A stretch of 64,000 nt of DNA. It comes from Melghirimyces profundicolus (lineage in GTDB: Bacteria; Bacillota; Bacilli; Thermoactinomycetales; DSM-45169). The position numbers and the translations under genes are program-made. Below are positions 1-64,000 of the stretch, piece by piece. The DNA lies in contig NZ_QBKR01000001.1 in assembly GCF_003054245.1 (NCBI RefSeq), forward strand, positions 62,001-126,000. The letters run 5' to 3'. The notes beneath the pieces were generated by a model. It was not told where the DNA came from, did no database searches, and was given only the letters and a program-made list of their open reading frames with translations. The first letter of the stretch is position 1; each line of letters opens with the position of its first letter.

Positions 1-32
1 TTTAAAAATGGCGGCCGTTCTATTCGGCCGCC
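1..32 (-). terminator. Rho-independent terminator of the ccdC-like gene
   Basis: Read on the minus strand, an 8-bp GC stem (GGCGGCCG / CGGCCGCC, positions 10-17 and 25-32) is followed by a run of T residues (positions 9-1). It overlaps the last codons of the minus-strand membrane gene, a normal compact arrangement. Confidence 0.75.
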
Positions 33-526
33 GAGGTGGAGCTTTGTTCCTTCAGTTTACGGTACTTGAGATACATGGCCACCCGCCAAGGGAGAAGCAT
101 GCCGAAGGCCAAAATGAAGAAGAGGCCGGCGGTTTGCTCCAGGGTGATGAAGTGTTCCACATATTCATGAGCCAGCATCCGGACGGCAAGCAGGATAAAA
201 AGAATCGAAACAAATGCCTTGGAACGTTTCAGGTAAATGTCTCCCCCCCTCACCCGGAAGCGGGAGGTCCGGATCAGGGGCCAGGCAAAAAGGAGCGCCC
301 CTGTCGCAAACGCCGCCAATCCCCAAGTCAGGGGAATACGAAACGGCGGGAAGATGAACATCAAAAACCCGGTGCTCATCCCTGCGGGCGGCATGAGAAT
401 CTTTTTCGCATTGGTAGGCTTTTTCGCCGACCGGATCCGGATCACGACGAACATCAGAGCCATCAAGAGGGTTCCCAGAGTCACCGTTACATGAAGGTAC
501 GGCGGAATCCCATTCCCCATGGTCAT
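20..526 (-). CDS. ccdC: CcdC-family (DUF1453) integral membrane protein
   Basis: A 168-residue protein with four to five hydrophobic segments (near residues 8-27, 45-62, 68-84, 102-122 and 128-145). The pattern and length match the CcdC family of Bacillales, associated with cytochrome c biogenesis, although its biochemical role is not established. The basic stretch after the first helix (RIRSAKKP) suggests a cytoplasmic loop. The start is supported by an AAGGAGA Shine-Dalgarno just upstream on the minus strand. The gene ends in a terminator and is transcribed away from trpS. Family assignment rests on recognising the sequence style, so the symbol is tentative. Confidence 0.7.
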   Translation of the reverse strand: MTMGNGIPPYLHVTVTLGTLLMALMFVVIRIRSAKKPTNAKKILMPPAGMSTGFLMFIFPPFRIPLTWGLAAFATGALLFAWPLIRTSRFRVRGGDIYLKRSKAFVSILFILLAVRMLAHEYVEHFITLEQTAGLFFILAFGMLLPWRVAMYLKYRKLKEQSSTSAAE

Positions 527-976
527 GTCTCCTTACAGTAAATTGCTTTCCATGATGGGATGAAAGTCGGCGCTGCCCGAAATCCCCCCTTATGGAGATC
601 GCAAGAGCAACCAGATGATCGTATAATCGAAACATACGAGCGGTGTTCATCCCACGGGCAGTGGGTTCGTTCCTTGAAAACGTCATGGTAGGGGGTTTCA
701 GTGCTGAACCTCCCGCTGGGTAAAACCATGAGCGTGAGAAAAAGGAACCGGGGCACTGGCAGTCCCACGCCTTCAGGCGGGTGGAGTCTCAACATGGTCA
801 GTTACTGGTGGGAGCGAGAAAATCCGGCCTTGGAAGCGTTACGCTTTCAGGGGTGGGATGTATCAATATGGGGCAGGAAACCTGCCTCACCCGCAGGAAT
901 GTTGCAGGTGTGTGTAAACCAAGCATATCCTCTATTATACCCCGGGTCCGTCCGGGGAAAAAGGTTGGGTCCCACG
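527..976. other. Structured non-coding interval, no convincing gene
   Basis: This 450-base stretch has overlapping short reading frames on both strands, none with a plausible protein or ribosome binding site. It contains several strong inverted repeats (764-783, 880-896 and 940-957). A minus-strand TATAAT lies near 933-938 but has no good -35 box. The interval may hold a decayed element end (listed separately) or an unassigned structured RNA. I cannot name it. Confidence 0.4.
757..867 (+). mobile_element. Possible remnant of an IS200/IS605-type right end
   Basis: Positions 764-783 form the hairpin CCCACGCC-TTCA-GGCGGGTGG, followed by a GGAGTCTCAAC tail. This resembles the subterminal hairpin and end of IS605-group elements that carry tnpB. 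A second, weaker segment of similar layout (CGCTTTCAGGGGTGGGA, then a TATCAAT tail) follows at 841-867. No tnpA or tnpB reading frame remains. The similarity is from memory of such ends, not a search, so this stays a weak call. Confidence 0.25.
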
Positions 977-1005
977 TTGCGTTTTGTTTCCCCAAGTTGT
1001 AGAAT
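977..1005 (+). promoter_or_regulatory. Candidate sigma-A promoter of the trpS leader
   Basis: TTGCGT (977-982) and TAGAAT (1000-1005) are separated by 17 bases, and lie just before the T-box leader. The -10 is good and the -35 keeps only TTG. Confidence 0.45.
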
Positions 1006-1024
1006 ACGGAGTGACTCCATCAGG

Positions 1025-1297
1025 ATCCGATCTGAAACAAGCAACAGCGAGGAAGAAGAAGAGTAGCGCGGACCGTGTCCGTCCAGAGAGCCGGCGGTGG
1101 GTGTGAGCCGGCCGGACCGCCGCGTGAATGGGCTTCGGAGCTGCTTTTCCCGATGCGCCTCCGTTGGGGGCGGGAAGGGGAAAGCCGGTCGGAACACCGG
1201 CCGTTACCGGACAAGAGCGCGTCTGATTCCAGGCGAATTCGGGTGGCACCGCGAGAGAACCCTCGTCCCGTATTGGAGGACGGGGCTTTTTATTTTT
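1025..1297 (+). promoter_or_regulatory. Tryptophan-specific T-box leader
   Basis: The leader before trpS has the T-box hallmarks: the GAAGAGTAG-type and AGAGAGCCGG stretches of stem I, and a specifier loop reading GTGAA-TGG with the Trp codon TGG at 1129-1131. The T-box sequence GGGTGGCACCGCGAG lies at 1241-1255. A GC-rich terminator hairpin with a T-run follows at 1261-1297. In the family, uncharged cognate tRNA (here tRNA-Trp) binds the specifier and T-box bulge, favouring the antiterminator. trpS is therefore inferred to rise when tRNA-Trp is uncharged. Confidence 0.93.
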
Positions 1298-1316
1298 CCG
1301 TAAAAGGAGTGGTTCA

Positions 1317-2306
1317 ATGATGAAACGGGTCTTTTCCGGCATGCAGCCGACGGGAAATCTTCACCTCGGAAACTACATCGGGGCGTTGAAACAATTTATT
1401 CCCCTGCAGGAGGAAGCGGAATGCTTTTTCTGTGTCGTCGATCTTCACGCCCTGACCATCCCCCGGGACCCCGAAGATCTTCGGAAAAAAACGCTGGAGT
1501 TAGCAGGGCTTTATCTGGCTGCGGGACTGGATCCCGACAAGAGCACCCTGTTTGTCCAATCCCACAATCCGGCTCATTCGGAAGGAGCCTGGCTCCTCCA
1601 ATGCGTTGCCCGCATGGGGGAACTGGGGCGGATGACCCAGTTCAAAGACAAAGGTAAAGGATCTGAATCCGCCACCGCCGGTCTCTTTACCTATCCGGTC
1701 CTGCAGGCGGCTGATATCCTGCTGTACGATACTGATATTGTTCCGATCGGAGAGGATCAAAAACAACACCTGGAGCTCTCCAGGGATCTGGCTGAACGTT
1801 TCAACCGGCAGTACGGGAAGGTGTTTACGGTACCTGAACCGAAGATCGGCAAAACCGGGGCCCGGGTCATGGGGCTGGACAATCCGAACAAGAAGATGAG
1901 CAAGAGTGCCGACAGCTCTTTCAACCGCATCGAGCTTTTGGACGACCCCGACACCATCGTGAAAAAGTTCAAACGGGCGGTCACGGACTCCGAGAATGAG
2001 ATCCGTTATGATCCCCAAAACAAACCGGGGATCAGCAACCTCCTGGACATCTACAGCGAAATGAGCGGGGAATCCGTGGATTCCTTGGTGGAACGCTATC
2101 AAGGGAAAGGATACGGCCACCTGAAACTGGATACCGCCGATGCGGTCATACAGGTGCTCAAACCCCTTCAGGACCGCTACCGCGATGTGATGGAAAGCGG
2201 AGAGGTGAAGCGCGTTCTGGCCCAAGGAGCCGAACGGGCCCGGGAAGTCTCCGGAAACACGCTCCAAAAGGTTCAGGAAGCGATGGGACTGGTTCCCCGG
2301 GGATAA
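1317..2306 (+). CDS. trpS: Tryptophan--tRNA ligase
   Basis: Cytoplasmic class Ic aminoacyl-tRNA synthetase that charges tRNA-Trp. The protein has 329 residues, typical for bacterial TrpS. The N-terminal Rossmann signature GNLHLGNYIGA (from residue 13) takes the place of HIGH, and KMSKS is at residues 193-197. An AAGGAGT Shine-Dalgarno at 1304-1310 serves either of two adjacent ATG codons (1317 or 1320); the first is given. The Trp T-box immediately upstream independently supports the function. The gene stands alone and is closed by a terminator shared with rpsT. Confidence 0.97.
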   Translation: MMKRVFSGMQPTGNLHLGNYIGALKQFIPLQEEAECFFCVVDLHALTIPRDPEDLRKKTLELAGLYLAAGLDPDKSTLFVQSHNPAHSEGAWLLQCVARMGELGRMTQFKDKGKGSESATAGLFTYPVLQAADILLYDTDIVPIGEDQKQHLELSRDLAERFNRQYGKVFTVPEPKIGKTGARVMGLDNPNKKMSKSADSSFNRIELLDDPDTIVKKFKRAVTDSENEIRYDPQNKPGISNLLDIYSEMSGESVDSLVERYQGKGYGHLKLDTADAVIQVLKPLQDRYRDVMESGEVKRVLAQGAERAREVSGNTLQKVQEAMGLVPRG

Positions 2307-2322
2307 AAAAGAAGGACAAAAT

Positions 2323-2350
2323 AAAAGCGACCCGAAGCGGGTCGTTTTTT
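2323..2350. terminator. Terminator between convergent trpS and rpsT
   Basis: A hairpin of CGACCC and GGGTCG with a GAAG-type loop is followed by six T on the plus strand and preceded by an A-rich stretch, so it can serve both converging genes. Confidence 0.85.
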
Positions 2351-2360
2351 CATGGAAAGA

Positions 2361-2627
2361 TCAGCCGTTCAAGGCATTGTATTTTTGCTCCAGGCGGGAT
2401 TTCTGCCGGGCAGCTTTATTCTTGTGAAGCAGGCCTTTCGTGACGCCTTTGTCCAGCTTCCGTTTGGCTTCCCGCAGGAGTTCGCCGGCCTTTTCCTTTT
2501 CCCCGTTGTCGACGGCGGTCAGGAATCTCTTGATGGAGGTGCGCATGGCGGATTTTTGGGCCATCCGTTGCTCACGCCGTTTTGCGCTGGTTTTGGTCCG
2601 TTTGATTGCGGATTTAATGTTGGGCAT
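2361..2627 (-). CDS. rpsT: 30S ribosomal protein S20
   Basis: An 88-residue, strongly basic helical protein beginning MPNIKSAIKR, the standard start of S20, which binds 16S rRNA in the body of the small subunit. I chose the ATG at 2627. An in-frame GTG three codons upstream lies inside the Shine-Dalgarno GGGAGGTG and cannot be the start. The gene is divergent from gpr, as in Bacillus subtilis. Confidence 0.96.
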   Translation of the reverse strand: MPNIKSAIKRTKTSAKRREQRMAQKSAMRTSIKRFLTAVDNGEKEKAGELLREAKRKLDKGVTKGLLHKNKAARQKSRLEQKYNALNG

Positions 2628-2744
2628 CTGGTTCACCTCCCGGTTGTCAAGTCGCTCTCTTTGCGTGCAACACGCTAAATTCTAACACGGGGGTTGGCAA
2701 AAAGCAAGATATCGGGCGGAAACCGAAACTTCCCCGGCGGTAAG

Positions 2745-2774
2745 GAATAAACCCCGTCTCGACATGGAGAAAAT
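2745..2774 (+). promoter_or_regulatory. Candidate forespore sigma-F/sigma-G promoter of gpr
   Basis: GAATA (2745-2749), a 16-base spacer and GGAGAAAAT (2766-2774). The -10 matches the sigma-F pattern GGNRANANT fully and the -35 differs at one position from GYATA. gpr is forespore-expressed in Bacillus subtilis, which agrees. Found by eye. Confidence 0.45.
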
Positions 2775-2806
2775 GGTATCAAACCGAAAAAAGGGGTTGG
2801 ACGTGG

Positions 2807-3925
2807 ATGGTCTCCGAAGATCAACCGCAAAACAACGACAAGAAGCTGGACCTCGGACGTTTTCCCGTTCGGACCGACTTGGCCCGTGAAGCCCACGATA
2901 TGGCGGTTCAGGAACGCGGCGAAGACGGGGTGCCGGGTGTCGAGATGGATGAATATGAAGAAAACGGAATCACGACGAGTTGGATTCGGATCCATGATGA
3001 CCAAGGGGCAAAAGAATTGGGAAAAAACCCGGGACTGTACTTGACTCTGGAGGTTCCTGATCTCCGGAGTCAGGATTCCAAACTTCAGCAAAGGGTTTCG
3101 GCCCATTTCTCCGATGAGTTCCAAAAATTCCTGGAGAAGGTGGGAGTCGATCTCAACGCCAAAGTCCTCATCGTGGGCTTGGGTAACCGCAATGTGACCG
3201 CGGATGCACTGGGTCCTTTTGTGGTGCAGCACACGATGGTGACCCGCCATCTGTTTGAGCTGATGCCCGAACAGGTGGAGTCCGGTTACCGACCCGTGAG
3301 TGCCCTGGCACCGGGGGTGATGGGGCTGACAGGAATGGAAACGAGCGAGATCATATTCGGGGTGGTGGAAAAGACCCGTCCGGATCTCGTGATCGCGATC
3401 GATGCCCTTGCCTCCCGTGCCCTGAGCCGGGTGAACACCACCATCCAGGTAGCGGATACAGGGATCAATCCCGGTTCCGGGGTGGGCAACAAACGGAAGG
3501 CGCTGAACCGGGAGACGCTGGGAATCCCGGTGATCGCCATCGGGATCCCGACGGTGGTGGACGCGGCCACCATCGCCTACGATACGGTGGAATTCGTTCT
3601 CTCCCACCTGAATCGGGAATTGACCCAAACCAAACCGACCAATCCGCTCGACCCGTTAAACCGGGCCGATGTGAAAGAACTCCAGTCCCAGGAAGTTTCC
3701 CCCAGGACCGGTAAGCATGTGTTGGGAATGGTGGGAACCCTGGGTGCGGAAGAGAAGCGGCAATTGATTCATGAGGTGTTGGAGCCGCTGGGGCAAAATC
3801 TGATTGTGACGCCCAAGGAAGTGGACGCCTTCATCGGGGACATGGGGAAGCTGATGGCGGACGGGCTCAACTGTGCGCTCCACGAAGCGGTTACGCCGGA
3901 AAACGTTTCCGCTCATGTCAACTGA
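2807..3925 (+). CDS. gpr: GPR germination protease
   Basis: Spore protease that degrades alpha/beta- and gamma-type SASPs during germination. It is 372 residues, the usual size. The N-terminal region LDLGRFPVRTDLAREAH corresponds to the segment around the autoprocessing site that converts the zymogen to the active form in this family. The core contains VLIVGLGNRNVTADALGP, SALAPGVMGLTGMET and GSGVGNKRK, which are diagnostic. An AAGGGG Shine-Dalgarno precedes the ATG. Its expected substrate, an SASP with a GPR cleavage site, is encoded at 26953-27156. spoIIP follows, as in Bacillus. Confidence 0.96.
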   Translation: MVSEDQPQNNDKKLDLGRFPVRTDLAREAHDMAVQERGEDGVPGVEMDEYEENGITTSWIRIHDDQGAKELGKNPGLYLTLEVPDLRSQDSKLQQRVSAHFSDEFQKFLEKVGVDLNAKVLIVGLGNRNVTADALGPFVVQHTMVTRHLFELMPEQVESGYRPVSALAPGVMGLTGMETSEIIFGVVEKTRPDLVIAIDALASRALSRVNTTIQVADTGINPGSGVGNKRKALNRETLGIPVIAIGIPTVVDAATIAYDTVEFVLSHLNRELTQTKPTNPLDPLNRADVKELQSQEVSPRTGKHVLGMVGTLGAEEKRQLIHEVLEPLGQNLIVTPKEVDAFIGDMGKLMADGLNCALHEAVTPENVSAHVN

Positions 3926-4031
3926 AACGGTTCCTCCGACCCCTTCGGATCCCCTCCGAGAGGAAGGGGGCCGGTTCGGGGTGCCCTTCTATCATTCTGA
4001 CGGGGCGATTCTTCCTATTGGAAGAAAGTCG

Positions 4032-4060
4032 TTCTACTCTACCTTTTTCCCTCATACATT
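4032..4060 (+). promoter_or_regulatory. Candidate mother-cell sigma-E promoter of spoIIP
   Basis: CATACATT at 4053-4060 matches the sigma-E -10 consensus CATACANT exactly. The -35 (TTCTACT, 4032-4038, 14-base spacer) is a partial match. spoIIP is sigma-E dependent in Bacillus subtilis. Confidence 0.5.
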
Positions 4061-4094
4061 CGCAAGTAGAGACAGGCTTGGGGGAGGGAAAGGG

Positions 4095-5255
4095 ATGCGG
4101 CACCGGTACCGGGGTTTTGCCATATTGAACATGTCGACGCCCCGTGTGAGACAACTGTTTGTTTACTTGATTCTGGGATCCGCCGTGATCTTTGTGTTAA
4201 CCGGATTGTTTGCGATGATCCAGGCGAAACGGAGTACCGATTCACCGAAGTTAGGCAGAATCACCTCCCAAATTTCCACGGAGACCCTCTTGTACCTGAT
4301 GGGCGGGGAAGTCCCCCATCTGGTGACGACGGTGAAGGCCGCCGAAGATCCCGGCTTTTCACGGTTGTTTTTCGAGCTGGCGACCAGCGTGGATCCGAAG
4401 GACCCACGGACCTTCCTCGGAAGCGAACTGCCGGGATTCGCCCTTTTCGATACGGAGATCGTGGTGGCGGGGGAAGGAGTCGATTACACCTCCGTTCCGA
4501 TCGAGTCGCCGCCCCCGTCCGATCTGCAGAAAAAGATGGCCGAGGGCCGGAAGGAAAAAAAGCAACCCAGGGAGAAAAAGTCAGCTTCGACACCGGCTTC
4601 CAAGGGGAAGAATAAGGTTTTCATCTACCATACTCATTTTACGGAGTCCTATCTGCCTGAACTGAAGGAAACGGATCACCCCAGCCGGGCTTACGACAAT
4701 GAAATCAATATCACCCGGGTCGGTGCGCGGCTCGGAAAAGAGCTGGAGGAATTGGGGATCGGGGCCCGGGTGTACACCGGCGGTTTTGACGCCGATTGGA
4801 ACCGCCTCTACCAAGCTTCCCGGGAAGTTCTGGCCACCGCCATCCAACAGAATAACGACTTGGAGTATTTCATCGACATCCACCGGGATTCCCAGCGGCG
4901 GGACAAGACGACCAAGAAAATCAGCGGCAAGAATTACGCCCGGATCGCCTTCGTCGTCGGAACCGCCCACCCCCACTGGGAGAAAAACGAACAGCTGGCC
5001 CGCAAACTGCACAAAAAACTGGATGAGCTGTATCCGGGCCTGTCCAAAGGGGTGTTCCGCAAGAGCCGGGCCATGGGCAACGGGGAATACAACCAATCCC
5101 TTTCGACCAACAGCATGCTGGTGGAAATCGGCGGGGTGGATAATACCTTTGAAGAAAGCTACCGGACGACGGAAGCCCTCGCCCGCGCCTTGGCGGAAAT
5201 TCACTTCCAGGCCGTGCCGGTGGACAAGAAGGCCGAATCAAACGATTTACAGTAA
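4095..5255 (+). CDS. spoIIP: Stage II sporulation protein P
   Basis: Peptidoglycan amidase/endopeptidase of the DMP (SpoIID-SpoIIM-SpoIIP) complex that thins septal wall and drives engulfment. The protein is 386 residues. A single hydrophobic anchor (about residues 20-42) is followed by a low-complexity linker rich in K, E and P (about residues 145-170). The C-terminal SpoIIP domain has VFIYHTHFTESYLPEL, EINITRVGARLGKELE and IDIHRDSQRR. The frame is open far upstream into gpr, but GGAGG at 4083-4087 places the start at ATG 4095. The candidate sigma-E -10 box lies 35 bases upstream. Confidence 0.95.
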   Translation: MRHRYRGFAILNMSTPRVRQLFVYLILGSAVIFVLTGLFAMIQAKRSTDSPKLGRITSQISTETLLYLMGGEVPHLVTTVKAAEDPGFSRLFFELATSVDPKDPRTFLGSELPGFALFDTEIVVAGEGVDYTSVPIESPPPSDLQKKMAEGRKEKKQPREKKSASTPASKGKNKVFIYHTHFTESYLPELKETDHPSRAYDNEINITRVGARLGKELEELGIGARVYTGGFDADWNRLYQASREVLATAIQQNNDLEYFIDIHRDSQRRDKTTKKISGKNYARIAFVVGTAHPHWEKNEQLARKLHKKLDELYPGLSKGVFRKSRAMGNGEYNQSLSTNSMLVEIGGVDNTFEESYRTTEALARALAEIHFQAVPVDKKAESNDLQ

Positions 5256-5288
5256 ATGGGTGTTGGGGCGGGAGGTGTGTTTGCCCAA

Positions 5289-5332
5289 GCGACCTCAGGC
5301 GAGACTTGTGCTCTGTGAGTACAACCGGAGCG
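5289..5332. repeat. Dispersed palindromic repeat, copy A (partial)
   Basis: Contains the central module GCGAGACTTGTGCTCTGTGA shared with the copies at 19.8 kb and 36.4 kb, followed by ACCGGAGCG, the beginning of the right arm, which then diverges. It sits in the spoIIP-yqxA gap. Confidence 0.7.
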
Positions 5333-5409
5333 TGGCAAACACGGTTTGCTGACCCGATATGAGGTTTATCTACATGCTTGGCGAATGAACCGTTAAAGGG
5401 GGGATTGGG

Positions 5410-5796
5410 ATGCGGCTGATGATTCAGGTTCTGGCACTGATGATGGTCCTGATGTTCGGGATCTTCCTCGGAATTGACACGGCGGAACAAAACATCCATC
5501 GGATGCAGGGAAGTCCGGAGGCTCCGAGGGCTGTCCATATCACCCCCGATGACGGTGGAGTGGAAATCTCGGTGCTGGGACACGTCTACGAAACCGATAG
5601 CCCGGTGGTGATCAACCGGGAACCGGAGGAAGAAGAAAAGAAAGAGCCCGAAGAAGCGGAGAAACCCCCCCCTTCTGCACCCGCAGACGGGAGCTGGCTC
5701 TCCCGGGCCGGAAACCAGACCGGCGAGGGACTCAAATCCGTCACCCGCAACGTGCTGAACCACGTGGCCGGCTGGATCGAAGATGCCCTGCAGTGA
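5410..5796 (+). CDS. yqxA: YqxA-like (DUF3679) protein
   Basis: A 128-residue protein with one N-terminal membrane helix (about residues 4-22), then an exported region with an acidic and proline-rich linker (about residues 75-95) and an amphipathic C-terminus. Function is unknown. Both its position between spoIIP and lepA and its layout match Bacillus yqxA. The N-terminal LMMVLMFGIFLGIDTAE resembles the family signature. A strong GGGGGG-type Shine-Dalgarno precedes the ATG. A terminator follows directly. Confidence 0.7.
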   Translation: MRLMIQVLALMMVLMFGIFLGIDTAEQNIHRMQGSPEAPRAVHITPDDGGVEISVLGHVYETDSPVVINREPEEEEKKEPEEAEKPPPSAPADGSWLSRAGNQTGEGLKSVTRNVLNHVAGWIEDALQ

Positions 5797-5797
5797 A

Positions 5798-5827
5798 CCA
5801 CCCCCCGGAAAATCCGGGGGTTTTTTC
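5798..5827 (+). terminator. Rho-independent terminator after yqxA
   Basis: The stem CCCCCCGGA / TCCGGGGG with an AAA loop is followed by six T. Confidence 0.9.
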
Positions 5828-5853
5828 CTCTCGGGATTCCCCCTCTTCCTCCG

Positions 5854-5882
5854 TTGTCCCGGCCGGTACAGATTGCTATAAT
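5854..5882 (+). promoter_or_regulatory. Candidate sigma-A promoter of lepA
   Basis: TTGTCC (5854-5859), a 17-base spacer and a perfect TATAAT (5877-5882), 48 bases before the lepA start. Confidence 0.65.
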
Positions 5883-5929
5883 ATACAGGATGCAGTCTTG
5901 TGCTCGTTTTCCGTTCAGGAGGGAACCGA

Positions 5930-7759
5930 ATGAGTGACGTGTCAAAACGGCAACAAGAGAGGATCCGAAACTTCTCGATCATTGCTCATATCGACCACGG
6001 AAAGTCGACCCTGGCCGACCGGATTTTGGAATACACCGGGGCACTCAGCGAACGTGAAAAACAGGATCAGTACCTGGATACGATGGATCTGGAGCGGGAA
6101 CGGGGGATCACCATCAAGTTGCAATCCGTCCGGCTGCCCTACAAAGCAAAGGACGGGAAGGAGTATATCCTCAACCTGATCGACACCCCCGGACACGTGG
6201 ATTTCACCTATGAGGTATCCCGGAGTCTGGCTGCCTGCGAGGGGGCGCTTCTTGTCGTGGATGCCGCCCAGGGGGTGGAGGCGCAGACGATGGCCAATGT
6301 CTACCTCGCTCTGGATAACGACCTGGAGATCCTCCCGGTGATCAACAAGATCGATCTTCCCAGCGCGGAACCGGAGCGGGTCAAACAGGAAGTGGAAGAG
6401 CTGATCGGGCTGGACACCGCGGACGCGGTGCATGCCTCCGCCAAAGAGGGGATCGGGATTGAGGAGATCCTGGAACAGATTGTGGAGAAGGTGCCGCCGC
6501 CCTCCGGTGATCCTGAGGCACCGCTCAAAGCCCTCATCTACGATTCGGTCTACGACGCTTACCGCGGGGTGATCACCTACATCCGGGTGGTGGACGGTTC
6601 GATCCGCAAAGGGATGAAGGTGCGGATGATGGCCACCGGCAAAGAGTTCGAAGTGGCGGAGGTCGGGGTATTCGCGCCGAAACCCGTTCCCCGGGACGAG
6701 TTGACAGTGGGCGAGGTTGGCTTCATGGTGGCTTCCATCAAAAACGTGAAGGACACCCGGGTGGGAGACACCATCACCGACGCTTTGAGACCGGCGCCGG
6801 AGCCCCTTCCCGGTTACCGGAAGATCAACCCGATGGTCTACTGCGGCATGTACCCTGTCGATTCAGGGGATTATGACGATCTCCGGGAAGCTCTGGAGAG
6901 GCTGGAACTGAACGATGCCTCCCTGCGCTACGAACCGGAAACCTCCGGAGCCTTGGGCTTCGGGTTCCGGTGCGGATTTCTCGGTCTGTTGCACATGGAG
7001 ATCATTCAGGAGCGGATCGAGCGGGAATACAATATCCCCCTGATCACCACCGCTCCCAGCGTGGTCTACCACGTTTACAAAACCGACGGGGAAAAGCTGG
7101 AGATTGAAAACCCGACCCATATGCCGCCCCAACAACAGATCGACCATGTGGAAGAGCCCTATGTCCGGGCGTCCATCATGGTGCCCAACGACTTCGTCGG
7201 GGCGGTGATGGAGCTGTGCCAGTCCAAGCGGGGCGAATATGTCGATATGGAGTACCTGGACGCCAACCGGGTCAACATCACTTACCAACTGCCTCTGGCG
7301 GAAATCGTCTACGATTTCTTCGACCAGCTCAAGTCGGGAACCAAAGGGTACGCTTCCTTCGATTACGAGCTCTCCGGTTACAAGACGTCCAACTTGGTGA
7401 AGATGGACATTCTTTTGAACGGCGAGCCCGTGGACGCCCTTTCATTCATCGTTCACCGGGACAAAGCCTACCACCGCGGCCGCCAACTGGTGGAAAAGCT
7501 GAAAAAACTGATCCCCCGGCAGATGTTTGAAGTCCCGGTTCAGGCCGCGATCGGCAACAAGGTGGTGGCCCGGGAAACCATCCGGGCGCAGCGGAAAAAC
7601 GTGCTGGCCAAATGTTACGGCGGCGATGTTTCCCGGAAACGGAAGCTGTTGGAGAAACAAAAGGAAGGGAAAAAGCGGATGAAGGCGGTCGGAAACGTGG
7701 AAGTGCCCCAGGAAGCGTTTATGGCGGTGCTCCAGATGGACGATTCCGACTCCAAATGA
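5930..7759 (+). CDS. lepA: Elongation factor 4 (LepA)
   Basis: Ribosome-associated translational GTPase implicated in translation under stress and in 30S biogenesis. It is 609 residues, the usual size. The G domain has AHIDHGKST (G1), DTPGHVDF (G3) and NKIDLP (G4). The LepA-specific C-terminal domain ends with the basic segment [19 protein letters not shown]. The start is ATG 5930 behind AGGAGGG; ten upstream in-frame codons overlap the promoter and are excluded. lepA is followed by hemW, as in Bacillus. Confidence 0.97.
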
Positions 7760-7770
7760 TCGGGAAACCG

Positions 7771-7802
7771 TGAGCGGCAACGGAGGTTTGCCGCTCTTTT
7801 TG
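7771..7802 (+). terminator. Terminator between lepA and hemW
   Basis: The stem GAGCGGCAA / TTTGCCGCTC is followed by six T. It ends only a few bases before the hemW Shine-Dalgarno. Confidence 0.8.
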
Positions 7803-7818
7803 GGAAGGAGGTGCCTCT

Positions 7819-8964
7819 GTGATCCCCCGTTCGGTCTATATTCATATCCCCTTTTGCAGTCATAAGTGCCACTACTGCGATTTCACCGCCTACGTGGTGG
7901 GAGGCCAGCCCGTCGACGAGTACCTGGATGCCCTGGAGGAAGAGATGATCCGGACGGTCAAGGAGATTCCTCCGGAAACCATTGAGACCATTTTCATCGG
8001 AGGGGGAACTCCCACCGTCCTTACCCCGGTTCAGTTGGAACGGTTGATGGAGGCCATCCGGCGCCGTTTTCCCGACCGGTCGGAAGATCTGGAATTCACG
8101 GTGGAGGCCAATCCGGGCACGTTGACCCCTGAAAAACTGGCGGTCATGAAAGAAGGAGGCGTCAACCGTCTCAGTATCGGAGCCCAGACCTTCCGACCGG
8201 ATCTTTTGGCCAAGATCGGCCGCGTTCATTCGGTGGAAGATATTGAACAGAGTGTGGAACAGGCCCGGGCCGTCGGGATCGACAATATCTCCCTGGACCT
8301 GATGTTCGGATTGCCCGAACAGACCGTCGCCGATGTGGAGGAAGCGCTGCAAAGGGGGCTCGCCCTTTCTCCCGAACACTTCTCCGTCTACAGTCTGAAG
8401 GTGGAAGAGGGGACGGTGTTTCACCATCAACTCCTCCGGGGGAAACTTCCCCTTCCCACGGAAGACGAGGAACTGGAGATGTACCTTCTGACCCGCCGTC
8501 GGTTGGAAGAGGCGGGCTTCCGACAGTATGAGGTGAGCAATTTCTGCCGCCCCGGAAGGGAAAGCCGGCACAATACCGTCTACTGGCTCAACCTGCCCTA
8601 TTACGGGCTGGGGGCGGGAGCCCATGGCTATGCGAAGGGGATCCGGCATGCCAATGTGCGCGGAGTGGGTGAATACATCCGGCTGGTCCGATCCCGCCGG
8701 CCGGTGGCCGAAAGCCACACCGTTTTTAAAGACGAAGCGATGGAGAACCATTTCCTCCTGGGGCTCCGGCTGCTCGACGGAGTAAGTCGGAAGCACTTTT
8801 CCAGGCTGTACGGGAAGGAACCGGAGAAGGTTTTCGGCTCGGTGCTGGACACTCTGACCCGCCGGGGTCTGATTTGTTTGGAAGGGGACCGGTATCGGCT
8901 GACAGAGCAGGGGCTTCTCTTCGGAAACGAAGCATTTGCCTCCTTTTTGGGAGAAGGCGCCTGA
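7819..8964 (+). CDS. hemW: HemW-type heme chaperone (radical SAM)
   Basis: Member of the family long annotated as oxygen-independent coproporphyrinogen III oxidase. Biochemical work on HemW shows it is a heme chaperone for respiratory proteins. It is 381 residues. The radical-SAM [4Fe-4S] motif CxxxCxxC is at C13, C17 and C20. The HNxxYW motif used for heme binding is present as HNTVYW at 251-256. The extra N-terminal cysteine arrangement typical of true HemN is absent. The start is GTG 7819, behind AAGGAGGTG. The operon context lepA-hemW-hrcA is conserved in Bacillus. Confidence 0.9.
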   Translation: MIPRSVYIHIPFCSHKCHYCDFTAYVVGGQPVDEYLDALEEEMIRTVKEIPPETIETIFIGGGTPTVLTPVQLERLMEAIRRRFPDRSEDLEFTVEANPGTLTPEKLAVMKEGGVNRLSIGAQTFRPDLLAKIGRVHSVEDIEQSVEQARAVGIDNISLDLMFGLPEQTVADVEEALQRGLALSPEHFSVYSLKVEEGTVFHHQLLRGKLPLPTEDEELEMYLLTRRRLEEAGFRQYEVSNFCRPGRESRHNTVYWLNLPYYGLGAGAHGYAKGIRHANVRGVGEYIRLVRSRRPVAESHTVFKDEAMENHFLLGLRLLDGVSRKHFSRLYGKEPEKVFGSVLDTLTRRGLICLEGDRYRLTEQGLLFGNEAFASFLGEGA

Positions 8965-8980
8965 TGGCGGGACCTCAGCG

Positions 8981-9009
8981 TTGACAACGGGAAAGGGGTT
9001 TGATACCTT
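8981..9009 (+). promoter_or_regulatory. Candidate sigma-A promoter of the heat-shock operon
   Basis: A perfect TTGACA (8981-8986) with a 17-base spacer to TACCTT (9004-9009). It lies immediately upstream of the CIRCE element. Confidence 0.6.
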
Positions 9010-9022
9010 AAATAAAGCAGGC

Positions 9023-9049
9023 TTAGCACTCGAGTTATCGGAGTGCTAA
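9023..9049 (+). promoter_or_regulatory. CIRCE operator (HrcA binding site)
   Basis: The perfect consensus TTAGCACTC - 9 bases - GAGTGCTAA. It lies between the promoter and hrcA, so HrcA is expected to repress its own operon and release it on heat shock. Confidence 0.98.
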
Positions 9050-9065
9050 CAAAGGGGGGAGGCAG

Positions 9066-10091
9066 ATGTTATCCGAGCGGCAGAAAAAAATCCTCCGTGC
9101 CGTGGTGGATGAATATATCGTCAACGCTGAACCGGTGGGTTCCCGTACCGTATCCAAACGGGAGGACATGGGGTTCAGCGCGGCCACGATTCGAAATGAG
9201 ATGGCCGACTTGGAAGAGATGGGCTTTTTGGAACAGCCGCATACATCTGCCGGCCGCATCCCGAGTCAGTCCGGCTACCGTTATTATGTGGATCACCTGA
9301 TGGTGCCCGAACGCCTCAAGCGGTCGGACTTGTTGGCGATCCGCCGGTTGTTTACTTCACAGATGGATGCCCTGGAACAGACCATTCAACAGACGGTGTC
9401 CATTTTGTCCCGAATCACGAATTATACCTCGATCATGCTGGGTCCGGAATTATACGATAACAAATTGAAGCACCTGCAGGTGATCCCCCTCAATGATCGC
9501 CTCGCCGTGGCCATTCTGGTGACGGACACCGGACACGTGGATCAGCGGCAAATCACGGTGCCGGAGGGGGTCTCCCTTTCTTCCATCGAGCAGACGGTGA
9601 ACCTCCTGAACACCAAGCTGTCCGGTGTTCCGCTTTACCGTCTGAAACGGACGGTCTACAAGGAGCTTTTTGAGGAACTCAGCCGACATGTGGAAAATTA
9701 CGAATACCTTCTGGCCATGATCGATCAGATGTTGGCCTCCGAACTGGAGAGCCGGGTGTTCACAAGCGGGACGACCCACATTTTGAATCAGCCGGAATTC
9801 AAAGATGTAGAGAAAGTGAAAAGCCTCATGGAACTCTTGGAGGAGACCGAGACGGTCACCCGTCTGTTTACCACCCGGGACACCGGAGTGCAAATCAAGA
9901 TCGGTTACGAGAACCATTTGGAAGCGGTAAGCCATTGCAGTATCGTTTCCGCTTCTTTCCTGCTGGATGGCCGCTCCCTCGGGACCATCGGCGTTTTGGG
10001 CCCGACACGCATGGATTACCAGAAGGTGGTCAGTTTGCTCGACGTATTGACGCGCGATTTCTCCAAACATCTGCGCGACCTTTACAAATGA
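9066..10091 (+). CDS. hrcA: Heat-inducible transcription repressor HrcA
   Basis: Repressor that binds CIRCE. It is 341 residues. The N-terminal winged helix contains RQKKILRAVVDEYI and GFSAATIRNEMADLEEMGFL. The HTSAGRIPSQSGYRYYVD segment after it is the family hallmark. The C-terminal GAF-like domain carries ILGPTRMDYQKVV-type sequence. It is the first gene of the heat-shock operon. The 138-base gap to the next gene is the largest inside hrcA-to-grpE. Confidence 0.97.
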   Translation: MLSERQKKILRAVVDEYIVNAEPVGSRTVSKREDMGFSAATIRNEMADLEEMGFLEQPHTSAGRIPSQSGYRYYVDHLMVPERLKRSDLLAIRRLFTSQMDALEQTIQQTVSILSRITNYTSIMLGPELYDNKLKHLQVIPLNDRLAVAILVTDTGHVDQRQITVPEGVSLSSIEQTVNLLNTKLSGVPLYRLKRTVYKELFEELSRHVENYEYLLAMIDQMLASELESRVFTSGTTHILNQPEFKDVEKVKSLMELLEETETVTRLFTTRDTGVQIKIGYENHLEAVSHCSIVSASFLLDGRSLGTIGVLGPTRMDYQKVVSLLDVLTRDFSKHLRDLYK

Positions 10092-10229
10092 CGGGAGTCG
10101 AATGGGTTCTGTCATCGAGGGAGCATAATGCTCCAAGCGTTGAGATAAAATCGAGTTGCCGGCTTTTTTCCGGGGGTCCCGCGCCCCCTTTCCCTGTGCA
10201 GATACCCAACAGAAGGTGGGACCGGATTC

Positions 10230-11777
10230 ATGGAACGTCAGGATGAACCCATCGCCCCGAAACAGGACCGTTCCCCGTATTCAGGGGCACTGTCCGCCAA
10301 TGCCGAAGCGGTCCGTAAAGTGGCGGAAGCGGTACAAGGCACCCTGGGGCCCAAGGGGCTGGACACCATGCTGGTGAACGACGCCGGTGAAGTGATTGTG
10401 ACCAATGACGGGGTCACCATTCTCAACCGGATGGAAATCCACCATCCCGCGGCCCGGATGGTGGCCGGAATCGCCAGGGCTCAGCAGGAGGAAGTGGGGG
10501 ACGGAACCACAACAGCCACCCTGCTGGCGGCGGCTCTGGTGGAGGAAGGCGTGAAGCAGGTGAATCGTGGGGTTCCCGTTGCAAAAGTCATCGCAGGAAT
10601 CCGCCGCGGTGTTCACTTTGCTTTGGAAAAAATGCAGGACATGGCCCAACCGATCTGGGATTTGGAGGATGAATGGCTTCAGCGGATCGCCTACACGGCA
10701 GGCCGGGAACAGGAGGATATCACGGAACTGGTCATGGAAGCCTCCATCCTGGTGGGCCGGGAAAAACTCCTGAACAAAGATTTTCGGCTGTCTGAAGCCG
10801 TGGTGGCCCACCCCCGGGCGGAAAGCGGCGTCTTCGCCGGTCTTTTGGTCCCGAGGGGACGGGTCAATCTTCGAACCCCTGAATTAGACGCGGGAGTTCG
10901 CATTCTGGTCCTGGCCGACGACTTCCGGCCGGAGCCGGTGGATGAGGAAGCACTGGGAACGGAAGCTGGATTTGCCAAACAGGAGAAAATGAGAGAGGCC
11001 TTTGAACAAACGGTTCTGAAACTGATCGATTTGGATGTGGGTCTGGTCATGGTGGAAGGAGAAGCGGATCCGGCGGCGGAAGAATGGTTGTCGGATGCGG
11101 GAATCGTGATTGCCCAACAGGTGGCCCGGAGCGATCTCGACCGGGTGGCGGACCACACCGGGGCCCGTGTTTTGAAACGGAACGGGCTCAAGCGTTCACC
11201 GGAGGATCTGAAGCCTTTGTGCGGCTTCGCCGAAGAAATGGAAGATAACGGGCGGCTGGGCCGCATCCGGGTGACCGGCGGGCAGGGCAAACCCTTCGCC
11301 ACGATTCTCGTCAGCGCATCCACGGAACAAGTGATCGAGGAACGGGAGCGGATCACCAAAGACGCGGCTGCGGCGGTGCAGGCGGCGGTCCGGGGCGGCT
11401 TCCTGCCCGGCGGCGGCGCGGCTGAACTGGCTCTGGCACGGGAAGTGGAGAAGTACGGGGATACCATTCAGGGGATGGAAGCTTTCGGGGTCACCGCCGT
11501 GGCCGAGGCCCTGCAACGGCCCATGGCTCAGGTGGTGGCCAATGCGGGATTCAATCCGCTGGAGAAAGTGGAAGAGGTGAAAGCTCTCCAGTGGAAGCGG
11601 ACCACCGCGGCTTTGGGACTGGATTGTGACCGCGGCGTTGTCTGCGATGTGGTGGATATGGGAGTGGTCGACCCCCTCCCGGTAAAATACCACGCTCTGC
11701 AGGCTGCAGGGGAAGTCAGCACGGCCATCCTTCGGATCCATACCGTGGTGAAGATGAGAGACGAGGTGAGACCATGA
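10230..11777 (+). CDS. Group III (archaeal thermosome-like) chaperonin
   Basis: ATP-dependent barrel chaperonin related to thermosome/CCT, not GroEL. The 515 residues show GPKG (40-43), VTNDGVTIL (57-65), the nucleotide motif GDGTT (90-94), GGFLPGGGAAELAL in the rear equatorial domain, and GVVCDVVDMGVVDP near the C-terminus. The apical domain has an insertion (about residues 230-265) where group II chaperonins carry the built-in lid, so no GroES partner is expected. Its stop overlaps the grpE start (ATGA), implying translational coupling. Group III chaperonins inside dnaK operons were described in Carboxydothermus and some other Firmicutes. Finding one in a Bacillales-type genome is unusual. 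Whether groEL/groES are also encoded cannot be seen here. Confidence 0.93.
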   Translation: MERQDEPIAPKQDRSPYSGALSANAEAVRKVAEAVQGTLGPKGLDTMLVNDAGEVIVTNDGVTILNRMEIHHPAARMVAGIARAQQEEVGDGTTTATLLAAALVEEGVKQVNRGVPVAKVIAGIRRGVHFALEKMQDMAQPIWDLEDEWLQRIAYTAGREQEDITELVMEASILVGREKLLNKDFRLSEAVVAHPRAESGVFAGLLVPRGRVNLRTPELDAGVRILVLADDFRPEPVDEEALGTEAGFAKQEKMREAFEQTVLKLIDLDVGLVMVEGEADPAAEEWLSDAGIVIAQQVARSDLDRVADHTGARVLKRNGLKRSPEDLKPLCGFAEEMEDNGRLGRIRVTGGQGKPFATILVSASTEQVIEERERITKDAAAAVQAAVRGGFLPGGGAAELALAREVEKYGDTIQGMEAFGVTAVAEALQRPMAQVVANAGFNPLEKVEEVKALQWKRTTAALGLDCDRGVVCDVVDMGVVDPLPVKYHALQAAGEVSTAILRIHTVVKMRDEVRP

Positions 11778-12502
11778 CGTCCAATGATTTCAACCAAGAG
11801 GGCGGGGAGCGCCGTCCCGTCACCGCAAGGGAACTGAGAAAAAGGAAGGAAGCCCTGGAACGGCAACAGAAAGAGCAGCCGGAAAAGGAGAGGGTTGACC
11901 AGGAGGACAAGGAAGCCTTACATAATGACCCTCTACCGGATGAAAAGGCTCCTTCGGAACCGGAAAAAGAAGTTTTGCCGGAAAACCCGGAGTTGGTCTT
12001 CCAGTTGCTGGAGGAAGAGCTGGAAAAAGTAAAGGGAGAGGCGGAAGAGGCGAAAAAAGAAACCGCCAAGTGGAAAAAAGAAGCCGAAGAGAATGAGGAA
12101 CGGGCACTCCGCTCCGCAGCGGATCTGGAAAACTTCCGACGGAGGGCCAAAAAAGAACGGGAGGAACTGGCCAAATATGCGGCCGTTCCCCTGGTGGAAA
12201 AGCTTCTCCCCGTACTGGACAATCTGGAACGAGCCCTGGAAGCCGGCGGGAAAAGCGAGGATGCCAAGGCTCTCCATCAGGGCGTGGAAATGGTGTACCG
12301 GCAATTGCTCCAGTCCCTGGAAGAACACGGCTTGACTCCCATTGAAGCCGAGGGGCTTGAGTTCAACCCACACGAGCACAATGCCGTGATGGAAGTGGAA
12401 GCCGAAGGAGTGGAACCGGGGATGGTTGTGGAAGAGCTGCAGAAAGGATACCGGTTCAAAGACCGGGTCATCCGTCCTTCGATGGTCAAAGTCAGCTCTT
12501 GA
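11774..12502 (+). CDS. grpE: Nucleotide exchange factor GrpE
   Basis: Homodimeric exchange factor that releases ADP from DnaK. It is 242 residues, longer than usual because of an extra charged N-terminal region (about residues 1-75, rich in E, K, R and Q). A long coiled coil follows (about residues 75-130). The C-terminal beta domain has the signature FNPHEHNAVM and ends with DRVIRPSMVKVS. The ATG overlaps the chaperonin stop by four bases. Confidence 0.96.
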   Translation: MTSNDFNQEGGERRPVTARELRKRKEALERQQKEQPEKERVDQEDKEALHNDPLPDEKAPSEPEKEVLPENPELVFQLLEEELEKVKGEAEEAKKETAKWKKEAEENEERALRSAADLENFRRRAKKEREELAKYAAVPLVEKLLPVLDNLERALEAGGKSEDAKALHQGVEMVYRQLLQSLEEHGLTPIEAEGLEFNPHEHNAVMEVEAEGVEPGMVVEELQKGYRFKDRVIRPSMVKVSS

Positions 12503-14404
<1,902 letters not shown>

Positions 14405-14415
14405 GAATCCCCGAT

Positions 14416-14457
14416 GGAAGTCAAAGTCGGGGCAATGCCGCCCTGACTTTGACTTTT
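14416..14457 (+). terminator. Hairpin between dnaK and dnaJ
   Basis: An 11-bp perfect stem AAGTCAAAGTC / GACTTTGACTT encloses a second GC pairing (GGGGC / GCCCT). The following T-run is short and interrupted, so it may act as partial attenuator or processing site lowering dnaJ relative to dnaK. Confidence 0.6.
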
Positions 14458-14538
14458 CCGTTTTCCCTTCCCTTTGGCCGTCACCAGGACCCCCTTTGGC
14501 CGGGAGGTCATAAACTGTAACAAGAGGGAGGTGATCCG

Positions 14539-15678
14539 GTGAGTGACAAAGATTATTACGAAGTTCTCGGCGTCAGCCGGGACGCGTCGAGTGACGAGAT
14601 CCGGAAGGCTTACCGCAAGCTGGCCCGCAAATACCATCCCGACGTCAACAAATCACCGGATGCGGAGCAAAAATTCAAAGAGGTGAACGAAGCCTATGAA
14701 GTGCTTCGGGACCCGCAGAAAAAAGCCAATTATGACCGTTTCGGAACGGCGGATCCCGGTGCGGCAGGCGCCGGAGGCTTCGGTGGAGGGGCCGGCGGCT
14801 TCGGCGGAGGGGCCGGAGATTTCGGGTTCGGCGACATTTTTGACATGTTTTTCGGCGGCGGGGGGCGCCGGAACCCCAATGCTCCCCGTCAGGGCGCGGA
14901 TTTGGAATACCGTTTGACGGTGGATTTCAAAGATGCGGTCTTCGGCAAGGAAATGGACATTTCCATTCCCCGAACCGAAACCTGCGGGGATTGCCGGGGC
15001 ACCGGGGCCCAGCCGGGAACCCAGCCTGAAACCTGCGGCCACTGTCGGGGAACGGGTCAATCGGAGACCGTTCAAAACACTCCTTTCGGACGCATCGTCA
15101 ACAAGCGGGTCTGCCAGGAATGCGGCGGCCGCGGAAAGATTATCAAGAACAAGTGCAGCGAATGCGGCGGGACCGGTCAGGTGAAAAAACGGAAAAAAAT
15201 TCATATCAACCTTCCGCCGGGGATCGACGAAGGGAAACAGCTTCGTATTTCCGGGGAAGGAGAGCCCGGTATCAACGGCGGCCCCCCCGGCGACCTTTAC
15301 ATTACGATCAAAGTGAAGCCCCACGAGTTCTTTAAGCGGGAGGGGGATGACATCACCTGTGAGCTCCCGATCACCTTCGTTCAAGCCGCACTGGGCGACG
15401 AAGTGGTGGTGCCCACTCTCGAAGGCCGCGCCAAGCTGAAAGTGCCTGCCGGCACCCAGACCGGTTCGGAATTCCGTCTTCGCGGAAAAGGAGTGCCTCG
15501 TTTGTACGGACGGGGACAGGGGGACCAACGGATTCGCGTGAAGGTGGTCACCCCGACCCGGCTGACGGAAGAGCAGAAAAAAACCCTGCGGGAGTTCGGC
15601 CGACTGAGTGGAGACTACATCTCCGAGCAAAACAGCAATTTCTTTGATAAAATGAAAAGAGCCTTCAGCGGAGACTGA
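14539..15678 (+). CDS. dnaJ: Chaperone DnaJ
   Basis: Hsp40 co-chaperone that stimulates DnaK ATPase. It is 379 residues. The J domain (1-65) has the HPD triad (KYHPDVN). A Gly/Phe-rich linker follows, with a GGFGGGAGG duplication. Four CxxCxGxG zinc repeats start [24 protein letters not shown] and CSECGGTG. The C-terminal substrate domain is complete. The start is GTG 14539 behind GGGAGGTG. Confidence 0.97.
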
Positions 15679-15737
15679 TTTCGGGTCTCTTTCGACAAGT
15701 ACCCGCAAAACCCGGTCTCCGTTCAACGAACGAAATG

Positions 15738-15766
15738 AACGGGCAGAAATGCCCGCTTTTTTTTGC
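15738..15766 (+). terminator. Terminator after dnaJ
   Basis: The stem CGGGCA / TGCCCG is followed by eight T, 18 bases before prmA. The downstream genes may need read-through or a separate promoter. Confidence 0.85.
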
Positions 15767-15783
15767 GAAAGGAAGTTGAGCTT

Positions 15784-16719
15784 ATGGATTGGGTGGAAAT
15801 TCGCGTTCATACGACGGCGGAGGCAGAAGAGGCCGTCTCCCATCTGCTCTTGGAAGCGGGTGCCGACGGGACGGCGGTGCTGGATGCCGCGGTGCTGACG
15901 AAGGAATGGGAGACGCCCTTCGGAGAATGGGTGGAGTTGTCCAAAGAGGATTACCCGGATGAAGGGGTTTGGATTTCAGGTTATTTTTCGGAGAAGGACT
16001 TTCATCCCTCGATCAAGGAAAAACTGGAAAAGGCGGTGGCGGAACTGGCCGTCCACGGCATCGATCCAGGGCCGGCCAAAATTACGACCCGCCGGGTCTC
16101 GGAGGATTCCTGGGCCGAAGCGTGGAAAGTGTATTGGAAACCGATTCACGTTTCTTCCCGTCTCACCGTGAAACCCCATTGGGAAACCTATGAACCCCGA
16201 TCGGAGGAAGAGACCGTCATCGAACTGGATCCCGGGATGGCTTTCGGGACGGGTTCTCATCCCACCACACTCCTCAGCCTGATGTTGCTGGAGAAGCATC
16301 TCCGGCCGGGTGAGCGGGTGATCGACGTCGGGTGCGGAAGCGGCATTCTCAGCATCGCTGCCGCACGGCTGGGGGCGGAAGATGTGCTGGCATTGGATCT
16401 GGATCCCCTGGCGGTCGAGAGCACCCGTCAAAATGTCCGGCTGAACGGTCTGGGAGACCGGATCCGCGTTCGTCGGGAAAATTTGCTGCAGGGAGTGGAG
16501 GAGAAGGCGGATCTCGTCATCTCCAACATTCTGGCGGAAATCATTCTCCGCTTTACAAGGGATCTTTCCCGTGTCGTGAAGCCCGGCGGTTGCTTTATCT
16601 CTTCCGGAATCATTCACCAGAAAGAAGAAGACGTTGTTTCGGCCATACGGGAGGCCGGTTTTCAGATAGTGGAAAGGATGTGCGAGGGGGACTGGGTGGC
16701 GCTGGCGGCAAGATCGTGA
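15784..16719 (+). CDS. prmA: Ribosomal protein L11 methyltransferase
   Basis: SAM-dependent methyltransferase that trimethylates ribosomal protein L11. It is 311 residues. The N-terminal substrate-binding domain begins DWVEIRVHTTAEAEEAV. The catalytic domain has DPGMAFGTGSHPTT, the SAM motif I VIDVGCGSGILSIAA and the NILAEI motif. The start is ATG 15784 behind AAAGGAAG (15768-15775). The placement dnaJ-prmA-rsmE-mtaB is as in Bacillus (yqeT-yqeU-yqeV). Confidence 0.95.
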   Translation: MDWVEIRVHTTAEAEEAVSHLLLEAGADGTAVLDAAVLTKEWETPFGEWVELSKEDYPDEGVWISGYFSEKDFHPSIKEKLEKAVAELAVHGIDPGPAKITTRRVSEDSWAEAWKVYWKPIHVSSRLTVKPHWETYEPRSEEETVIELDPGMAFGTGSHPTTLLSLMLLEKHLRPGERVIDVGCGSGILSIAAARLGAEDVLALDLDPLAVESTRQNVRLNGLGDRIRVRRENLLQGVEEKADLVISNILAEIILRFTRDLSRVVKPGGCFISSGIIHQKEEDVVSAIREAGFQIVERMCEGDWVALAARS

Positions 16720-16739
16720 TAAGATAGTGGGAGTGGATT

Positions 16740-17486
16740 ATGCAGAGGTATTTTGTCGATTCCGATGCGATCGGCCCGGATCGGGTGACGATCCGGGGCG
16801 ATGACGTTCATCATATTAAAAACGTGTTGCGGATGTCTCCCGAAGACCGGTTGATCTGTTGCGACGGGCAGGGACGCGATTATCTGACCGAGGTGGAATC
16901 GATCGGAACCGATGAGGTTCGGTGCCGCATCATTGACTCTTCGCCCTCTCCCGGAGAACCCGGAGTCCGGGTATCGGTGGCTTCTTCTCTCCCCAAGGGA
17001 GATAAACTGGAGTGGGTGCTGCAAAAGGGGACAGAGCTGGGAGCAGACTCCTTTTTACCGTTTACGTCCGCCCGGACGGTGGTGAAACTGGACGGGAAAA
17101 GAGCGGCCAAGAAACAAATCCGTTGGCAACGCATCGTCAAGGAAGCCGCGGAGCAGTCCCACCGCGGAAGAATCCCCCCGGTGGAGCTTCCGGGGAACTG
17201 GCGGGGTTTGTTGGAAAAGTTCCCTTCCTACGACCGGGTCCTTTTTGCTTATGAAAAGGAAGGTCAATCCCTGGCCGATGCGCTGAAGGGGGCTGTCGGC
17301 CGTCGCTTTTTGGTGGTGATTGGTCCCGAGGGGGGGTTCACGGAGGCCGAAGCGATGGAGGCGGCTTCCGCCGGCGCGGTCCCCGTCCATCTCGGACCCC
17401 GGATCCTTCGCGCGGAAACCGCACCGTTGGCCATATTGTCCTGTATCTTTTATTCTTACGGAGAGATGGGAGGTGAGCCACTGTGA
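16740..17486 (+). CDS. rsmE: 16S rRNA m3U1498 methyltransferase RsmE
   Basis: SPOUT-class methyltransferase that modifies U1498 of 16S rRNA. It is 248 residues. An N-terminal PUA-like domain (QRYFVDSD, DVHHIKNVLRM) precedes the knotted C-terminal domain with VVIGPEGGFTEAEA and LGPRILRAETAPLAIL, both diagnostic. It starts 20 bases after prmA, and its stop overlaps the mtaB start. Confidence 0.95.
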   Translation: MQRYFVDSDAIGPDRVTIRGDDVHHIKNVLRMSPEDRLICCDGQGRDYLTEVESIGTDEVRCRIIDSSPSPGEPGVRVSVASSLPKGDKLEWVLQKGTELGADSFLPFTSARTVVKLDGKRAAKKQIRWQRIVKEAAEQSHRGRIPPVELPGNWRGLLEKFPSYDRVLFAYEKEGQSLADALKGAVGRRFLVVIGPEGGFTEAEAMEAASAGAVPVHLGPRILRAETAPLAILSCIFYSYGEMGGEPL

Positions 17487-18829
17487 GCACGGTGGCATTC
17501 CATACACTGGGATGTAAAGTGAACGCGTACGAAACGGAAGCCATCTGGCAACTGTTTCAACGTCAGGGTTATGAGAAGGTCGATTTTGACCGCAAAGCGG
17601 ATGTTTATGTGATCAACACGTGTACGGTGACCAATACCGGAGACCGGAAAAGCCGGCAGATGATACGCCGGGCCATCCGGAAAAACCCCGACGCCGTTGT
17701 GGCGGTCACGGGTTGCTACGCTCAGACCTCCCCGGGTGAAATCCTGCAGATTCCCGGCGTTGATGTGGTGGTGGGGACCCAGGGGCGGGAGAAACTCCTG
17801 GATTATATCGAGGAACACCGTCGTACCCGCCAGCCGGTCAATGCCGTGAAAAACATTATGAAAACCCGGGAATTTGAGGAACTGGACGTGCCCGCTTTTT
17901 CCGAACGGACCCGGGCTTCCCTGAAGATTCAGGAAGGCTGCAATAACTTCTGCACTTTCTGCATCATTCCATGGGCGCGGGGACTCCTTCGCAGCCGCAA
18001 GCCGGAGAGCGTCCTCAAGCAGGCCCGTCAGCTGGTGGATGCGGGATATAAGGAAATTGTCCTGACGGGGATTCACACCGGCGGCTACGGAGAAGACTTC
18101 GAGGATTACAAGCTGGCCGATCTGCTGTGGGATCTGGACAAGGTGGAAGGACTGCAACGGATCCGGATCAGTTCCATCGAGGCGAGCCAAATCGATGACC
18201 GGGTCATCGAGGTTCTCAACCACTCGGACAAAATGTGCCGCCACCTGCACATCCCGCTTCAAGCCGGGGACGACGCCGTCTTGAAACGGATGCGCCGCCG
18301 GTATACGGTGGACGAATACCGACGGAAAATCGAACACATTCATCAGGCCATGCCGGGGGTAGCCATCACCACCGACGTGATCGTGGGCTTCCCGGGTGAA
18401 ACGGAAGAGCAGTTCGAGAACGGTTACCGCCTGATCGAAGAGCTCGGGTTTTCCGAACTCCATGTCTTCCCCTATTCCACCCGCACCGGAACTCCGGCCG
18501 CCCGGATGAAGGATCAGGTGCCGGCGGATGTGAAACAGGAACGCGTTGCCAAACTGATCCAGCTGTCCGACCGTCTGGCCCTGGAATACGCTTCGAATTA
18601 CGTGGGGGAAGTTCTGGAAGTCATTCCGGAACGTCCTTACAAAGAAGATCCCGACAGCGGGCTCTACATGGGGTATTCCGACAATTACCTCCAGGTCGTC
18701 TTCCCCGGAAACGAGGACCTGGTGGGCAAAGTGTGCCGGGTCCGCCTGGACGAACCCGGTTCCAAAACCTGCAGAGGGACCTTTGTCCGGACCCTGGACC
18801 GTGTGCCGCGCCCTTACAAAGCGGGTTAA
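17483..18829 (+). CDS. mtaB: tRNA t6A37 methylthiotransferase MtaB
   Basis: Radical-SAM enzyme that converts t6A to ms2t6A at position 37 of tRNAs reading ANN codons. It is 448 residues. The UPF0004 domain binds a cluster through C11, C47 and C78. The radical-SAM CxxxCxxC cluster is at C153, C157 and C160 (within CNNFCTFCIIPWARG). A C-terminal TRAM domain follows. The GTG start overlaps the rsmE stop by four bases. It is the last gene of the heat-shock/methylation gene string. Confidence 0.95.
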   Translation: MSTVAFHTLGCKVNAYETEAIWQLFQRQGYEKVDFDRKADVYVINTCTVTNTGDRKSRQMIRRAIRKNPDAVVAVTGCYAQTSPGEILQIPGVDVVVGTQGREKLLDYIEEHRRTRQPVNAVKNIMKTREFEELDVPAFSERTRASLKIQEGCNNFCTFCIIPWARGLLRSRKPESVLKQARQLVDAGYKEIVLTGIHTGGYGEDFEDYKLADLLWDLDKVEGLQRIRISSIEASQIDDRVIEVLNHSDKMCRHLHIPLQAGDDAVLKRMRRRYTVDEYRRKIEHIHQAMPGVAITTDVIVGFPGETEEQFENGYRLIEELGFSELHVFPYSTRTGTPAARMKDQVPADVKQERVAKLIQLSDRLALEYASNYVGEVLEVIPERPYKEDPDSGLYMGYSDNYLQVVFPGNEDLVGKVCRVRLDEPGSKTCRGTFVRTLDRVPRPYKAG

Positions 18830-18843
18830 AACCGAAACGGCGA

Positions 18844-18872
18844 GTCCGCCCCTTGAAGGGGCGGTTTTTCTT
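18844..18872 (+). terminator. Terminator after mtaB
   Basis: The stem CCGCCCC / GGGGCGG with a TTGAA-type loop is followed by a T-run. Confidence 0.88.
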
Positions 18873-18949
18873 TGGAAAAAAGGCTGTATCCTTGAAAAAT
18901 TTCCTCTATACTTTTAACTACGCCGCGGAAGGCAGCAAAAAACATGACA

Positions 18950-18980
18950 CGGATCACCCGTGAAGCGGATCACCCGTGAA
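18950..18980. repeat. Two tandem 15-base repeats ahead of a hypothetical gene
   Basis: CGGATCACCCGTGAA occurs at 18950-18964 and again at 18966-18980, running into the ribosome binding site AAAGGAGG. It could be an operator or translational control site, or a simple duplication. Confidence 0.6.
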
Positions 18981-18994
18981 AAGGAGGCAACAGC

Positions 18995-19498
18995 ATGGGA
19001 AGCATGGAAGACTGGGAGTCCGCGCTGGACGACATCGATTGGAATGACGTCCTGGAAGAAGTCGACGGCGAACTGCTGGAAAATTTGGCGAGAGAGCTCC
19101 GTTTTGGTACATACGAAGCCTTGAGGAAATCGTCCCGTCCCTTGGGTGACGGCTTTCAAATCACGCGCCTTTCGGACGGCAATTGGGCTTTTTGGAACGA
19201 ACAGACCTATGTGCAGGAAGATATCCGGTATTTTGACACGGTGCAGCACTTCCTCCATTTCGCCCTGGAGCAATTCAATTTGGGAGAAGAAGAAGTTCGC
19301 GAACTGATTCAGCTCCTGGATCAAACCCCGCGCCTGAAACGATGTGCGGTCTGTGACCTTCACTTCAACCCGGAGGATGAGGCCCGTCGGGAACTGGGGA
19401 TTGAAGGGATCTACCTCGACGAGGAGAATCAGGAAGGAGAATGCTGCTCCCCTCAGTGTGCCGTGGAAGCGGTTTTGCACGAAATGAAAGAAGGATAA
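18995..19498 (+). CDS. Hypothetical protein with a C-terminal Cys-rich motif
   Basis: A 167-residue acidic cytoplasmic protein I do not recognise. There is no signal peptide or membrane segment. The first 120 residues are mostly helical and acidic. The C-terminal part carries CAVC followed about 35 residues later by CCSPQC, a pattern that could bind a zinc ion. AAAGGAGG gives a strong start. The gene stands between mtaB and a broken acetyltransferase, 30 bases before the latter. Confidence 0.75.
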   Translation: MGSMEDWESALDDIDWNDVLEEVDGELLENLARELRFGTYEALRKSSRPLGDGFQITRLSDGNWAFWNEQTYVQEDIRYFDTVQHFLHFALEQFNLGEEEVRELIQLLDQTPRLKRCAVCDLHFNPEDEARRELGIEGIYLDEENQEGECCSPQCAVEAVLHEMKEG

Positions 19499-19527
19499 AA
19501 ACCGGGGAAGTAAAGGAGAGAGACCAT

Positions 19528-19857
19528 TTGAGCGAACAGGAGGCGGTGAACCGACCCCCCTTCATCGGCCGAAAAATCATTCGTGAGTGGATTCTGGAGG
19601 AAGGCATGCGGGAGGTGACGGCGGAGACCGACCGGGATGCCGTCGGTTTTTATCGCCGTCTGGGCTTTGAAATTCGCTCCCTCGGGGAAAGATACCCCGG
19701 AAGGGGAACGCTTCCGATGCACTCTTTTAATGAAAAACGGATTCCGGTGAAGTCAGGGCCGCTGAGAGGGAAGCGACCCAGGCGGGACTGGAAGCGTTGT
19801 GAAAAAGTGAGCGGCAGCATTACCCAAAGCCGCTTCGGCGAGACTTGTGCTCTGTGA
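19528..19857 (+). pseudogene. Truncated GNAT acetyltransferase remnant
   Basis: The segment IGRKIIREWILEEGMREVTAETDRD followed by AVGFYRRLGFEIRSLGERYPG (split here for length) is the C-terminal half of a GNAT N-acetyltransferase: the acetyl-CoA helix, then the AVGFYRRLGF strand. Most of the N-terminal half is absent. Only about eleven residues separate a TTG codon, which keeps a good AAAGGAG Shine-Dalgarno, from the middle of the domain. This suggests an internal deletion. The C-terminus runs out of the domain into the dispersed repeat copy B. No functional enzyme is expected. Confidence 0.65.
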
Positions 19858-19870
19858 GTGCACAGCGGGA
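19787..19870. repeat. Dispersed palindromic repeat, copy B
   Basis: Carries the reverse complement of the right arm seen in the other copies (AAGCGTTGTGAAAAAGTGAG, then CGGCAGCATTACCCAAAGCC), followed by the central module CGAGACTTGTGCTCTGTGAG. It supplies the reading-frame end of the broken acetyltransferase. Confidence 0.85.
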
Positions 19871-19988
19871 CCGCGAGGGAAGGGGAGGTTTTTTCATTCG
19901 GTTGACAGAGCGGATATGCTAAAATCGTTTCGCAGGGGCTTCATTGAACCAATAGAGAATCTGGAGCATCAGGAAGGGGTGTGATCCC

Positions 19989-20435
19989 GTGAGGGAAGTA
20001 TCCGCGGGAGGTGTGGTTTACCGGAGAGAGAGCGACGCGGGTTTGTCCATCTTGATGATCGAGGACCGGTATTCCCGCTGGACCTTGCCCAAGGGTAAGG
20101 TGGAATCCGGTGAGACTTATGAAGAAACAGCATTGCGGGAAATCCGGGAAGAGACGGGGATCCGGGGACGGATCGACCGACCTCTCAAAACCATCACCTA
20201 CCATTACTTCCATCCCGATCACGGGGACGTGGCGAAAGAAGTCCATTATTTTTTGGTTGAAGCGGAGGAAGGAAAGGCCACCCCCCAACTGTCGGAAATA
20301 TCGAAGGTGGCATGGCTGACACCGGGAGAAGCTTGGCGCCGGCAATCCTCCGAAGGCTACGACAACAACCACGATGTATTGCTGAAAGCTTTCGATTGTC
20401 TAGGAATCAAAGTGGACGGAAAGGAAGGAAACTGA
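19989..20435 (+). CDS. Nudix hydrolase
   Basis: A 148-residue protein with the Nudix box [23 protein letters not shown] split as GKVESGE and REIREETGI (about residues 37-59), which binds the metal for diphosphate hydrolysis. The preceding RWTLPKG motif is typical of MutT-like and diadenosine polyphosphate hydrolase-type members. The substrate cannot be told from sequence. The start is GTG 19989 behind AGGAAGGGG. It is one base from deoC, so the two are probably co-transcribed. Confidence 0.9.
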
Positions 20436-20436
20436 A

Positions 20437-21108
20437 ATGAATGCAAACAAATTGGCATCCATGATCGACCATACACTTCTGAAACCGGAAGCGACGGCGG
20501 ATCAGGTGGACCGTCTGTGTGAAGAAGCAAAAGAGTACGGATTCGCTTCGGTCTGCATCAACCCCCATTGGGTGAACCGGGCCTTCCAGCGCTTGGGTGG
20601 AACGGGGGTCAAAGTTTGTACCGTCATCGGTTTTCCCCTGGGTGCAACCACGAGCGAGACCAAGGCGTTTGAAACCCGGAACGCCATTGAAAACGGGGCC
20701 GGAGAAATCGATATGGTGATGAATATCGGGGCCCTGAAATCGGGGGACATCGATGGGGTCAGGAACGACATCGCCGCCGTGGTGGAAGCGGCGGAGGATG
20801 TCCCGGTCAAGGTGATCCTCGAGACCGGTCTCCTGAACGAGGAGGAAATCCGGGTCGCCTGTGAAAAGGCGAAAGCCGCGGGGGCCCGTTTCGTAAAGAC
20901 CTCCACGGGGTTCGGTCCCGGCGGGGCGACGGTGGAAGCCGTCAGGCTCATGCGCGGGACGGTGGGTCCAGAGATGGGGGTCAAAGCTTCAGGCGGGATC
21001 CGGGACCGTGAAACCGCCATGAAAATGGTCGAAGCGGGAGCGAATCGAATCGGCGCCAGCTCCGGCGTGGCCATTGTTACCGGAGGACGCGGGACGGACA
21101 ACTATTGA
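20437..21108 (+). CDS. deoC: Deoxyribose-phosphate aldolase
   Basis: Class I aldolase that cleaves 2-deoxyribose 5-phosphate to glyceraldehyde 3-phosphate and acetaldehyde, in deoxynucleoside catabolism. It is 223 residues. [12 protein letters not shown] at the N-terminus, [10 protein letters not shown], and the Schiff-base lysine in [14 protein letters not shown] are all present. The second catalytic lysine is in VKASGGIR. The 3' end overlaps the convergent transporter gene by seven bases. Confidence 0.96.
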
Positions 21109-22085
21109 TGCCATTTTAAGAGGGGATGCGTGGCAAACCGCTTGCCCGACCATAAGGGATTCCGTTCCGGGAGAAGCCGGGTGATGCCCCGTGCGAAGAG
21201 ACCGGAAAAGGGCAGTACGAACAGGGAGCAGATGACATTGTACAGTGTCTGAATATGGGCGATCTGAGTCGCCGGATGAGGGGAAAGCCAGTGAGCCATT
21301 CCGGCGATGGTTCCGACCCAGGGAGCGAACAGGAGAAGCCCTCCCAGATTGAGCATGAGGTGTGCCAAAGCCACCTGTTTGGCGGTGCGTCCCGCACCGA
21401 TGGAAGCCAAAAAACCGGTGATGCAGGTTCCCACATTGCTGCCCAGTACCACGGCGACCGCAAAGGGGAGCGGGATCATTCCCGTAGCGAAAAAACCCAT
21501 GGTAATGGCCACTGCCGCACTGCTGCTCTGGATCAGGGCTGTCAAGAGCGTGCCCGACAACAGGCCCGACCACACCGGATTGTATCCGCTGTCCAGTAAC
21601 GCAGCAATCCACCCCCGGCTTTTCAAGGGTCCCGCGATCCACTGCATCGCTTCCATTCCCAGAAAGATGCATCCAAATCCCCCGATGGCGAGTCCCAGTG
21701 CCGCCCCCTTTCTCCAGGGAACCATATAAAGGGCAGCCCCGGTCAGGATGAGCGGGAGGGCGAAATCTTCCACTTTCAGGGCCAGGATTTCCGTCGTGAC
21801 GGTGGTCCCGATATTGGAACCGAGGATGATGCCGATGGTTTGGGTGAAGGTGAGGAGTCCCGCGTTGACAAAACCGATCGTCAGGACGGTGACCGCACTG
21901 CTGCTCTGCAGAAAAAAAGTGGCCACCATGCCTGTCCAAAAGCCGCGCAGCGGCGTGCGGGTGAAACGCAACAGCCAACGTTGCATCCGATCCGCCGCCA
22001 GTTCCTGCAGCCCGACCCGGATCAGTTGCATCCCGAACAAAAATATGGCCAACCCTGTCGCAAATGGAATGACGATTTCTTTCAT
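21102..22085 (-). CDS. Na/Pi cotransporter family protein
   Basis: Integral membrane protein of the NptA/PNaS family (YqeW in Bacillus), predicted to import phosphate with sodium. It is 327 residues with eight or more hydrophobic segments. The two inverted QSSSA motifs of the family are present ([12 protein letters not shown] and [12 protein letters not shown]), each followed by a GSN(I/V)GT element. The start is ATG 22085, behind GGAGGAGG on the minus strand. The longer frame upstream lacks a binding site. yqeW is also near mtaB in Bacillus. Confidence 0.92.
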
Positions 22086-22174
22086 CGGACAGCCTCCTCC
22101 GCCTGTTATCCATGTATATGGCGGAGAGAGGACAGGCATGACAGTCCGGTGGTGAGCCCTGCGGGATCGTGTAC

Positions 22175-22200
22175 CGAAAAAAGCCCCCTTGGGGGCTCCA
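22175..22200 (-). terminator. Terminator of the minus-strand hypothetical gene
   Basis: The stem AGCCCCC / GGGGGCT is followed, on the minus strand, by six T (complement of 22177-22182). Confidence 0.8.
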
Positions 22201-22205
22201 ACACA

Positions 22206-22544
22206 TCAACGGTGACTGCGTTTGTGCGGCATATAGGGGGAAGGGTCCAGTCCGTGATCCGGTTCGAAGGGGCCCACCCACCCTGTGTTTCGCCCCGTCT
22301 TCCTTTTTTGCCGGTCGGGGGCGGGCCGGGGAGAACCGAAAATCGCCCGGGGTGGGAGCAGTCCGGGTTCCTCCCCGGGCATTTCCGCTGTTCCTCTGAA
22401 GGGGATCTCCCGTTCATCCGATTCCGGCGGCTCCCTTCGCTCTTCTTCCGCTCCGGCTTTTACATTCCTGGAACGGGCCAATTCCTCCTGTACGATTTCC
22501 CGGATCAACCGGTGCAGGTTTTCCGGCCGACGGTTTCTAATCAC
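22206..22544 (-). CDS. Hypothetical basic/acidic protein
   Basis: A 112-residue protein without recognisable domains. The N-terminal 26 residues form a charged amphipathic helix (LHRLIREIVQEELARS). The rest is rich in P, E, R and G and probably disordered. A strong AAAGGAGG binding site in front of GTG 22544, and a terminator after the stop, argue that it is a real gene. No function is proposed. Confidence 0.6.
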   Translation of the reverse strand: MIRNRRPENLHRLIREIVQEELARSRNVKAGAEEERREPPESDEREIPFRGTAEMPGEEPGLLPPRAIFGSPRPAPDRQKRKTGRNTGWVGPFEPDHGLDPSPYMPHKRSHR

Positions 22545-22689
22545 GGTCGGTTTCCTCCTTTAAGTGAGTTCCGGGGCATCCGTACCTCAATATATGTTTT
22601 TCCGGCCATGGTTGATCCTGTTTCCCGAACCGCTTCGCCGGGTGTCCTTTTTCTGATATAATACGGGCAACTGAAGGAAGGTGATCACC

Positions 22690-23034
22690 GTGTCGGATTG
22701 TATTTTCTGCAAAATTGTGAAGGGCGATGTCCCCTCGGAAAAAGTGTACGAAGATGAGAGCGTACTGGCTTTTAAGGACATCCATGCCCAGGCACCGGTT
22801 CATCTGTTGGTGATTCCCAAAGCCCATATCCCCTCCGTGCGGGAGTTGGGTGAGAAGGACGGAGCCCTTCTGGGACGAATTTTCTCCACCATCAACCGGC
22901 TCGCCGAAGAGAACGGCCTCGCGGAACGGGGTTTTCGAATTGTGAACAACTGCGGGGAAGAGGGCGGACAAACGGTTCATCACATCCATTTTCATCTGCT
23001 GGGAGGACGGTCTCTGACCTGGCCTCCGGGTTAA
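22690..23034 (+). CDS. hit: HIT-family nucleotide hydrolase
   Basis: A 114-residue histidine triad protein of the HINT type, hydrolysing nucleoside phosphoramidates or dinucleoside polyphosphates. The catalytic HIT motif HxHxH is at H98, H100 and H102 within HHIHFHLLGG. The N-terminal CxxC (C4, C7) is usual for zinc-binding bacterial HINTs. I chose GTG 22690 because AAGGAAGGTG overlaps the earlier GTG at 22681. A TATAAT box at 22657-22662 may be its promoter. Confidence 0.9.
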   Translation: MSDCIFCKIVKGDVPSEKVYEDESVLAFKDIHAQAPVHLLVIPKAHIPSVRELGEKDGALLGRIFSTINRLAEENGLAERGFRIVNNCGEEGGQTVHHIHFHLLGGRSLTWPPG

Positions 23035-23040
23035 TGTCTT

Positions 23041-23070
23041 TTGACACTGTTTTTGGTCGTGTAGTATAAT
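23041..23070 (+). promoter_or_regulatory. Consensus sigma-A promoter of rpsU
   Basis: A perfect TTGACA (23041-23046) and a perfect TATAAT (23065-23070) with an 18-base spacer, right after the HIT gene stop. Confidence 0.88.
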
Positions 23071-23077
23071 AGACGTG

Positions 23078-23247
23078 TTTTAATTCCCGACGCATCGGGT
23101 CTGTGTGATGCCGCAGGGACTGGTCTGGTTCGGGGTACGAGTTGTTCCTTCTTTGGAACCGTTCGCTTGTATCCGCCATCAATCAGGATTTGCTTCATCC
23201 CGGCGGTTCACCCCGGGCGTTTGAAGCCCGCGGAGGGAGGGATAACC
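23078..23247 (+). other. Long 5' leader of rpsU
   Basis: About 170 bases separate the strong promoter from the rpsU start. They contain a GGGC-TTTGAA-type hairpin with GCCC near 23217-23230, just before the ribosome binding site, plus other GC-rich pairings. No open frame with a binding site is seen. Autogenous regulation by a ribosomal protein is possible but I do not recognise a known leader. Confidence 0.35.
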
Positions 23248-23418
23248 ATGGCGGAAGTTCACGTTCGCAAAAACGAAACGCTGGACAAAGCGTTGCGCCG
23301 CTTCAAAAAGTCCATCGCCAAAGACGGGACGATGCGGGAAGTGAAGAAGCGCAAGTTCTACGAAAAACCCAGCGTCAAGCGCAAGAAAAAATCCGACGCA
23401 GCTCGGAAACGGAAATAA
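23248..23418 (+). CDS. rpsU: 30S ribosomal protein S21
   Basis: A 56-residue highly basic protein with the S21 signature [19 protein letters not shown] and a lysine/arginine-rich tail. It binds near the 3' end of 16S rRNA and helps initiation. The ATG follows GGAGGGAGG; the frame extends upstream but lacks another binding site. It is followed after about 20 bases by yqeY, the standard pair in Firmicutes. Confidence 0.97.
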
Positions 23419-23439
23419 CACAGTGAGGTGGAGCTCCAG

Positions 23440-23883
23440 GTGACCCTGACTGAGCGGTTGAACCAGGATATGAAAACCGCGATGAAAGAAAAAGATAAGT
23501 TAACTCTCTCCGTCCTTCGGATGGTCCGCTCCGCTCTGAAAAACAAGGAAATCGAACTGAAGCGCCCCCTGGATGAAGAGGAAGCACTCGGTGTGGTTTC
23601 CAAGGAGCTTAAGCAACGCAAGGACTCCCTCCATGAATTTGAGCAGGCCGGAAGGGAGGACCTTGCTCAAAAAACCCGGGACGAGATCGCGGTTCTGAAA
23701 CAGTATCTGCCGGAACAATTGACCGAAGAGGAGTTGCGGCAGATTGTCCGGGAGACTGTCGCTGAAACCGGAGCTTCTTCCAAAGCCGACATGGGCAAGG
23801 TGATGAAAGCCATCATGCCCAAGGTGAAGGGACGTGCTGACGGCAAGCGGGTCAATCGGATGGTTCAGGAAGAATTGCAGTAA
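23440..23883 (+). CDS. yqeY: GatB/YqeY domain protein
   Basis: A 147-residue helical protein of the YqeY family, related to the C-terminal tRNA-binding domain of GatB. Its role is not established. Signatures include [30 protein letters not shown] and [10 protein letters not shown]. The start chosen is GTG 23440, which aligns with the family N-terminus and has GAGGTGGAG just upstream. It is coupled to rpsU and ended by a terminator. Confidence 0.93.
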
Positions 23884-23914
23884 AACACAGCGCCCCCAAA
23901 CGCTGTGTTTTTTT
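23884..23914 (+). terminator. Terminator after yqeY
   Basis: The stem AACACAGCG / CGCTGTGTT is followed by a T-run. Confidence 0.92.
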
Positions 23915-23997
23915 ATCTTTTTTCTGCTAAAAATAGTGGATAGGCGAAACTTACGATCCATTCATCCGTATAATCCATAGGGGGGAGGTGATGGTGG

Positions 23998-25350
23998 GTG
24001 AAGAGGCTGGTATCAGGTGTGCTCCTGTTTCTCTCTGTTTTCACCTTTGCCGTGGCGGCACCCGGGGTCGGCGCCGAAGACACCGGGGGGCGGCCGGTGT
24101 ACTGGGTCCCCCTTGAACAGAATGTGGAACGGGGATTGGCCCGGTTTCTCGACCGGGCTTTCCGTGAAGCTGACCAAGTGGGAGCAAAAGCCGTGGTGCT
24201 GAAGATGGACACCCTCGGCGGGGATGTGGGGGCGGCGCTTGAAATCGGCAAGCGGATTCGCGCGTCGCAGATTCCTGTCACCGTTTACATAAAAGGCGAG
24301 GCCATTTCTGCAGGTGCCTACATCGCGCTGAATGCGGATCATATTCTGATGACCCCCGGCAGCGCCATCGGGGCCGCGGAGCCGAGAACCTTGGATGGCA
24401 GGACCGCGGACCCTAAAACCGTGGCTTTCTGGGAATCCAACATGCGGGCGGCCGCAGAGTCCCAGGGGCGTGATCCTGAGATCGCCGCCGGCATGGTGGA
24501 CCGGAACCTGGTGATTGAAGGTGTCAAAGAGAAAGGGGAATTGATCAGTCTTTCCGCCCGTCAGGCCGTGAAGCAGGATCTGGCGGACCGGATCGTCTCC
24601 GGGGAAAAGGAGGTGTATCGGTTTCTCAACGTTTCCGCTTCCGACATTGTCCGGGTCGAGCTGACGCCAAGTGAACGACTGGCCCGGTTTGTGACCAGCC
24701 CTTACGTGATTCCGATCTTGTTTATGATCGGGTTGGCAGGGATCGCCATCGAAGTATTCACGCCGGGCTTTGGGTTTCCCGGAGTGATTGGGTTGGGAGC
24801 CTTCGGACTTTATTTTTTCGGTCACTATTTGGCGGGATTCGCCGGAGCGGAGACCTTCGTGTTGCTCGCGGCCGGTCTGATCCTCTTGATCATTGAAATC
24901 TTCGTGCCCGGGTTCGGCATCTTCGGCATACTGGGTCTTCTGTCGCTGGCCGCGGCGGTGGTCACTGCGGCCAGCGACCGGATGTTCAGCCTGGCTTCCT
25001 TTTTGATTGCGATGGGGGGGACGGCCGTCGGAATGTGGCTGGCTGTCCGCTATTTCGGTGCAAGAGGGTTTTGGAACCGGTTGGTCCTGAGTTCGGAACA
25101 AAACAACCAAACGGGTTACGTTTCCCGGACACAACAACCGGAGTTGGTGGGAAAACGAGGGAAAAGTCTCACCCCCCTTCGACCCGCCGGAGCGGCCATC
25201 GTGGGGGGAGTCCGCCGGGATGTGGTGAGTGAAGGAGGCTTCATTCCCGCAGGTACACCGGTGGAAGTTGTGGAGGTCCGGGGGGGCCGGGTGGTGGTAA
25301 GAACGGTGGAACCCGCTCCCGGGGAAAATCGGGATCAACCCGAAGTATAA
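23998..25350 (+). CDS. nfeD: NfeD-family membrane serine protease, long form
   Basis: A 450-residue protein with an N-terminal signal (about residues 1-25). A ClpP-class protease domain follows (about residues 30-225), with the catalytic serine in ISAGAYIAL near residue 104. Four to five membrane helices come next (about residues 240-350). The C-terminal OB-fold NfeD domain (about residues 380-440) has GGFIPAGTPVEVVEVRGGRVVV. Partner of the flotillin encoded directly downstream; the pair organises membrane microdomains (yqeZ-yqfA in Bacillus). The start is GTG behind GGGGAGGTGATG. Confidence 0.94.
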   Translation: MKRLVSGVLLFLSVFTFAVAAPGVGAEDTGGRPVYWVPLEQNVERGLARFLDRAFREADQVGAKAVVLKMDTLGGDVGAALEIGKRIRASQIPVTVYIKGEAISAGAYIALNADHILMTPGSAIGAAEPRTLDGRTADPKTVAFWESNMRAAAESQGRDPEIAAGMVDRNLVIEGVKEKGELISLSARQAVKQDLADRIVSGEKEVYRFLNVSASDIVRVELTPSERLARFVTSPYVIPILFMIGLAGIAIEVFTPGFGFPGVIGLGAFGLYFFGHYLAGFAGAETFVLLAAGLILLIIEIFVPGFGIFGILGLLSLAAAVVTAASDRMFSLASFLIAMGGTAVGMWLAVRYFGARGFWNRLVLSSEQNNQTGYVSRTQQPELVGKRGKSLTPLRPAGAAIVGGVRRDVVSEGGFIPAGTPVEVVEVRGGRVVVRTVEPAPGENRDQPEV

Positions 25351-25370
25351 AAATGTGAAGGGGGATGTAT

Positions 25371-26348
25371 ATGGAAGCGAGTGTATTGACCATTCTGTTT
25401 ATCGCTGTCATCGCGATTGTGGCGTTGTCCGTCCTCTTTACCTTTGTCCCGGTCATGTTGTGGATCTCCGCCATGGCATCGGGGGTTTATGTGGGATTGA
25501 CCACCCTGATCGGCATGCGCCTCAGGAGGATTATCCCCGCCCGCATCATCAATCCGTTGATCAAAGCGAGAAAAGCGGGTCTTGATGTGACGATTGAAAA
25601 ATTGGAGACACATTATCTTGCCGGGGGTAACGTGGATCGTGTGGTGGATGCCTTGATCGCGGCGCAGCGGGCGGACATCGACCTGCTGTTCGAACGGGCG
25701 GCGGCCATTGACCTGGCGGGGCGGGATGTTCTGAAAGCCGTCCAGATGAGCGTCAATCCCAAAGTGATTGAAACGCCGGTGGTGTCCGCCGTGGCCAAAG
25801 ACGGCATTGAAGTGAAAGTGCGGGCCCGGGTGACGGTTCGGGCCAATATTGACCGCCTCGTCGGGGGCGCGGGTGAAGAGACGATCATTGCCCGTGTCGG
25901 TGAAGGGATCGTGACCACCAACGGTTCCGCCGAGAGCCACAAAGCCGTTCTGGAAAATCCGGACCTGATTTCCAATACGGTGCTGGAAAAAGGACTGGAC
26001 TCGGGAACCGCCTTTGAGATCCTCTCCATCGACATCGCCGATGTCGATGTGGGTAAAAACATCGGGGCTGAACTTCAAACCGACCAGGCCGAGGCGGACA
26101 AAAACATCGCCCAGGCCAAAGCCGAGGAGCGCCGGGCGATGGCGGTGGCCAAGGAACAGGAGATGCGGGCCCGCGTGGAAGAAATGCGCGCCAAAGTGGT
26201 GGAAGCCGAAGCGAAGGTTCCCGAGGCGATGGCGGAAGCTCTCCGTGCCGGAAAACTGGGTGTGATGGATTATTACAACATGCAAAACGTCATGGCGGAC
26301 ACGGATATGCGCAAATCCATCTCCAAAACGGACGATGAAGATGAATGA
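25371..26348 (+). CDS. floA: Flotillin-like protein FloA
   Basis: Membrane microdomain scaffold. It is 325 residues. The N-terminal hydrophobic hairpin (about residues 5-45) inserts into the membrane. A SPFH/band-7 domain follows, with [29 protein letters not shown]-type sequence (split: [27 protein letters not shown]). The C-terminal coiled coil is rich in EA repeats ([19 protein letters not shown]). I chose ATG 25371 over 25365, because the latter overlaps the AAGGGGG binding site. It is co-transcribed with nfeD. Confidence 0.95.
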
Positions 26349-26391
26349 TCCGCTTTCCCACGGTTAACCCTTCGGGAGGGGAGGTAGGCTG

Positions 26392-26835
26392 ATGGAATGG
26401 TTGGGGGATCTGTTGGATATGGGCGGGATTCTCATCATCCCGATCCTGTATTTTCTCCTCGCGGGTTTTATGCGCCGCCTCCGTGACGGGGCGGACGGGA
26501 ACAGCGGGACGGAAAAAAGGAAGCCCTGGTTCAACCCCTGGGACGAAGAAGAAGTGGTTTCGGATCGCCGGGAATCTCCCGGTGAACCGAAAGACGGCAA
26601 CCGAACTTTGTCGCGGGTCCGTGCGACCCCCGGCGTCGCACCCGCCGCTCAACTGTCCGGGGAATTGACCCGGGATCTGTCCCCCCAAGTCCTTCGGAAA
26701 ACCGGAAAGAGGCAAGGTCGTCGGCAAGCCGCTCTTTTGGGTGAACCGCTGAAGCGGAAGGATTGGCGCCGGGCCGTCATCTTAAAGGAGATCTTGGATG
26801 AGCCGGTGTCGAGACGTCGGCGGCGCCGAAGATGA
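26392..26835 (+). CDS. Hypothetical single-pass membrane protein
   Basis: A 147-residue protein with one N-terminal hydrophobic segment (about residues 8-26), then a long, charged and probably disordered region. The C-terminal motif WRRAVILKEILDEP is followed by an arginine run. It follows floA by 44 bases and may belong to the nfeD-floA operon, in the position of Bacillus yqfB, although no similarity to that protein is claimed. The start is supported by GGAGGGGAGG. Function unknown. Confidence 0.75.
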   Translation: MEWLGDLLDMGGILIIPILYFLLAGFMRRLRDGADGNSGTEKRKPWFNPWDEEEVVSDRRESPGEPKDGNRTLSRVRATPGVAPAAQLSGELTRDLSPQVLRKTGKRQGRRQAALLGEPLKRKDWRRAVILKEILDEPVSRRRRRRR

Positions 26836-26845
26836 ACGACGAGAA

Positions 26846-26872
26846 ACGGAGGGGCCGGCCCTCCGTTTTTTT
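26846..26872 (+). terminator. Terminator after the floA cluster
   Basis: The stem CGGAGGG / CCCTCCG with a GCCGG loop is followed by seven T. Confidence 0.9.
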
Positions 26873-26899
26873 ATGCCATTTCCATGGAAGGATGTGCAT

Positions 26900-26930
26900 T
26901 GGATGGTTCTTGTGCCTCCGCTTCAAACTA
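26900..26930 (+). promoter_or_regulatory. Candidate sigma-G promoter of the SASP gene
   Basis: TGGATG (26900-26905) and CAAACTA (26924-26930) with an 18-base spacer, near the sigma-G patterns TGMATA and CATWHTA with mismatches in each box. SASP genes are sigma-G controlled in Bacillus. Confidence 0.35.
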
Positions 26931-26952
26931 CGGGTACAGGAGGTGAAAAAGA

Positions 26953-27156
26953 ATGGCCCGCAACCGTAATAACAACCGGTTGTTGGTCCCCGGAGCCAAC
27001 GCCGCGATCCAGCAGTACAAAGAAGAAATCGCTTCCGAATTCGGCGTCCAGCTGGGGGAATCCTCCACCGCCCGTGCCAACGGTTCCGTCGGTGGAGAGA
27101 TCACCAAGCGTCTGGTTCGACAGGCCCAGCAGCAGCAATCCGGCCAGCAACAATAA
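26953..27156 (+). CDS. Alpha/beta-type small acid-soluble spore protein
   Basis: A 67-residue DNA-binding spore protein that protects forespore DNA. The pattern [20 protein letters not shown] contains the GPR cleavage site (EE-IASEFGV, cut expected after E25). The second half has the conserved [12 protein letters not shown] segment. The C-terminus is glutamine-rich (QQQQSGQQQ). It is monocistronic with its own terminator. gpr, encoding the protease that digests it, is in the same window at 2.8 kb. Confidence 0.96.
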
Positions 27157-27176
27157 CGAAATCATCCTTGGTTATC

Positions 27177-27208
27177 GAAGATGCGGTTTTTACGACCGCA
27201 TCTTTTTG
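27177..27208 (+). terminator. Terminator after the SASP gene
   Basis: The stem AGATGCGGT / ACCGCATCT (27179-27187 and 27195-27203) is followed by a T-run. Confidence 0.9.
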
Positions 27209-27292
27209 TTGTGTTTTTATCCCGTTACGGCGGGTCTGTGGCGAGAGCTCCTCACATAAAAATTCCCTGACCCCATCGTTTTGGATCTTGTC

Positions 27293-27322
27293 TCATAATT
27301 CCCGGGGCTTGTTCATAAGGGT
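27293..27322 (+). promoter_or_regulatory. Candidate sigma-E promoter of yqfC-yqfD
   Basis: TCATAAT (27293-27299), a 14-base spacer and CATAAGGGT (27314-27322), close to the sigma-E boxes KMATATT and CATACANT. Both genes are mother-cell genes in Bacillus. Confidence 0.4.
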
Positions 27323-27345
27323 TATTAAGGATGGAGGGCTGTTCC

Positions 27346-27624
27346 ATGAGGAATCTGGGCAGCAAAATGAAAAAAGTCGCTTCGGATTGGTTGGACATTC
27401 CACAGGACATTGCCGCCAACCTGCCTCGTGTCCTGATGATCGGTCCTTACCGGGCCCACATTGAAAATCATCAGGGCGTGGAACGGTTCAGCCGGACCGA
27501 ATTGCGGTTGAAAACAGCCAGGGGCCCCTTGTCCGTCACCGGACAGAAGCTGGTCATCCATGCGATCTACCCCGACGAAGTGTGGGTGGAAGGGGAGATC
27601 ACTGAGGTGAAGTTCCTGGGTTAA
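27346..27624 (+). CDS. yqfC: Sporulation protein YqfC
   Basis: A 92-residue protein of the YabP/YqfC family, mother-cell expressed and needed for efficient sporulation in Bacillus; the mechanism is unclear. Sequence features are DIPQDIAANLPRVLMIG and GPLSVTGQKLVIHAI, with the acidic GEITEVKFL end. The start is ATG 27346 behind GGAGGG (27333-27338). It is followed after 13 bases by yqfD, the usual pair. Confidence 0.9.
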   Translation: MRNLGSKMKKVASDWLDIPQDIAANLPRVLMIGPYRAHIENHQGVERFSRTELRLKTARGPLSVTGQKLVIHAIYPDEVWVEGEITEVKFLG

Positions 27625-27637
27625 GGGGAGAAGACGG

Positions 27638-28849
27638 TTGCGACATAAAAACCAGTGGCCGCAAAAGATCAGAGGATCGCTGCGCATCGAATTATCGGGT
27701 TCGGAGTTGACCCGTTTCATCAACGAAGCGATGGCCGCCGGCTTGGAGATCAGCCGGATTGTCCGGATTTCCGAAGAACGGATTCGGCTGACGATCCCCG
27801 TGCCGGATTATCTCCGGTTGAAACCCCTTTTAAAACGGACCGGGACCCGGTCGCGGATTCTGAGGAAAAAAGGGTTGCCCTTTTGGTTGCTCCGTCTCCG
27901 AAGAAGGCAGTTTTTTCTCTGGGGAATCCTTCTTTTTTTCCTCTTCCTTTTTTCTTTGACATCCGTGGTTTGGTCGGTGGAAGTGGAAGGGAATGAAACC
28001 GTTCCCGATAAAGAGATCATCCGCTTGCTCAAACAAGAGGGGGTGTTCATCGGCCAGCTGAAACACCGGATTCCGGACAATGAAGAAGTGCAGTATCACC
28101 TTCAGACGAAACTTCCGCAGGTTTCCTGGGTCGGTTTCCGTATGGAGGGCACCCGGGCCATCATCACCTTGGTGGAGAAAAAGAGGGTGGATGAAAGGGA
28201 AAAGAAGGAAGAGGACGGCCCCATTAACCTGGTGGCCAAACGGGGTGCCATGATTTACGATCTCCGGGTGGAACGGGGGCGGTCCGTGGTGAATGTCAAC
28301 GACGTGGTCAAAAAGGGGGACCTGTTGGTTTCGGGCTGGTACGGTAACCCGGAGACCTCCGACAAGGGAAAACTGGTGGGAGCAAAAGGAAAGGTTTTCG
28401 GTGAGGTCTGGTACGAGTCCAATGTCACCGTTCCTTTGAAACAGAAACGGAAAGTGTACACCGGAAACCGCGAGACCGCCTGGTATCCGTACCTGGCATC
28501 CAAGGTGGTCCGGATTCCGTATTTATTTCCGGAATCCTACCAACAGTATGAGACGATCCAAAAAATTCATGCCATCAAAATCCGCCATTGGGAACTGCCT
28601 TTCGGTTGGGTGGAAGAAGAACGTCTCGAAATGAAGTGGGTGTCCCGCAAGCTGTCGGTGAAGCAGGCGGTTGCTCTCGGGAAGGAACGGGCCCGGGAAG
28701 ATTTGTTGATGAAGATGGGGGATGACGGGCGGATCTTGGGTGAAAAAGTTTTGCACCCTCACGTCGACAATGATAAAGTTGTTATGAAGATACACTTTGA
28801 TGCAGTGGAAAACATTGCTGCCAAACAACCCATTTTTCAAGGAGAATGA
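27638..28849 (+). CDS. yqfD: Sporulation protein YqfD
   Basis: A 403-residue membrane protein. A short cytoplasmic N-terminal domain, then one hydrophobic helix (about residues 90-112, LFFLFLFSLTSVVWSV), then a large extracytoplasmic domain beginning with EVEGNETVPDKEIIRLL, which resembles the POTRA/FtsQ-like fold of the family. The domain is shared with the stage IV protein family. The start is TTG 27638 behind AAGGGGAGAAG. It is expressed with yqfC in the mother cell in Bacillus. phoH follows within four bases. Confidence 0.93.
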   Translation: MRHKNQWPQKIRGSLRIELSGSELTRFINEAMAAGLEISRIVRISEERIRLTIPVPDYLRLKPLLKRTGTRSRILRKKGLPFWLLRLRRRQFFLWGILLFFLFLFSLTSVVWSVEVEGNETVPDKEIIRLLKQEGVFIGQLKHRIPDNEEVQYHLQTKLPQVSWVGFRMEGTRAIITLVEKKRVDEREKKEEDGPINLVAKRGAMIYDLRVERGRSVVNVNDVVKKGDLLVSGWYGNPETSDKGKLVGAKGKVFGEVWYESNVTVPLKQKRKVYTGNRETAWYPYLASKVVRIPYLFPESYQQYETIQKIHAIKIRHWELPFGWVEEERLEMKWVSRKLSVKQAVALGKERAREDLLMKMGDDGRILGEKVLHPHVDNDKVVMKIHFDAVENIAAKQPIFQGE

Positions 28850-28852
28850 GCG

Positions 28853-29827
28853 TTGCAGGAACAGGAGAAGACTCTGAAGATCCGACTGCAGGACGCGAAT
28901 GAGGCTTTAAACCTCTTCGGGCCGCAGGATGGTTTTTTGCGGATGATCCAGGATCATACCCCGGCCAAAATTGTCTCCCGTGGGGAAGAGGTGGCCATTT
29001 CCGGTTCTCCGGAAGAACTGGAAGTGCTGAGCCACCTGTTTCGCGTGTTGTTGACCTTGGTTCGGAGGGGAGTTAAACTGACCGAACGGGATATCGTGTA
29101 TGCCGAGCGCTTGGCACGGGAGGGTCTGGCGGACGAACTGTTGGAGCTGTACGACGAGCAAATCGGAACCACCCACAAAGGGAAACCGGTCCGGGTGAAG
29201 ACACTGGGTCAACGGCATTACGTCACCGCCATCCAAAAGGCGGACATCGTGTTTGGGATCGGGCCCGCCGGTACCGGGAAAACGTTTTTGGCCGTGGTGC
29301 TGGCCGTGACTGCTTTGAAGTCGAACCAGGTGAAACGGATCGTTCTCACCCGTCCCGCCGTGGAGGCGGGGGAAAGTCTCGGATTCCTCCCGGGTGATCT
29401 GCAGGAGAAGGTGGATCCCTACCTGCGTCCCCTCTATGACAGCCTTTACGCCATGCTGGGGGTGGAGCAGGTGAACAAGCTGATGGAGCGGGGGATGATC
29501 GAAGTGGCCCCGCTTGCCTATATGCGCGGACGCACCCTGGAAGACTCATTTGTGATCCTTGATGAGGCGCAAAATACGACCCATGAACAGATGAAGATGT
29601 TTTTGACCCGGTTGGGATTCGGATCCAAAATGGTGGTAACCGGCGATGTGACCCAGGTGGACCTGCCCAGAGGAAAAGAGTCCGGCCTCAGAGAAGCGGA
29701 ACGGGTGCTGAAATCGGTGGAGGAGATTCCATTCGTCTATTTGACTCAGGCCGACGTGGTCCGTCACACCTTGGTGCAGAAAGTCATCGACGCTTACGCC
29801 AAAGCGGATGAGGAATCCCGCCGTTAA
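28853..29827 (+). CDS. phoH: PhoH-like ATPase
   Basis: A 324-residue ATP-binding protein of the PhoH family, probably an RNA-related ATPase; it acts near YbeY in many bacteria. The N-terminal region is KH-like. The ATPase core has Walker A GPAGTGKT (near residue 143), LTRPAVEAGESLGFLPGD, DEAQNTT (Walker B) and VTGDVTQVDLP. The start is TTG 28853, with AAGGAG inside the end of yqfD. It is immediately followed by pgpH and ybeY. Confidence 0.94.
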   Translation: MQEQEKTLKIRLQDANEALNLFGPQDGFLRMIQDHTPAKIVSRGEEVAISGSPEELEVLSHLFRVLLTLVRRGVKLTERDIVYAERLAREGLADELLELYDEQIGTTHKGKPVRVKTLGQRHYVTAIQKADIVFGIGPAGTGKTFLAVVLAVTALKSNQVKRIVLTRPAVEAGESLGFLPGDLQEKVDPYLRPLYDSLYAMLGVEQVNKLMERGMIEVAPLAYMRGRTLEDSFVILDEAQNTTHEQMKMFLTRLGFGSKMVVTGDVTQVDLPRGKESGLREAERVLKSVEEIPFVYLTQADVVRHTLVQKVIDAYAKADEESRR

Positions 29828-29840
29828 GGAGTCGGTGAAC

Positions 29841-31979
29841 ATGAAGGAAGGGAAAGAAGCCAAATCTCCCCGTCAGAACCGGTTCCGGTTGCCGGACCGC
29901 TGGAAGACGAGCCGGCGGATCCGGCTTTTCCTGTACGTGGGGTTGGGTGTTTTTTGTTATCTCCTGTTGATGGGGCATGTGCTCCCCCAACAGTATGAAG
30001 ACCTTTCTCCCGGTTCGGTGGCCCGGGAAACGATTGTTTCCCCGGTGACCAAAGTGGATCAGGCCGCTACGGAACAGGCACGAGAGAAGGCAGCTGAATC
30101 CGTGGGGAAACAGTACCGTGTGGACGAACAGCTGACGGAGCGGCAAATCAAACGGCTGGACACACTTTTTTCCGAGATCCGCAAAACGCTCTCCGACTCT
30201 TCCCTGAGCGAAAAAGAGAAGACGGCCAAATTGAAAGACACGCTTCCTTACGGTCTTTCGGATGAGTTTTACCAGCAGTTGACAAAGGTCAAACAGGGAG
30301 AATGGACCGAAATGCGGATCCTCAGCCGGGAGGCGGTTCAGGAGGTTTTGGCCGACGGAGTCCGCAAAGAGGAACTGGGGAAACAACGGGACAGTGTGGA
30401 CAGGGTGTTGGTCACCTCCTCTTTGGGGAGCCCGGCCCGCTTTGTCGTCCGGGAGCTGACCCGCCAAATGATTGTTCCCAACGAATTTTATGATGAGGAG
30501 CGGACGAAAAACTTGAAAGAAGCCGCACGGGAAAGTGTGGATCCCGTTCCCATAAAAAAAGGGGAAGCGATCGTCACGGCCGGGGACGTCATTACGGACG
30601 AACAATACCGCAAACTGGAAGAACTCGGTTTTCTTCGCAAGTTCGCCAATCCGTTCCCCTATCTGGGGCTTGCCTTGTTGATCTCCCTGATTCTGGGCAT
30701 GTTGGCCCTGTTCGTCCGCCGGTTCAAGCCCGATGTTTATCGGGACAACATCAAAACGTCCATGCTGCTGTCCGTCTTTCTTCTGACCCTGTTGGGGATG
30801 AAGGTGGTCAGCTTGGGGCAGAATTTGGAATACAGTACGGTGGGGTATCTCGCTCCCGCGGCGTTGGGCACCATGTTGATTACGCTGCTCCTGAACCTCC
30901 AGGTGGCTTTATGGTGCAGCGTCCTCTTTGGCGTGTTTGCAGCGATTTTTTTCAACTCCGACAACCAAATTCTCTTTGACTTCCGTTACGGCTTGGTGAC
31001 ACTGGTCAGCGGAACCGCGGCTGCGTTTGCACTTGCCGGCGTCCGCAACCGTCTGTCCATTTTCCGGGCGGGTCTGATCTCGTCGGGAGCCAGTGTCCTG
31101 ACCATCACCGCCCTGTATGCCTTGGTTCCGGTGGACGGGGATTGGATGGTGTTGCTGCAGTCGATCGGTTTCGGGGCGGCCAGCGGGATCTTTTCCGCCG
31201 TCTTGACCATCGGATTTCTGCAACATTTCGAAACCGTGTTTGACATGCTGTCTCCCCTGCGGCTTTTGGAGCTTTCCAATCCCAATCATCCTCTGCTCCG
31301 AAAATTGCTGATCGAAACACCGGGGACGTACCACCATTCGGTCATCGTGGGAAATCTCGCCGAGGCGGCCGCGGAAGCCATCGGGGGTGATGGACTTCTC
31401 TGCCGGGTGGGAGCGTATTATCATGATGTCGGGAAAACCAAACGCCCTCAGTTTTTCATCGAGAATCAGATCCAGGCGGAAAATCCCCATGACAAACTTT
31501 CGCCCAACCTGAGCAAAAGCATCATCATCTCCCACGCAAGGGATGGTTACGAGATGCTCAAAGAGCACGGGATCCCGACGCCGATCTGTGACATTGCGGC
31601 CCAACATCATGGAACCACGCTGCTGAAATACTTTTACCACAAGGCCCGGGAACAAAGCGACGGAACCCAGGTGCTCGAAGCCGATTACCGTTATCCCGGG
31701 CCCAAGGCGCAGTTTAAGGAGGCGGCCATCGTGGGAATCGCCGATTGCGTGGAAGCGGCGGTGCGCTCTCTGGCACGGCCCAGCCCGGAACGGGTGGAAA
31801 ACATGGTGCGGAAGATTATCCAGGATCGCCTGGAAGACGGACAGTTCAACGAATGCGATCTGACCCTGAAAGAACTGGACCTGATCGCGCGTTCCATGTG
31901 TGAAACCCTGCAGGGCATCTTCCATTCCCGGATCGAATATCCAGAGGATAACCAGGGTAAAGGAGTGAAGCCCGCATGA
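29841..31979 (+). CDS. pgpH: PgpH-type 7TM-HD protein, cyclic di-AMP phosphodiesterase
   Basis: A 712-residue membrane protein (YqfF in Bacillus). An N-terminal helix (about residues 30-50) is followed by a long extracytoplasmic domain (about residues 55-270). Seven membrane helices come next (about residues 275-460). The C-terminal cytoplasmic HD domain has HHSVIVGNLAEAAAEAIGGD and YYHDVGKTKRP, the metal-binding HD motif. Characterised PgpH enzymes hydrolyse c-di-AMP. The start is ATG 29841, behind TAAGGAG. Its stop overlaps ybeY. Confidence 0.93.
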   Translation: MKEGKEAKSPRQNRFRLPDRWKTSRRIRLFLYVGLGVFCYLLLMGHVLPQQYEDLSPGSVARETIVSPVTKVDQAATEQAREKAAESVGKQYRVDEQLTERQIKRLDTLFSEIRKTLSDSSLSEKEKTAKLKDTLPYGLSDEFYQQLTKVKQGEWTEMRILSREAVQEVLADGVRKEELGKQRDSVDRVLVTSSLGSPARFVVRELTRQMIVPNEFYDEERTKNLKEAARESVDPVPIKKGEAIVTAGDVITDEQYRKLEELGFLRKFANPFPYLGLALLISLILGMLALFVRRFKPDVYRDNIKTSMLLSVFLLTLLGMKVVSLGQNLEYSTVGYLAPAALGTMLITLLLNLQVALWCSVLFGVFAAIFFNSDNQILFDFRYGLVTLVSGTAAAFALAGVRNRLSIFRAGLISSGASVLTITALYALVPVDGDWMVLLQSIGFGAASGIFSAVLTIGFLQHFETVFDMLSPLRLLELSNPNHPLLRKLLIETPGTYHHSVIVGNLAEAAAEAIGGDGLLCRVGAYYHDVGKTKRPQFFIENQIQAENPHDKLSPNLSKSIIISHARDGYEMLKEHGIPTPICDIAAQHHGTTLLKYFYHKAREQSDGTQVLEADYRYPGPKAQFKEAAIVGIADCVEAAVRSLARPSPERVENMVRKIIQDRLEDGQFNECDLTLKELDLIARSMCETLQGIFHSRIEYPEDNQGKGVKPA

Positions 31980-32449
31980 GTTTGAAGGTGGAAGTCGAAA
32001 TCCGCCCCCAGCTTGGAGAGCGGGAATCCTCCGTTCTGGCATGGGTGGAGCGTTGTCTCAAAGAAGCGGCCGCGGTGGAAGAGGTGTCGGAGGCGGAAGT
32101 TTCGGTCACCTTTGTGGAGGATGATGAAATCCGAAAACTGAACCGGGATTACCGTCAAGTGGACCGTCCGACGGATGTGTTGTCCTTTCCCCAGTGGGAA
32201 CCCGGAGAAAAATGGCAGGTGGAACAGGGGGCTTTTGTCCCGCTCGGAGACATCGTCATCTCTCTGCCCCAGGCGCGGCGGCAGGCGGAGGAATACGGCC
32301 ATTCCCTGGAGAGGGAGGTCGGCTTTTTGGCCGTGCACGGCTTCCTTCACCTTCTCGGGTATGACCACGGGAACGAGGAGGAAGAACGGGAGATGTTCTC
32401 CCGGCAGGAAACGATCCTGTCCCGGGTCGGCTTAAAGAGGCAGGGGTGA
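31976..32449 (+). CDS. ybeY: Endoribonuclease YbeY
   Basis: Metal-dependent endoribonuclease for 16S rRNA 3' maturation and ribosome quality control. It is 157 residues. The zinc site HGxLHLxGYDH is present with H121, H125 and H131. RPTDVLSFP is the other family hallmark. The ATG overlaps the pgpH stop by four bases. The string phoH-pgpH-ybeY-dgkA-cdd-era matches Bacillus. Confidence 0.96.
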   Translation: MSLKVEVEIRPQLGERESSVLAWVERCLKEAAAVEEVSEAEVSVTFVEDDEIRKLNRDYRQVDRPTDVLSFPQWEPGEKWQVEQGAFVPLGDIVISLPQARRQAEEYGHSLEREVGFLAVHGFLHLLGYDHGNEEEEREMFSRQETILSRVGLKRQG

Positions 32450-32454
32450 AGGAC

Positions 32455-33144
32455 ATGTGGGCTACCAAGTTGTTGGCCAGCTTCCGTTACGCTTTGGAAG
32501 GCCTGAAATATACACTGGTCAGCCAGCGAAACATGCGGCTTCATTTTCTGGCGGCCCTGGGTGTTTTGTTGCTCAGCTTGTATCTTCCCCTGAGCAAGCT
32601 GGAAGTGTTAATTCTGTTTGTTTGCATCCTGTTGGTCCTCGTGGCCGAATTGTTCAACACAGCGGTGGAAGCCGTGATCGACATGGTGACCAAGGATTTT
32701 CACCCTCTGGCCAAAGTCGCAAAGGACGTGGCGGCGGGGGCCGTGTTGCTCAGTGCGGGCACCGCGGTCGTGGTGGGGATCAGCATTTTTTATCCGTACC
32801 TGGACATTTTGTCCCTCCAGGCCTTTGAACAAGCCCCTTATCCACCCAATGTCAGTCTGGCCACCTTAATCGCCTTTCATTTCTTTCTGACACTTTCACT
32901 CAAAGGGCTGTTCCACCGTCTCGGGCGTCCGGACTGGGAGCCCAGCATGACCACTTCCCTCGCCAGCCTGATCGCGGCTTCACTGGTGATCATGACCGCT
33001 CATTTGCTGGTGACCATTCTCGTTTTGTTGCTCCTGGCACTCCTTTTGGGAACCCGCCTCCGGATCAAAACGCGAAAGAGGCCGGTGATTCTGGGCGCTG
33101 TTCTGGGAATGGTCACCGCGTTTGTCGGCTTTTGGTTGATGTAG
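32455..33144 (+). CDS. dgkA: DgkA-family (undecaprenol kinase) protein with extra C-terminal membrane domain
   Basis: The first 110 residues or so are a complete DgkA module: FRYALEGLKYTLVSQRNMRLH, then ELFNTAVEAVIDM with the catalytic glutamates, then a third helix. The Gram-positive enzyme phosphorylates undecaprenol. Unlike the about 125-residue Bacillus protein, this one is 229 residues. The extra part (about residues 120-229) holds three more hydrophobic helices and the motif HRLGRPDWEPSMTTSLASL, which I do not recognise. The start at ATG 32455 follows GGGGTGA; GTG 32446, overlapping ybeY, is the alternative. Confidence 0.88.
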   Translation: MWATKLLASFRYALEGLKYTLVSQRNMRLHFLAALGVLLLSLYLPLSKLEVLILFVCILLVLVAELFNTAVEAVIDMVTKDFHPLAKVAKDVAAGAVLLSAGTAVVVGISIFYPYLDILSLQAFEQAPYPPNVSLATLIAFHFFLTLSLKGLFHRLGRPDWEPSMTTSLASLIAASLVIMTAHLLVTILVLLLLALLLGTRLRIKTRKRPVILGAVLGMVTAFVGFWLM

Positions 33145-33166
33145 GCGAGTGAAAGGAGCACTTCCG

Positions 33167-35154
<1,988 letters not shown>

Positions 35155-35253
35155 CAGACGAAGACTTTTCCAGTGAAAGCCGGTTATACTCTGACTGCGT
35201 GTGGCCATCCTAACCGTAGAAGTATTCATCGCTTGGCGGAGAGGATGAGTCGG

Positions 35254-35391
35254 TTGCGGAACTTTTCCTGGAACTGTTTTGCGGTAACAGGCAGCATTGA
35301 TGCTTATCTGTTGTTCAAAGACACGGAAATGCTGAGCGAAGATCGTGAGGAGAAAAACGGTCAGGAGCAGAAAGAGAAAAGCAAGGCGTAA
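35254..35391 (+). CDS. yqzL: YqzL-like small protein
   Basis: A 45-residue protein in the era-recO gap. NFSWNCFAVTGSIDAYLLFK resembles the YqzL family core (FTWKxFxxTGxIDxYLLYK). The charged tail is K/E-rich. I chose TTG 35254, since it matches the family length and has GGAGAGG upstream; ATG 35245 is an alternative. Function unknown. The conserved location supports the call. Confidence 0.72.
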   Translation: MRNFSWNCFAVTGSIDAYLLFKDTEMLSEDREEKNGQEQKEKSKA

Positions 35392-35403
35392 GGGGAATTC
35401 GCG

Positions 35404-36150
35404 ATGCTTGAAAAGGTGGAGGGGGTCGTGATCCGGACACGGGATTACGGAGAAAGCAACAAAGTGGTGACCCTGTTCACCCGTGAAAGGGGGAAGATGG
35501 CGGCAATGGCCCGGGGGGCCAAGAAGCCGAAAAGCCGGCTGGGCGCAGCCACCCAACCCTTTACTCTGGGGCAGTATCTATGCTTTGCCGGGTCGGGAAT
35601 GGCGACGCTCTCCCAGGCGGATATTCTTGCGTCCCATTATTCCATCCGGTCCGATCTGACCCTCGCTTCCTACGCAGCCTATCTGGCGGAGTTGCTGGAC
35701 AAACTGACGGGGGAAAAAGAACCGGCGCCGGAACTGTATGAACTGTTGCTCACCACCTTCCGGATGCTGGAGAAAGGCGTCGATCCGGAAATTCTCTCCC
35801 GGATTTTTGAACTGAAGGTGCTGGAAGCGGCGGGTTACCGTCCCCGGTTGGACGGTTGCATTGCCTGCGGCAAGGCGGATCTTCCCGTCCGATTCAGCGT
35901 GAGGCAGGGCGGGTTTCTCTGCCGGAAATGCCAGGACCGGGATCCCCGGGCCCTAACTCTTTCTCCCGCGGCTGCCCGAATTCTCAAAACGTTGCAGAGA
36001 ATCACGCCGGATCGTCTGGGAGATATCCAGGTGAAAGATGAAACCAAAGCGCAACTGGAGCGGGCGGTCCGCTCCTTTGTGGATGAATACGCGGACCTTA
36101 AGCTCAAATCCAGGGATTTTCTCGACCGTCTTAAAAGGGACTGGACCTAA
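35404..36150 (+). CDS. recO: DNA repair protein RecO
   Basis: Mediator that loads RecA onto SSB-coated DNA, with RecR, and anneals single strands. It is 248 residues. The N-terminal OB fold begins VEGVVIRTRDYGESNKVVTLF. The zinc site C-x2-C (CIACG) and C-x2-C (CRKC) is present, as in Gram-positive RecO. The stop codon is immediately followed by dispersed repeat copy C. Confidence 0.95.
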   Translation: MLEKVEGVVIRTRDYGESNKVVTLFTRERGKMAAMARGAKKPKSRLGAATQPFTLGQYLCFAGSGMATLSQADILASHYSIRSDLTLASYAAYLAELLDKLTGEKEPAPELYELLLTTFRMLEKGVDPEILSRIFELKVLEAAGYRPRLDGCIACGKADLPVRFSVRQGGFLCRKCQDRDPRALTLSPAAARILKTLQRITPDRLGDIQVKDETKAQLERAVRSFVDEYADLKLKSRDFLDRLKRDWT

Positions 36151-36526
36151 AAGCATTGTGATTGATGGTCAGGCTCAGAAGAAGGAAAGCGTTTACCCGA
36201 AATAGCGACTTTGCTGTCCTGCCCAGCGGAAAATCAGCCCGCAGGGGCGTTCAGGGGCAAAAACTTCTCTGTGTTGCATCCGAAGGCGTTTTACCCCTGC
36301 CCGCAGCAGGATGATTCGGAGCGGACCGTGCAACCATCTCCTGCAGGACAGCATAGCGAGACCGGGGAGCGCAAGCGACCCCGGCGAGACTTGTGCTCTG
36401 TGAGTGCATAGCGAGACCGGGGAGACCGGGGAGCGAGCGACCCCGGCGAGACTTGTGCTCTGTGAGCAGCCGGAGCGGCTTGGGTAAATGCTGCCGCTCA
36501 CTTTTTCACAACCTTCTAATGGGAGA
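36149..36526. repeat. Dispersed palindromic repeat, copy C (composite)
   Basis: The left end AAAAGCATTGTGATTGA begins at the recO stop and matches copy E. It is followed by AAAGCGTTTACCCGAAATAG. Two tandem units of CATAGCGAGACCGGGGAGCG plus GACCCCGGCGAGACTTGTGC follow (about 36353-36467). The right arm CCGGAGCGGCTTGGGTAAATG and CTGCCGCTCACTTTTTCACA closes it at about 36526. GAGCGGC / GCCGCTC in the right arm forms a hairpin. No reading frame of interest. Confidence 0.85.
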
Positions 36527-36571
36527 AAATTGACAAGCGGTCCGGTCTTCTGGTATAAATACTCTATCCAC

Positions 36572-36798
36572 AAATGAAAAATGTTGGCGCGATGACGGAA
36601 GGGAGTAACCGGTTTCTTTGTGTTCAGCGAGCTGGGGATGGTGAAAGCCCGGTCACAAACCCGGTGAACGGCATCCGGAGCGCATCTGAAATCAAGGGGA
36701 CCGGCCTTGCCGGTCAAATAGGGTGGAACCGCGGGAAAACCTCCCGTCCCTATGGGGCATCGGCTCCATGTGGGGTGGAAGGTTTTTTATATGCACAG
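36572..36798 (+). promoter_or_regulatory. Glycine-specific T-box leader
   Basis: Leader before glyQS with stem I elements (GAAGGGAGTAACC, CAGCGAGCTGGGGATGGTGA) and a specifier loop GTGAAC-GGC, with the Gly codon GGC at 36670-36672. The T-box AGGGTGGAACCGCGG lies at 36720-36734. A terminator formed from CCTCCCGTCCC and its partner up to GGAAGG is followed by a T-run at 36783-36788. Uncharged tRNA-Gly should allow read-through into glyQS. Confidence 0.92.
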
Positions 36799-36817
36799 AT
36801 CTGGAGGTGGGAAAGGG

Positions 36818-37708
36818 ATGAATATTCAGGAGATCATTTTAAAACTGCAGTCTTATTGGAGCACCCAGGGATGCGTTTTGGCACAACCCTATGATGTGGA
36901 AAAAGGGGCCGGGACCATGAACCCGATGACATTTCTCAGGTGTCTCGGTCCCGAGCCGTGGAACGTGGCGTATGTCGAACCTTCCCGGCGTCCGGCGGAC
37001 GGACGGTACGGGGAAAACCCGAACCGGGTGTACCAGCATCATCAGTTCCAAGTGATCATGAAGCCTTCCCCGGACAACATCCAGGAGTTGTATCTGGACA
37101 GTCTGAAAGCCCTCGGGATCTCTCCGTTGGAACATGATATCCGGTTTGTCGAGGACAACTGGGAAAACCCGGCGATGGGGGCGGCCGGACTCGGTTGGGA
37201 AGTTTGGCTGGATGGAATGGAAGTGACCCAGTTCACCTATTTTCAGCAGATCGGGGGAATGGAAGCGGACCCGGTTTCCGTGGAACTGACGTATGGGTTG
37301 GAGCGGCTCGCTTCCTACATTCAGGACAAAGAGAACATTTATGACCTGGAATGGGTGGAGGGGGTTACCTACGGGGACATTTTTAAGCAACCCGAGTATG
37401 AACATTCCAAGTACACCTTTGAACTCTCTGAAACGGAGAAGTTAATTCGCTGGTTTGATGATTTCGAAGGAGAGGCGGAACAGGCGCTGGAACAAAACCT
37501 GGTGTTTCCCGCTTACGATTACGTTTTGAAGTGTTCCCATACCTTCAACCTGCTTGATGCCCGGGGGGCGATCAGCGTATCCGAACGGACGGGGTACCTG
37601 GCCCGGGTCCGGAACCTGGCCCGGCGCACAGCCAAGAGGTATGTGGAGGAACGGGAACGCCTCGGGTTCCCGATGTTGAAACAGGAAGGAGGGGTTCAAC
37701 ATGGCTGA
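36818..37708 (+). CDS. glyQ: Glycine--tRNA ligase alpha subunit
   Basis: Catalytic subunit of the heterotetrameric (alpha2beta2) glycyl-tRNA synthetase. It is 296 residues, typical. [55 protein letters not shown] and ERLASYIQ are class II family signatures. The start is ATG 36818 behind GGAGGTGGG. It overlaps glyS by eight bases, which fits stoichiometric synthesis. It is controlled by the Gly T-box. Confidence 0.97.
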
Positions 37709-39791
37709 GCGGGATTTGCTGTTGGAAATCGGCGTGGAGGAAATGCCTGCCCGTTTTGTGGAGAGCGGAAGGCAACAGCTGAAAGAGACCTTGGAGAAGT
37801 GGTTGAAGAACCACCGGATCGGCCACGGTCCCGCCCGTTCATATGCGACCCCCCGCCGTCTGGCCGTGGTGGTGGAAAAGGTGTCCGAGCGTCAAGAAGA
37901 TGTGGAAGCAGAGGTTCGCGGACCCGCCAAGAGAATCGCCGTGGCGGAGGATGGAAGCTGGACCAAAGCGGCCCAAGGATTTGCCCGGAAACAGGGCATT
38001 TCCGTCGACCAGCTCCGGCTGAAGGACTATAAAGGGGAAGCGTATGTTTTCGCCCGCAAACATGAAGAAGGCCAACCGACGGCCGATCTGCTGAATAAGG
38101 GACTGGCGGAGATCCTGGAAGGGTTGCACTTTCCGAAATCGATGCGCTGGGGCCGCCGGCGGACCCGGTTTATCCGTCCCGTCCGCTGGTTGGTCTGCCT
38201 CTTCGGGGAAGAAACGGTTCCCGCGAATTGGGCCGGAGTCACCGCCGCCGACCGGACCCGGGGGCACCGCTTCCTCGGAAAGGAGACCGTCATCAAAACC
38301 CCTTCCGACTATGTGGAGGTTCTGCGGAAAGAGTGGGTTCTGGCGGATGTGGAAGAACGCCGGAATCGGATTCGGGAGCAATTGTCGGAGATGGAAAAGG
38401 AACAAGGATGGAACATTCATGTGGATGAGGAGCTTCTGGATGAAGTCACCCATCTCGTGGAATACCCGACCGCCCTTTACGGAACTTTTGACGAAAGCTA
38501 TTTGGAGCTTCCGGCGGCCGTGTTGATCACCACCATGCGCGAACATCAGCGTTATTTTCCCGTGGAAAACACAGACGGCGGACTCCTTCCCTATTTCGTC
38601 ACGGTTCGGAACGGGGACGAACATGCCCTTTCCAACGTAGCCAGGGGAAATGAAAAAGTGCTTTCCGCCCGGTTGGCCGATGCCCGTTTCTTTTACGAAG
38701 AGGACTTAAAACTGCCGATCGAAAAGGCGGTGGCCAAACTGGACGACGTGGTTTATTTCGAAGGACTCGGGTCCGTGGGAGATCAAGTCCGGAGAATCCG
38801 CCTTCTGGTGGAAGCGCTGGCCGACCGGATCGGGTTGGATGAGAAGGCGCGCGTTTCTCTTTTTCGGGCGTCGGAGATCTGCAAATTCGATCTCTCCACC
38901 CACATGGTGGACGAGTTCCCCGAATTAAGCGGAGTGATGGGGAAAGAATATGCGGAAAAGGCGGGAGAGTCTCCTGAAGTGGCCCGGGCCATTCTGGAAT
39001 ATCATTACCCGAGGTTTGCCGGTGACCGACTTCCGGAAGGGACACCGGGGGCAGTGATCAGTCTGGCTGACAAAATGGACACGGTGGTATCCGCTTTTTC
39101 CCTTGGAATCCAGCCCACAGGCTCGCAGGATCCATATGGTCTCCGCAGACGGGCTTCCGGAGTGGTGCAGATCCTGGTGGACCGGGGCTGGAGCAACATC
39201 ACTCTCGGCGAACTGACGGATCTCTGTCTGGAACGACTGAAGTCGGATGGCTGGCTGAAACGGGATGCGACGGAGGTGAAGCGGGAACTTGCCGCCTTTT
39301 TCGGACTGCGGCTGAAGGCGGTGCTGCAGGAAGAGGGGATCCGTTATGACCTTATTGACGCCGTTCTTGCGTCCGATACCGGCCTGCCGCGGCTCGTGGT
39401 CGAAAAAGCACGGGTTCTTGGGGAAGAAGTGGAAAAAGAGGAATTCAAGAATGTTGCGGAAGGGTTCAGCCGGGCGGCCAATCTGGCAGCCAAGGGAACG
39501 CCGGGGGCCGAGGTGAACCGCGACCTGTTGGAAGCTTGGTCGGAACGGGAACTCTATGCGGCGATCAATTCGGCCAGGGACGCCTTTGAAGCAGCCCGTG
39601 AAGAACAGGATGCCCGCGGGATGTTTGAGGCGATCGCGAAGCTGGCGCCGGTGATTCACCGGTTCTTTGACGATGTTCTCGTCATGGCTGAGGATGAAGG
39701 CACTCGAATGAACCGGCTGGCCCTTTTAGGGGAGATCAAGCGTCTGACCGACGAGTTCGCCGCATTTAACAAAATCGTTATCGCTTCCTGA
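37701..39791 (+). CDS. glyS: Glycine--tRNA ligase beta subunit
   Basis: The tRNA-binding beta subunit. It is 696 residues, normal. It begins [16 protein letters not shown] and includes [33 protein letters not shown] and [15 protein letters not shown] (an HD-like region), with a C-terminal anticodon-binding DALR-like domain ending in [31 protein letters not shown] precedes the ATG. A terminator follows. Confidence 0.97.
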
Positions 39792-39815
39792 ACATGAACC
39801 GTTGTCCTTTGTTAA

Positions 39816-39843
39816 TCAACCGCTCCACCGGAGCGGTTTTTGA
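39816..39843 (+). terminator. Terminator after glyQS
   Basis: The stem AACCGCTC / GAGCGGTT with a CACCG loop is followed by a T-run. Confidence 0.88.
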
Positions 39844-39854
39844 TTACGGTTTTT

Positions 39855-40763
39855 TCAGTTCACGAAGGTTTTCATCATCTCCCGCAGGTTTTTTTCGGTG
39901 GTGGAAGGGAGAACGACGGGGATTCGGGGGTTCAGGGTTTCGGCAAACTCCAGAAGCTCGGGATAGGCGGTTTCGGGAAACGGGATGTGGAGGCTTTGGG
40001 GAGTGTCCCCCCAACTGACCGCGTAGGAGAGGCGAACCATGGCGGTCTGCTCTTTGATCTGTTGGTAGAATTGGGGCCAGTCACGGGTGGCGTTGAGGAT
40101 TTCTTTCTCCGTCGCCGCCGCAAACAGGCTTCTGGACCGGTGCATGTAGGTGAACACATTGGAAGTGATCCGGGCGTGGGCGGCGTCAAAGCAAATCCGG
40201 GTCTCGGTCGCTTCCGTTACGCGAAGCAGGTGCCTGGGTGTCCTCAAGGCCGGGCAGATCCGTCCTTTCCCCGGTTCGAAATAGGCTGGAGCCCCCATCG
40301 GGGCGTTTTCCAGGAGCAACCGGATCCCGAGAGGACGGGCGATCGCTTCCAACCGCTTCAGTTGGTCGATGACGGTTTCGACGTACTGGGTTTTATAATC
40401 GTGAAGTGCGTTGAAATTGCGGGGGCGTTGATCCAGAAATTCAAACAATTCCCCCAAGGTGACCGCGGAGCCGTGGCAGATAAAATGCCCCGCATCGTCG
40501 GGGTAGAGGGAAGCCACCGTATGGAACCAATAAGACCAGGCTTCCTCATTGAAATTTTTCGCTTTCCCCAACGTCAGCTCCCGGGGAGCCCGAAAGGCGA
40601 TCGGCTTTGTGTCGGTGATCCGGAAGAGGTTCAGAAGTTCCTCGCGGTTATAGCGGGAAGAAGGAAGCTGGATGACGGTTCGTTTGAAGCCCTGATCGGC
40701 AACCTGGTGTAACTGGTGCAGTTCCGCCTCGGTTTGCGCGGCCGTCGGATTGGAAAACAGCAT
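39855..40763 (-). CDS. TIM-barrel protein of the sugar phosphate isomerase/epimerase type
   Basis: A 302-residue cytoplasmic protein whose strands resemble AP-endonuclease-2-like TIM barrels: IRLLLENAPMG with the metal-binding glutamate, RICFDAAHARI with an aspartate-histidine pair, and HGSAVTLGELFEFLD. The substrate cannot be inferred. The start is ATG 40763 with GGAGGA on the minus strand; longer starts lack a binding site. It is inserted between glyS and ccpN on the opposite strand, where Bacillus has none. Confidence 0.72.
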   Translation of the reverse strand: MLFSNPTAAQTEAELHQLHQVADQGFKRTVIQLPSSRYNREELLNLFRITDTKPIAFRAPRELTLGKAKNFNEEAWSYWFHTVASLYPDDAGHFICHGSAVTLGELFEFLDQRPRNFNALHDYKTQYVETVIDQLKRLEAIARPLGIRLLLENAPMGAPAYFEPGKGRICPALRTPRHLLRVTEATETRICFDAAHARITSNVFTYMHRSRSLFAAATEKEILNATRDWPQFYQQIKEQTAMVRLSYAVSWGDTPQSLHIPFPETAYPELLEFAETLNPRIPVVLPSTTEKNLREMMKTFVN

Positions 40764-40881
40764 CCCTGATTCCTCCAATGAAAAAAATCGATTGCCAGAC
40801 ATTCCACACATTCAGTATACCCGAATGGAAGGGACCCGCGACAAAAGTTGAATGGAAATGGTTGCAGAAAGCCGATTGCCA

Positions 40882-40899
40882 ATATAGTATATACTATAT
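40882..40899. promoter_or_regulatory. 18-base perfect palindrome in a divergent intergenic region
   Basis: ATATAGTATATACTATAT reads identically on both strands. It lies between the minus-strand TIM-barrel gene and ccpN. It has the form of a dimeric repressor operator, possibly overlapping -10 sequences. The regulator is unknown. Confidence 0.5.
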
Positions 40900-40941
40900 C
40901 GGAGTCATGCTCTTTAAGTATGGCATAATAGCCTGGGTCTC

Positions 40942-41595
40942 ATGGGGGGTGCAATTCAAATCGAGCTGACGGAACGCCAGGAAATGATCTTGCGCATCGT
41001 AAAAGATGAAGGGCCCATTACCGGGGAGCAAATCGCGGAAAAACTGAACCTGACCCGGGCCACTTTACGTCCGGATCTTGCCATTCTCACCATGTCCGGT
41101 TTTTTGGACGCCCGTCCCCGAGTGGGATACTTTTACTCGGGGAAAACAGGGAACCAACTCTTGGGGGAACATATCCGCAAGCTGTCCATCAAGGATTGGA
41201 AATCGGTTCCTGTCGTCTGTCAGGAGGAGACTTCCGTTTACGACGCCATTTGTCACATGTTTTTGGAAGACGTGGGAACCCTTTTCGTCGTGAAAGAAGG
41301 GGGAATTCTCGTCGGGGTGGTGTCCCGGAAGGACCTCTTGAAAAGTTCCATGGGAAACCAGAACCTCCAATCCATCCCGGTCGGGGTGGTAATGACCCGC
41401 ATGCCCAACATCGTCACCTGCGACCCGGAAGATTCGCTTTTGGACGCGGCAGCCAAACTGATCCGAAACCAAGTGGACGCCCTGCCGGTGGTCAAGGAGC
41501 GGGAGGGAGAAAGCGGTCCGGAGGTGGTCGGGCGGATCACGAAAACAACGATCACCAAAGCATTTGTTGAACTGGGCGAAGGAACGTCCGTTTAA
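40942..41595 (+). CDS. ccpN: Transcriptional repressor CcpN
   Basis: Repressor that in Bacillus shuts down gluconeogenic genes (gapB, pckA) on glucose. It is 217 residues. The N-terminal winged helix contains LTERQEMILRIVKDEGPITG and LNLTRATLRPDLAILTMSGF. Two CBS domains (about residues 80-210) sense adenine nucleotides in the family. The ATG has a weak binding site; an ATT codon at 40954 preceded by GGGGGG is a possible real start. It is followed by ppsR, as in Bacillus (yqzB-yqfL). Confidence 0.92.
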   Translation: MGGAIQIELTERQEMILRIVKDEGPITGEQIAEKLNLTRATLRPDLAILTMSGFLDARPRVGYFYSGKTGNQLLGEHIRKLSIKDWKSVPVVCQEETSVYDAICHMFLEDVGTLFVVKEGGILVGVVSRKDLLKSSMGNQNLQSIPVGVVMTRMPNIVTCDPEDSLLDAAAKLIRNQVDALPVVKEREGESGPEVVGRITKTTITKAFVELGEGTSV

Positions 41596-41613
41596 GCCAG
41601 GGAGGGAAGAGCC

Positions 41614-42438
41614 ATTAGTGCAACAAACGAACCCGTCATTTTCCTCTTGTCCGATTCGGTGGGAGAAACCGCGGAATTCGTGGTTCGAGCAGCTTCCAGC
41701 CAATTTAACGGGGGCGATGCCCACATCCGCCGGATCCCCTATGTGGACGACAGAAAAACCATTCGGGAAACGGTGGAGGCAGCCGCTGAAGTGGGCGGCA
41801 TGATCGCTTTTACCATGGTGGTGACTGACCTCCGGAAATACCTCAAGGAAGAGGCCGAGCGCCACAACGTGCCTGTGGTTGATATCATGGGACCGATGCT
41901 CAAGGGCCTCTCCACCCTTTACGGCCGGAGCCCGAAACGGGAACCGGGGCTGGTTCGAAAATTGGATGAAGATTATTTCCGTAAAGTGGAGGCCATTGAA
42001 TTTGCGGTCAAATACGACGACGGAAAGGATCCCCGCGGCCTGTTGCGGGCGGATGTGATCCTGATCGGGGTTTCCCGGACTTCTAAAACTCCATTGTCCA
42101 TGTATCTGGCCCACAAACGGCTGAAAGTGGCCAACGTTCCTCTGGTCCCCGAGGTGGAAGCGCCCGAGGAATTGTTTAGGGTGCCGGCGGAACGCTGCAT
42201 CGGTCTGACCATCGATCCCGACCAGTTGAATGAGATCCGGCGGGAGCGTCTCAAATCACTGGGTTTGACTTCCCGGGCCAATTACGCCAACATGGAGCGA
42301 ATTCTACAGGAGCTGGATTATGCCGAACAAGTGATGAAACGCATCGGTTGTCCGATCCTGGATGTGTCCAACAAAGCCGTCGAGGAAACCGCCAATATCA
42401 TTTTGGAGATGCTCAGAAAAGGAGGCGGCCATGCATGA
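41614..42438 (+). CDS. ppsR: Pyruvate, phosphate dikinase regulatory protein
   Basis: Bifunctional ADP-dependent kinase and Pi-dependent phosphorylase that turns PPDK off and on (YqfL in Bacillus). [18 protein letters not shown] at the N-terminus and the P-loop-like [15 protein letters not shown] are diagnostic. The usual first strand (xIFLLSDS) lies upstream of the only TTG (41647). The best start is therefore ATT 41614, which has GGGAGGGAAG seven bases upstream and no ATG/GTG/TTG alternative in frame. About 274 residues. The stop overlaps ppdK, its target. Confidence 0.9.
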
Positions 42439-45110
42439 GCAAAAAGTATGTCATTCCCTTTCATGAAGGCGGTTTGGAACAGAAGCATCTGATGGGGGGA
42501 AAGGGTGCCAACCTTGGAGAGATGACGAAAGCCGGCCTTCCGGTTCCTCCGGGATTCACCATCACCACGGCGGCCTGCCTGGAATACTATGATGCCGGAC
42601 GCATCCTGACCGATGAACGGAAAGAGGAGATCGGTGCCGCTCTTTTCTCACTGGAAAAGCAGACGGAGAAAAAGTTGGGGGATCCCTCCGACCCACTGTT
42701 GGTTTCTGTCCGTTCCGGAGCCGTGATCTCGATGCCGGGCATGATGGACACCGTTCTCAATCTGGGTTTGAACGACGAAACGGTCCAGGGACTGGAAAGG
42801 CTGACAGAGAATCCGAGGTTCGCTTATGACTGCTACCGGCGTTTCATCCAAATGTTCGGGGATGTGGTGTTGGGCATTCCCCACTGCCGTTTTGAGCGGG
42901 TGCTCCAGAGGAAGAAAGAAGAACAAGGCGTCTCCACGGACACGGAACTGACCGCGGATGACTGGAAATCGGTGATCGAGCGGTTCAAGGGAATCGTCAA
43001 AGAGGAGACCGGAAACGAGTTTCCCCAAGATCCGGCCGAACAGCTCAACCGCGCCATCATCGCAGTGTTTGATTCCTGGAACAACCAGCGGGCACGCATC
43101 TATCGGCGGATTCACAAGATCAGCGACGATCTGGGTACGGCGGTCAACGTCCAGATGATGGTTTTCGGCAACATGGGAGACGATTCCGGAACCGGCGTCG
43201 CCTTCACCCGAAACCCTTCCACGGGGGAAAAGGCCCTTTACGGGGAGTATCTGATCAACGCCCAGGGGGAAGATGTGGTGGCGGGGATCCGGACGCCGCA
43301 ACCCATTTCCTCGCTGTCCGAACGCATGCCGGCGATTTACGAGGAATTCCGGAAAATCGGCAACCGGTTGGAAGCCCATTACCGGGACATGCAGGACATT
43401 GAGTTCACCATTGAGCGTGGGAAGCTGTACATGCTGCAAACCCGGAACGGCAAGCGAACCGCTCACGCGGCCGTGAAGATTGCCACCGACCTGGTGAAAG
43501 AAGGGGTGATCGACAAGCGGACGGCTCTGACGCGGGTGGACCCGGAACAGCTGGATCAGATTCTGCATCGCCGGATCGATCCGAAGGCCGAATTGGACGT
43601 GTTGACCAAAGGCCTTCCCGCCTCTCCCGGTGCTGCATCCGGCAAAGTGGTCTTTGATGCCGACATCGCGGAAAGGTGGTCTCAGGACGGAAAAAAAGTG
43701 ATCCTGGTCCGGCCCGAGACGACACCGGAAGATATTCACGGCATCGTCGCTTCGGAAGGGGTTCTTACCAGCCGCGGCGGAATGACCAGCCACGCGGCCG
43801 TGGTGGCGCGGGGAATGGGCAAACCCTGCATCTGCGGTTGTGAAGAAGCGAAAATCGATCTTAAGAGCAAAGAATTGCGGGTGAAGGGGATGGTGGTTCG
43901 GGAGGGGGACGAGCTCTCCATCGACGGAGGCACCGGCCGAGTGATCCGTGGACAGGTGCCGTTGATCGACCCTGAGCTGTCGGACGAATTTCAACAGATT
44001 CTCGCCTGGGCTGATGAATTCCGCCGCCTGAAGGTCCGGACAAACGCGGACAATCCTGAAGATTCCGCCAAAGCCCGGGAATTCGGAGCAGAGGGGGTCG
44101 GCCTCTGCCGGACGGAGCACATGTTTATGGAAGCCGACCGGGTGCCCCTCGTCCGCGATATGATTCTGGCTGAAACGGCGGAAGAACGGCAGGCGGCCCT
44201 GGACAAACTTCTTCCGTTGCAGCAGAAAGATTTTAAAGGTATTTTTGAGGCGATGAGCGGGCTTCCGGTCACCATTCGCCTGCTGGACCCCCCGCTTCAT
44301 GAATTCCTTCCCAACCAGGAGGAGATTCTCACGGAAGTGGTGAAGCTGCAGATGACGGAGGGGGCCGACCCCGTGGAAGTGAAAAAGAAAGAGGAACTGC
44401 TCCGCAAAGTGCGCGGGTTGCATGAGTTCAACCCCATGCTGGGTCATCGGGGCTGCCGCCTCGGCCTGATCCACCCGGAAATCTATGCGATGCAGGTGGA
44501 AGCGATCTTCCTGGCCGCCGCAGAAGTGATTCAAGAAGGGGCGACGGTCCGACCCGAGATTATGATTCCTCTGGTCGGTCACGTGAACGAGCTCAGGGAG
44601 ATGCGTAAACTGGTGGAAGAAATGGCCACTCAGGTGGAAAGCCGGACGGGGCAACCGATCCCCTACACCGTCGGCACCATGATCGAAGTGCCCCGGGCGG
44701 CCCTGACCGCGGCTGAAATTGCCGAGGAAGCCGATTTCTTCTCCTTCGGCACCAACGACCTGACCCAAACCACTTTCGGATACAGCCGGGACGATGCGGA
44801 AGGAAAATTTCTGCACGAATATATCCATCATAAAATCCTCCCTGATAATCCGTTCATGACCCTGGATACGGATGGAGTGGGGCGTCTGGTCTCCATCGGT
44901 GTGAAGGAAGGCCGCCGAACCAAGCCGGCTCTGAAAACGGGGATCTGCGGGGAACACGGCGGGGAGAAACAATCGATCCTCTTTTGTCACCGGGCGGGAC
45001 TGGATTATGTCAGCTGTTCCCCCTTCCGGGTTCCTCTTGCCCGGCTGGCGGCGGCTCAGGCGGCCCTCATCGACATCGGCGAACCGGAACCGATCGGAAA
45101 AACCTCATAA
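42435..45110 (+). CDS. ppdK: Pyruvate, phosphate dikinase
   Basis: Interconverts pyruvate, ATP and Pi with PEP, AMP and PPi. It is 891 residues, complete. The N-terminal ATP-grasp domain has [20 protein letters not shown] and [15 protein letters not shown]. The central swivelling domain carries the catalytic histidine at 453 in [17 protein letters not shown], preceded by the threonine targeted by the regulator. The C-terminal PEP-binding barrel has [17 protein letters not shown] [13 protein letters not shown] and the cysteine in GICGEHGG. The ATG overlaps the ppsR stop by four bases, so enzyme and regulator are coupled. Confidence 0.97.
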
Positions 45111-45117
45111 ACCCCAA

Positions 45118-45150
45118 AGACACCCGGGAATGCTCCCGGGTGTTTCTCTA
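45118..45150 (+). terminator. Terminator after ppdK
   Basis: The stem ACACCCGGGA / TCCCGGGTGT with an ATGC loop is followed by a short T-rich stretch. Confidence 0.85.
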
Positions 45151-45482
45151 TTTCACGGAATGGAGAACCACTTTTTAATAATGTCAAGGTATGGAAGGAT
45201 TTTTTTTGAAACACGGCGTATAATACAGTAGGAAACCGTTGTTTCTCCCCCGTTTTTTCGACAAATGTTTGAAAAATGGTAACCGCTTAGATGGTGGAAG
45301 GATTCCCTGTCATGTTGTAGAATTATATGATATGCAGTCGGTATCGGATCCGTTCCCCACCCATTTGCCAAGTTTTCTCTGTTCGATTTTTGAAGGGTTA
45401 TGACGAATTTTGGCGAATACGTTTTTGTTGGATGCCGAAAACCGAAGGATATACTTACTCATGGCTGGGAGGCGGTGATTTC
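45151..45482 (+). other. Intergenic region upstream of dnaG
   Basis: This 330-base AT-richer stretch is open in the dnaG frame but without a binding site until 45483. A TATAAT is at 45219-45224 without a matching -35 at 17 bases. No RNA gene or repeat was recognised. It probably holds the promoters of the dnaG-sigA operon. Confidence 0.45.
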
Positions 45483-47318
45483 ATGCGGGGTCGCATCCCT
45501 GACGAAGTCATCGACCGGGTCCGGGAGCATTTCGACATCGTCGATGTGGTGGGCCAATCCGTCCGCCTGAAAAGAAGCGGGCGAAACTTTTTTGGTCTTT
45601 GTCCGTTTCATTCTGAGAGGACCCCTTCCTTTTCCGTATCCCCGGAAAAACAGATTTACTATTGTTTCGGCTGCGGTGCCGGCGGAGACGTGTTCAAGTT
45701 CCTGATGGAAACCGAGCAGCTGAGTTTTGTGGAGGCGGTTGTCCAATTGGCCGAAGAAGCGGGGGTTGAGGTGCCTGGCCAGGAAGAGGATGTCCACGAC
45801 CCCGAAGAGGCACGGAAACGAAAGCTCCGGGAGGTGACGGACCTGGCGGCCCGCGTGTATCATCATCTGCTGATGGAAACCGAGCACGGGGAGGCGGCCA
45901 GGCGTTACCTGAAGGAGCGGGGGATTACCCCGGAAACCATGGTCGAATTCCAATTGGGCTACGCTCCCGATTCGTACCATTTCCTTCGATCTTTCTTAAA
46001 ACGCCGGAATTACGATGAAGTGCTGGCCGAAGAGGCAGGGCTGCTGGCCCGGAGGGAGTCCGGCCGGGGGTCGGGATCCCGGTTTGACCGATTCCGCAAC
46101 CGTGTGATCTTTCCGATCCATGATACCCAGGGGAGGGTGATCGGCTTCGGCGGACGGTTGCTGGGGGAGGGCCAGCCCAAATACCTGAACAGCCCGGAGA
46201 CCGCTCTCTTTCACAAAGGCAAATTTCTTTTCAACCTTCACCGTGCCAGGAAAGCGATTCGCTCCGCGGATCAGGCCGTTCTGTTCGAGGGTTACATGGA
46301 CGTGATCTCCGCTTGGCAGGCGGGGATCAAAAACGGTCTGGCGAATCTGGGCACCTCGTTGACAGAGGCTCAGGCACGGGTGATCCGCCGAAACGCCGAA
46401 ACCGCCGTTCTCTGTTACGATTCGGACCCGGCGGGCCAAAACGCGGCAGAACGCGCCATGGAAATGATCCGGGAGCAGGGATGTGTCGTCAAGGTGGCAC
46501 AGATGCCGCCGGGGATGGATCCCGACGATTACATCCGGCAGCGGGGCGGTCCGGCTTTTTCGGGGGAGGTGATCGCACAGGCGCTTCCTTATGTGTCTTT
46601 TAAGCTGGAAGTTCTCAAGGAAGGCTTCGATCTGAAAGACGAGGAAGGGCGGATGCGATACCTGACCCGGGCCGTCGAAGTGATCGCCGGACTGCCCCGT
46701 GCCATCGAGCGGGACCATTACCTTCGCCGGCTGGCCGAAGAGTTCCATTTGTCCCTGGACGCACTCAAACAGGAACACCGGCGCATCGCGTCGAAGAAGA
46801 AGAAAGAAACCGACGGGGATAAAGGAATGGGGAAGTGGAATAATGGATATCATGGCGGCAAACACATGGTCGGTCGACAGCGCCGCCCCCTGGCGCATGA
46901 AGAGGCGGAGAAACGTCTTTTGGTTGCGATGATGCACGATCGGCAGGTGGCCGAACGGGTCAGGGAAACCGTGGGGGCCGGATTCAACGTTGAAATATAC
47001 GGTGCCTTGGCCGCCTACCTCTATGCTTATTACGCCGAAGGCCATCCCGCTGATCCCGGGCGTTTCATCCGCTGTCTGAAGGATGACCGCCTCTTGGAAG
47101 AAGCCAGCGGCCTGGTCATACTGGATGCGCCGGCGGAAGTGACGGAAGAGGAAGTCGCCGATTACATTCGACATATCCTTAATTATCCTCTTTTTAAAGA
47201 AATCGAGTTAAAGAAAGAACAAGTCCGACAGGCAGAGCGTGCCGGTGACATTGCCAAAGCCGCCCGTTTGGGGATTGAACTGATGCGACTGAGGGAACAG
47301 GTTCAAAAAGAGGCTTGA
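45483..47318 (+). CDS. dnaG: DNA primase
   Basis: RNA primer synthesis at the replication fork. It is 611 residues. The CHC2 zinc finger has C40, H43, C61 and C64. The TOPRIM domain has VLFEGYMDVISAWQAG and CYDSDPAGQNAA. The C-terminal domain is expected to bind DnaB helicase. The start is ATG 45483 behind GGAGGCGGTGAT. The sigA gene follows after 33 bases, the classic macromolecular synthesis operon arrangement. Confidence 0.97.
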   Translation: MRGRIPDEVIDRVREHFDIVDVVGQSVRLKRSGRNFFGLCPFHSERTPSFSVSPEKQIYYCFGCGAGGDVFKFLMETEQLSFVEAVVQLAEEAGVEVPGQEEDVHDPEEARKRKLREVTDLAARVYHHLLMETEHGEAARRYLKERGITPETMVEFQLGYAPDSYHFLRSFLKRRNYDEVLAEEAGLLARRESGRGSGSRFDRFRNRVIFPIHDTQGRVIGFGGRLLGEGQPKYLNSPETALFHKGKFLFNLHRARKAIRSADQAVLFEGYMDVISAWQAGIKNGLANLGTSLTEAQARVIRRNAETAVLCYDSDPAGQNAAERAMEMIREQGCVVKVAQMPPGMDPDDYIRQRGGPAFSGEVIAQALPYVSFKLEVLKEGFDLKDEEGRMRYLTRAVEVIAGLPRAIERDHYLRRLAEEFHLSLDALKQEHRRIASKKKKETDGDKGMGKWNNGYHGGKHMVGRQRRPLAHEEAEKRLLVAMMHDRQVAERVRETVGAGFNVEIYGALAAYLYAYYAEGHPADPGRFIRCLKDDRLLEEASGLVILDAPAEVTEEEVADYIRHILNYPLFKEIELKKEQVRQAERAGDIAKAARLGIELMRLREQVQKEA

Positions 47319-47351
47319 TGCAATGGAGCTATGGAAGGAGGGAATCCCAAG

Positions 47352-48470
47352 TTGGCAAACGAGCAGAACGTGGACATGGAACAAGAGCTCACATTGGAGC
47401 AAGTGAAAGAACAATTAACGGACCTCGGGAAAAAACGCGGGGTCCTCACCTATAAAGAGATCATGGAAAAAATGTCCGCTTTTGACCAAGAACCCCAACA
47501 AGTGGATGAATTTTTTGAGAGCCTGAGTGAACAGGGAATCGAAGTGATCAATGAAGACGATGAAAACATGGTCTTCGCCCAGAATGGAGAACCGGATGAA
47601 GAAGAGCTTTTGGAAGATGACCTGAGCGTTCCGCCGGGTGTAAAAATCAACGATCCGGTCCGGATGTATCTTAAGGAGATCGGACGGGTTCCGCTCTTGT
47701 CCGCCGAAGAAGAGGTGGAGTTGGCCAAGCGGATCGAAGAGGGAGATGAAGAGGCCAAACGCCGCCTCGCCGAAGCCAACCTCCGCCTGGTGGTCAGCAT
47801 CGCCAAAAGGTATGTGGGTCGGGGAATGCTGTTTCTCGACCTGATCCAGGAAGGAAACATGGGGCTGATCAAAGCGGTGGAGAAGTTTGACTACCGCAAA
47901 GGATATAAGTTCAGCACCTATGCCACTTGGTGGATCCGGCAGGCGATCACCCGCGCCATCGCCGACCAGGCGCGTACCATTCGGATTCCGGTGCACATGG
48001 TGGAGACGATCAACAAACTGATCCGTGTCTCCCGCCAGCTTCTCCAGGAGTTGGGACGGGAACCCACGCCGGAAGAGATCGCCCAGGAGATGGACCTCAG
48101 TCCCGACAAAGTAAGGGAAATCATGAAAATCGCGCAGGAGCCCGTCTCTCTCGAAACTCCCATCGGAGAGGAAGACGACTCCCATCTGGGGGACTTCATT
48201 CCGGATGACGATGCCCAGGCCCCGGCGGATGCCGCGGCTTACGAACTGTTGAAGGAACAGCTGAAGGATGTGCTGGACACTCTTTCCGACAGGGAAGAAA
48301 ACGTACTGCGCCTCCGCTTCGGGCTGGATGACGGCCGGACCCGCACCCTGGAGGAAGTGGGCAAAGTATTCGGGGTTACCCGGGAACGAATCCGGCAAAT
48401 CGAAGCGAAGGCTTTACGGAAGTTGCGTCATCCCAGCCGGAGCAAGCGGCTGAAAGACTTCCTCGAATAA
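47352..48470 (+). CDS. sigA: RNA polymerase sigma factor SigA (RpoD)
   Basis: Primary housekeeping sigma factor. It is 372 residues, near-identical in layout to Bacillus SigA. Region 1.2 [16 protein letters not shown], region 2 [20 protein letters not shown], region 3 with [20 protein letters not shown] and region 4 [19 protein letters not shown] are intact. The start is TTG 47352, following AAGGAGGG; the upstream ATG 47331 overlaps that site. It recognises TTGACA/TATAAT boxes like those seen before rpsU, rnpB and lepA. Confidence 0.98.
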
Positions 48471-48488
48471 AGAAAATCCCTCGCTGGA

Positions 48489-48522
48489 AAAGCACTCATT
48501 GACGGGTGCTTTTTATTTTTTG
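48489..48522 (+). terminator. Terminator after sigA
   Basis: The stem AGCAC / GTGCT with a ten-base spacer is followed by TTTTATTTTTT. The stem is short. Confidence 0.6.
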
Positions 48523-48654
48523 CCACTTTTTCTGGTTCAATTTTATCCCTTTTCCGAACCCAATGCAAACCCGGGGATCCCACAGGAATCCGTAAAAACG
48601 CCTGCTTTCTAAAAATTCTTGAAGGATTCCTCTTCTTGTTCCTATAATAATGAT

Positions 48655-48868
48655 TGAAAGCGTTCTCATCAAGAGCTGCAGGCGTGAAGATGCTGATTAC
48701 CCGGGAAATCGCTGCGACCGAAATGGGGAGGAGGGCGGTCTTTATTAACAGAATAATACAATAAACGGCAGGCGATCCCGACTCCGGGGCGGCAGAATGT
48801 GCAAAGAGTGCAACCGGAGCGGCTTCGGTTAAATGCCGCCGGCTCACTTTTTCACAAGCTTTCAGGTA
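48655..48868. repeat. Dispersed palindromic repeat, copy D (diverged)
   Basis: The right arm ACCGGAGCGGCTTCGGTTAA, ATGCCGCCGGCTCACTTTTT and CACAAGCTTTC lies at 48812-48862. A left part with GAAAGCGTT and ATTACCCGGGAAATCGC at 48656-48713 resembles the AGCGTTTACCCGAAATAG of copy C. The interior differs. Confidence 0.6.
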
Positions 48869-48947
48869 TTGGAAGGGGATCGTGTTTAACCACCACCTCG
48901 ACGAGATGGCGAATCTGCAGGCCTGTCAAAGAAGAGGAGGCATCGTG

Positions 48948-50600
48948 ATGGCTGAACAACTCCACACCACGGTGGGCGGTTTGCTGGATGAAGTGGTGTC
49001 CGCACAAGGGGAGCGGGAAGGCGTCGTCTATCCCGAAAAAAACCTGCGGTGGACCTACCGGGATTTCAGGGACCAATGCAACCGGGTCGCCAAGGGTCTG
49101 ATGAAACTGGGTCTGAAGAAAGGAGATCATCTCGCGGTTTGGGCCACCAATTACCCCGAATGGTTGGTCACCCAATTTGCCACAGGGAAAATGGGAGCCG
49201 TGTTGGTGACGGTGAACACCAATTACCGGACCCGGGAGCTGGAGTATCTTCTGCAGCAGTCCGATACGGAAACGCTGATCCTGATGGAAGCGTTCCGTGA
49301 TGCCAACTATGTGGATATGTTGTACGAGATCTGTCCGGAACTCCATGAGTGTGCACCGGGACAACTTCGCTCCGCCCGCCTTCCCCGACTCAAAAACGTC
49401 ATTCTTCTGGGGGAAGAGCGAAGGCCGGGGATGTTTCTCTGGTCGGACCTCCTGCAGATGGGGGATTTTGTGGATGATCGGAAGCTGATGGAACGTTCCC
49501 AATCCCTCCATCCTGATGATGTGATTAATATGCAGTACACTTCCGGGACAACGGGTTTTCCCAAGGGCGTGATGCTCACCCACAATAACATTGTCAACAA
49601 CGCCAAAAACATTGCGGAATGCATGAAATTGACCCCGGATGACCGGATGTGCATTCCGGTACCTTTTTTTCACTGTTTCGGCTGCGTATTGGGCACCCTG
49701 GCCTGTGTTACGGCCGGTTCCACCATGGTGCCGGTGATTGAGTTCGATCCGTTGACGGTTCTCCGGACGGTGGAAAAGGAACGGTGCACGGCCTTGCACG
49801 GGGTGCCGACGATGTTTATCGCCGAGCTGAACCATCCCGAATTTGACCGGTTTGATCTAACTTCGCTGCGGACGGGGATCATGGCCGGCTCGAACTGTCC
49901 GATGGAAGTGATGAAACGGGTGATGAATGTGATGGGGGCGGAAGAGATTACCATTGCGTACGGGCAGACGGAATCCTCTCCCGTCATCACCCAGACGCGG
50001 ACCGATGATCCGATTGAACGGCGGGTGGCCACCGTCGGCAAAAAACTTCCCAACGTGGAAGTGAAAGTGGTGGACCCGGCCACCGGAAAAGAAGTTCCCC
50101 CCGGAGAGCAAGGGGAGCTTCTCACCCGGGGGTATCACGTGATGAAGGGATATTACCGGATGCCTGAGGAAACCCGGCAGGCCATTAACGATGACGGCTG
50201 GCTCCATACGGGGGATTTGGCGACCATGGATGAAGCAGGATACATCCGGATCACGGGCCGGCTGAAAGATATGATCATCCGGGGAGGGGAAAACATTTAT
50301 CCCCGGGAAATCGAAGAATTTCTCTACACTCATCCCAAGATTCTGGATGTACAAGTGGTCGGGGTTCCAGACGAGAAATACGGGGAGCAGGTGATGGCCT
50401 TTGTCCGGGTGAAAGAGGGGGAGACGCTCGCTCTGGAAGAACTCCGGGAGTTCTGCGACGGAAAGATCGCCCGCTACAAAATCCCCCGCTACATGAAAGT
50501 CGTGGAGAGTTACCCCATGACCGCCAGTGGGAAAATCCAGAAATTCCGGCTCCGGGAACAGGGAGTCCGGGAGTTGGGTCTTGAAGTGAAAAGCAATTGA
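48948..50600 (+). CDS. AMP-binding acyl-CoA synthetase
   Basis: ANL-superfamily enzyme that activates a carboxylic acid as acyl-adenylate and loads CoA, probably a medium- or long-chain fatty acid. It is 550 residues. The P-loop motif is YTSGTTGFPKGVMLTH; A5 is YGQTESSP; A8 is GRLKDMIIRGGENIYP; the catalytic lysine is in SGKIQKF near the C-terminus. The chain specificity is not clear. The start is ATG 48948 behind GAGGAGG. Transcribed alone, between sigA and hppD, with a terminator after it. Confidence 0.9.
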   Translation: MAEQLHTTVGGLLDEVVSAQGEREGVVYPEKNLRWTYRDFRDQCNRVAKGLMKLGLKKGDHLAVWATNYPEWLVTQFATGKMGAVLVTVNTNYRTRELEYLLQQSDTETLILMEAFRDANYVDMLYEICPELHECAPGQLRSARLPRLKNVILLGEERRPGMFLWSDLLQMGDFVDDRKLMERSQSLHPDDVINMQYTSGTTGFPKGVMLTHNNIVNNAKNIAECMKLTPDDRMCIPVPFFHCFGCVLGTLACVTAGSTMVPVIEFDPLTVLRTVEKERCTALHGVPTMFIAELNHPEFDRFDLTSLRTGIMAGSNCPMEVMKRVMNVMGAEEITIAYGQTESSPVITQTRTDDPIERRVATVGKKLPNVEVKVVDPATGKEVPPGEQGELLTRGYHVMKGYYRMPEETRQAINDDGWLHTGDLATMDEAGYIRITGRLKDMIIRGGENIYPREIEEFLYTHPKILDVQVVGVPDEKYGEQVMAFVRVKEGETLALEELREFCDGKIARYKIPRYMKVVESYPMTASGKIQKFRLREQGVRELGLEVKSN

Positions 50601-50601
50601 A

Positions 50602-50630
50602 TGAAGCCCCTTTTCGGGGGCTTTTTTCTG
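50602..50630 (+). terminator. Terminator after the acyl-CoA synthetase gene
   Basis: The stem AAGCCCC / GGGGCTT with a short T-rich loop is followed by six T. Confidence 0.88.
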
Positions 50631-50719
50631 GATAAAGCGTTAACGCGCTTCTTCACATGCTTGCAGAGTCGAAGTCCGATCGGTACGCTGAAGATATAGA
50701 ACTTTCGGAGGAGGGGGAA

Positions 50720-51847
50720 ATGTCGTTGGCTGAAATGAAAGCGCAACCAACCGGGCAGGAAGTGGAAGACTTTCTTCCGATTCTGGACGTGGATTACCTG
50801 GAGTTTTACACCGGCAATGCCAAGCAAGCCGCCCATTATTTCTGCAATACATTCGGGTTCCATCCCGTCGCTTACAAGGGGCTGGAGACCCGTAGCCGGA
50901 ATACGGTCTCCTATGTGCTGGAACAAGGGGACATCCGGTTTGTGGTCAGTGGAGGATTTTCCCCGGATCATCCCATCGCCGGATTCGTCAAACTTCACGG
51001 GGACGGGGTGAAGGACATTGCCCTCCAGGTGGACGACGTGGAATCGGCTTACCGGGAGGCCGTCTCCCGCGGCGGAATCTCCGTCAAAGAGCCCTGGGAG
51101 GAAAAAGATGAACACGGCGTCATCAAAAAAGCCGTGATCGGCACTTACGGAGACACCGTCCACACCCTGGTGGAGCGGAAGAATTATCACGGAGTGTTTG
51201 CTCCCGGTTTTGTGGAAGCGGATTTCTTCATTCCCTTCGAGGATGCCGGGCTGCTTGGATTCGACCATGTCGTCGGCAATGTGGAACAAATGGAAGAGTG
51301 GGTTTCCTATTACGAGAAAGTGATGGGTTTTAAAGAACTCCGTCATTTCCGGGATGAGGACATCAGCACCGAATACTCCGCCCTGATGTCCAAAGTGATG
51401 CAGAACGGAACCGGACGCATCAAATTCCCGATCAACGAACCGGCGGAAGGGAAACGGAAATCCCAGATCCAGGAGTATCTGGAGTACTACAAAGGCCCCG
51501 GTGTGCAGCACGTGGCCCTCTTCACCCAAGACATCATCCAAACGGTGAAGGTTTTGAAAGAAAAAGGGGTGGAGTTTCTTTCCACGCCGGACAGCTATTA
51601 TGAGGAGTTGCCCAGCCGTGTGGGTGAAATGGACGAGGCGGTGGCCGATCTCAGGAAGTACGGCATCTTGGTGGATCGGGACGATGAAGGTTACCTGTTG
51701 CAGATTTTCACGCGTCCGATCGTGGACCGGCCGACCCTCTTCTTTGAAATCATCCAGCGCAAAGGGGCGCGCGGTTTCGGGGAAGGGAACTTCAAAGCTT
51801 TGTTTGAAGCGATCGAACGGGAGCAGGAACGGCGGGGCAATCTCTAA
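50720..51847 (+). CDS. hppD: 4-hydroxyphenylpyruvate dioxygenase
   Basis: Non-heme iron enzyme that converts 4-hydroxyphenylpyruvate to homogentisate, the second step of tyrosine catabolism. It is 375 residues in two VOC-fold halves. The iron ligands are visible as H183 (GFDHVVGN), H264 (VQHVALF) and E343 (FFEIIQR), with the spacing of known HPDs. PTLFFEIIQRKGARGFGEGNFKALFEAIE-type ending (here RGFGEGNFKALFEAIE) is diagnostic. The start is ATG 50720 behind GGAGGAGGGGG. Other homogentisate-pathway genes are not in the window. Confidence 0.96.
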   Translation: MSLAEMKAQPTGQEVEDFLPILDVDYLEFYTGNAKQAAHYFCNTFGFHPVAYKGLETRSRNTVSYVLEQGDIRFVVSGGFSPDHPIAGFVKLHGDGVKDIALQVDDVESAYREAVSRGGISVKEPWEEKDEHGVIKKAVIGTYGDTVHTLVERKNYHGVFAPGFVEADFFIPFEDAGLLGFDHVVGNVEQMEEWVSYYEKVMGFKELRHFRDEDISTEYSALMSKVMQNGTGRIKFPINEPAEGKRKSQIQEYLEYYKGPGVQHVALFTQDIIQTVKVLKEKGVEFLSTPDSYYEELPSRVGEMDEAVADLRKYGILVDRDDEGYLLQIFTRPIVDRPTLFFEIIQRKGARGFGEGNFKALFEAIEREQERRGNL

Positions 51848-51992
51848 AAGCGTTTGTGATTGAATGTTCGTTTCGAGAAAAGGGGGAGCGTTTACCCAAA
51901 ATAGCGGGACAGTGCCTGCATCTCTGCAGGACAGGAACCGGAGCGGCTTTGGGTAAATGCTGCCCGCTCACCTTTTCACAACGCTTCTAATA
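51846..51992. repeat. Dispersed palindromic repeat, copy E
   Basis: The left end AAAAGCGTTTGTGATTGAAT starts at the hppD stop and is followed by AGCGTTTACCCAAAATAGCG. The right arm ACCGGAGCGGCTTTGGGTAA, ATGCTGCCCGCTCACC, TTTTCACAACGCTTCTAAT ends at 51991. The outer ends are inverted (AAAAGCGTTTGTGA / TCACAACGCTTCT). This is the best-defined complete copy, about 147 bases. Confidence 0.88.
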
Positions 51993-52090
51993 CCGTCTGA
52001 AAGCCATCGACGCGGATCCGTCATAAAAACAACCCGGATGGAGACTCTAGAAAGGGAAAGGATTTCCATCAGAAATGGGGGAGTGGACGG

Positions 52091-53533
52091 ATGAAGCGTC
52101 GCTTGTTTTTTGCGGTCACCTTTATGCTGGCTTTGGCTATGCTGCTGGAGTCAACGTGTGTCGCTGCGGAAAGGGGCGTACCGGATTTGCGGGAACGTCC
52201 CTATTATTCCATCCAGGCGAAGTACAATGATGCCGCGTCCAAAGTGACGGGTCATTTTTCGGTCAAGGTGCCTGTGAGGGGAGAAGCGTTGACCGAACTT
52301 TACTTTCATCTCTATCCCAATGCTTTCGATGATTGGAAATGGGGTGCGGAATCCCGCCCGGAAGAGCCGGGTTATCTGAAAGTGCGGGACGTGAAAGTGG
52401 ACGGGGTGAAAGCCCGGCACAAGAACAAGGGCACTCTTCTGAACGTGCAGTTGCCCACTCCGGTCCGACCCGGAGAAACCACCCAAGTCGAGATGGATTA
52501 TGTATTGAAAATCCCCAAAGGCGGGATGCGGCTCAACCGATTCAAAAACACTGCGTTTCTGGCCCAGTGGTACCCGATGCTGGCGGTCAAGGACAGGGAG
52601 GGGTGGCATATCGATCCCTACACCTCCACCGGAGACCCTTTTTACAGCCGCATGTCCGATTTCGAGGTGACCTTCGACATTCCGGAAGGGTATCAGTTAA
52701 TCACCACCGCTCAAGATTTCCCCGACCCGGTTTCCTCCTCCGTGACCCTCCGTCAAGCCAACGTCCGGGACTTCGCCGCGGTGATCACCAAAGATTACGA
52801 ACCGGTCCGGGGGAAAGCGGGGAAGACCAAGGTCAACCTCTGGTATCAGAAGGGCATGGAAGATGTGGCTCAGGAACTCCACGACGCCGCCATCGCCGGG
52901 ATGGAGTTCTTCGGAAAGTACTTTGGCCCCTATCCCTACAAAGAAGTGGATGTGGTGCTGGGGGAAACGGGGTACGGCATCGCTGGCATGGAGTATCCCG
53001 GATTGGTCACCTCCCTCGATAAAATCACCACCCGCAAAGGGGAACGGCCGGCTGTCAATGTGGTAGCCCACGAGCTGGCCCATCAGTGGTGGTACGGTGT
53101 GGTCGGAAACAACCAGGTGAAAGAGCCGTGGTTGGACGAGGGGCTCACCACTTTCTCCGAATTCCTGTTCATGGAAGAGAAGATGGGAGAAGATGAACGG
53201 GACCTTTTGGTCAAAGCGGCGGAACGAACCGACGAAATCAACCGGGAAAAAGGGATCACCTCCGTGGAATCTCTCTATCAGTATTCCGACCCCATCTACG
53301 GATTGATGGTCTACACCCGGCCGGCCGCCATGATGTGGAAGCTGGTGGATAAACTGGGGAAAGACAAGGTGCTGGAAATCATGAGCACCTATTACGACCG
53401 TTACCGTTTTCAGACGGCCACCACCCGGGACTTTATCCGGGTGGCCAGCGAAGTGGCGGGTCAAGATCTCGAACCTTTTTTTGACCGATGGCTCTACTTC
53501 AAGAAGGACCGGGCACCGGAAAAGAAGAAATGA
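52091..53533 (+). CDS. Secreted M1-family metallopeptidase
   Basis: A 480-residue zinc peptidase of the M1 (aminopeptidase N-like) family. An N-terminal signal peptide (about residues 1-27, ending CVAAE) implies export. The zinc site HExxH is H327-E328-x2-H331 (HELAHQWW), with E350 as third ligand in WLDEG. A GIAGMEYPG motif replaces the GxMEN substrate motif. This is shorter than classic aminopeptidases (no C-terminal helical domain). The role is probably peptide scavenging, by inference. Confidence 0.9.
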   Translation: MKRRLFFAVTFMLALAMLLESTCVAAERGVPDLRERPYYSIQAKYNDAASKVTGHFSVKVPVRGEALTELYFHLYPNAFDDWKWGAESRPEEPGYLKVRDVKVDGVKARHKNKGTLLNVQLPTPVRPGETTQVEMDYVLKIPKGGMRLNRFKNTAFLAQWYPMLAVKDREGWHIDPYTSTGDPFYSRMSDFEVTFDIPEGYQLITTAQDFPDPVSSSVTLRQANVRDFAAVITKDYEPVRGKAGKTKVNLWYQKGMEDVAQELHDAAIAGMEFFGKYFGPYPYKEVDVVLGETGYGIAGMEYPGLVTSLDKITTRKGERPAVNVVAHELAHQWWYGVVGNNQVKEPWLDEGLTTFSEFLFMEEKMGEDERDLLVKAAERTDEINREKGITSVESLYQYSDPIYGLMVYTRPAAMMWKLVDKLGKDKVLEIMSTYYDRYRFQTATTRDFIRVASEVAGQDLEPFFDRWLYFKKDRAPEKKK

Positions 53534-53535
53534 AA

Positions 53536-53566
53536 AGGGACCGGCTGCACCGGTCCTTTTTTCTTA
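53536..53566. terminator. Terminator between the M1 peptidase and the gerP-like gene
   Basis: The stem GGACCGG / CCGGTCC with a CTGCA loop is followed by six T on the plus strand, and has an A-run on the other side, so it can serve both converging genes. Confidence 0.85.
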
Positions 53567-53767
53567 AACCTGGTCCACCAGGTCGGGATCGATCAACTGG
53601 TTGCCCCCGCCCTGCACGTTTGTCGCGAAATCGCCGATCGGAACGGATCCCGCCATATCGATCACGTTGAAGGACTTTCCCACGTTGACACAATCACCGA
53701 TGTTAATGTTTCCGGCTTGGGAAACCTTCAAAAGTTTGGCGTTGAAGATTTGATTGGAAACACCCAT
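53564..53767 (-). CDS. GerPA/GerPF-family spore germination protein
   Basis: A 67-residue protein of the family of small spore coat proteins needed for germinant passage. Features are NIGDCVNVGKSFNVIDMAGS (similar to the NFGDxxxxSPKS core) and an asparagine/glycine-rich tail. The ATG follows GAGGAGG on the minus strand. It is a single gene here rather than the six-gene gerP operon of Bacillus. Confidence 0.75.
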   Translation of the reverse strand: MGVSNQIFNAKLLKVSQAGNINIGDCVNVGKSFNVIDMAGSVPIGDFATNVQGGGNQLIDPDLVDQV

Positions 53768-53849
53768 GGGGTGATTTCCTCCTCTTTTTTATCCACGATA
53801 TGCGGAGGGCGCCCAAAGGTGCCGGTGCAGCAATTTCGGGAAACGGGGG

Positions 53850-53940
53850 TATAATGTTCGTTTGGGAAAAGGGGAAGCGTTAGGACAGCAGCCGGAGCGG
53901 CTTTGGGTAAATGCTGCCGCTCACTTTTTCAACGCTTATA
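53850..53940. repeat. Dispersed palindromic repeat, copy F (short)
   Basis: AATGTTCGTTTGGGAAAAGG and GGAAGCGTT match the left part of copy E. GACAGCAGCCGGAGCGGCTT, TGGGTAAATGCTGCCGCTCA and CTTTTTCAACGCTT form the right arm. The interior is deleted. Confidence 0.85.
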
Positions 53941-53975
53941 GGGGTGATGGGGGCAGGAAAGGGAGGGGGTCAGGC

Positions 53976-54755
53976 ATGAAAGTGATGACTTACAACATTC
54001 GTCATGGTCTGGGTGGGGACCTCAGGGTGGACCTGGAACGAATTGCTTGCGTCATCGAGGGGGAAAACCCCGATTTGGTGGGGTTGAATGAAGTGGATGT
54101 CTGCTTTCACAAAAGGAGCGGTTATGAGAACCAGTTATCCCGGCTGGCGGAGCGGTTGGGTATGGAAGCCGTTTTTGGCCCCGCGATTGAAAAGCCGGCC
54201 CGTGAGGGGGCGGCAGGCTACGGGAACGGCCTTCTGTTAAAGGGAGAGGTGTGCGATTTCCGGAACATCCGGTTTACCCAGCGGGGAGAAGAGCCCCGGT
54301 CTCTTTTGGTGGCGGATGTGATCCCGGCCGGATCGCCTTCGAAAATCCGGATGTTGGTGACCCACATGGGACTGACCCCGTGGATGCGGCGGCAACAGGG
54401 AACGATTCTGTTGGAACAGTTGGAGGAAACGGATTTGCCGGCGGTGGCTGCGGGAGATTGGAACGTCACCCCGGGCCGGTCCGCCGTCACCCGCTTGGCG
54501 CCCGCCCTCCGGGATGTTTTGGCGGTATGCGAAATCGATTCCGCCACCTTTCCCTGCCGCTTTCCACGCATAAGGCTCGACTACATCTTCTGCACCTCCC
54601 ATTTCCGTCCCGTAAAAGCCGCGGTGGTGGCCACCCCGGGCTGTCCATCCGATCATCTTCCCGTTGTGTGCGAATTGGAATGGACGGATCCAAAAGGCAG
54701 GCCCCCTGTCAACCCTCCCGTCATCCGTTATAATAAAAAGGACAGGGACAGTTGA
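53976..54755 (+). CDS. Endonuclease/exonuclease/phosphatase family protein
   Basis: A 259-residue EEP-superfamily metal-dependent hydrolase. KVMTYNIRHG (N-terminal metal-binding asparagine), LVGLNEVD (metal glutamate), AGDWNVTPG, and the terminal RLDYIFC and SDHLPVVCELE motif are visible. It has no signal peptide. The substrate could be a nucleic acid or phospholipid-like phosphodiester. The start is ATG 53976 behind GGGAGGGGG; the longer frame runs through repeat copy F. Confidence 0.85.
   Translation: MKVMTYNIRHGLGGDLRVDLERIACVIEGENPDLVGLNEVDVCFHKRSGYENQLSRLAERLGMEAVFGPAIEKPAREGAAGYGNGLLLKGEVCDFRNIRFTQRGEEPRSLLVADVIPAGSPSKIRMLVTHMGLTPWMRRQQGTILLEQLEETDLPAVAAGDWNVTPGRSAVTRLAPALRDVLAVCEIDSATFPCRFPRIRLDYIFCTSHFRPVKAAVVATPGCPSDHLPVVCELEWTDPKGRPPVNPPVIRYNKKDRDS
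54706..54734 (+). promoter_or_regulatory. Candidate sigma-A promoter of trmK-yqfO
   Basis: CTGTCA (54706-54711), a 17-base spacer and a perfect TATAAT (54729-54734), inside the 3' end of the preceding gene. Confidence 0.5.
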
Positions 54756-54769
54756 AAGGGGGGAGAAGG

Positions 54770-55501
54770 GTGGAAAATAGGGTGTCCGCCAGGATATCGG
54801 CGCTGGCCGACCGGATTCTTCCCGGGCGCACGGTGGCTGATATCGGTTCCGACCACGCGCAGCTCCTGGTGACCCTTGCGGAACGGGGAGCCCTGAAAAA
54901 GGGAATCGCGGGGGAACTTAACCGGGGACCTTACCAAAACGCAGCCGACCGCATCCGGGAGGCAGGATGGACGGAATCGATCGAGGTCCGTCAGGGAGAC
55001 GGTCTGGAGGTGCTCCAACCGGGGGAAGCGGAAGTGATCGTGTTGGCGGGGATGGGAGGTGTCCTGATCACCTCGATCCTCTCCCGGGGGAAAGAAAAAC
55101 TGTCCGGAACGGAGCAGTTGGTACTGCAACCCAACAACAACGGGGACCGGGTCCGGAAATGGCTGAAAGATCACGGGTGGGAAATTGTCGAAGAGGAGCT
55201 GCTCAAGGAGGGCGGTATCCTGTATGAGATCATTTCCGCCCGGCGGGGGGAGTCGGAACGCCCCTACAAGAACCTTCCCCTCCGGCCGGAGTTGCTGTTT
55301 CGGTTGGGACCCCTGCTCTGCCGCGACCGGCACCCCCTTCTGAGGGAAAGAGTAAGGGAAGAAGCGGCCGCTCTGAAACGAATCCTGAACAGCCTCCGCT
55401 CGGCCCGCACTCCCGAAGCGAAGGAGAAACAAGCCGAGGTGGCGGCCCGACTGGAAACATGGAAGGAGGCAGAATTATGGCTGTCACGGGAAACGAGCTG
55501 A
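54770..55501 (+). CDS. trmK: tRNA m1A22 methyltransferase TrmK
   Basis: SAM-dependent methyltransferase forming m1A at position 22 of tRNA (YqfN in Bacillus). It is 243 residues. VADIGSDHAQLLVTLAERGA (SAM motif I with the family DIGSDHA), RQGDGLEVL, VIVLAGMGGVLI and LQPNNN are diagnostic. A C-terminal coiled coil follows. The start is GTG 54770 behind AAAGGGGGGAG. The 3' end overlaps yqfO by 25 bases. Confidence 0.94.
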   Translation: MENRVSARISALADRILPGRTVADIGSDHAQLLVTLAERGALKKGIAGELNRGPYQNAADRIREAGWTESIEVRQGDGLEVLQPGEAEVIVLAGMGGVLITSILSRGKEKLSGTEQLVLQPNNNGDRVRKWLKDHGWEIVEEELLKEGGILYEIISARRGESERPYKNLPLRPELLFRLGPLLCRDRHPLLRERVREEAAALKRILNSLRSARTPEAKEKQAEVAARLETWKEAELWLSRETS

Positions 55502-56586
55502 TCCAGGTGATGGAAACCTGGGCCCCTCAGTCCCTCGCCGTGGAGAACGACCGGATCGGACTGCAGGTGGGCACACGTGACTCGGAAGTGAGAGGGATCG
55601 TTCTCACACTGGATGTCACGGAAAAGGTGGTGGACGAGGCGATTCAACGGGGAGCCAACTGGATCGTCGCGCATCATGCGTTGATCTTCCGGCCGCTGAA
55701 GGACCTCAGGACCGACACACCGGCCGGCCGCATTTACGCCAAGCTTTTGAAGCACGATATCAACGTCTATATCGCCCATACCAACCTCGACGCCGCGTGG
55801 GACGGGGTCAACGATGTGCTTTGTGAGAAACTGGGTGTGAAGAATACCGGAGTGATGATCCCGACACACACCCGGAAACTGAAAAAATTGGTGATCTTTA
55901 TTCCCAAAGACCACCATGAAGAAGTGCTCCGGGCCGTCGCCCGCGCCGGTGCCGGCTGGATCGGGAACTACAGTCACTGCACCTTCAACCTGGACGGAAC
56001 GGGCACGTTCCGTCCCGAAGAAGGAACCAATCCGTATATCGGTAAGCAGGGCGAGTTGGAAAAGGTGGAGGAAATCCGTCTGGAAACCGTGATCACCGAA
56101 GACATCCAGAATACCGTCGTGGAAGCGATGTTCCAGGCTCATCCTTATGAAGAACCGGCTTACGACATCTATCCCCTGGATCTCCCCGGCAAAGCGGACG
56201 GAATCGGGCGTGTGGGAGAACTCCCTCAAGCGATGAAATTGAAAGAACTGGCTCGTCTATTGAAGGAAGCCTACCGAATTCCCGGACTTCGGATGGTGGG
56301 AGACGGGGAGCGGAAAGTGAGCCGGGTCGCCGTTCTCGGCGGATCCGGGGGCCGGTATTACCCCGAAGCTCTGAAACAGGGAGCCGATGTTTACATCACC
56401 GGGGATCTGGATCACCACACCGCCCTGGATGCCTGGGCCGATGGGCTGACGCTGTTGGATCCGGGACATCATGTGGAGCATCTTGTGCTGGAACGGATCG
56501 CCCAAAAGCTGCAGGAAGACAGCACCCTGAAAGAAGTCCCGGTTCAGGTGACCGAAGTGGATACCAATCCCTTCCAATTTATCTAG
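55477..56586 (+). CDS. yqfO: Nif3-like dinuclear metal-centre protein (YqfO)
   Basis: A 369-residue NIF3/DUF34 protein of unclear biochemical role. The metal-binding residues are in WIVAHHALIF, HTNLDAAWDGVND and DPGHHVEHL. As in Bacillus YqfO, a PII/CutA-like domain (about residues 130-235, KLKKLVIFIPKDHHEEVLRA) is inserted between the two halves. The start is ATG 55477 behind AAGGAGG. It is coupled with trmK. Confidence 0.94.
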   Translation: MAVTGNELIQVMETWAPQSLAVENDRIGLQVGTRDSEVRGIVLTLDVTEKVVDEAIQRGANWIVAHHALIFRPLKDLRTDTPAGRIYAKLLKHDINVYIAHTNLDAAWDGVNDVLCEKLGVKNTGVMIPTHTRKLKKLVIFIPKDHHEEVLRAVARAGAGWIGNYSHCTFNLDGTGTFRPEEGTNPYIGKQGELEKVEEIRLETVITEDIQNTVVEAMFQAHPYEEPAYDIYPLDLPGKADGIGRVGELPQAMKLKELARLLKEAYRIPGLRMVGDGERKVSRVAVLGGSGGRYYPEALKQGADVYITGDLDHHTALDAWADGLTLLDPGHHVEHLVLERIAQKLQEDSTLKEVPVQVTEVDTNPFQFI

Positions 56587-56605
56587 AGTTACCGTTAAAT
56601 GGATA

Positions 56606-56634
56606 TTGCAACGAAAGCATGTATCTGATATAAT
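56606..56634 (+). promoter_or_regulatory. Sigma-A promoter of rnpB
   Basis: TTGCAA (56606-56611), a 17-base spacer and a perfect TATAAT (56629-56634), about 20 bases before the RNase P RNA. Confidence 0.85.
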
Positions 56635-56652
56635 ATACCTTGTCGCTTGTTT

Positions 56653-57078
56653 AGGGAAAGTAAACTAGGCAATCGCCGGTGGTGTACCGCAAGGTCCCAC
56701 GGGAGGAAAGTCCGAGCTCCACAGGGCAGGGTGCCGGCTAACGGCCGGTGGAGGCAACTCTAAGGAAAGTGCCACAGAAATGCAGACCGCCGATGGGAAC
56801 GTGACCGTTCCACAGGCAAGGGTGCAACGGTGCGGTAAGAGCGCACCAGCAGCATGGAGACATGCTGGCTAGGTAAACCCCACCCGGAGCAAGACCATAA
56901 AGGGATCGGCGCCTTGACGGGCGCAGCTGTGGCCCGCAGTGATCCCGGGTTGGTCGCTTGAGCGGTGCAGCAATGCATCGCCTAGACAGATGATTGCCAC
57001 TCCAATCGGTGGGAGGCGTTCCGACAACGCCGCGTAACCACTTGGAGGACAGAACTCGGCTTATGGTTTGCTTTCCCA
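56653..57078 (+). ncRNA. rnpB: RNase P RNA, type A-like
   Basis: Catalytic RNA of ribonuclease P for tRNA 5' maturation. P1 pairs 56654-56667 (GGGAAAGTAAACTA) with 57064-57077 (TGGTTTGCTTTCCC). P2 pairs GGCAATC with GATTGCC. The P4 strands are GAGGAAAGTCCGAGCTCC and GGACAGAACTCGGCTTATGG. Conserved CAGGGTGCCGG-TAACGGCCGG, GTGCCACAGAA, CCGCCGATGG, GGTGCGGTAAGAGCGCACC and GTAAACCCCACCCGGAGCAA follow the type A order of Escherichia coli-like RNAs. The expected type B (Bacillus) helices P5.1 and P15.1 are not seen. Confidence 0.95.
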
Positions 57079-57107
57079 TTATATATGTAAATGAATGAGG
57101 TCGATTG

Positions 57108-57137
57108 AAAAACGGCGTATCCACGCCGTTTTTTTGT
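57108..57137 (+). terminator. Terminator after rnpB
   Basis: The stem AACGGCGT / ACGCCGTT with an ATCC-like loop is followed by seven T. Confidence 0.92.
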
Positions 57138-57275
57138 GTCTTATTTTGTAATCAAAAGGTGATCTTGGTGTGATTTTGCTGTCGGGGTCACGTAATGTTT
57201 TCCTGTTAAGCTTGGAATAAATAAGAAGCGAAGCGGTGTTTGGAACACAGGACGGTAAAAGGAGGGGCCGCGCCC

Positions 57276-58094
57276 ATGAAAAAGTGGATCCTGATCATCA
57301 TCAGCCTCTCCCTGGTTGTACTCAGCATCCGCTATTATCCACTCATCCGGTTCATGGTGGCGGAAAAGCCAGAGGAACCGATCATGGTTTCCGACGTAAA
57401 CATTCTCTCAAAGCTGAAAGAAGCAGCCAAGGAACAAGAAACGTTGAATTACCTGGTGCTCGGGGATTCCGTGGCCCGGGGTTTTGGCTCCGAAAAAACA
57501 GGGCCCCATGGCTACAGTTCCCTTGTGGTGAAAGGGCTGGGACAGGATGAGATTTCTTTGAATCTGGTCAACAAGGGGGTGGTGGGTCAAACCTCCACCA
57601 AACTGCGGAATTACATTCAAAAAAAGGATATCAGGGAGAGTATTGCAAACGCCGATCTCATTTCACTGACCATCGGCGGGAACGATTTGTTGAAAGTGGC
57701 TTTGAAGGAAAACAATCCCTTGCGTGTGATCTCCGATTTTAACCGCATTCAGGCACAATATAAAGAGAACCTTTCGGGGATTTTGAAGGAAATCCGTTCT
57801 CTGAACCATGAAGCGCCGATTTTGATCACTTCCCTGTACAATCCCGTCTCCAAGGGAGAACCTTTTTACCGGATTTCCAATCATCTGCTGAACCAGTGGA
57901 ACGTCGGTTTGAAACAGATGGCTTACGGATATTCCCTCACCCTCGTGGTGGACGTGGCCGACCGGCTTCCAGCGGGTAGCAGAAATTGGCTCTCCGATCA
58001 GATCCATCCCAATGACCGGGGTTACCGTTTGATCGCCGACGGCATTCTGGACGAAATTCGTTCCAGCCGGCCCACCTCCGCCAGTGCCCGCTGA
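57276..58094 (+). CDS. SGNH/GDSL hydrolase, membrane-anchored or secreted
   Basis: A 272-residue esterase/lipase-type protein. The N-terminal hydrophobic segment (about residues 4-22) acts as signal anchor. Block I LGDSVARGFG has the nucleophile serine at about residue 65. Block III is IGGND. Block V DQIHPND contains the catalytic aspartate and histidine. The family hydrolyses esters on lipids, sugars or wall polymers; the substrate is not known. The start is ATG 57276 behind AAAGGAGGGG. Confidence 0.9.
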   Translation: MKKWILIIISLSLVVLSIRYYPLIRFMVAEKPEEPIMVSDVNILSKLKEAAKEQETLNYLVLGDSVARGFGSEKTGPHGYSSLVVKGLGQDEISLNLVNKGVVGQTSTKLRNYIQKKDIRESIANADLISLTIGGNDLLKVALKENNPLRVISDFNRIQAQYKENLSGILKEIRSLNHEAPILITSLYNPVSKGEPFYRISNHLLNQWNVGLKQMAYGYSLTLVVDVADRLPAGSRNWLSDQIHPNDRGYRLIADGILDEIRSSRPTSASAR

Positions 58095-58153
58095 ACACGG
58101 CCCAGGATCCTCTTGCATATCGATGTATCATCACTTCCAAAGGGGAATCCGGG

Positions 58154-58666
58154 ATGGGCGGAGACGTGTGGACGATCCTGTTCACAGCCCTGGTCGGCGG
58201 ATTGACGGGATTGTTGCTGAACGAAATAAAAGAAGCGGTTCAACGGAGAGGGAAGGTGGCCGGCATCCTTCTCTCCCGTCGTATCCGGTCATACACATGG
58301 GCCGATGAAGGCAAAGGAGCGTTGAAGACGGCTTCTTCCCGTTCGTCGGCCCTTGTGTTATTCATCGAAGCGGACATCCGTTGGTTCAACCGCTCAAAAG
58401 CGGCGGTGACGCTGGACCGGATTCTGCTCGAGTTGGAAGCCGGAAGCGAAGTTCAGCGTTTTACCTGTATGATTCAAGGGAACGGACATTCGTTTGCGGC
58501 CGGTCGCATCCCTCCGGGAGATGCCGTCGTCACTCGGTTGACGGCCCGGGTGAACCGCCGGGCGGATACGGCGTTTTTTTTCCAACGAAGTCCGGTTCGG
58601 ATGCAGGTGAAGGCGGAGACCTCACGTGAAAAATCATGGACACTTTCCCTGGGCAACCTTGAATAA
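58154..58666 (+). CDS. Hypothetical protein with N-terminal membrane segment
   Basis: A 170-residue protein I do not recognise. A hydrophobic stretch (about residues 5-22, WTILFTALVGGLTGLLL) is followed by a basic region and a probable beta-rich domain. The binding site (AAAGGGG) is spaced slightly far from the ATG. It lies between the SGNH hydrolase and a small acidic gene. Confidence 0.6.
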   Translation: MGGDVWTILFTALVGGLTGLLLNEIKEAVQRRGKVAGILLSRRIRSYTWADEGKGALKTASSRSSALVLFIEADIRWFNRSKAAVTLDRILLELEAGSEVQRFTCMIQGNGHSFAAGRIPPGDAVVTRLTARVNRRADTAFFFQRSPVRMQVKAETSREKSWTLSLGNLE

Positions 58667-58713
58667 GGGAACCGGGAAACCGGCAGTCTAAAACCAACCA
58701 CAAGGAATAAAGG

Positions 58714-59013
58714 ATGAATTCGATGCCCTGCGATTTTTCCACCTACGAGGCTTATTTGGATCGTTACCGGACTTTTTGGTCCGAAGAAGGGGACGGCCGA
58801 CCCGACCTGTTGTCGGAAGAAGGGTTTGAAACCACCTTCCGATTGCTCCAGGAAAGCTATCAAACCTACCGTGACATGATGAACCAGGGTATGGAAGAAG
58901 AAGCGGCCCATTATTACTCCAACGTCATCAACTTTTTGGAAAACGAACTGGCCATCGCCGACGGGTACGATAACTTTTTGGACGACGGGGATCCTGGTTC
59001 TCCCTCATTGTAA
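58714..59013 (+). CDS. Hypothetical small acidic protein
   Basis: A 99-residue acidic, mostly helical protein (STYEAYLDRYRTFWSEEGD; FLENELAIADGYDNFLDDGD) without a recognised domain. AAGGAATAAAGG precedes two possible ATG codons, 58714 and 58723. No function proposed. Confidence 0.62.
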   Translation: MNSMPCDFSTYEAYLDRYRTFWSEEGDGRPDLLSEEGFETTFRLLQESYQTYRDMMNQGMEEEAAHYYSNVINFLENELAIADGYDNFLDDGDPGSPSL

Positions 59014-59089
59014 ACCGGACAACGTATAAACTGGGTGAAGGTACGGAAAAACTATGGGCAAAGTAAACGTGAACATGGAGTGAATTCGG

Positions 59090-59155
59090 ATGTGGTGGAT
59101 CCTCGCTTATTTTTCCGGCGTTGTTTTGGGCGCCCTCGCGGACGTTTTGTCCTGA
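59090..59155 (+). CDS. Possible 21-residue membrane miniprotein
   Basis: ATG 59090 opens a 21-codon frame encoding MWWILAYFSGVVLGALADVL plus serine, almost entirely hydrophobic, with GGAGTGA six bases upstream. The length fits a single membrane helix. Conservation is unknown. Confidence 0.35.
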   Translation: MWWILAYFSGVVLGALADVLS

Positions 59156-59161
59156 AAGAAC

Positions 59162-59186
59162 AAAAAGACCCTGCTCAGAGGGTCAC
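59162..59186 (-). terminator. Terminator of the heparinase-like gene
   Basis: On the minus strand the stem GACCCTC / GAGGGTC-type (GACCC-TGCTCAGA-GGGTC) is followed by TTTTTG. Confidence 0.7.
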
Positions 59187-59204
59187 GTGATCAATGAATC
59201 CGTT

Positions 59205-62200
59205 TTAAGGGGTGGACCATTCGGCGGACAGAGGGATCCGCCAGGTCTGTCCTTCTTTGATGTTGTAAACAAATCCTTTGGACATGTTTTTCGGATCTTT
59301 GGTTTTACGGATCAGTGTGGAACTTCCGATGTCCAAGGTATAACGATTTCCCTGTAGATGCCGGATTCCTTTGATTTCATAGGCTGCGTTTCGTTCTCCA
59401 TCGTTATCAATAAATATCGTTCGCCCGATCACGGATTCCGGAGAGTGGAGTTTGTCCTTCAGTTTCACCGTGATTTCGTTACGGATACTCAGCTCTTTGG
59501 TGAATGTGAGAATCGTGCCTTTTATACGGGCTTTTTTATTTTGTAACAGCGGCTTTCCGGCAGGGGATATGAACTTCCCATCGTTCAGATAGGCATAGAC
59601 CGGCTTGCCGTTTTTTTCACTGTAAACGCCGAAAAAACCTTGAAAACGCAATTTTTCGCCAATGGTGTAGGTGACATCAGGATCCAGGGAATTGACGATG
59701 GTATCCACTCTGCCGTTTTTCAATTCCACTTTCAAGGCGCATGCTCGATGGTGGGTCACCTTTTTTCCGTCAACAGTCAGTTCCACCGGAGTAACCGAAC
59801 GGATAAAACGTTCATCCTGGTATGCTTCAAGGAGTGACACAAATTGGCTTTTCAGGTTCTTTCCCTCCCGGTGTGCAATCAGATAGCGAAGTCGCTTGGG
59901 GTTTCCGGGCAACCGGGGAGGAATTCCGTCGGCCAAAGCGGCGTCATCCACTTGATTTAACAGGGTGAGGCGAAGATGAATGTTTTTTTCTTCCGGAAGA
60001 ACGGACCACGTATCCCTTATCTTCCAATCGACGCTGAAAGGCCCGTTTGGATTTTGAGCCCGTTCCACATTGGTGAGGTAATGAAATCCGCTTCCGGCAT
60101 ATTCCCAGCCGGAGGGTTGATCCGGCTCTTTTTCCCCATAATGAACATCTTCACCGGCATAGGTTCCCCGCTTCTGTTCCGTGAGATTTAAGCCGTCAAC
60201 GGTTGTTAGACCTTCCGCTCCGTGAAAACTGAAATGGTGATGGTCACCGCCTTGGATTCGGAAGAAATCGACTGCATAGGAATTTTGATCGTCGACGCGG
60301 ATCATGGCCGTTGTTCGGCGATACTGCTCGGTTTGCGGGTAAACATGGGGTGCGTCCACATCAATGAGTTGGACGCGGGAGGAACTGTCGAAATGGTGAG
60401 GGATTGAGGAGAGGGAGTCATGTTGCTTGGTTTGATCGACGACCACGGTGTTATGACTGACGGTATTGCTGACCCATTCCGTCCGGTTTTTGAAGTTGTC
60501 GGGATAACCCAGATCGGGGCTGAGGTCCAGTCCGAAAGCATGGTAACCGATGTTTAATGTGTCCTTGTGTCCATGACGTCCCACCAAATTTTTGCCGTAG
60601 TACATCCAAAGTCCCCGTCGTTTCGAATTCCCCCCGGAGGAGGTTTTGCTGTCGGAGGCGGGCTTCAGAGCCATGCCGGTCAGGCCCAGTTTATACCCGG
60701 TCGCCCGGGGATTTTTCCCCCGGTTGATAAAGGTAAGCGTGTGTTCTCCCTTCTCCAGCTTTAAAGAACCGACAGATCGACTTCCTCCCTTGTTTCCCGA
60801 TCCGTAAAAATCGTGTGTGCCGACCTGCTTCCCATCCACTTTGAGCTCATAAATGCCGTAAGAGCTGGCTGAAAGAGGCATCAGCTCCAGGACGTAGTTC
60901 CCCGTTTGCGGGGATTTGAACCGGAAGGAGATCCGATCGCCTCTCTTTCTGGATTCCAGCTGAATCGAACCCGTTTCGGCGTAATAGTCCTCCGGGATGT
61001 CAAAGGCTTCGGGATCCCGTTTGCCCCATTCATCCGTTTCCAGGTGAATGGGCCCTTGATGTTCGATAACCTCGGCAGTTGATTCCAGCCGTTTCAGATT
61101 GGAAAAGAAGAAAAAGGAAGTTTCTTGATGTGTTGAAGGGACATTTCCCCCGTCCCTCAATGCGGCGAACCCGAATCCGGGAAGATGGGTTTCTCTCTGT
61201 TTCAACGGCCCCTCTTCCTCGAGGACCTTCCGGATATCCCGGGACACCTGTTCCGGATCCGCATCGAAAAGACTTCCGTGGAGTCCATCGGTCGAGTTTC
61301 CATTCAAAAGGTAGGCCATTTGGGCGTAAACGGGCTTTCGGTATCGTGTGAATGCGTCCACATGTTCCTGAACCGTCCCGACAATACCGGGATTTCCCGT
61401 TCTAAAGGAATCCCCGATCTGGGGGGTGTACCGGTTACCCATCACCAGAGGGTAACGGGTGTCAAACATCTTTCGGAACTTGACGTTTTGGTACAAATCG
61501 GCCTTCGGATAACGGTCGTAGCCTTCCAGGATGTCAGCCACTCCCTGGATTTGCGTCAACCAATAACTGTTGTACTGGGTCGAGGGCTCGTCTCCGAATC
61601 CATCCCGATCCACCTGGTTCAACAAGGTCGCCATCACATTGCCCCCGGTTAAATGCCAATCCGGTTGGGATCGGAGTTCACCGGGTTGAAACACCCAGTC
61701 GATCCATTCCTCCGAAGTTCCCGGCTCGTCCAAGACCACCGCGGCCATGGCAAGTGTCCGCTGGTGCATACCGAAGTTTCCCCGAATCTGAGCGTTCTTT
61801 ACGGCCGGATAGATCTCGCGCAGCAATCCGTCCTCAATGTTTTTACGGATGGCGGAGACGGTGTTTTTGGGATTATCCATATGATATTTCTGAGCCTTTG
61901 CGTTCAAAAAAGGGATCACGTCCGCTTCTTCCATCCCGGGGAAGAAGGCGTCATAAGCGGACAGGTAGTGGATTGCAGCTGTTGCTTCCCAAATGCTTCC
62001 CCGAACCTTTCCTTTCCCGGTTCCGCCGTGGGAATGGAGAAAACCGTCTTCCCATTTGTAGACGGATACATCCATTTCAGGGTAGACATCCGCAATCCGG
62101 TCCAGCAGAATGGTGCCCGCCTGTGCATATTTCACATCCCCTGTGTACAGATAGGCGTCGCGGAACGCCCGAAGCGCCTTGTCCACCACTCCGCCGTGCC

Positions 62201-62816
62201 AAACGTGCCAGTGGTTGTAATACGCGACAAAGGTCCAGCGGTTGCCGTCCTCATCCACCCAACCCGTGCCGTCGTCGACGCCCCAATATTTACCTTTTTC
62301 AGGATAGAGCTCATTCACCAAATATCTCTTGTCCGCTTTTTCGGGGTCGAAATTGCCATGCTCGTCCAACCCGCTTTTGTAATAAGATGCAAAGTCATTG
62401 GTGGGGAATTTGTAACCGCTGCTGGGGTCTGTCAGTTTCCAGGGTTCATTCAGGGGATCCGCCTGCCATCCGCGGTAACCGTACTTTTCGTTGAATTCCT
62501 TGCCGGTGATGGGAGACCCCAGTTCCAAATTGACGGCGAAGCTACGGGGGAGGTTTTGAGTGGTCACCGCATTCCACAGATTCTCCACTCCGAAATCCAG
62601 ATACTTTTCCGCATCCAAGACGGCATGATTCTTGATTTCTTTGGCCCAATCGTATTTTTTCACGTTTTTCCTGGCGTTGGCCACTTTTTTCGGAGTGTAG
62701 AACGTGCTTCGGGTCTTTACATTTTTCCATTCGGGATCGGCCCTCGCGGGAAGCGTCCCGAAAAGGGCGGCGCTCAATGTCAACAACGCGACGAGAAGGA
62801 GGATGGAACCTTTCAT
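59205..62816 (-). CDS. Large secreted heparinase II/III-like polysaccharide lyase
   Basis: A 1203-residue exported protein. A signal peptide (about residues 1-27, ending LPARA) is followed by an alpha/alpha-toroid domain typical of alginate/heparinase lyases (about residues 40-560, with YYNHWHVWHGGVVDKALRAF and GNFGMHQRTLA). A beta-sandwich carbohydrate-binding-like insertion follows (about residues 610-725, RISFRFKSPQTGNYVLELM). The heparinase II/III-like beta domain (about residues 740-1203) has GRHGHKDTLNIGYHAFG and VSHNTVVVDQ, the expected active-site region. The substrate is unknown. The start is ATG 62816, behind GGAAGGGG on the minus strand. Nearly twice the length of ordinary heparinases. 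Confidence 0.85.
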   Translation of the reverse strand: MKGSILLLVALLTLSAALFGTLPARADPEWKNVKTRSTFYTPKKVANARKNVKKYDWAKEIKNHAVLDAEKYLDFGVENLWNAVTTQNLPRSFAVNLELGSPITGKEFNEKYGYRGWQADPLNEPWKLTDPSSGYKFPTNDFASYYKSGLDEHGNFDPEKADKRYLVNELYPEKGKYWGVDDGTGWVDEDGNRWTFVAYYNHWHVWHGGVVDKALRAFRDAYLYTGDVKYAQAGTILLDRIADVYPEMDVSVYKWEDGFLHSHGGTGKGKVRGSIWEATAAIHYLSAYDAFFPGMEEADVIPFLNAKAQKYHMDNPKNTVSAIRKNIEDGLLREIYPAVKNAQIRGNFGMHQRTLAMAAVVLDEPGTSEEWIDWVFQPGELRSQPDWHLTGGNVMATLLNQVDRDGFGDEPSTQYNSYWLTQIQGVADILEGYDRYPKADLYQNVKFRKMFDTRYPLVMGNRYTPQIGDSFRTGNPGIVGTVQEHVDAFTRYRKPVYAQMAYLLNGNSTDGLHGSLFDADPEQVSRDIRKVLEEEGPLKQRETHLPGFGFAALRDGGNVPSTHQETSFFFFSNLKRLESTAEVIEHQGPIHLETDEWGKRDPEAFDIPEDYYAETGSIQLESRKRGDRISFRFKSPQTGNYVLELMPLSASSYGIYELKVDGKQVGTHDFYGSGNKGGSRSVGSLKLEKGEHTLTFINRGKNPRATGYKLGLTGMALKPASDSKTSSGGNSKRRGLWMYYGKNLVGRHGHKDTLNIGYHAFGLDLSPDLGYPDNFKNRTEWVSNTVSHNTVVVDQTKQHDSLSSIPHHFDSSSRVQLIDVDAPHVYPQTEQYRRTTAMIRVDDQNSYAVDFFRIQGGDHHHFSFHGAEGLTTVDGLNLTEQKRGTYAGEDVHYGEKEPDQPSGWEYAGSGFHYLTNVERAQNPNGPFSVDWKIRDTWSVLPEEKNIHLRLTLLNQVDDAALADGIPPRLPGNPKRLRYLIAHREGKNLKSQFVSLLEAYQDERFIRSVTPVELTVDGKKVTHHRACALKVELKNGRVDTIVNSLDPDVTYTIGEKLRFQGFFGVYSEKNGKPVYAYLNDGKFISPAGKPLLQNKKARIKGTILTFTKELSIRNEITVKLKDKLHSPESVIGRTIFIDNDGERNAAYEIKGIRHLQGNRYTLDIGSSTLIRKTKDPKNMSKGFVYNIKEGQTWRIPLSAEWSTP

Positions 62817-63005
62817 CGGACTTCCCCTTCCTGAAAAATTTTCACTATTTTGACACAAGATTATAATCCTCAATCTGGTAAGACAAGTCTTTTTATCGTC
62901 CAAAATCCTTGGCGGCATTCTTGTGGAAATTCTCCTTTTTGAGACGTGCGGTTCCCTCTATAATAATTTTTAACCTGAAACCAAAAACAGGGAGGGGTGT
63001 GAACA

Positions 63006-64000
63006 TTGATAATTGCCCATGTTGACGTGTTTCCGCTGAATCTTCCCATGAAACGGAGTTTGTCCACATCGGGAGGGAAGGTGGGAGACAAGGCCCGAGG
63101 TGCTCCCCATGTCTATGTCCGGGTCCGGGACCGGGAGGGAGTGGAAGGGTGGGGAGAGGCACGGCCCAGTCACCGCTGGAGTTACGAGACAGTCGAATCG
63201 GTTGTTTCCACGATCCGAAATTATTTTGCCCCGCGGCTGATCGGCATGAAAGTGCAGGATTTGCAATCCGTTCATCGCATGATGAACGGTGAAATCAAAG
63301 GGGGAGTGAATACCGGACAACCGATTGCCAAAGCGGCGGTGGACACTGCCCTGCATGATCTGATCGGACGTCGGGAGAATAAAACCCTTCCCGGATTGTG
63401 GATGGCTCCCGATCGTGACTTCATCCATCTCTCGTGGTTAATCAGTACGACAGACCCCGATGAAGCGGCCATTCAGGCCGGGAAAGCAAAAGAGGAGGGT
63501 TATCGGGGGGTGGATGTCAAAATCGGATTGGATCCGGTCACCGATCAATCGGTATTGGAAGCGGTGAAAACGGCTGCGCCCGATCTGTTTTTCCGCGTTG
63601 ATGCCAATCAGGCCTATACTCTCTCTCAGGCGATTTGCATGTCCCGATGGTTGGAAAAGTTGGGGGTGGATGTGTTTGAGCAACCCTTGGCCGCCAACAA
63701 TCTGCCGGGGCACGCGGAATTGCGGAGAAAGACCCATCTGCCGGTCGCCTTGGATGAAAGCGTGTGGACATCCGCTGATTTCATTCAAGCGTTGCGCTTG
63801 GAAGCTTGTGACGCTGTGGTGATTAAATGCACCAAAATGGGGGGGGTGTATGGGGCAAAACGTTGCGGGGAGATGGTACGGGAAGCCGGGTTGGACCTGT
63901 TGGGGGGAGGGTTGACGGAGTCGGGTCTGGGATTGGCTTTCAGCGCCCATCTTTTCAATTACCTGGAAATCATGACTCCCGTGGATCTCAACGGCCCGTT
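63006..64000 (+). CDS. Enolase-superfamily mandelate racemase/muconate lactonizing enzyme (partial)
   Basis: A protein cut by the window end after about 331 residues. The N-terminal capping domain begins IAHVDVFPLNLPMKRS. The barrel shows GVDVKIGLD (catalytic lysine region), FRVDANQAY (metal aspartate), VFEQPL (metal glutamate), ALDES (third metal ligand) and VVIKCTKMGG (opposite catalytic lysine). Two lysines facing each other suggest a 1,1-proton transfer enzyme, such as a dipeptide epimerase, N-acylamino acid racemase or o-succinylbenzoate synthase. The start is TTG 63006, behind GGGAGGGGTG. It is divergent from the heparinase-like gene. Confidence 0.85.
   Translation, partial: MIIAHVDVFPLNLPMKRSLSTSGGKVGDKARGAPHVYVRVRDREGVEGWGEARPSHRWSYETVESVVSTIRNYFAPRLIGMKVQDLQSVHRMMNGEIKGGVNTGQPIAKAAVDTALHDLIGRRENKTLPGLWMAPDRDFIHLSWLISTTDPDEAAIQAGKAKEEGYRGVDVKIGLDPVTDQSVLEAVKTAAPDLFFRVDANQAYTLSQAICMSRWLEKLGVDVFEQPLAANNLPGHAELRRKTHLPVALDESVWTSADFIQALRLEACDAVVIKCTKMGGVYGAKRCGEMVREAGLDLLGGGLTESGLGLAFSAHLFNYLEIMTPVDLNGP

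Follow-up and report, generated by a model that had tools for sequence, protein, structure and literature searches.

The type A RNase P RNA of Melghirimyces profundicolus at the trmK-nif3 locus, and the separate loci of type B RNase P RNA in its relatives

The rnpB gene of the window and its neighbours

We analysed a 64,000-nt stretch of the Melghirimyces profundicolus genome (the window), which carries on its plus strand the rnpB gene for a type A RNase P RNA, the catalytic RNA subunit (56654..57077). The cmscan search of the window gave a match to the type A model RF00010 at 56657-57078 (+) with 289.8 bits (E 1e-93), in which the whole model (1-367 of 367) was aligned, far over its gathering cut-off of 100 bits. 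There, the type B model RF00011 reached 39.6 bits, short of its cut-off of 97 bits, and this residual score reflects the catalytic core, which alone is common to both types. No second RF00011 match was found elsewhere in the 3.77-Mb assembly (scored 100% complete) in a whole-genome search. The gene encodes a complete type A RNase P RNA and is the only rnpB of the genome. An earlier note on this DNA had proposed a type A RNA at 56653-57078; the coordinates were right to within 1-3 nt, and in the Rfam comparison it had suggested the type A model outscored the type B model, not the reverse.

Helix P1 consists of 14 uninterrupted pairs between 56654-56667 and 57064-57077, exactly the length given in the earlier note. 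The type A alignment of the window RNA showed P13, P14, P16-P17, P18 and a P19-like hairpin, with P13/P14 and P16/P17 paired in the cmscan alignment. Both motifs that the earlier note had picked out are present: GCGGTAAGAGCGCACC is P13, and CACCCGGAGCAAGACC lies at the transition from the 3' strands of P7/P5 to P15. The conserved core is intact (GAGGAAAGUCC and ACAGAAC...GGCUUA). In addition, a P6 pseudoknot, in which the P17 loop pairs with a strand close to P5, could by inspection be formed by GGGC (56724-56727) and GCCC (56932-56935); pairing of this kind is ignored by the Rfam model. The full-length type A alignment left no room for P5.1, P10.1 or P15.1, the sequence being occupied by type A helices; the absence of P5.1 and P15.1 had been claimed before, and P10.1 proved to be missing likewise.

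A sigma-70-type promoter, TTGCAA-17-TATAAT with an extended TG, lies at 56606..56634 (+) and agrees with the consensus at 10/12 positions; since 0.7 promoter-like sites are expected per shuffle, this call is suggestive only. An intrinsic terminator with a 12-bp stem and a T run follows at 57107..57134 (+). With its full-length match, the helices P13, P14, P16-P17 and P18, its core and its own promoter and terminator, the window RNA resembles the type A family and differs from it in nothing notable, as its additional P19-like hairpin and its variable P12 are both common among type A RNAs. Compared to the type B family, by contrast, it shares the core but lacks P5.1, P10.1 and P15.1, and it scores far under the cut-off. 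Its family membership predicts that it should cleave the 5' leaders of pre-tRNAs together with the cell's single RnpA, a function consistent with the intact core and with its being the sole rnpB of a complete-looking genome.

The immediate upstream neighbour of rnpB is nif3/yqfO (DUF34/NIF3; 55459..56586, +; Pfam DUF34_NIF3, 4e-81), which is preceded by trmK, encoding a tRNA (adenine22-N1)-methyltransferase (54752..55501, +; Pfam TrmK, 5.9e-57). Farther upstream, tblastn with orthologues from other type A families located dnaG (46344-47300, +; C-terminal part matched) and sigA (47364-48467, +). A GDSL lipase/acylhydrolase gene (57240-58094, +) lies directly 3' of rnpB, and families f1-f4 have such a gene at the corresponding position (cluster C19).

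Distribution and ancestral locus of type A

The source lineage is Thermoactinomycetaceae, which belongs to an order separate from Bacillales in the strict sense. Type A exceeded the cut-off in 41 of the 42 genomes of this order, the exception being a genome only 68% complete, and in 40/40 of those at least 90% complete. Among 300 genomes of class Bacilli, sampled evenly but thinly by family, 104 (about a third) passed the cut-off for type A and 197 that for type B. Type A is carried by 19 families of the class, including Alicyclobacillaceae and also Tumebacillaceae, which have type B too. In the rest of the phylum, 105/119 genomes passed the type A cut-off (4 of the 119 are Bacilli). The window RNA is thus ordinary for its order and no oddity. 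The earlier note had presented it as type A in a Bacillus-like genome; the type stands, but the view of an isolated exception among Bacillales does not. Reviews have indeed assigned type B to "most", not all, low-GC Gram-positives (PMC4919922), and a 2010 paper described type B as restricted to low-GC Gram-positives (PMC2858038). Taken alone, the window RNA is one further member of type A, and it is the comparison with relatives that carries the interest.

We clustered the gene neighbourhoods around ~75 rnpB loci. In 17 of the 19 type A families of Bacilli, trmK and/or nif3 lay upstream of rnpB, often with sigA and dnaG farther upstream, and all four genes are present in the window. The conserved order is dnaG-sigA-trmK-nif3-rnpB(A). 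Beyond Bacilli, in 16/30 type A loci of other classes of the phylum, a Nif3 gene lay no more than 1.5 kb away. In the tree of type A RNAs, all Bacilli grouped together (support 1.0), the window's order formed a group, and Tumebacillaceae fell with Alicyclobacillaceae, in agreement with the species tree.

The species tree was built from 3499 ribosomal-protein positions. In it, type A and type B families are intermixed and a minimum of nine changes is required, although several of its deep nodes are poorly supported. The type A families f24/f35 were, with full support, the sister group of the core type B clade, and Tumebacillaceae were placed with the type-B-only families f19, f33 and f38. Type B relatives thus surround the window lineage on several sides, as would be expected if it descended from type B ancestors and had regained type A, and a gain of type A seems to have occurred in one genome outside Bacilli (G423, below). 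The trmK-nif3 locus, however, is common to the window and 16 other families of Bacilli, with nif3 recurring in other classes, and repeated independent regains at a single locus are implausible. Together with an RNA tree that follows the species tree, this makes reversion highly improbable. The earlier note had left both courses in play, the lineage having either kept or regained the ancestral form. The conserved locus and the concordant trees indicate vertical descent at the ancestral site, and with type A prevailing in the rest of the phylum, the evidence clearly favours a lineage that kept its ancestral type A at the ancestral locus over one that reverted.

Loci of type B and genomes with both types

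Whereas the window RNA is found at nif3, type B RNAs are found at gpsB-rlmL or in tRNA arrays. In the core Bacilli (21 families), type B adjoins gpsB and/or rlmL and usually sits between both; among the loci examined it was never at the nif3 site. Outside this core clade, neighbourhood clustering found no conserved protein neighbours of type B, only tRNA and rRNA genes. A same-strand tRNA or rRNA gene lay at most 300 nt from type B in 10 of the 14 families outside the gpsB locus, as opposed to 0/19 type A families of Bacilli and 0/21 core type B families (Fisher 1e-5 and 5e-6, with families treated as independent). A tRNA gene within 300 nt of type B was absent in f19, f27, f33 and f66. At the non-gpsB loci where type B lies in a tRNA array or just 5' of an rRNA operon (L092/L144, L105/L146, L142, L143, L149, L101, L200, L096, L234 and L237), the nearest tRNA was 11-164 nt away. 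For example, type B in G131 is embedded in an array of 16 tRNAs, with one tRNA 64 nt away on one side and another 11 nt away on the other, and in G058 it lies between tRNA-Ser and tRNA-Phe. In Tumebacillus it adjoins tRNA-Thr, except in G181, in which it is instead ~240 nt upstream of a 16S rRNA gene.

In several genomes, two or three full-length copies of type B rnpB lie at different loci [G170, G180, G199, G074 (f32), G219 (f17), G134, G203 (f27); loci L150-L161 and L102-L116]. We also considered mobile elements as carriers of type B and rejected them: matches in phage and plasmid collections were few, partial and mostly from hosts with core-type B, and a pattern scan of IMG/VR found no type B on viruses. 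One match, in a 21.7-kb "plasmid" of Geobacillus stearothermophilus 10 (CP008935.1, L162), was discarded as a mobile type B since the normal DivIVA-family (gpsB-like) neighbour is present. It holds a type B rnpB, the DivIVA-family gene and spore protein genes, a content that suggests a fragment of chromosome and not a plasmid.

Both types of RNase P RNA are encoded in 6/7 Tumebacillaceae genomes, including the complete T. avium AR23208. The type A genes of these dual genomes scored 300-306 bits and the type B genes 261-298 bits. Wide flanks were examined for three of the type A loci, all of which were at trmK-nif3; type B was elsewhere. No type A was found in G171, a draft of 110 contigs. Contamination was rejected as the source of the pairs because the dual state recurs in six genomes of a single family, of which two are single-contig chromosomes. 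Five of the six dual genomes each yielded one RnpA gene, and none was found in the draft of T. lacus (G161, 95% complete). In small alignments, we counted base pairs kept through two-sided changes: six Tumebacillaceae with two neighbours gave 36 such pairs for type B, and six Tumebacillaceae gave 15 for type A. Such compensating substitutions in both RNAs argue that neither is a decaying relic, and we infer that both work in the dual species.

A further dual genome, G423, is a complete 3.3-Mb genome outside Bacilli. It has type B beside tRNA-Met (19 nt before it) plus an extra type A at an unusual site (loci L234 and L243). We rejected it as a second ancestral dual genome because its type A lies away from nif3. 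That site, in a family otherwise of type B, suggests that type A may be the newcomer there, and a gain of type A, in the reverse direction, is thus possible too.

A probable route from type A to type B

The origin of type B in low-GC Gram-positives has so far been discussed as the change of one molecule. The classical view is that B derives from A (PMC2858038). Under stepwise conversion of a single gene, P6, P13, P14, P16 and P17 would have been lost and P5.1, P10.1 and P15.1 gained, and the gene would have moved later; the very first type B would then need no dual stage. No intermediates appeared, however. A complete gene that scores high with one model scores low with the other, type B genes reaching ~50-93 bits with the A model and type A genes ~38-63 bits with the B model. 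Neither the lack of type B at the nif3 site nor the complete versions of both types in the dual genomes fits such a course, which would at best cover the first origin of type B, and we regard it as very unlikely for the changes seen here. These observations suggest that type B in the relatives was not made by remodelling the type A gene in place. In the core group, type B could still have come from a duplicated copy that was then remodelled at the gpsB site.

We consider it likely that the window rnpB is the ancestral type A gene at its ancestral locus, and that type B in other lineages came as a separate gene and co-existed with type A until type A was lost, repeatedly. A second rnpB, of type B, would have entered at another site, often within a tRNA array or an rRNA operon. 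The two RNAs would have shared one RnpA for a time, as is still visible in Tumebacillus, and the older type A copy, by then dispensable, would have been lost. In vivo, either type of RNA can stand in for the other (Wegscheid et al. 2006, as cited in PMC2858038), which makes sharing of RnpA plausible. Given the separate type B loci, the linkage to tRNA genes and the dual genomes, this route of acquisition, co-existence and loss of A was probably taken several times within the phylum. The earlier note had held that this lineage bears on the A-to-B question, and we agree; the dual genomes and the separate type B locus, which it did not foresee, are the more informative part.

The same dual genomes could also be survivors of an old pair. 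If the ancestor of the phylum had type A at nif3 and type B elsewhere, and lineages later lost one or the other, Tumebacillus would have lost neither. The single conserved locus of type A across the phylum is consistent with this, and so is the tree of type B RNAs, in which Tumebacillus B groups with the B of the sister type-B-only families f33 and f19, the pattern expected under vertical descent. This grouping indicates that type B was probably present in the shared ancestor of Tumebacillus, f33 and f19 when type A was still there. A redundant pair would, however, have had to persist through the deepest splits, yet almost all of the hundreds of genomes tested have a single type, and the 119 genomes across the phylum are overwhelmingly A. 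Nor does type B have a common locus outside the core clade. Moreover, the second type B copies of f27 fall near the Tumebacillus side rather than with f27's own B, which suggests transfer of type B into f27, although single transfer events are weakly resolved because the RNA trees have few informative columns. Differential loss from a dual ancestor is therefore an unlikely account of the pattern.

As to how type B was acquired, our tentative suggestion, for which the chances are somewhat short of even, is that it spread across the Bacillota via tRNA arrays into type A cells, shared their RnpA, was co-transcribed with its own tRNA substrates and displaced type A, with Tumebacillus as living intermediates. 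If so, a single Tumebacillus cell would contain two RNase P ribozymes of different structure. Partial parallels exist. Extra rnpB copies predicted in mycobacteria (PMC9569102) are likewise additional stable-RNA genes, and ncRNA genes (GOLLD, for example) in horizontally moved tRNA arrays (PMC6582537) are likewise stable-RNA genes that ride on tRNA clusters, but neither case involves a second type of RNase P RNA. In the open-licence PMC text that we searched, no publication was found that deals with both Tumebacillus and RNase P, and no A-plus-B pair of RNase P RNAs was described; we found no earlier report of the dual genomes and the separate type B locus, and their novelty is to be read as "not found" rather than "proven new". 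With two types at separately conserved loci, mixed over the species tree and both encoded in some living species, the question becomes experimentally approachable.

Two other features of the window lie apart from rnpB. A T-box leader was matched at 1041-1273 (+; RF00230, 123.6 bits). An ORF of 1237 aa at 59205-62918 (-) has a C-terminal part that marginally matches a heparinase II/III-like family (24.1 bits against a cut-off of 24) and possibly encodes a secreted polysaccharide lyase.
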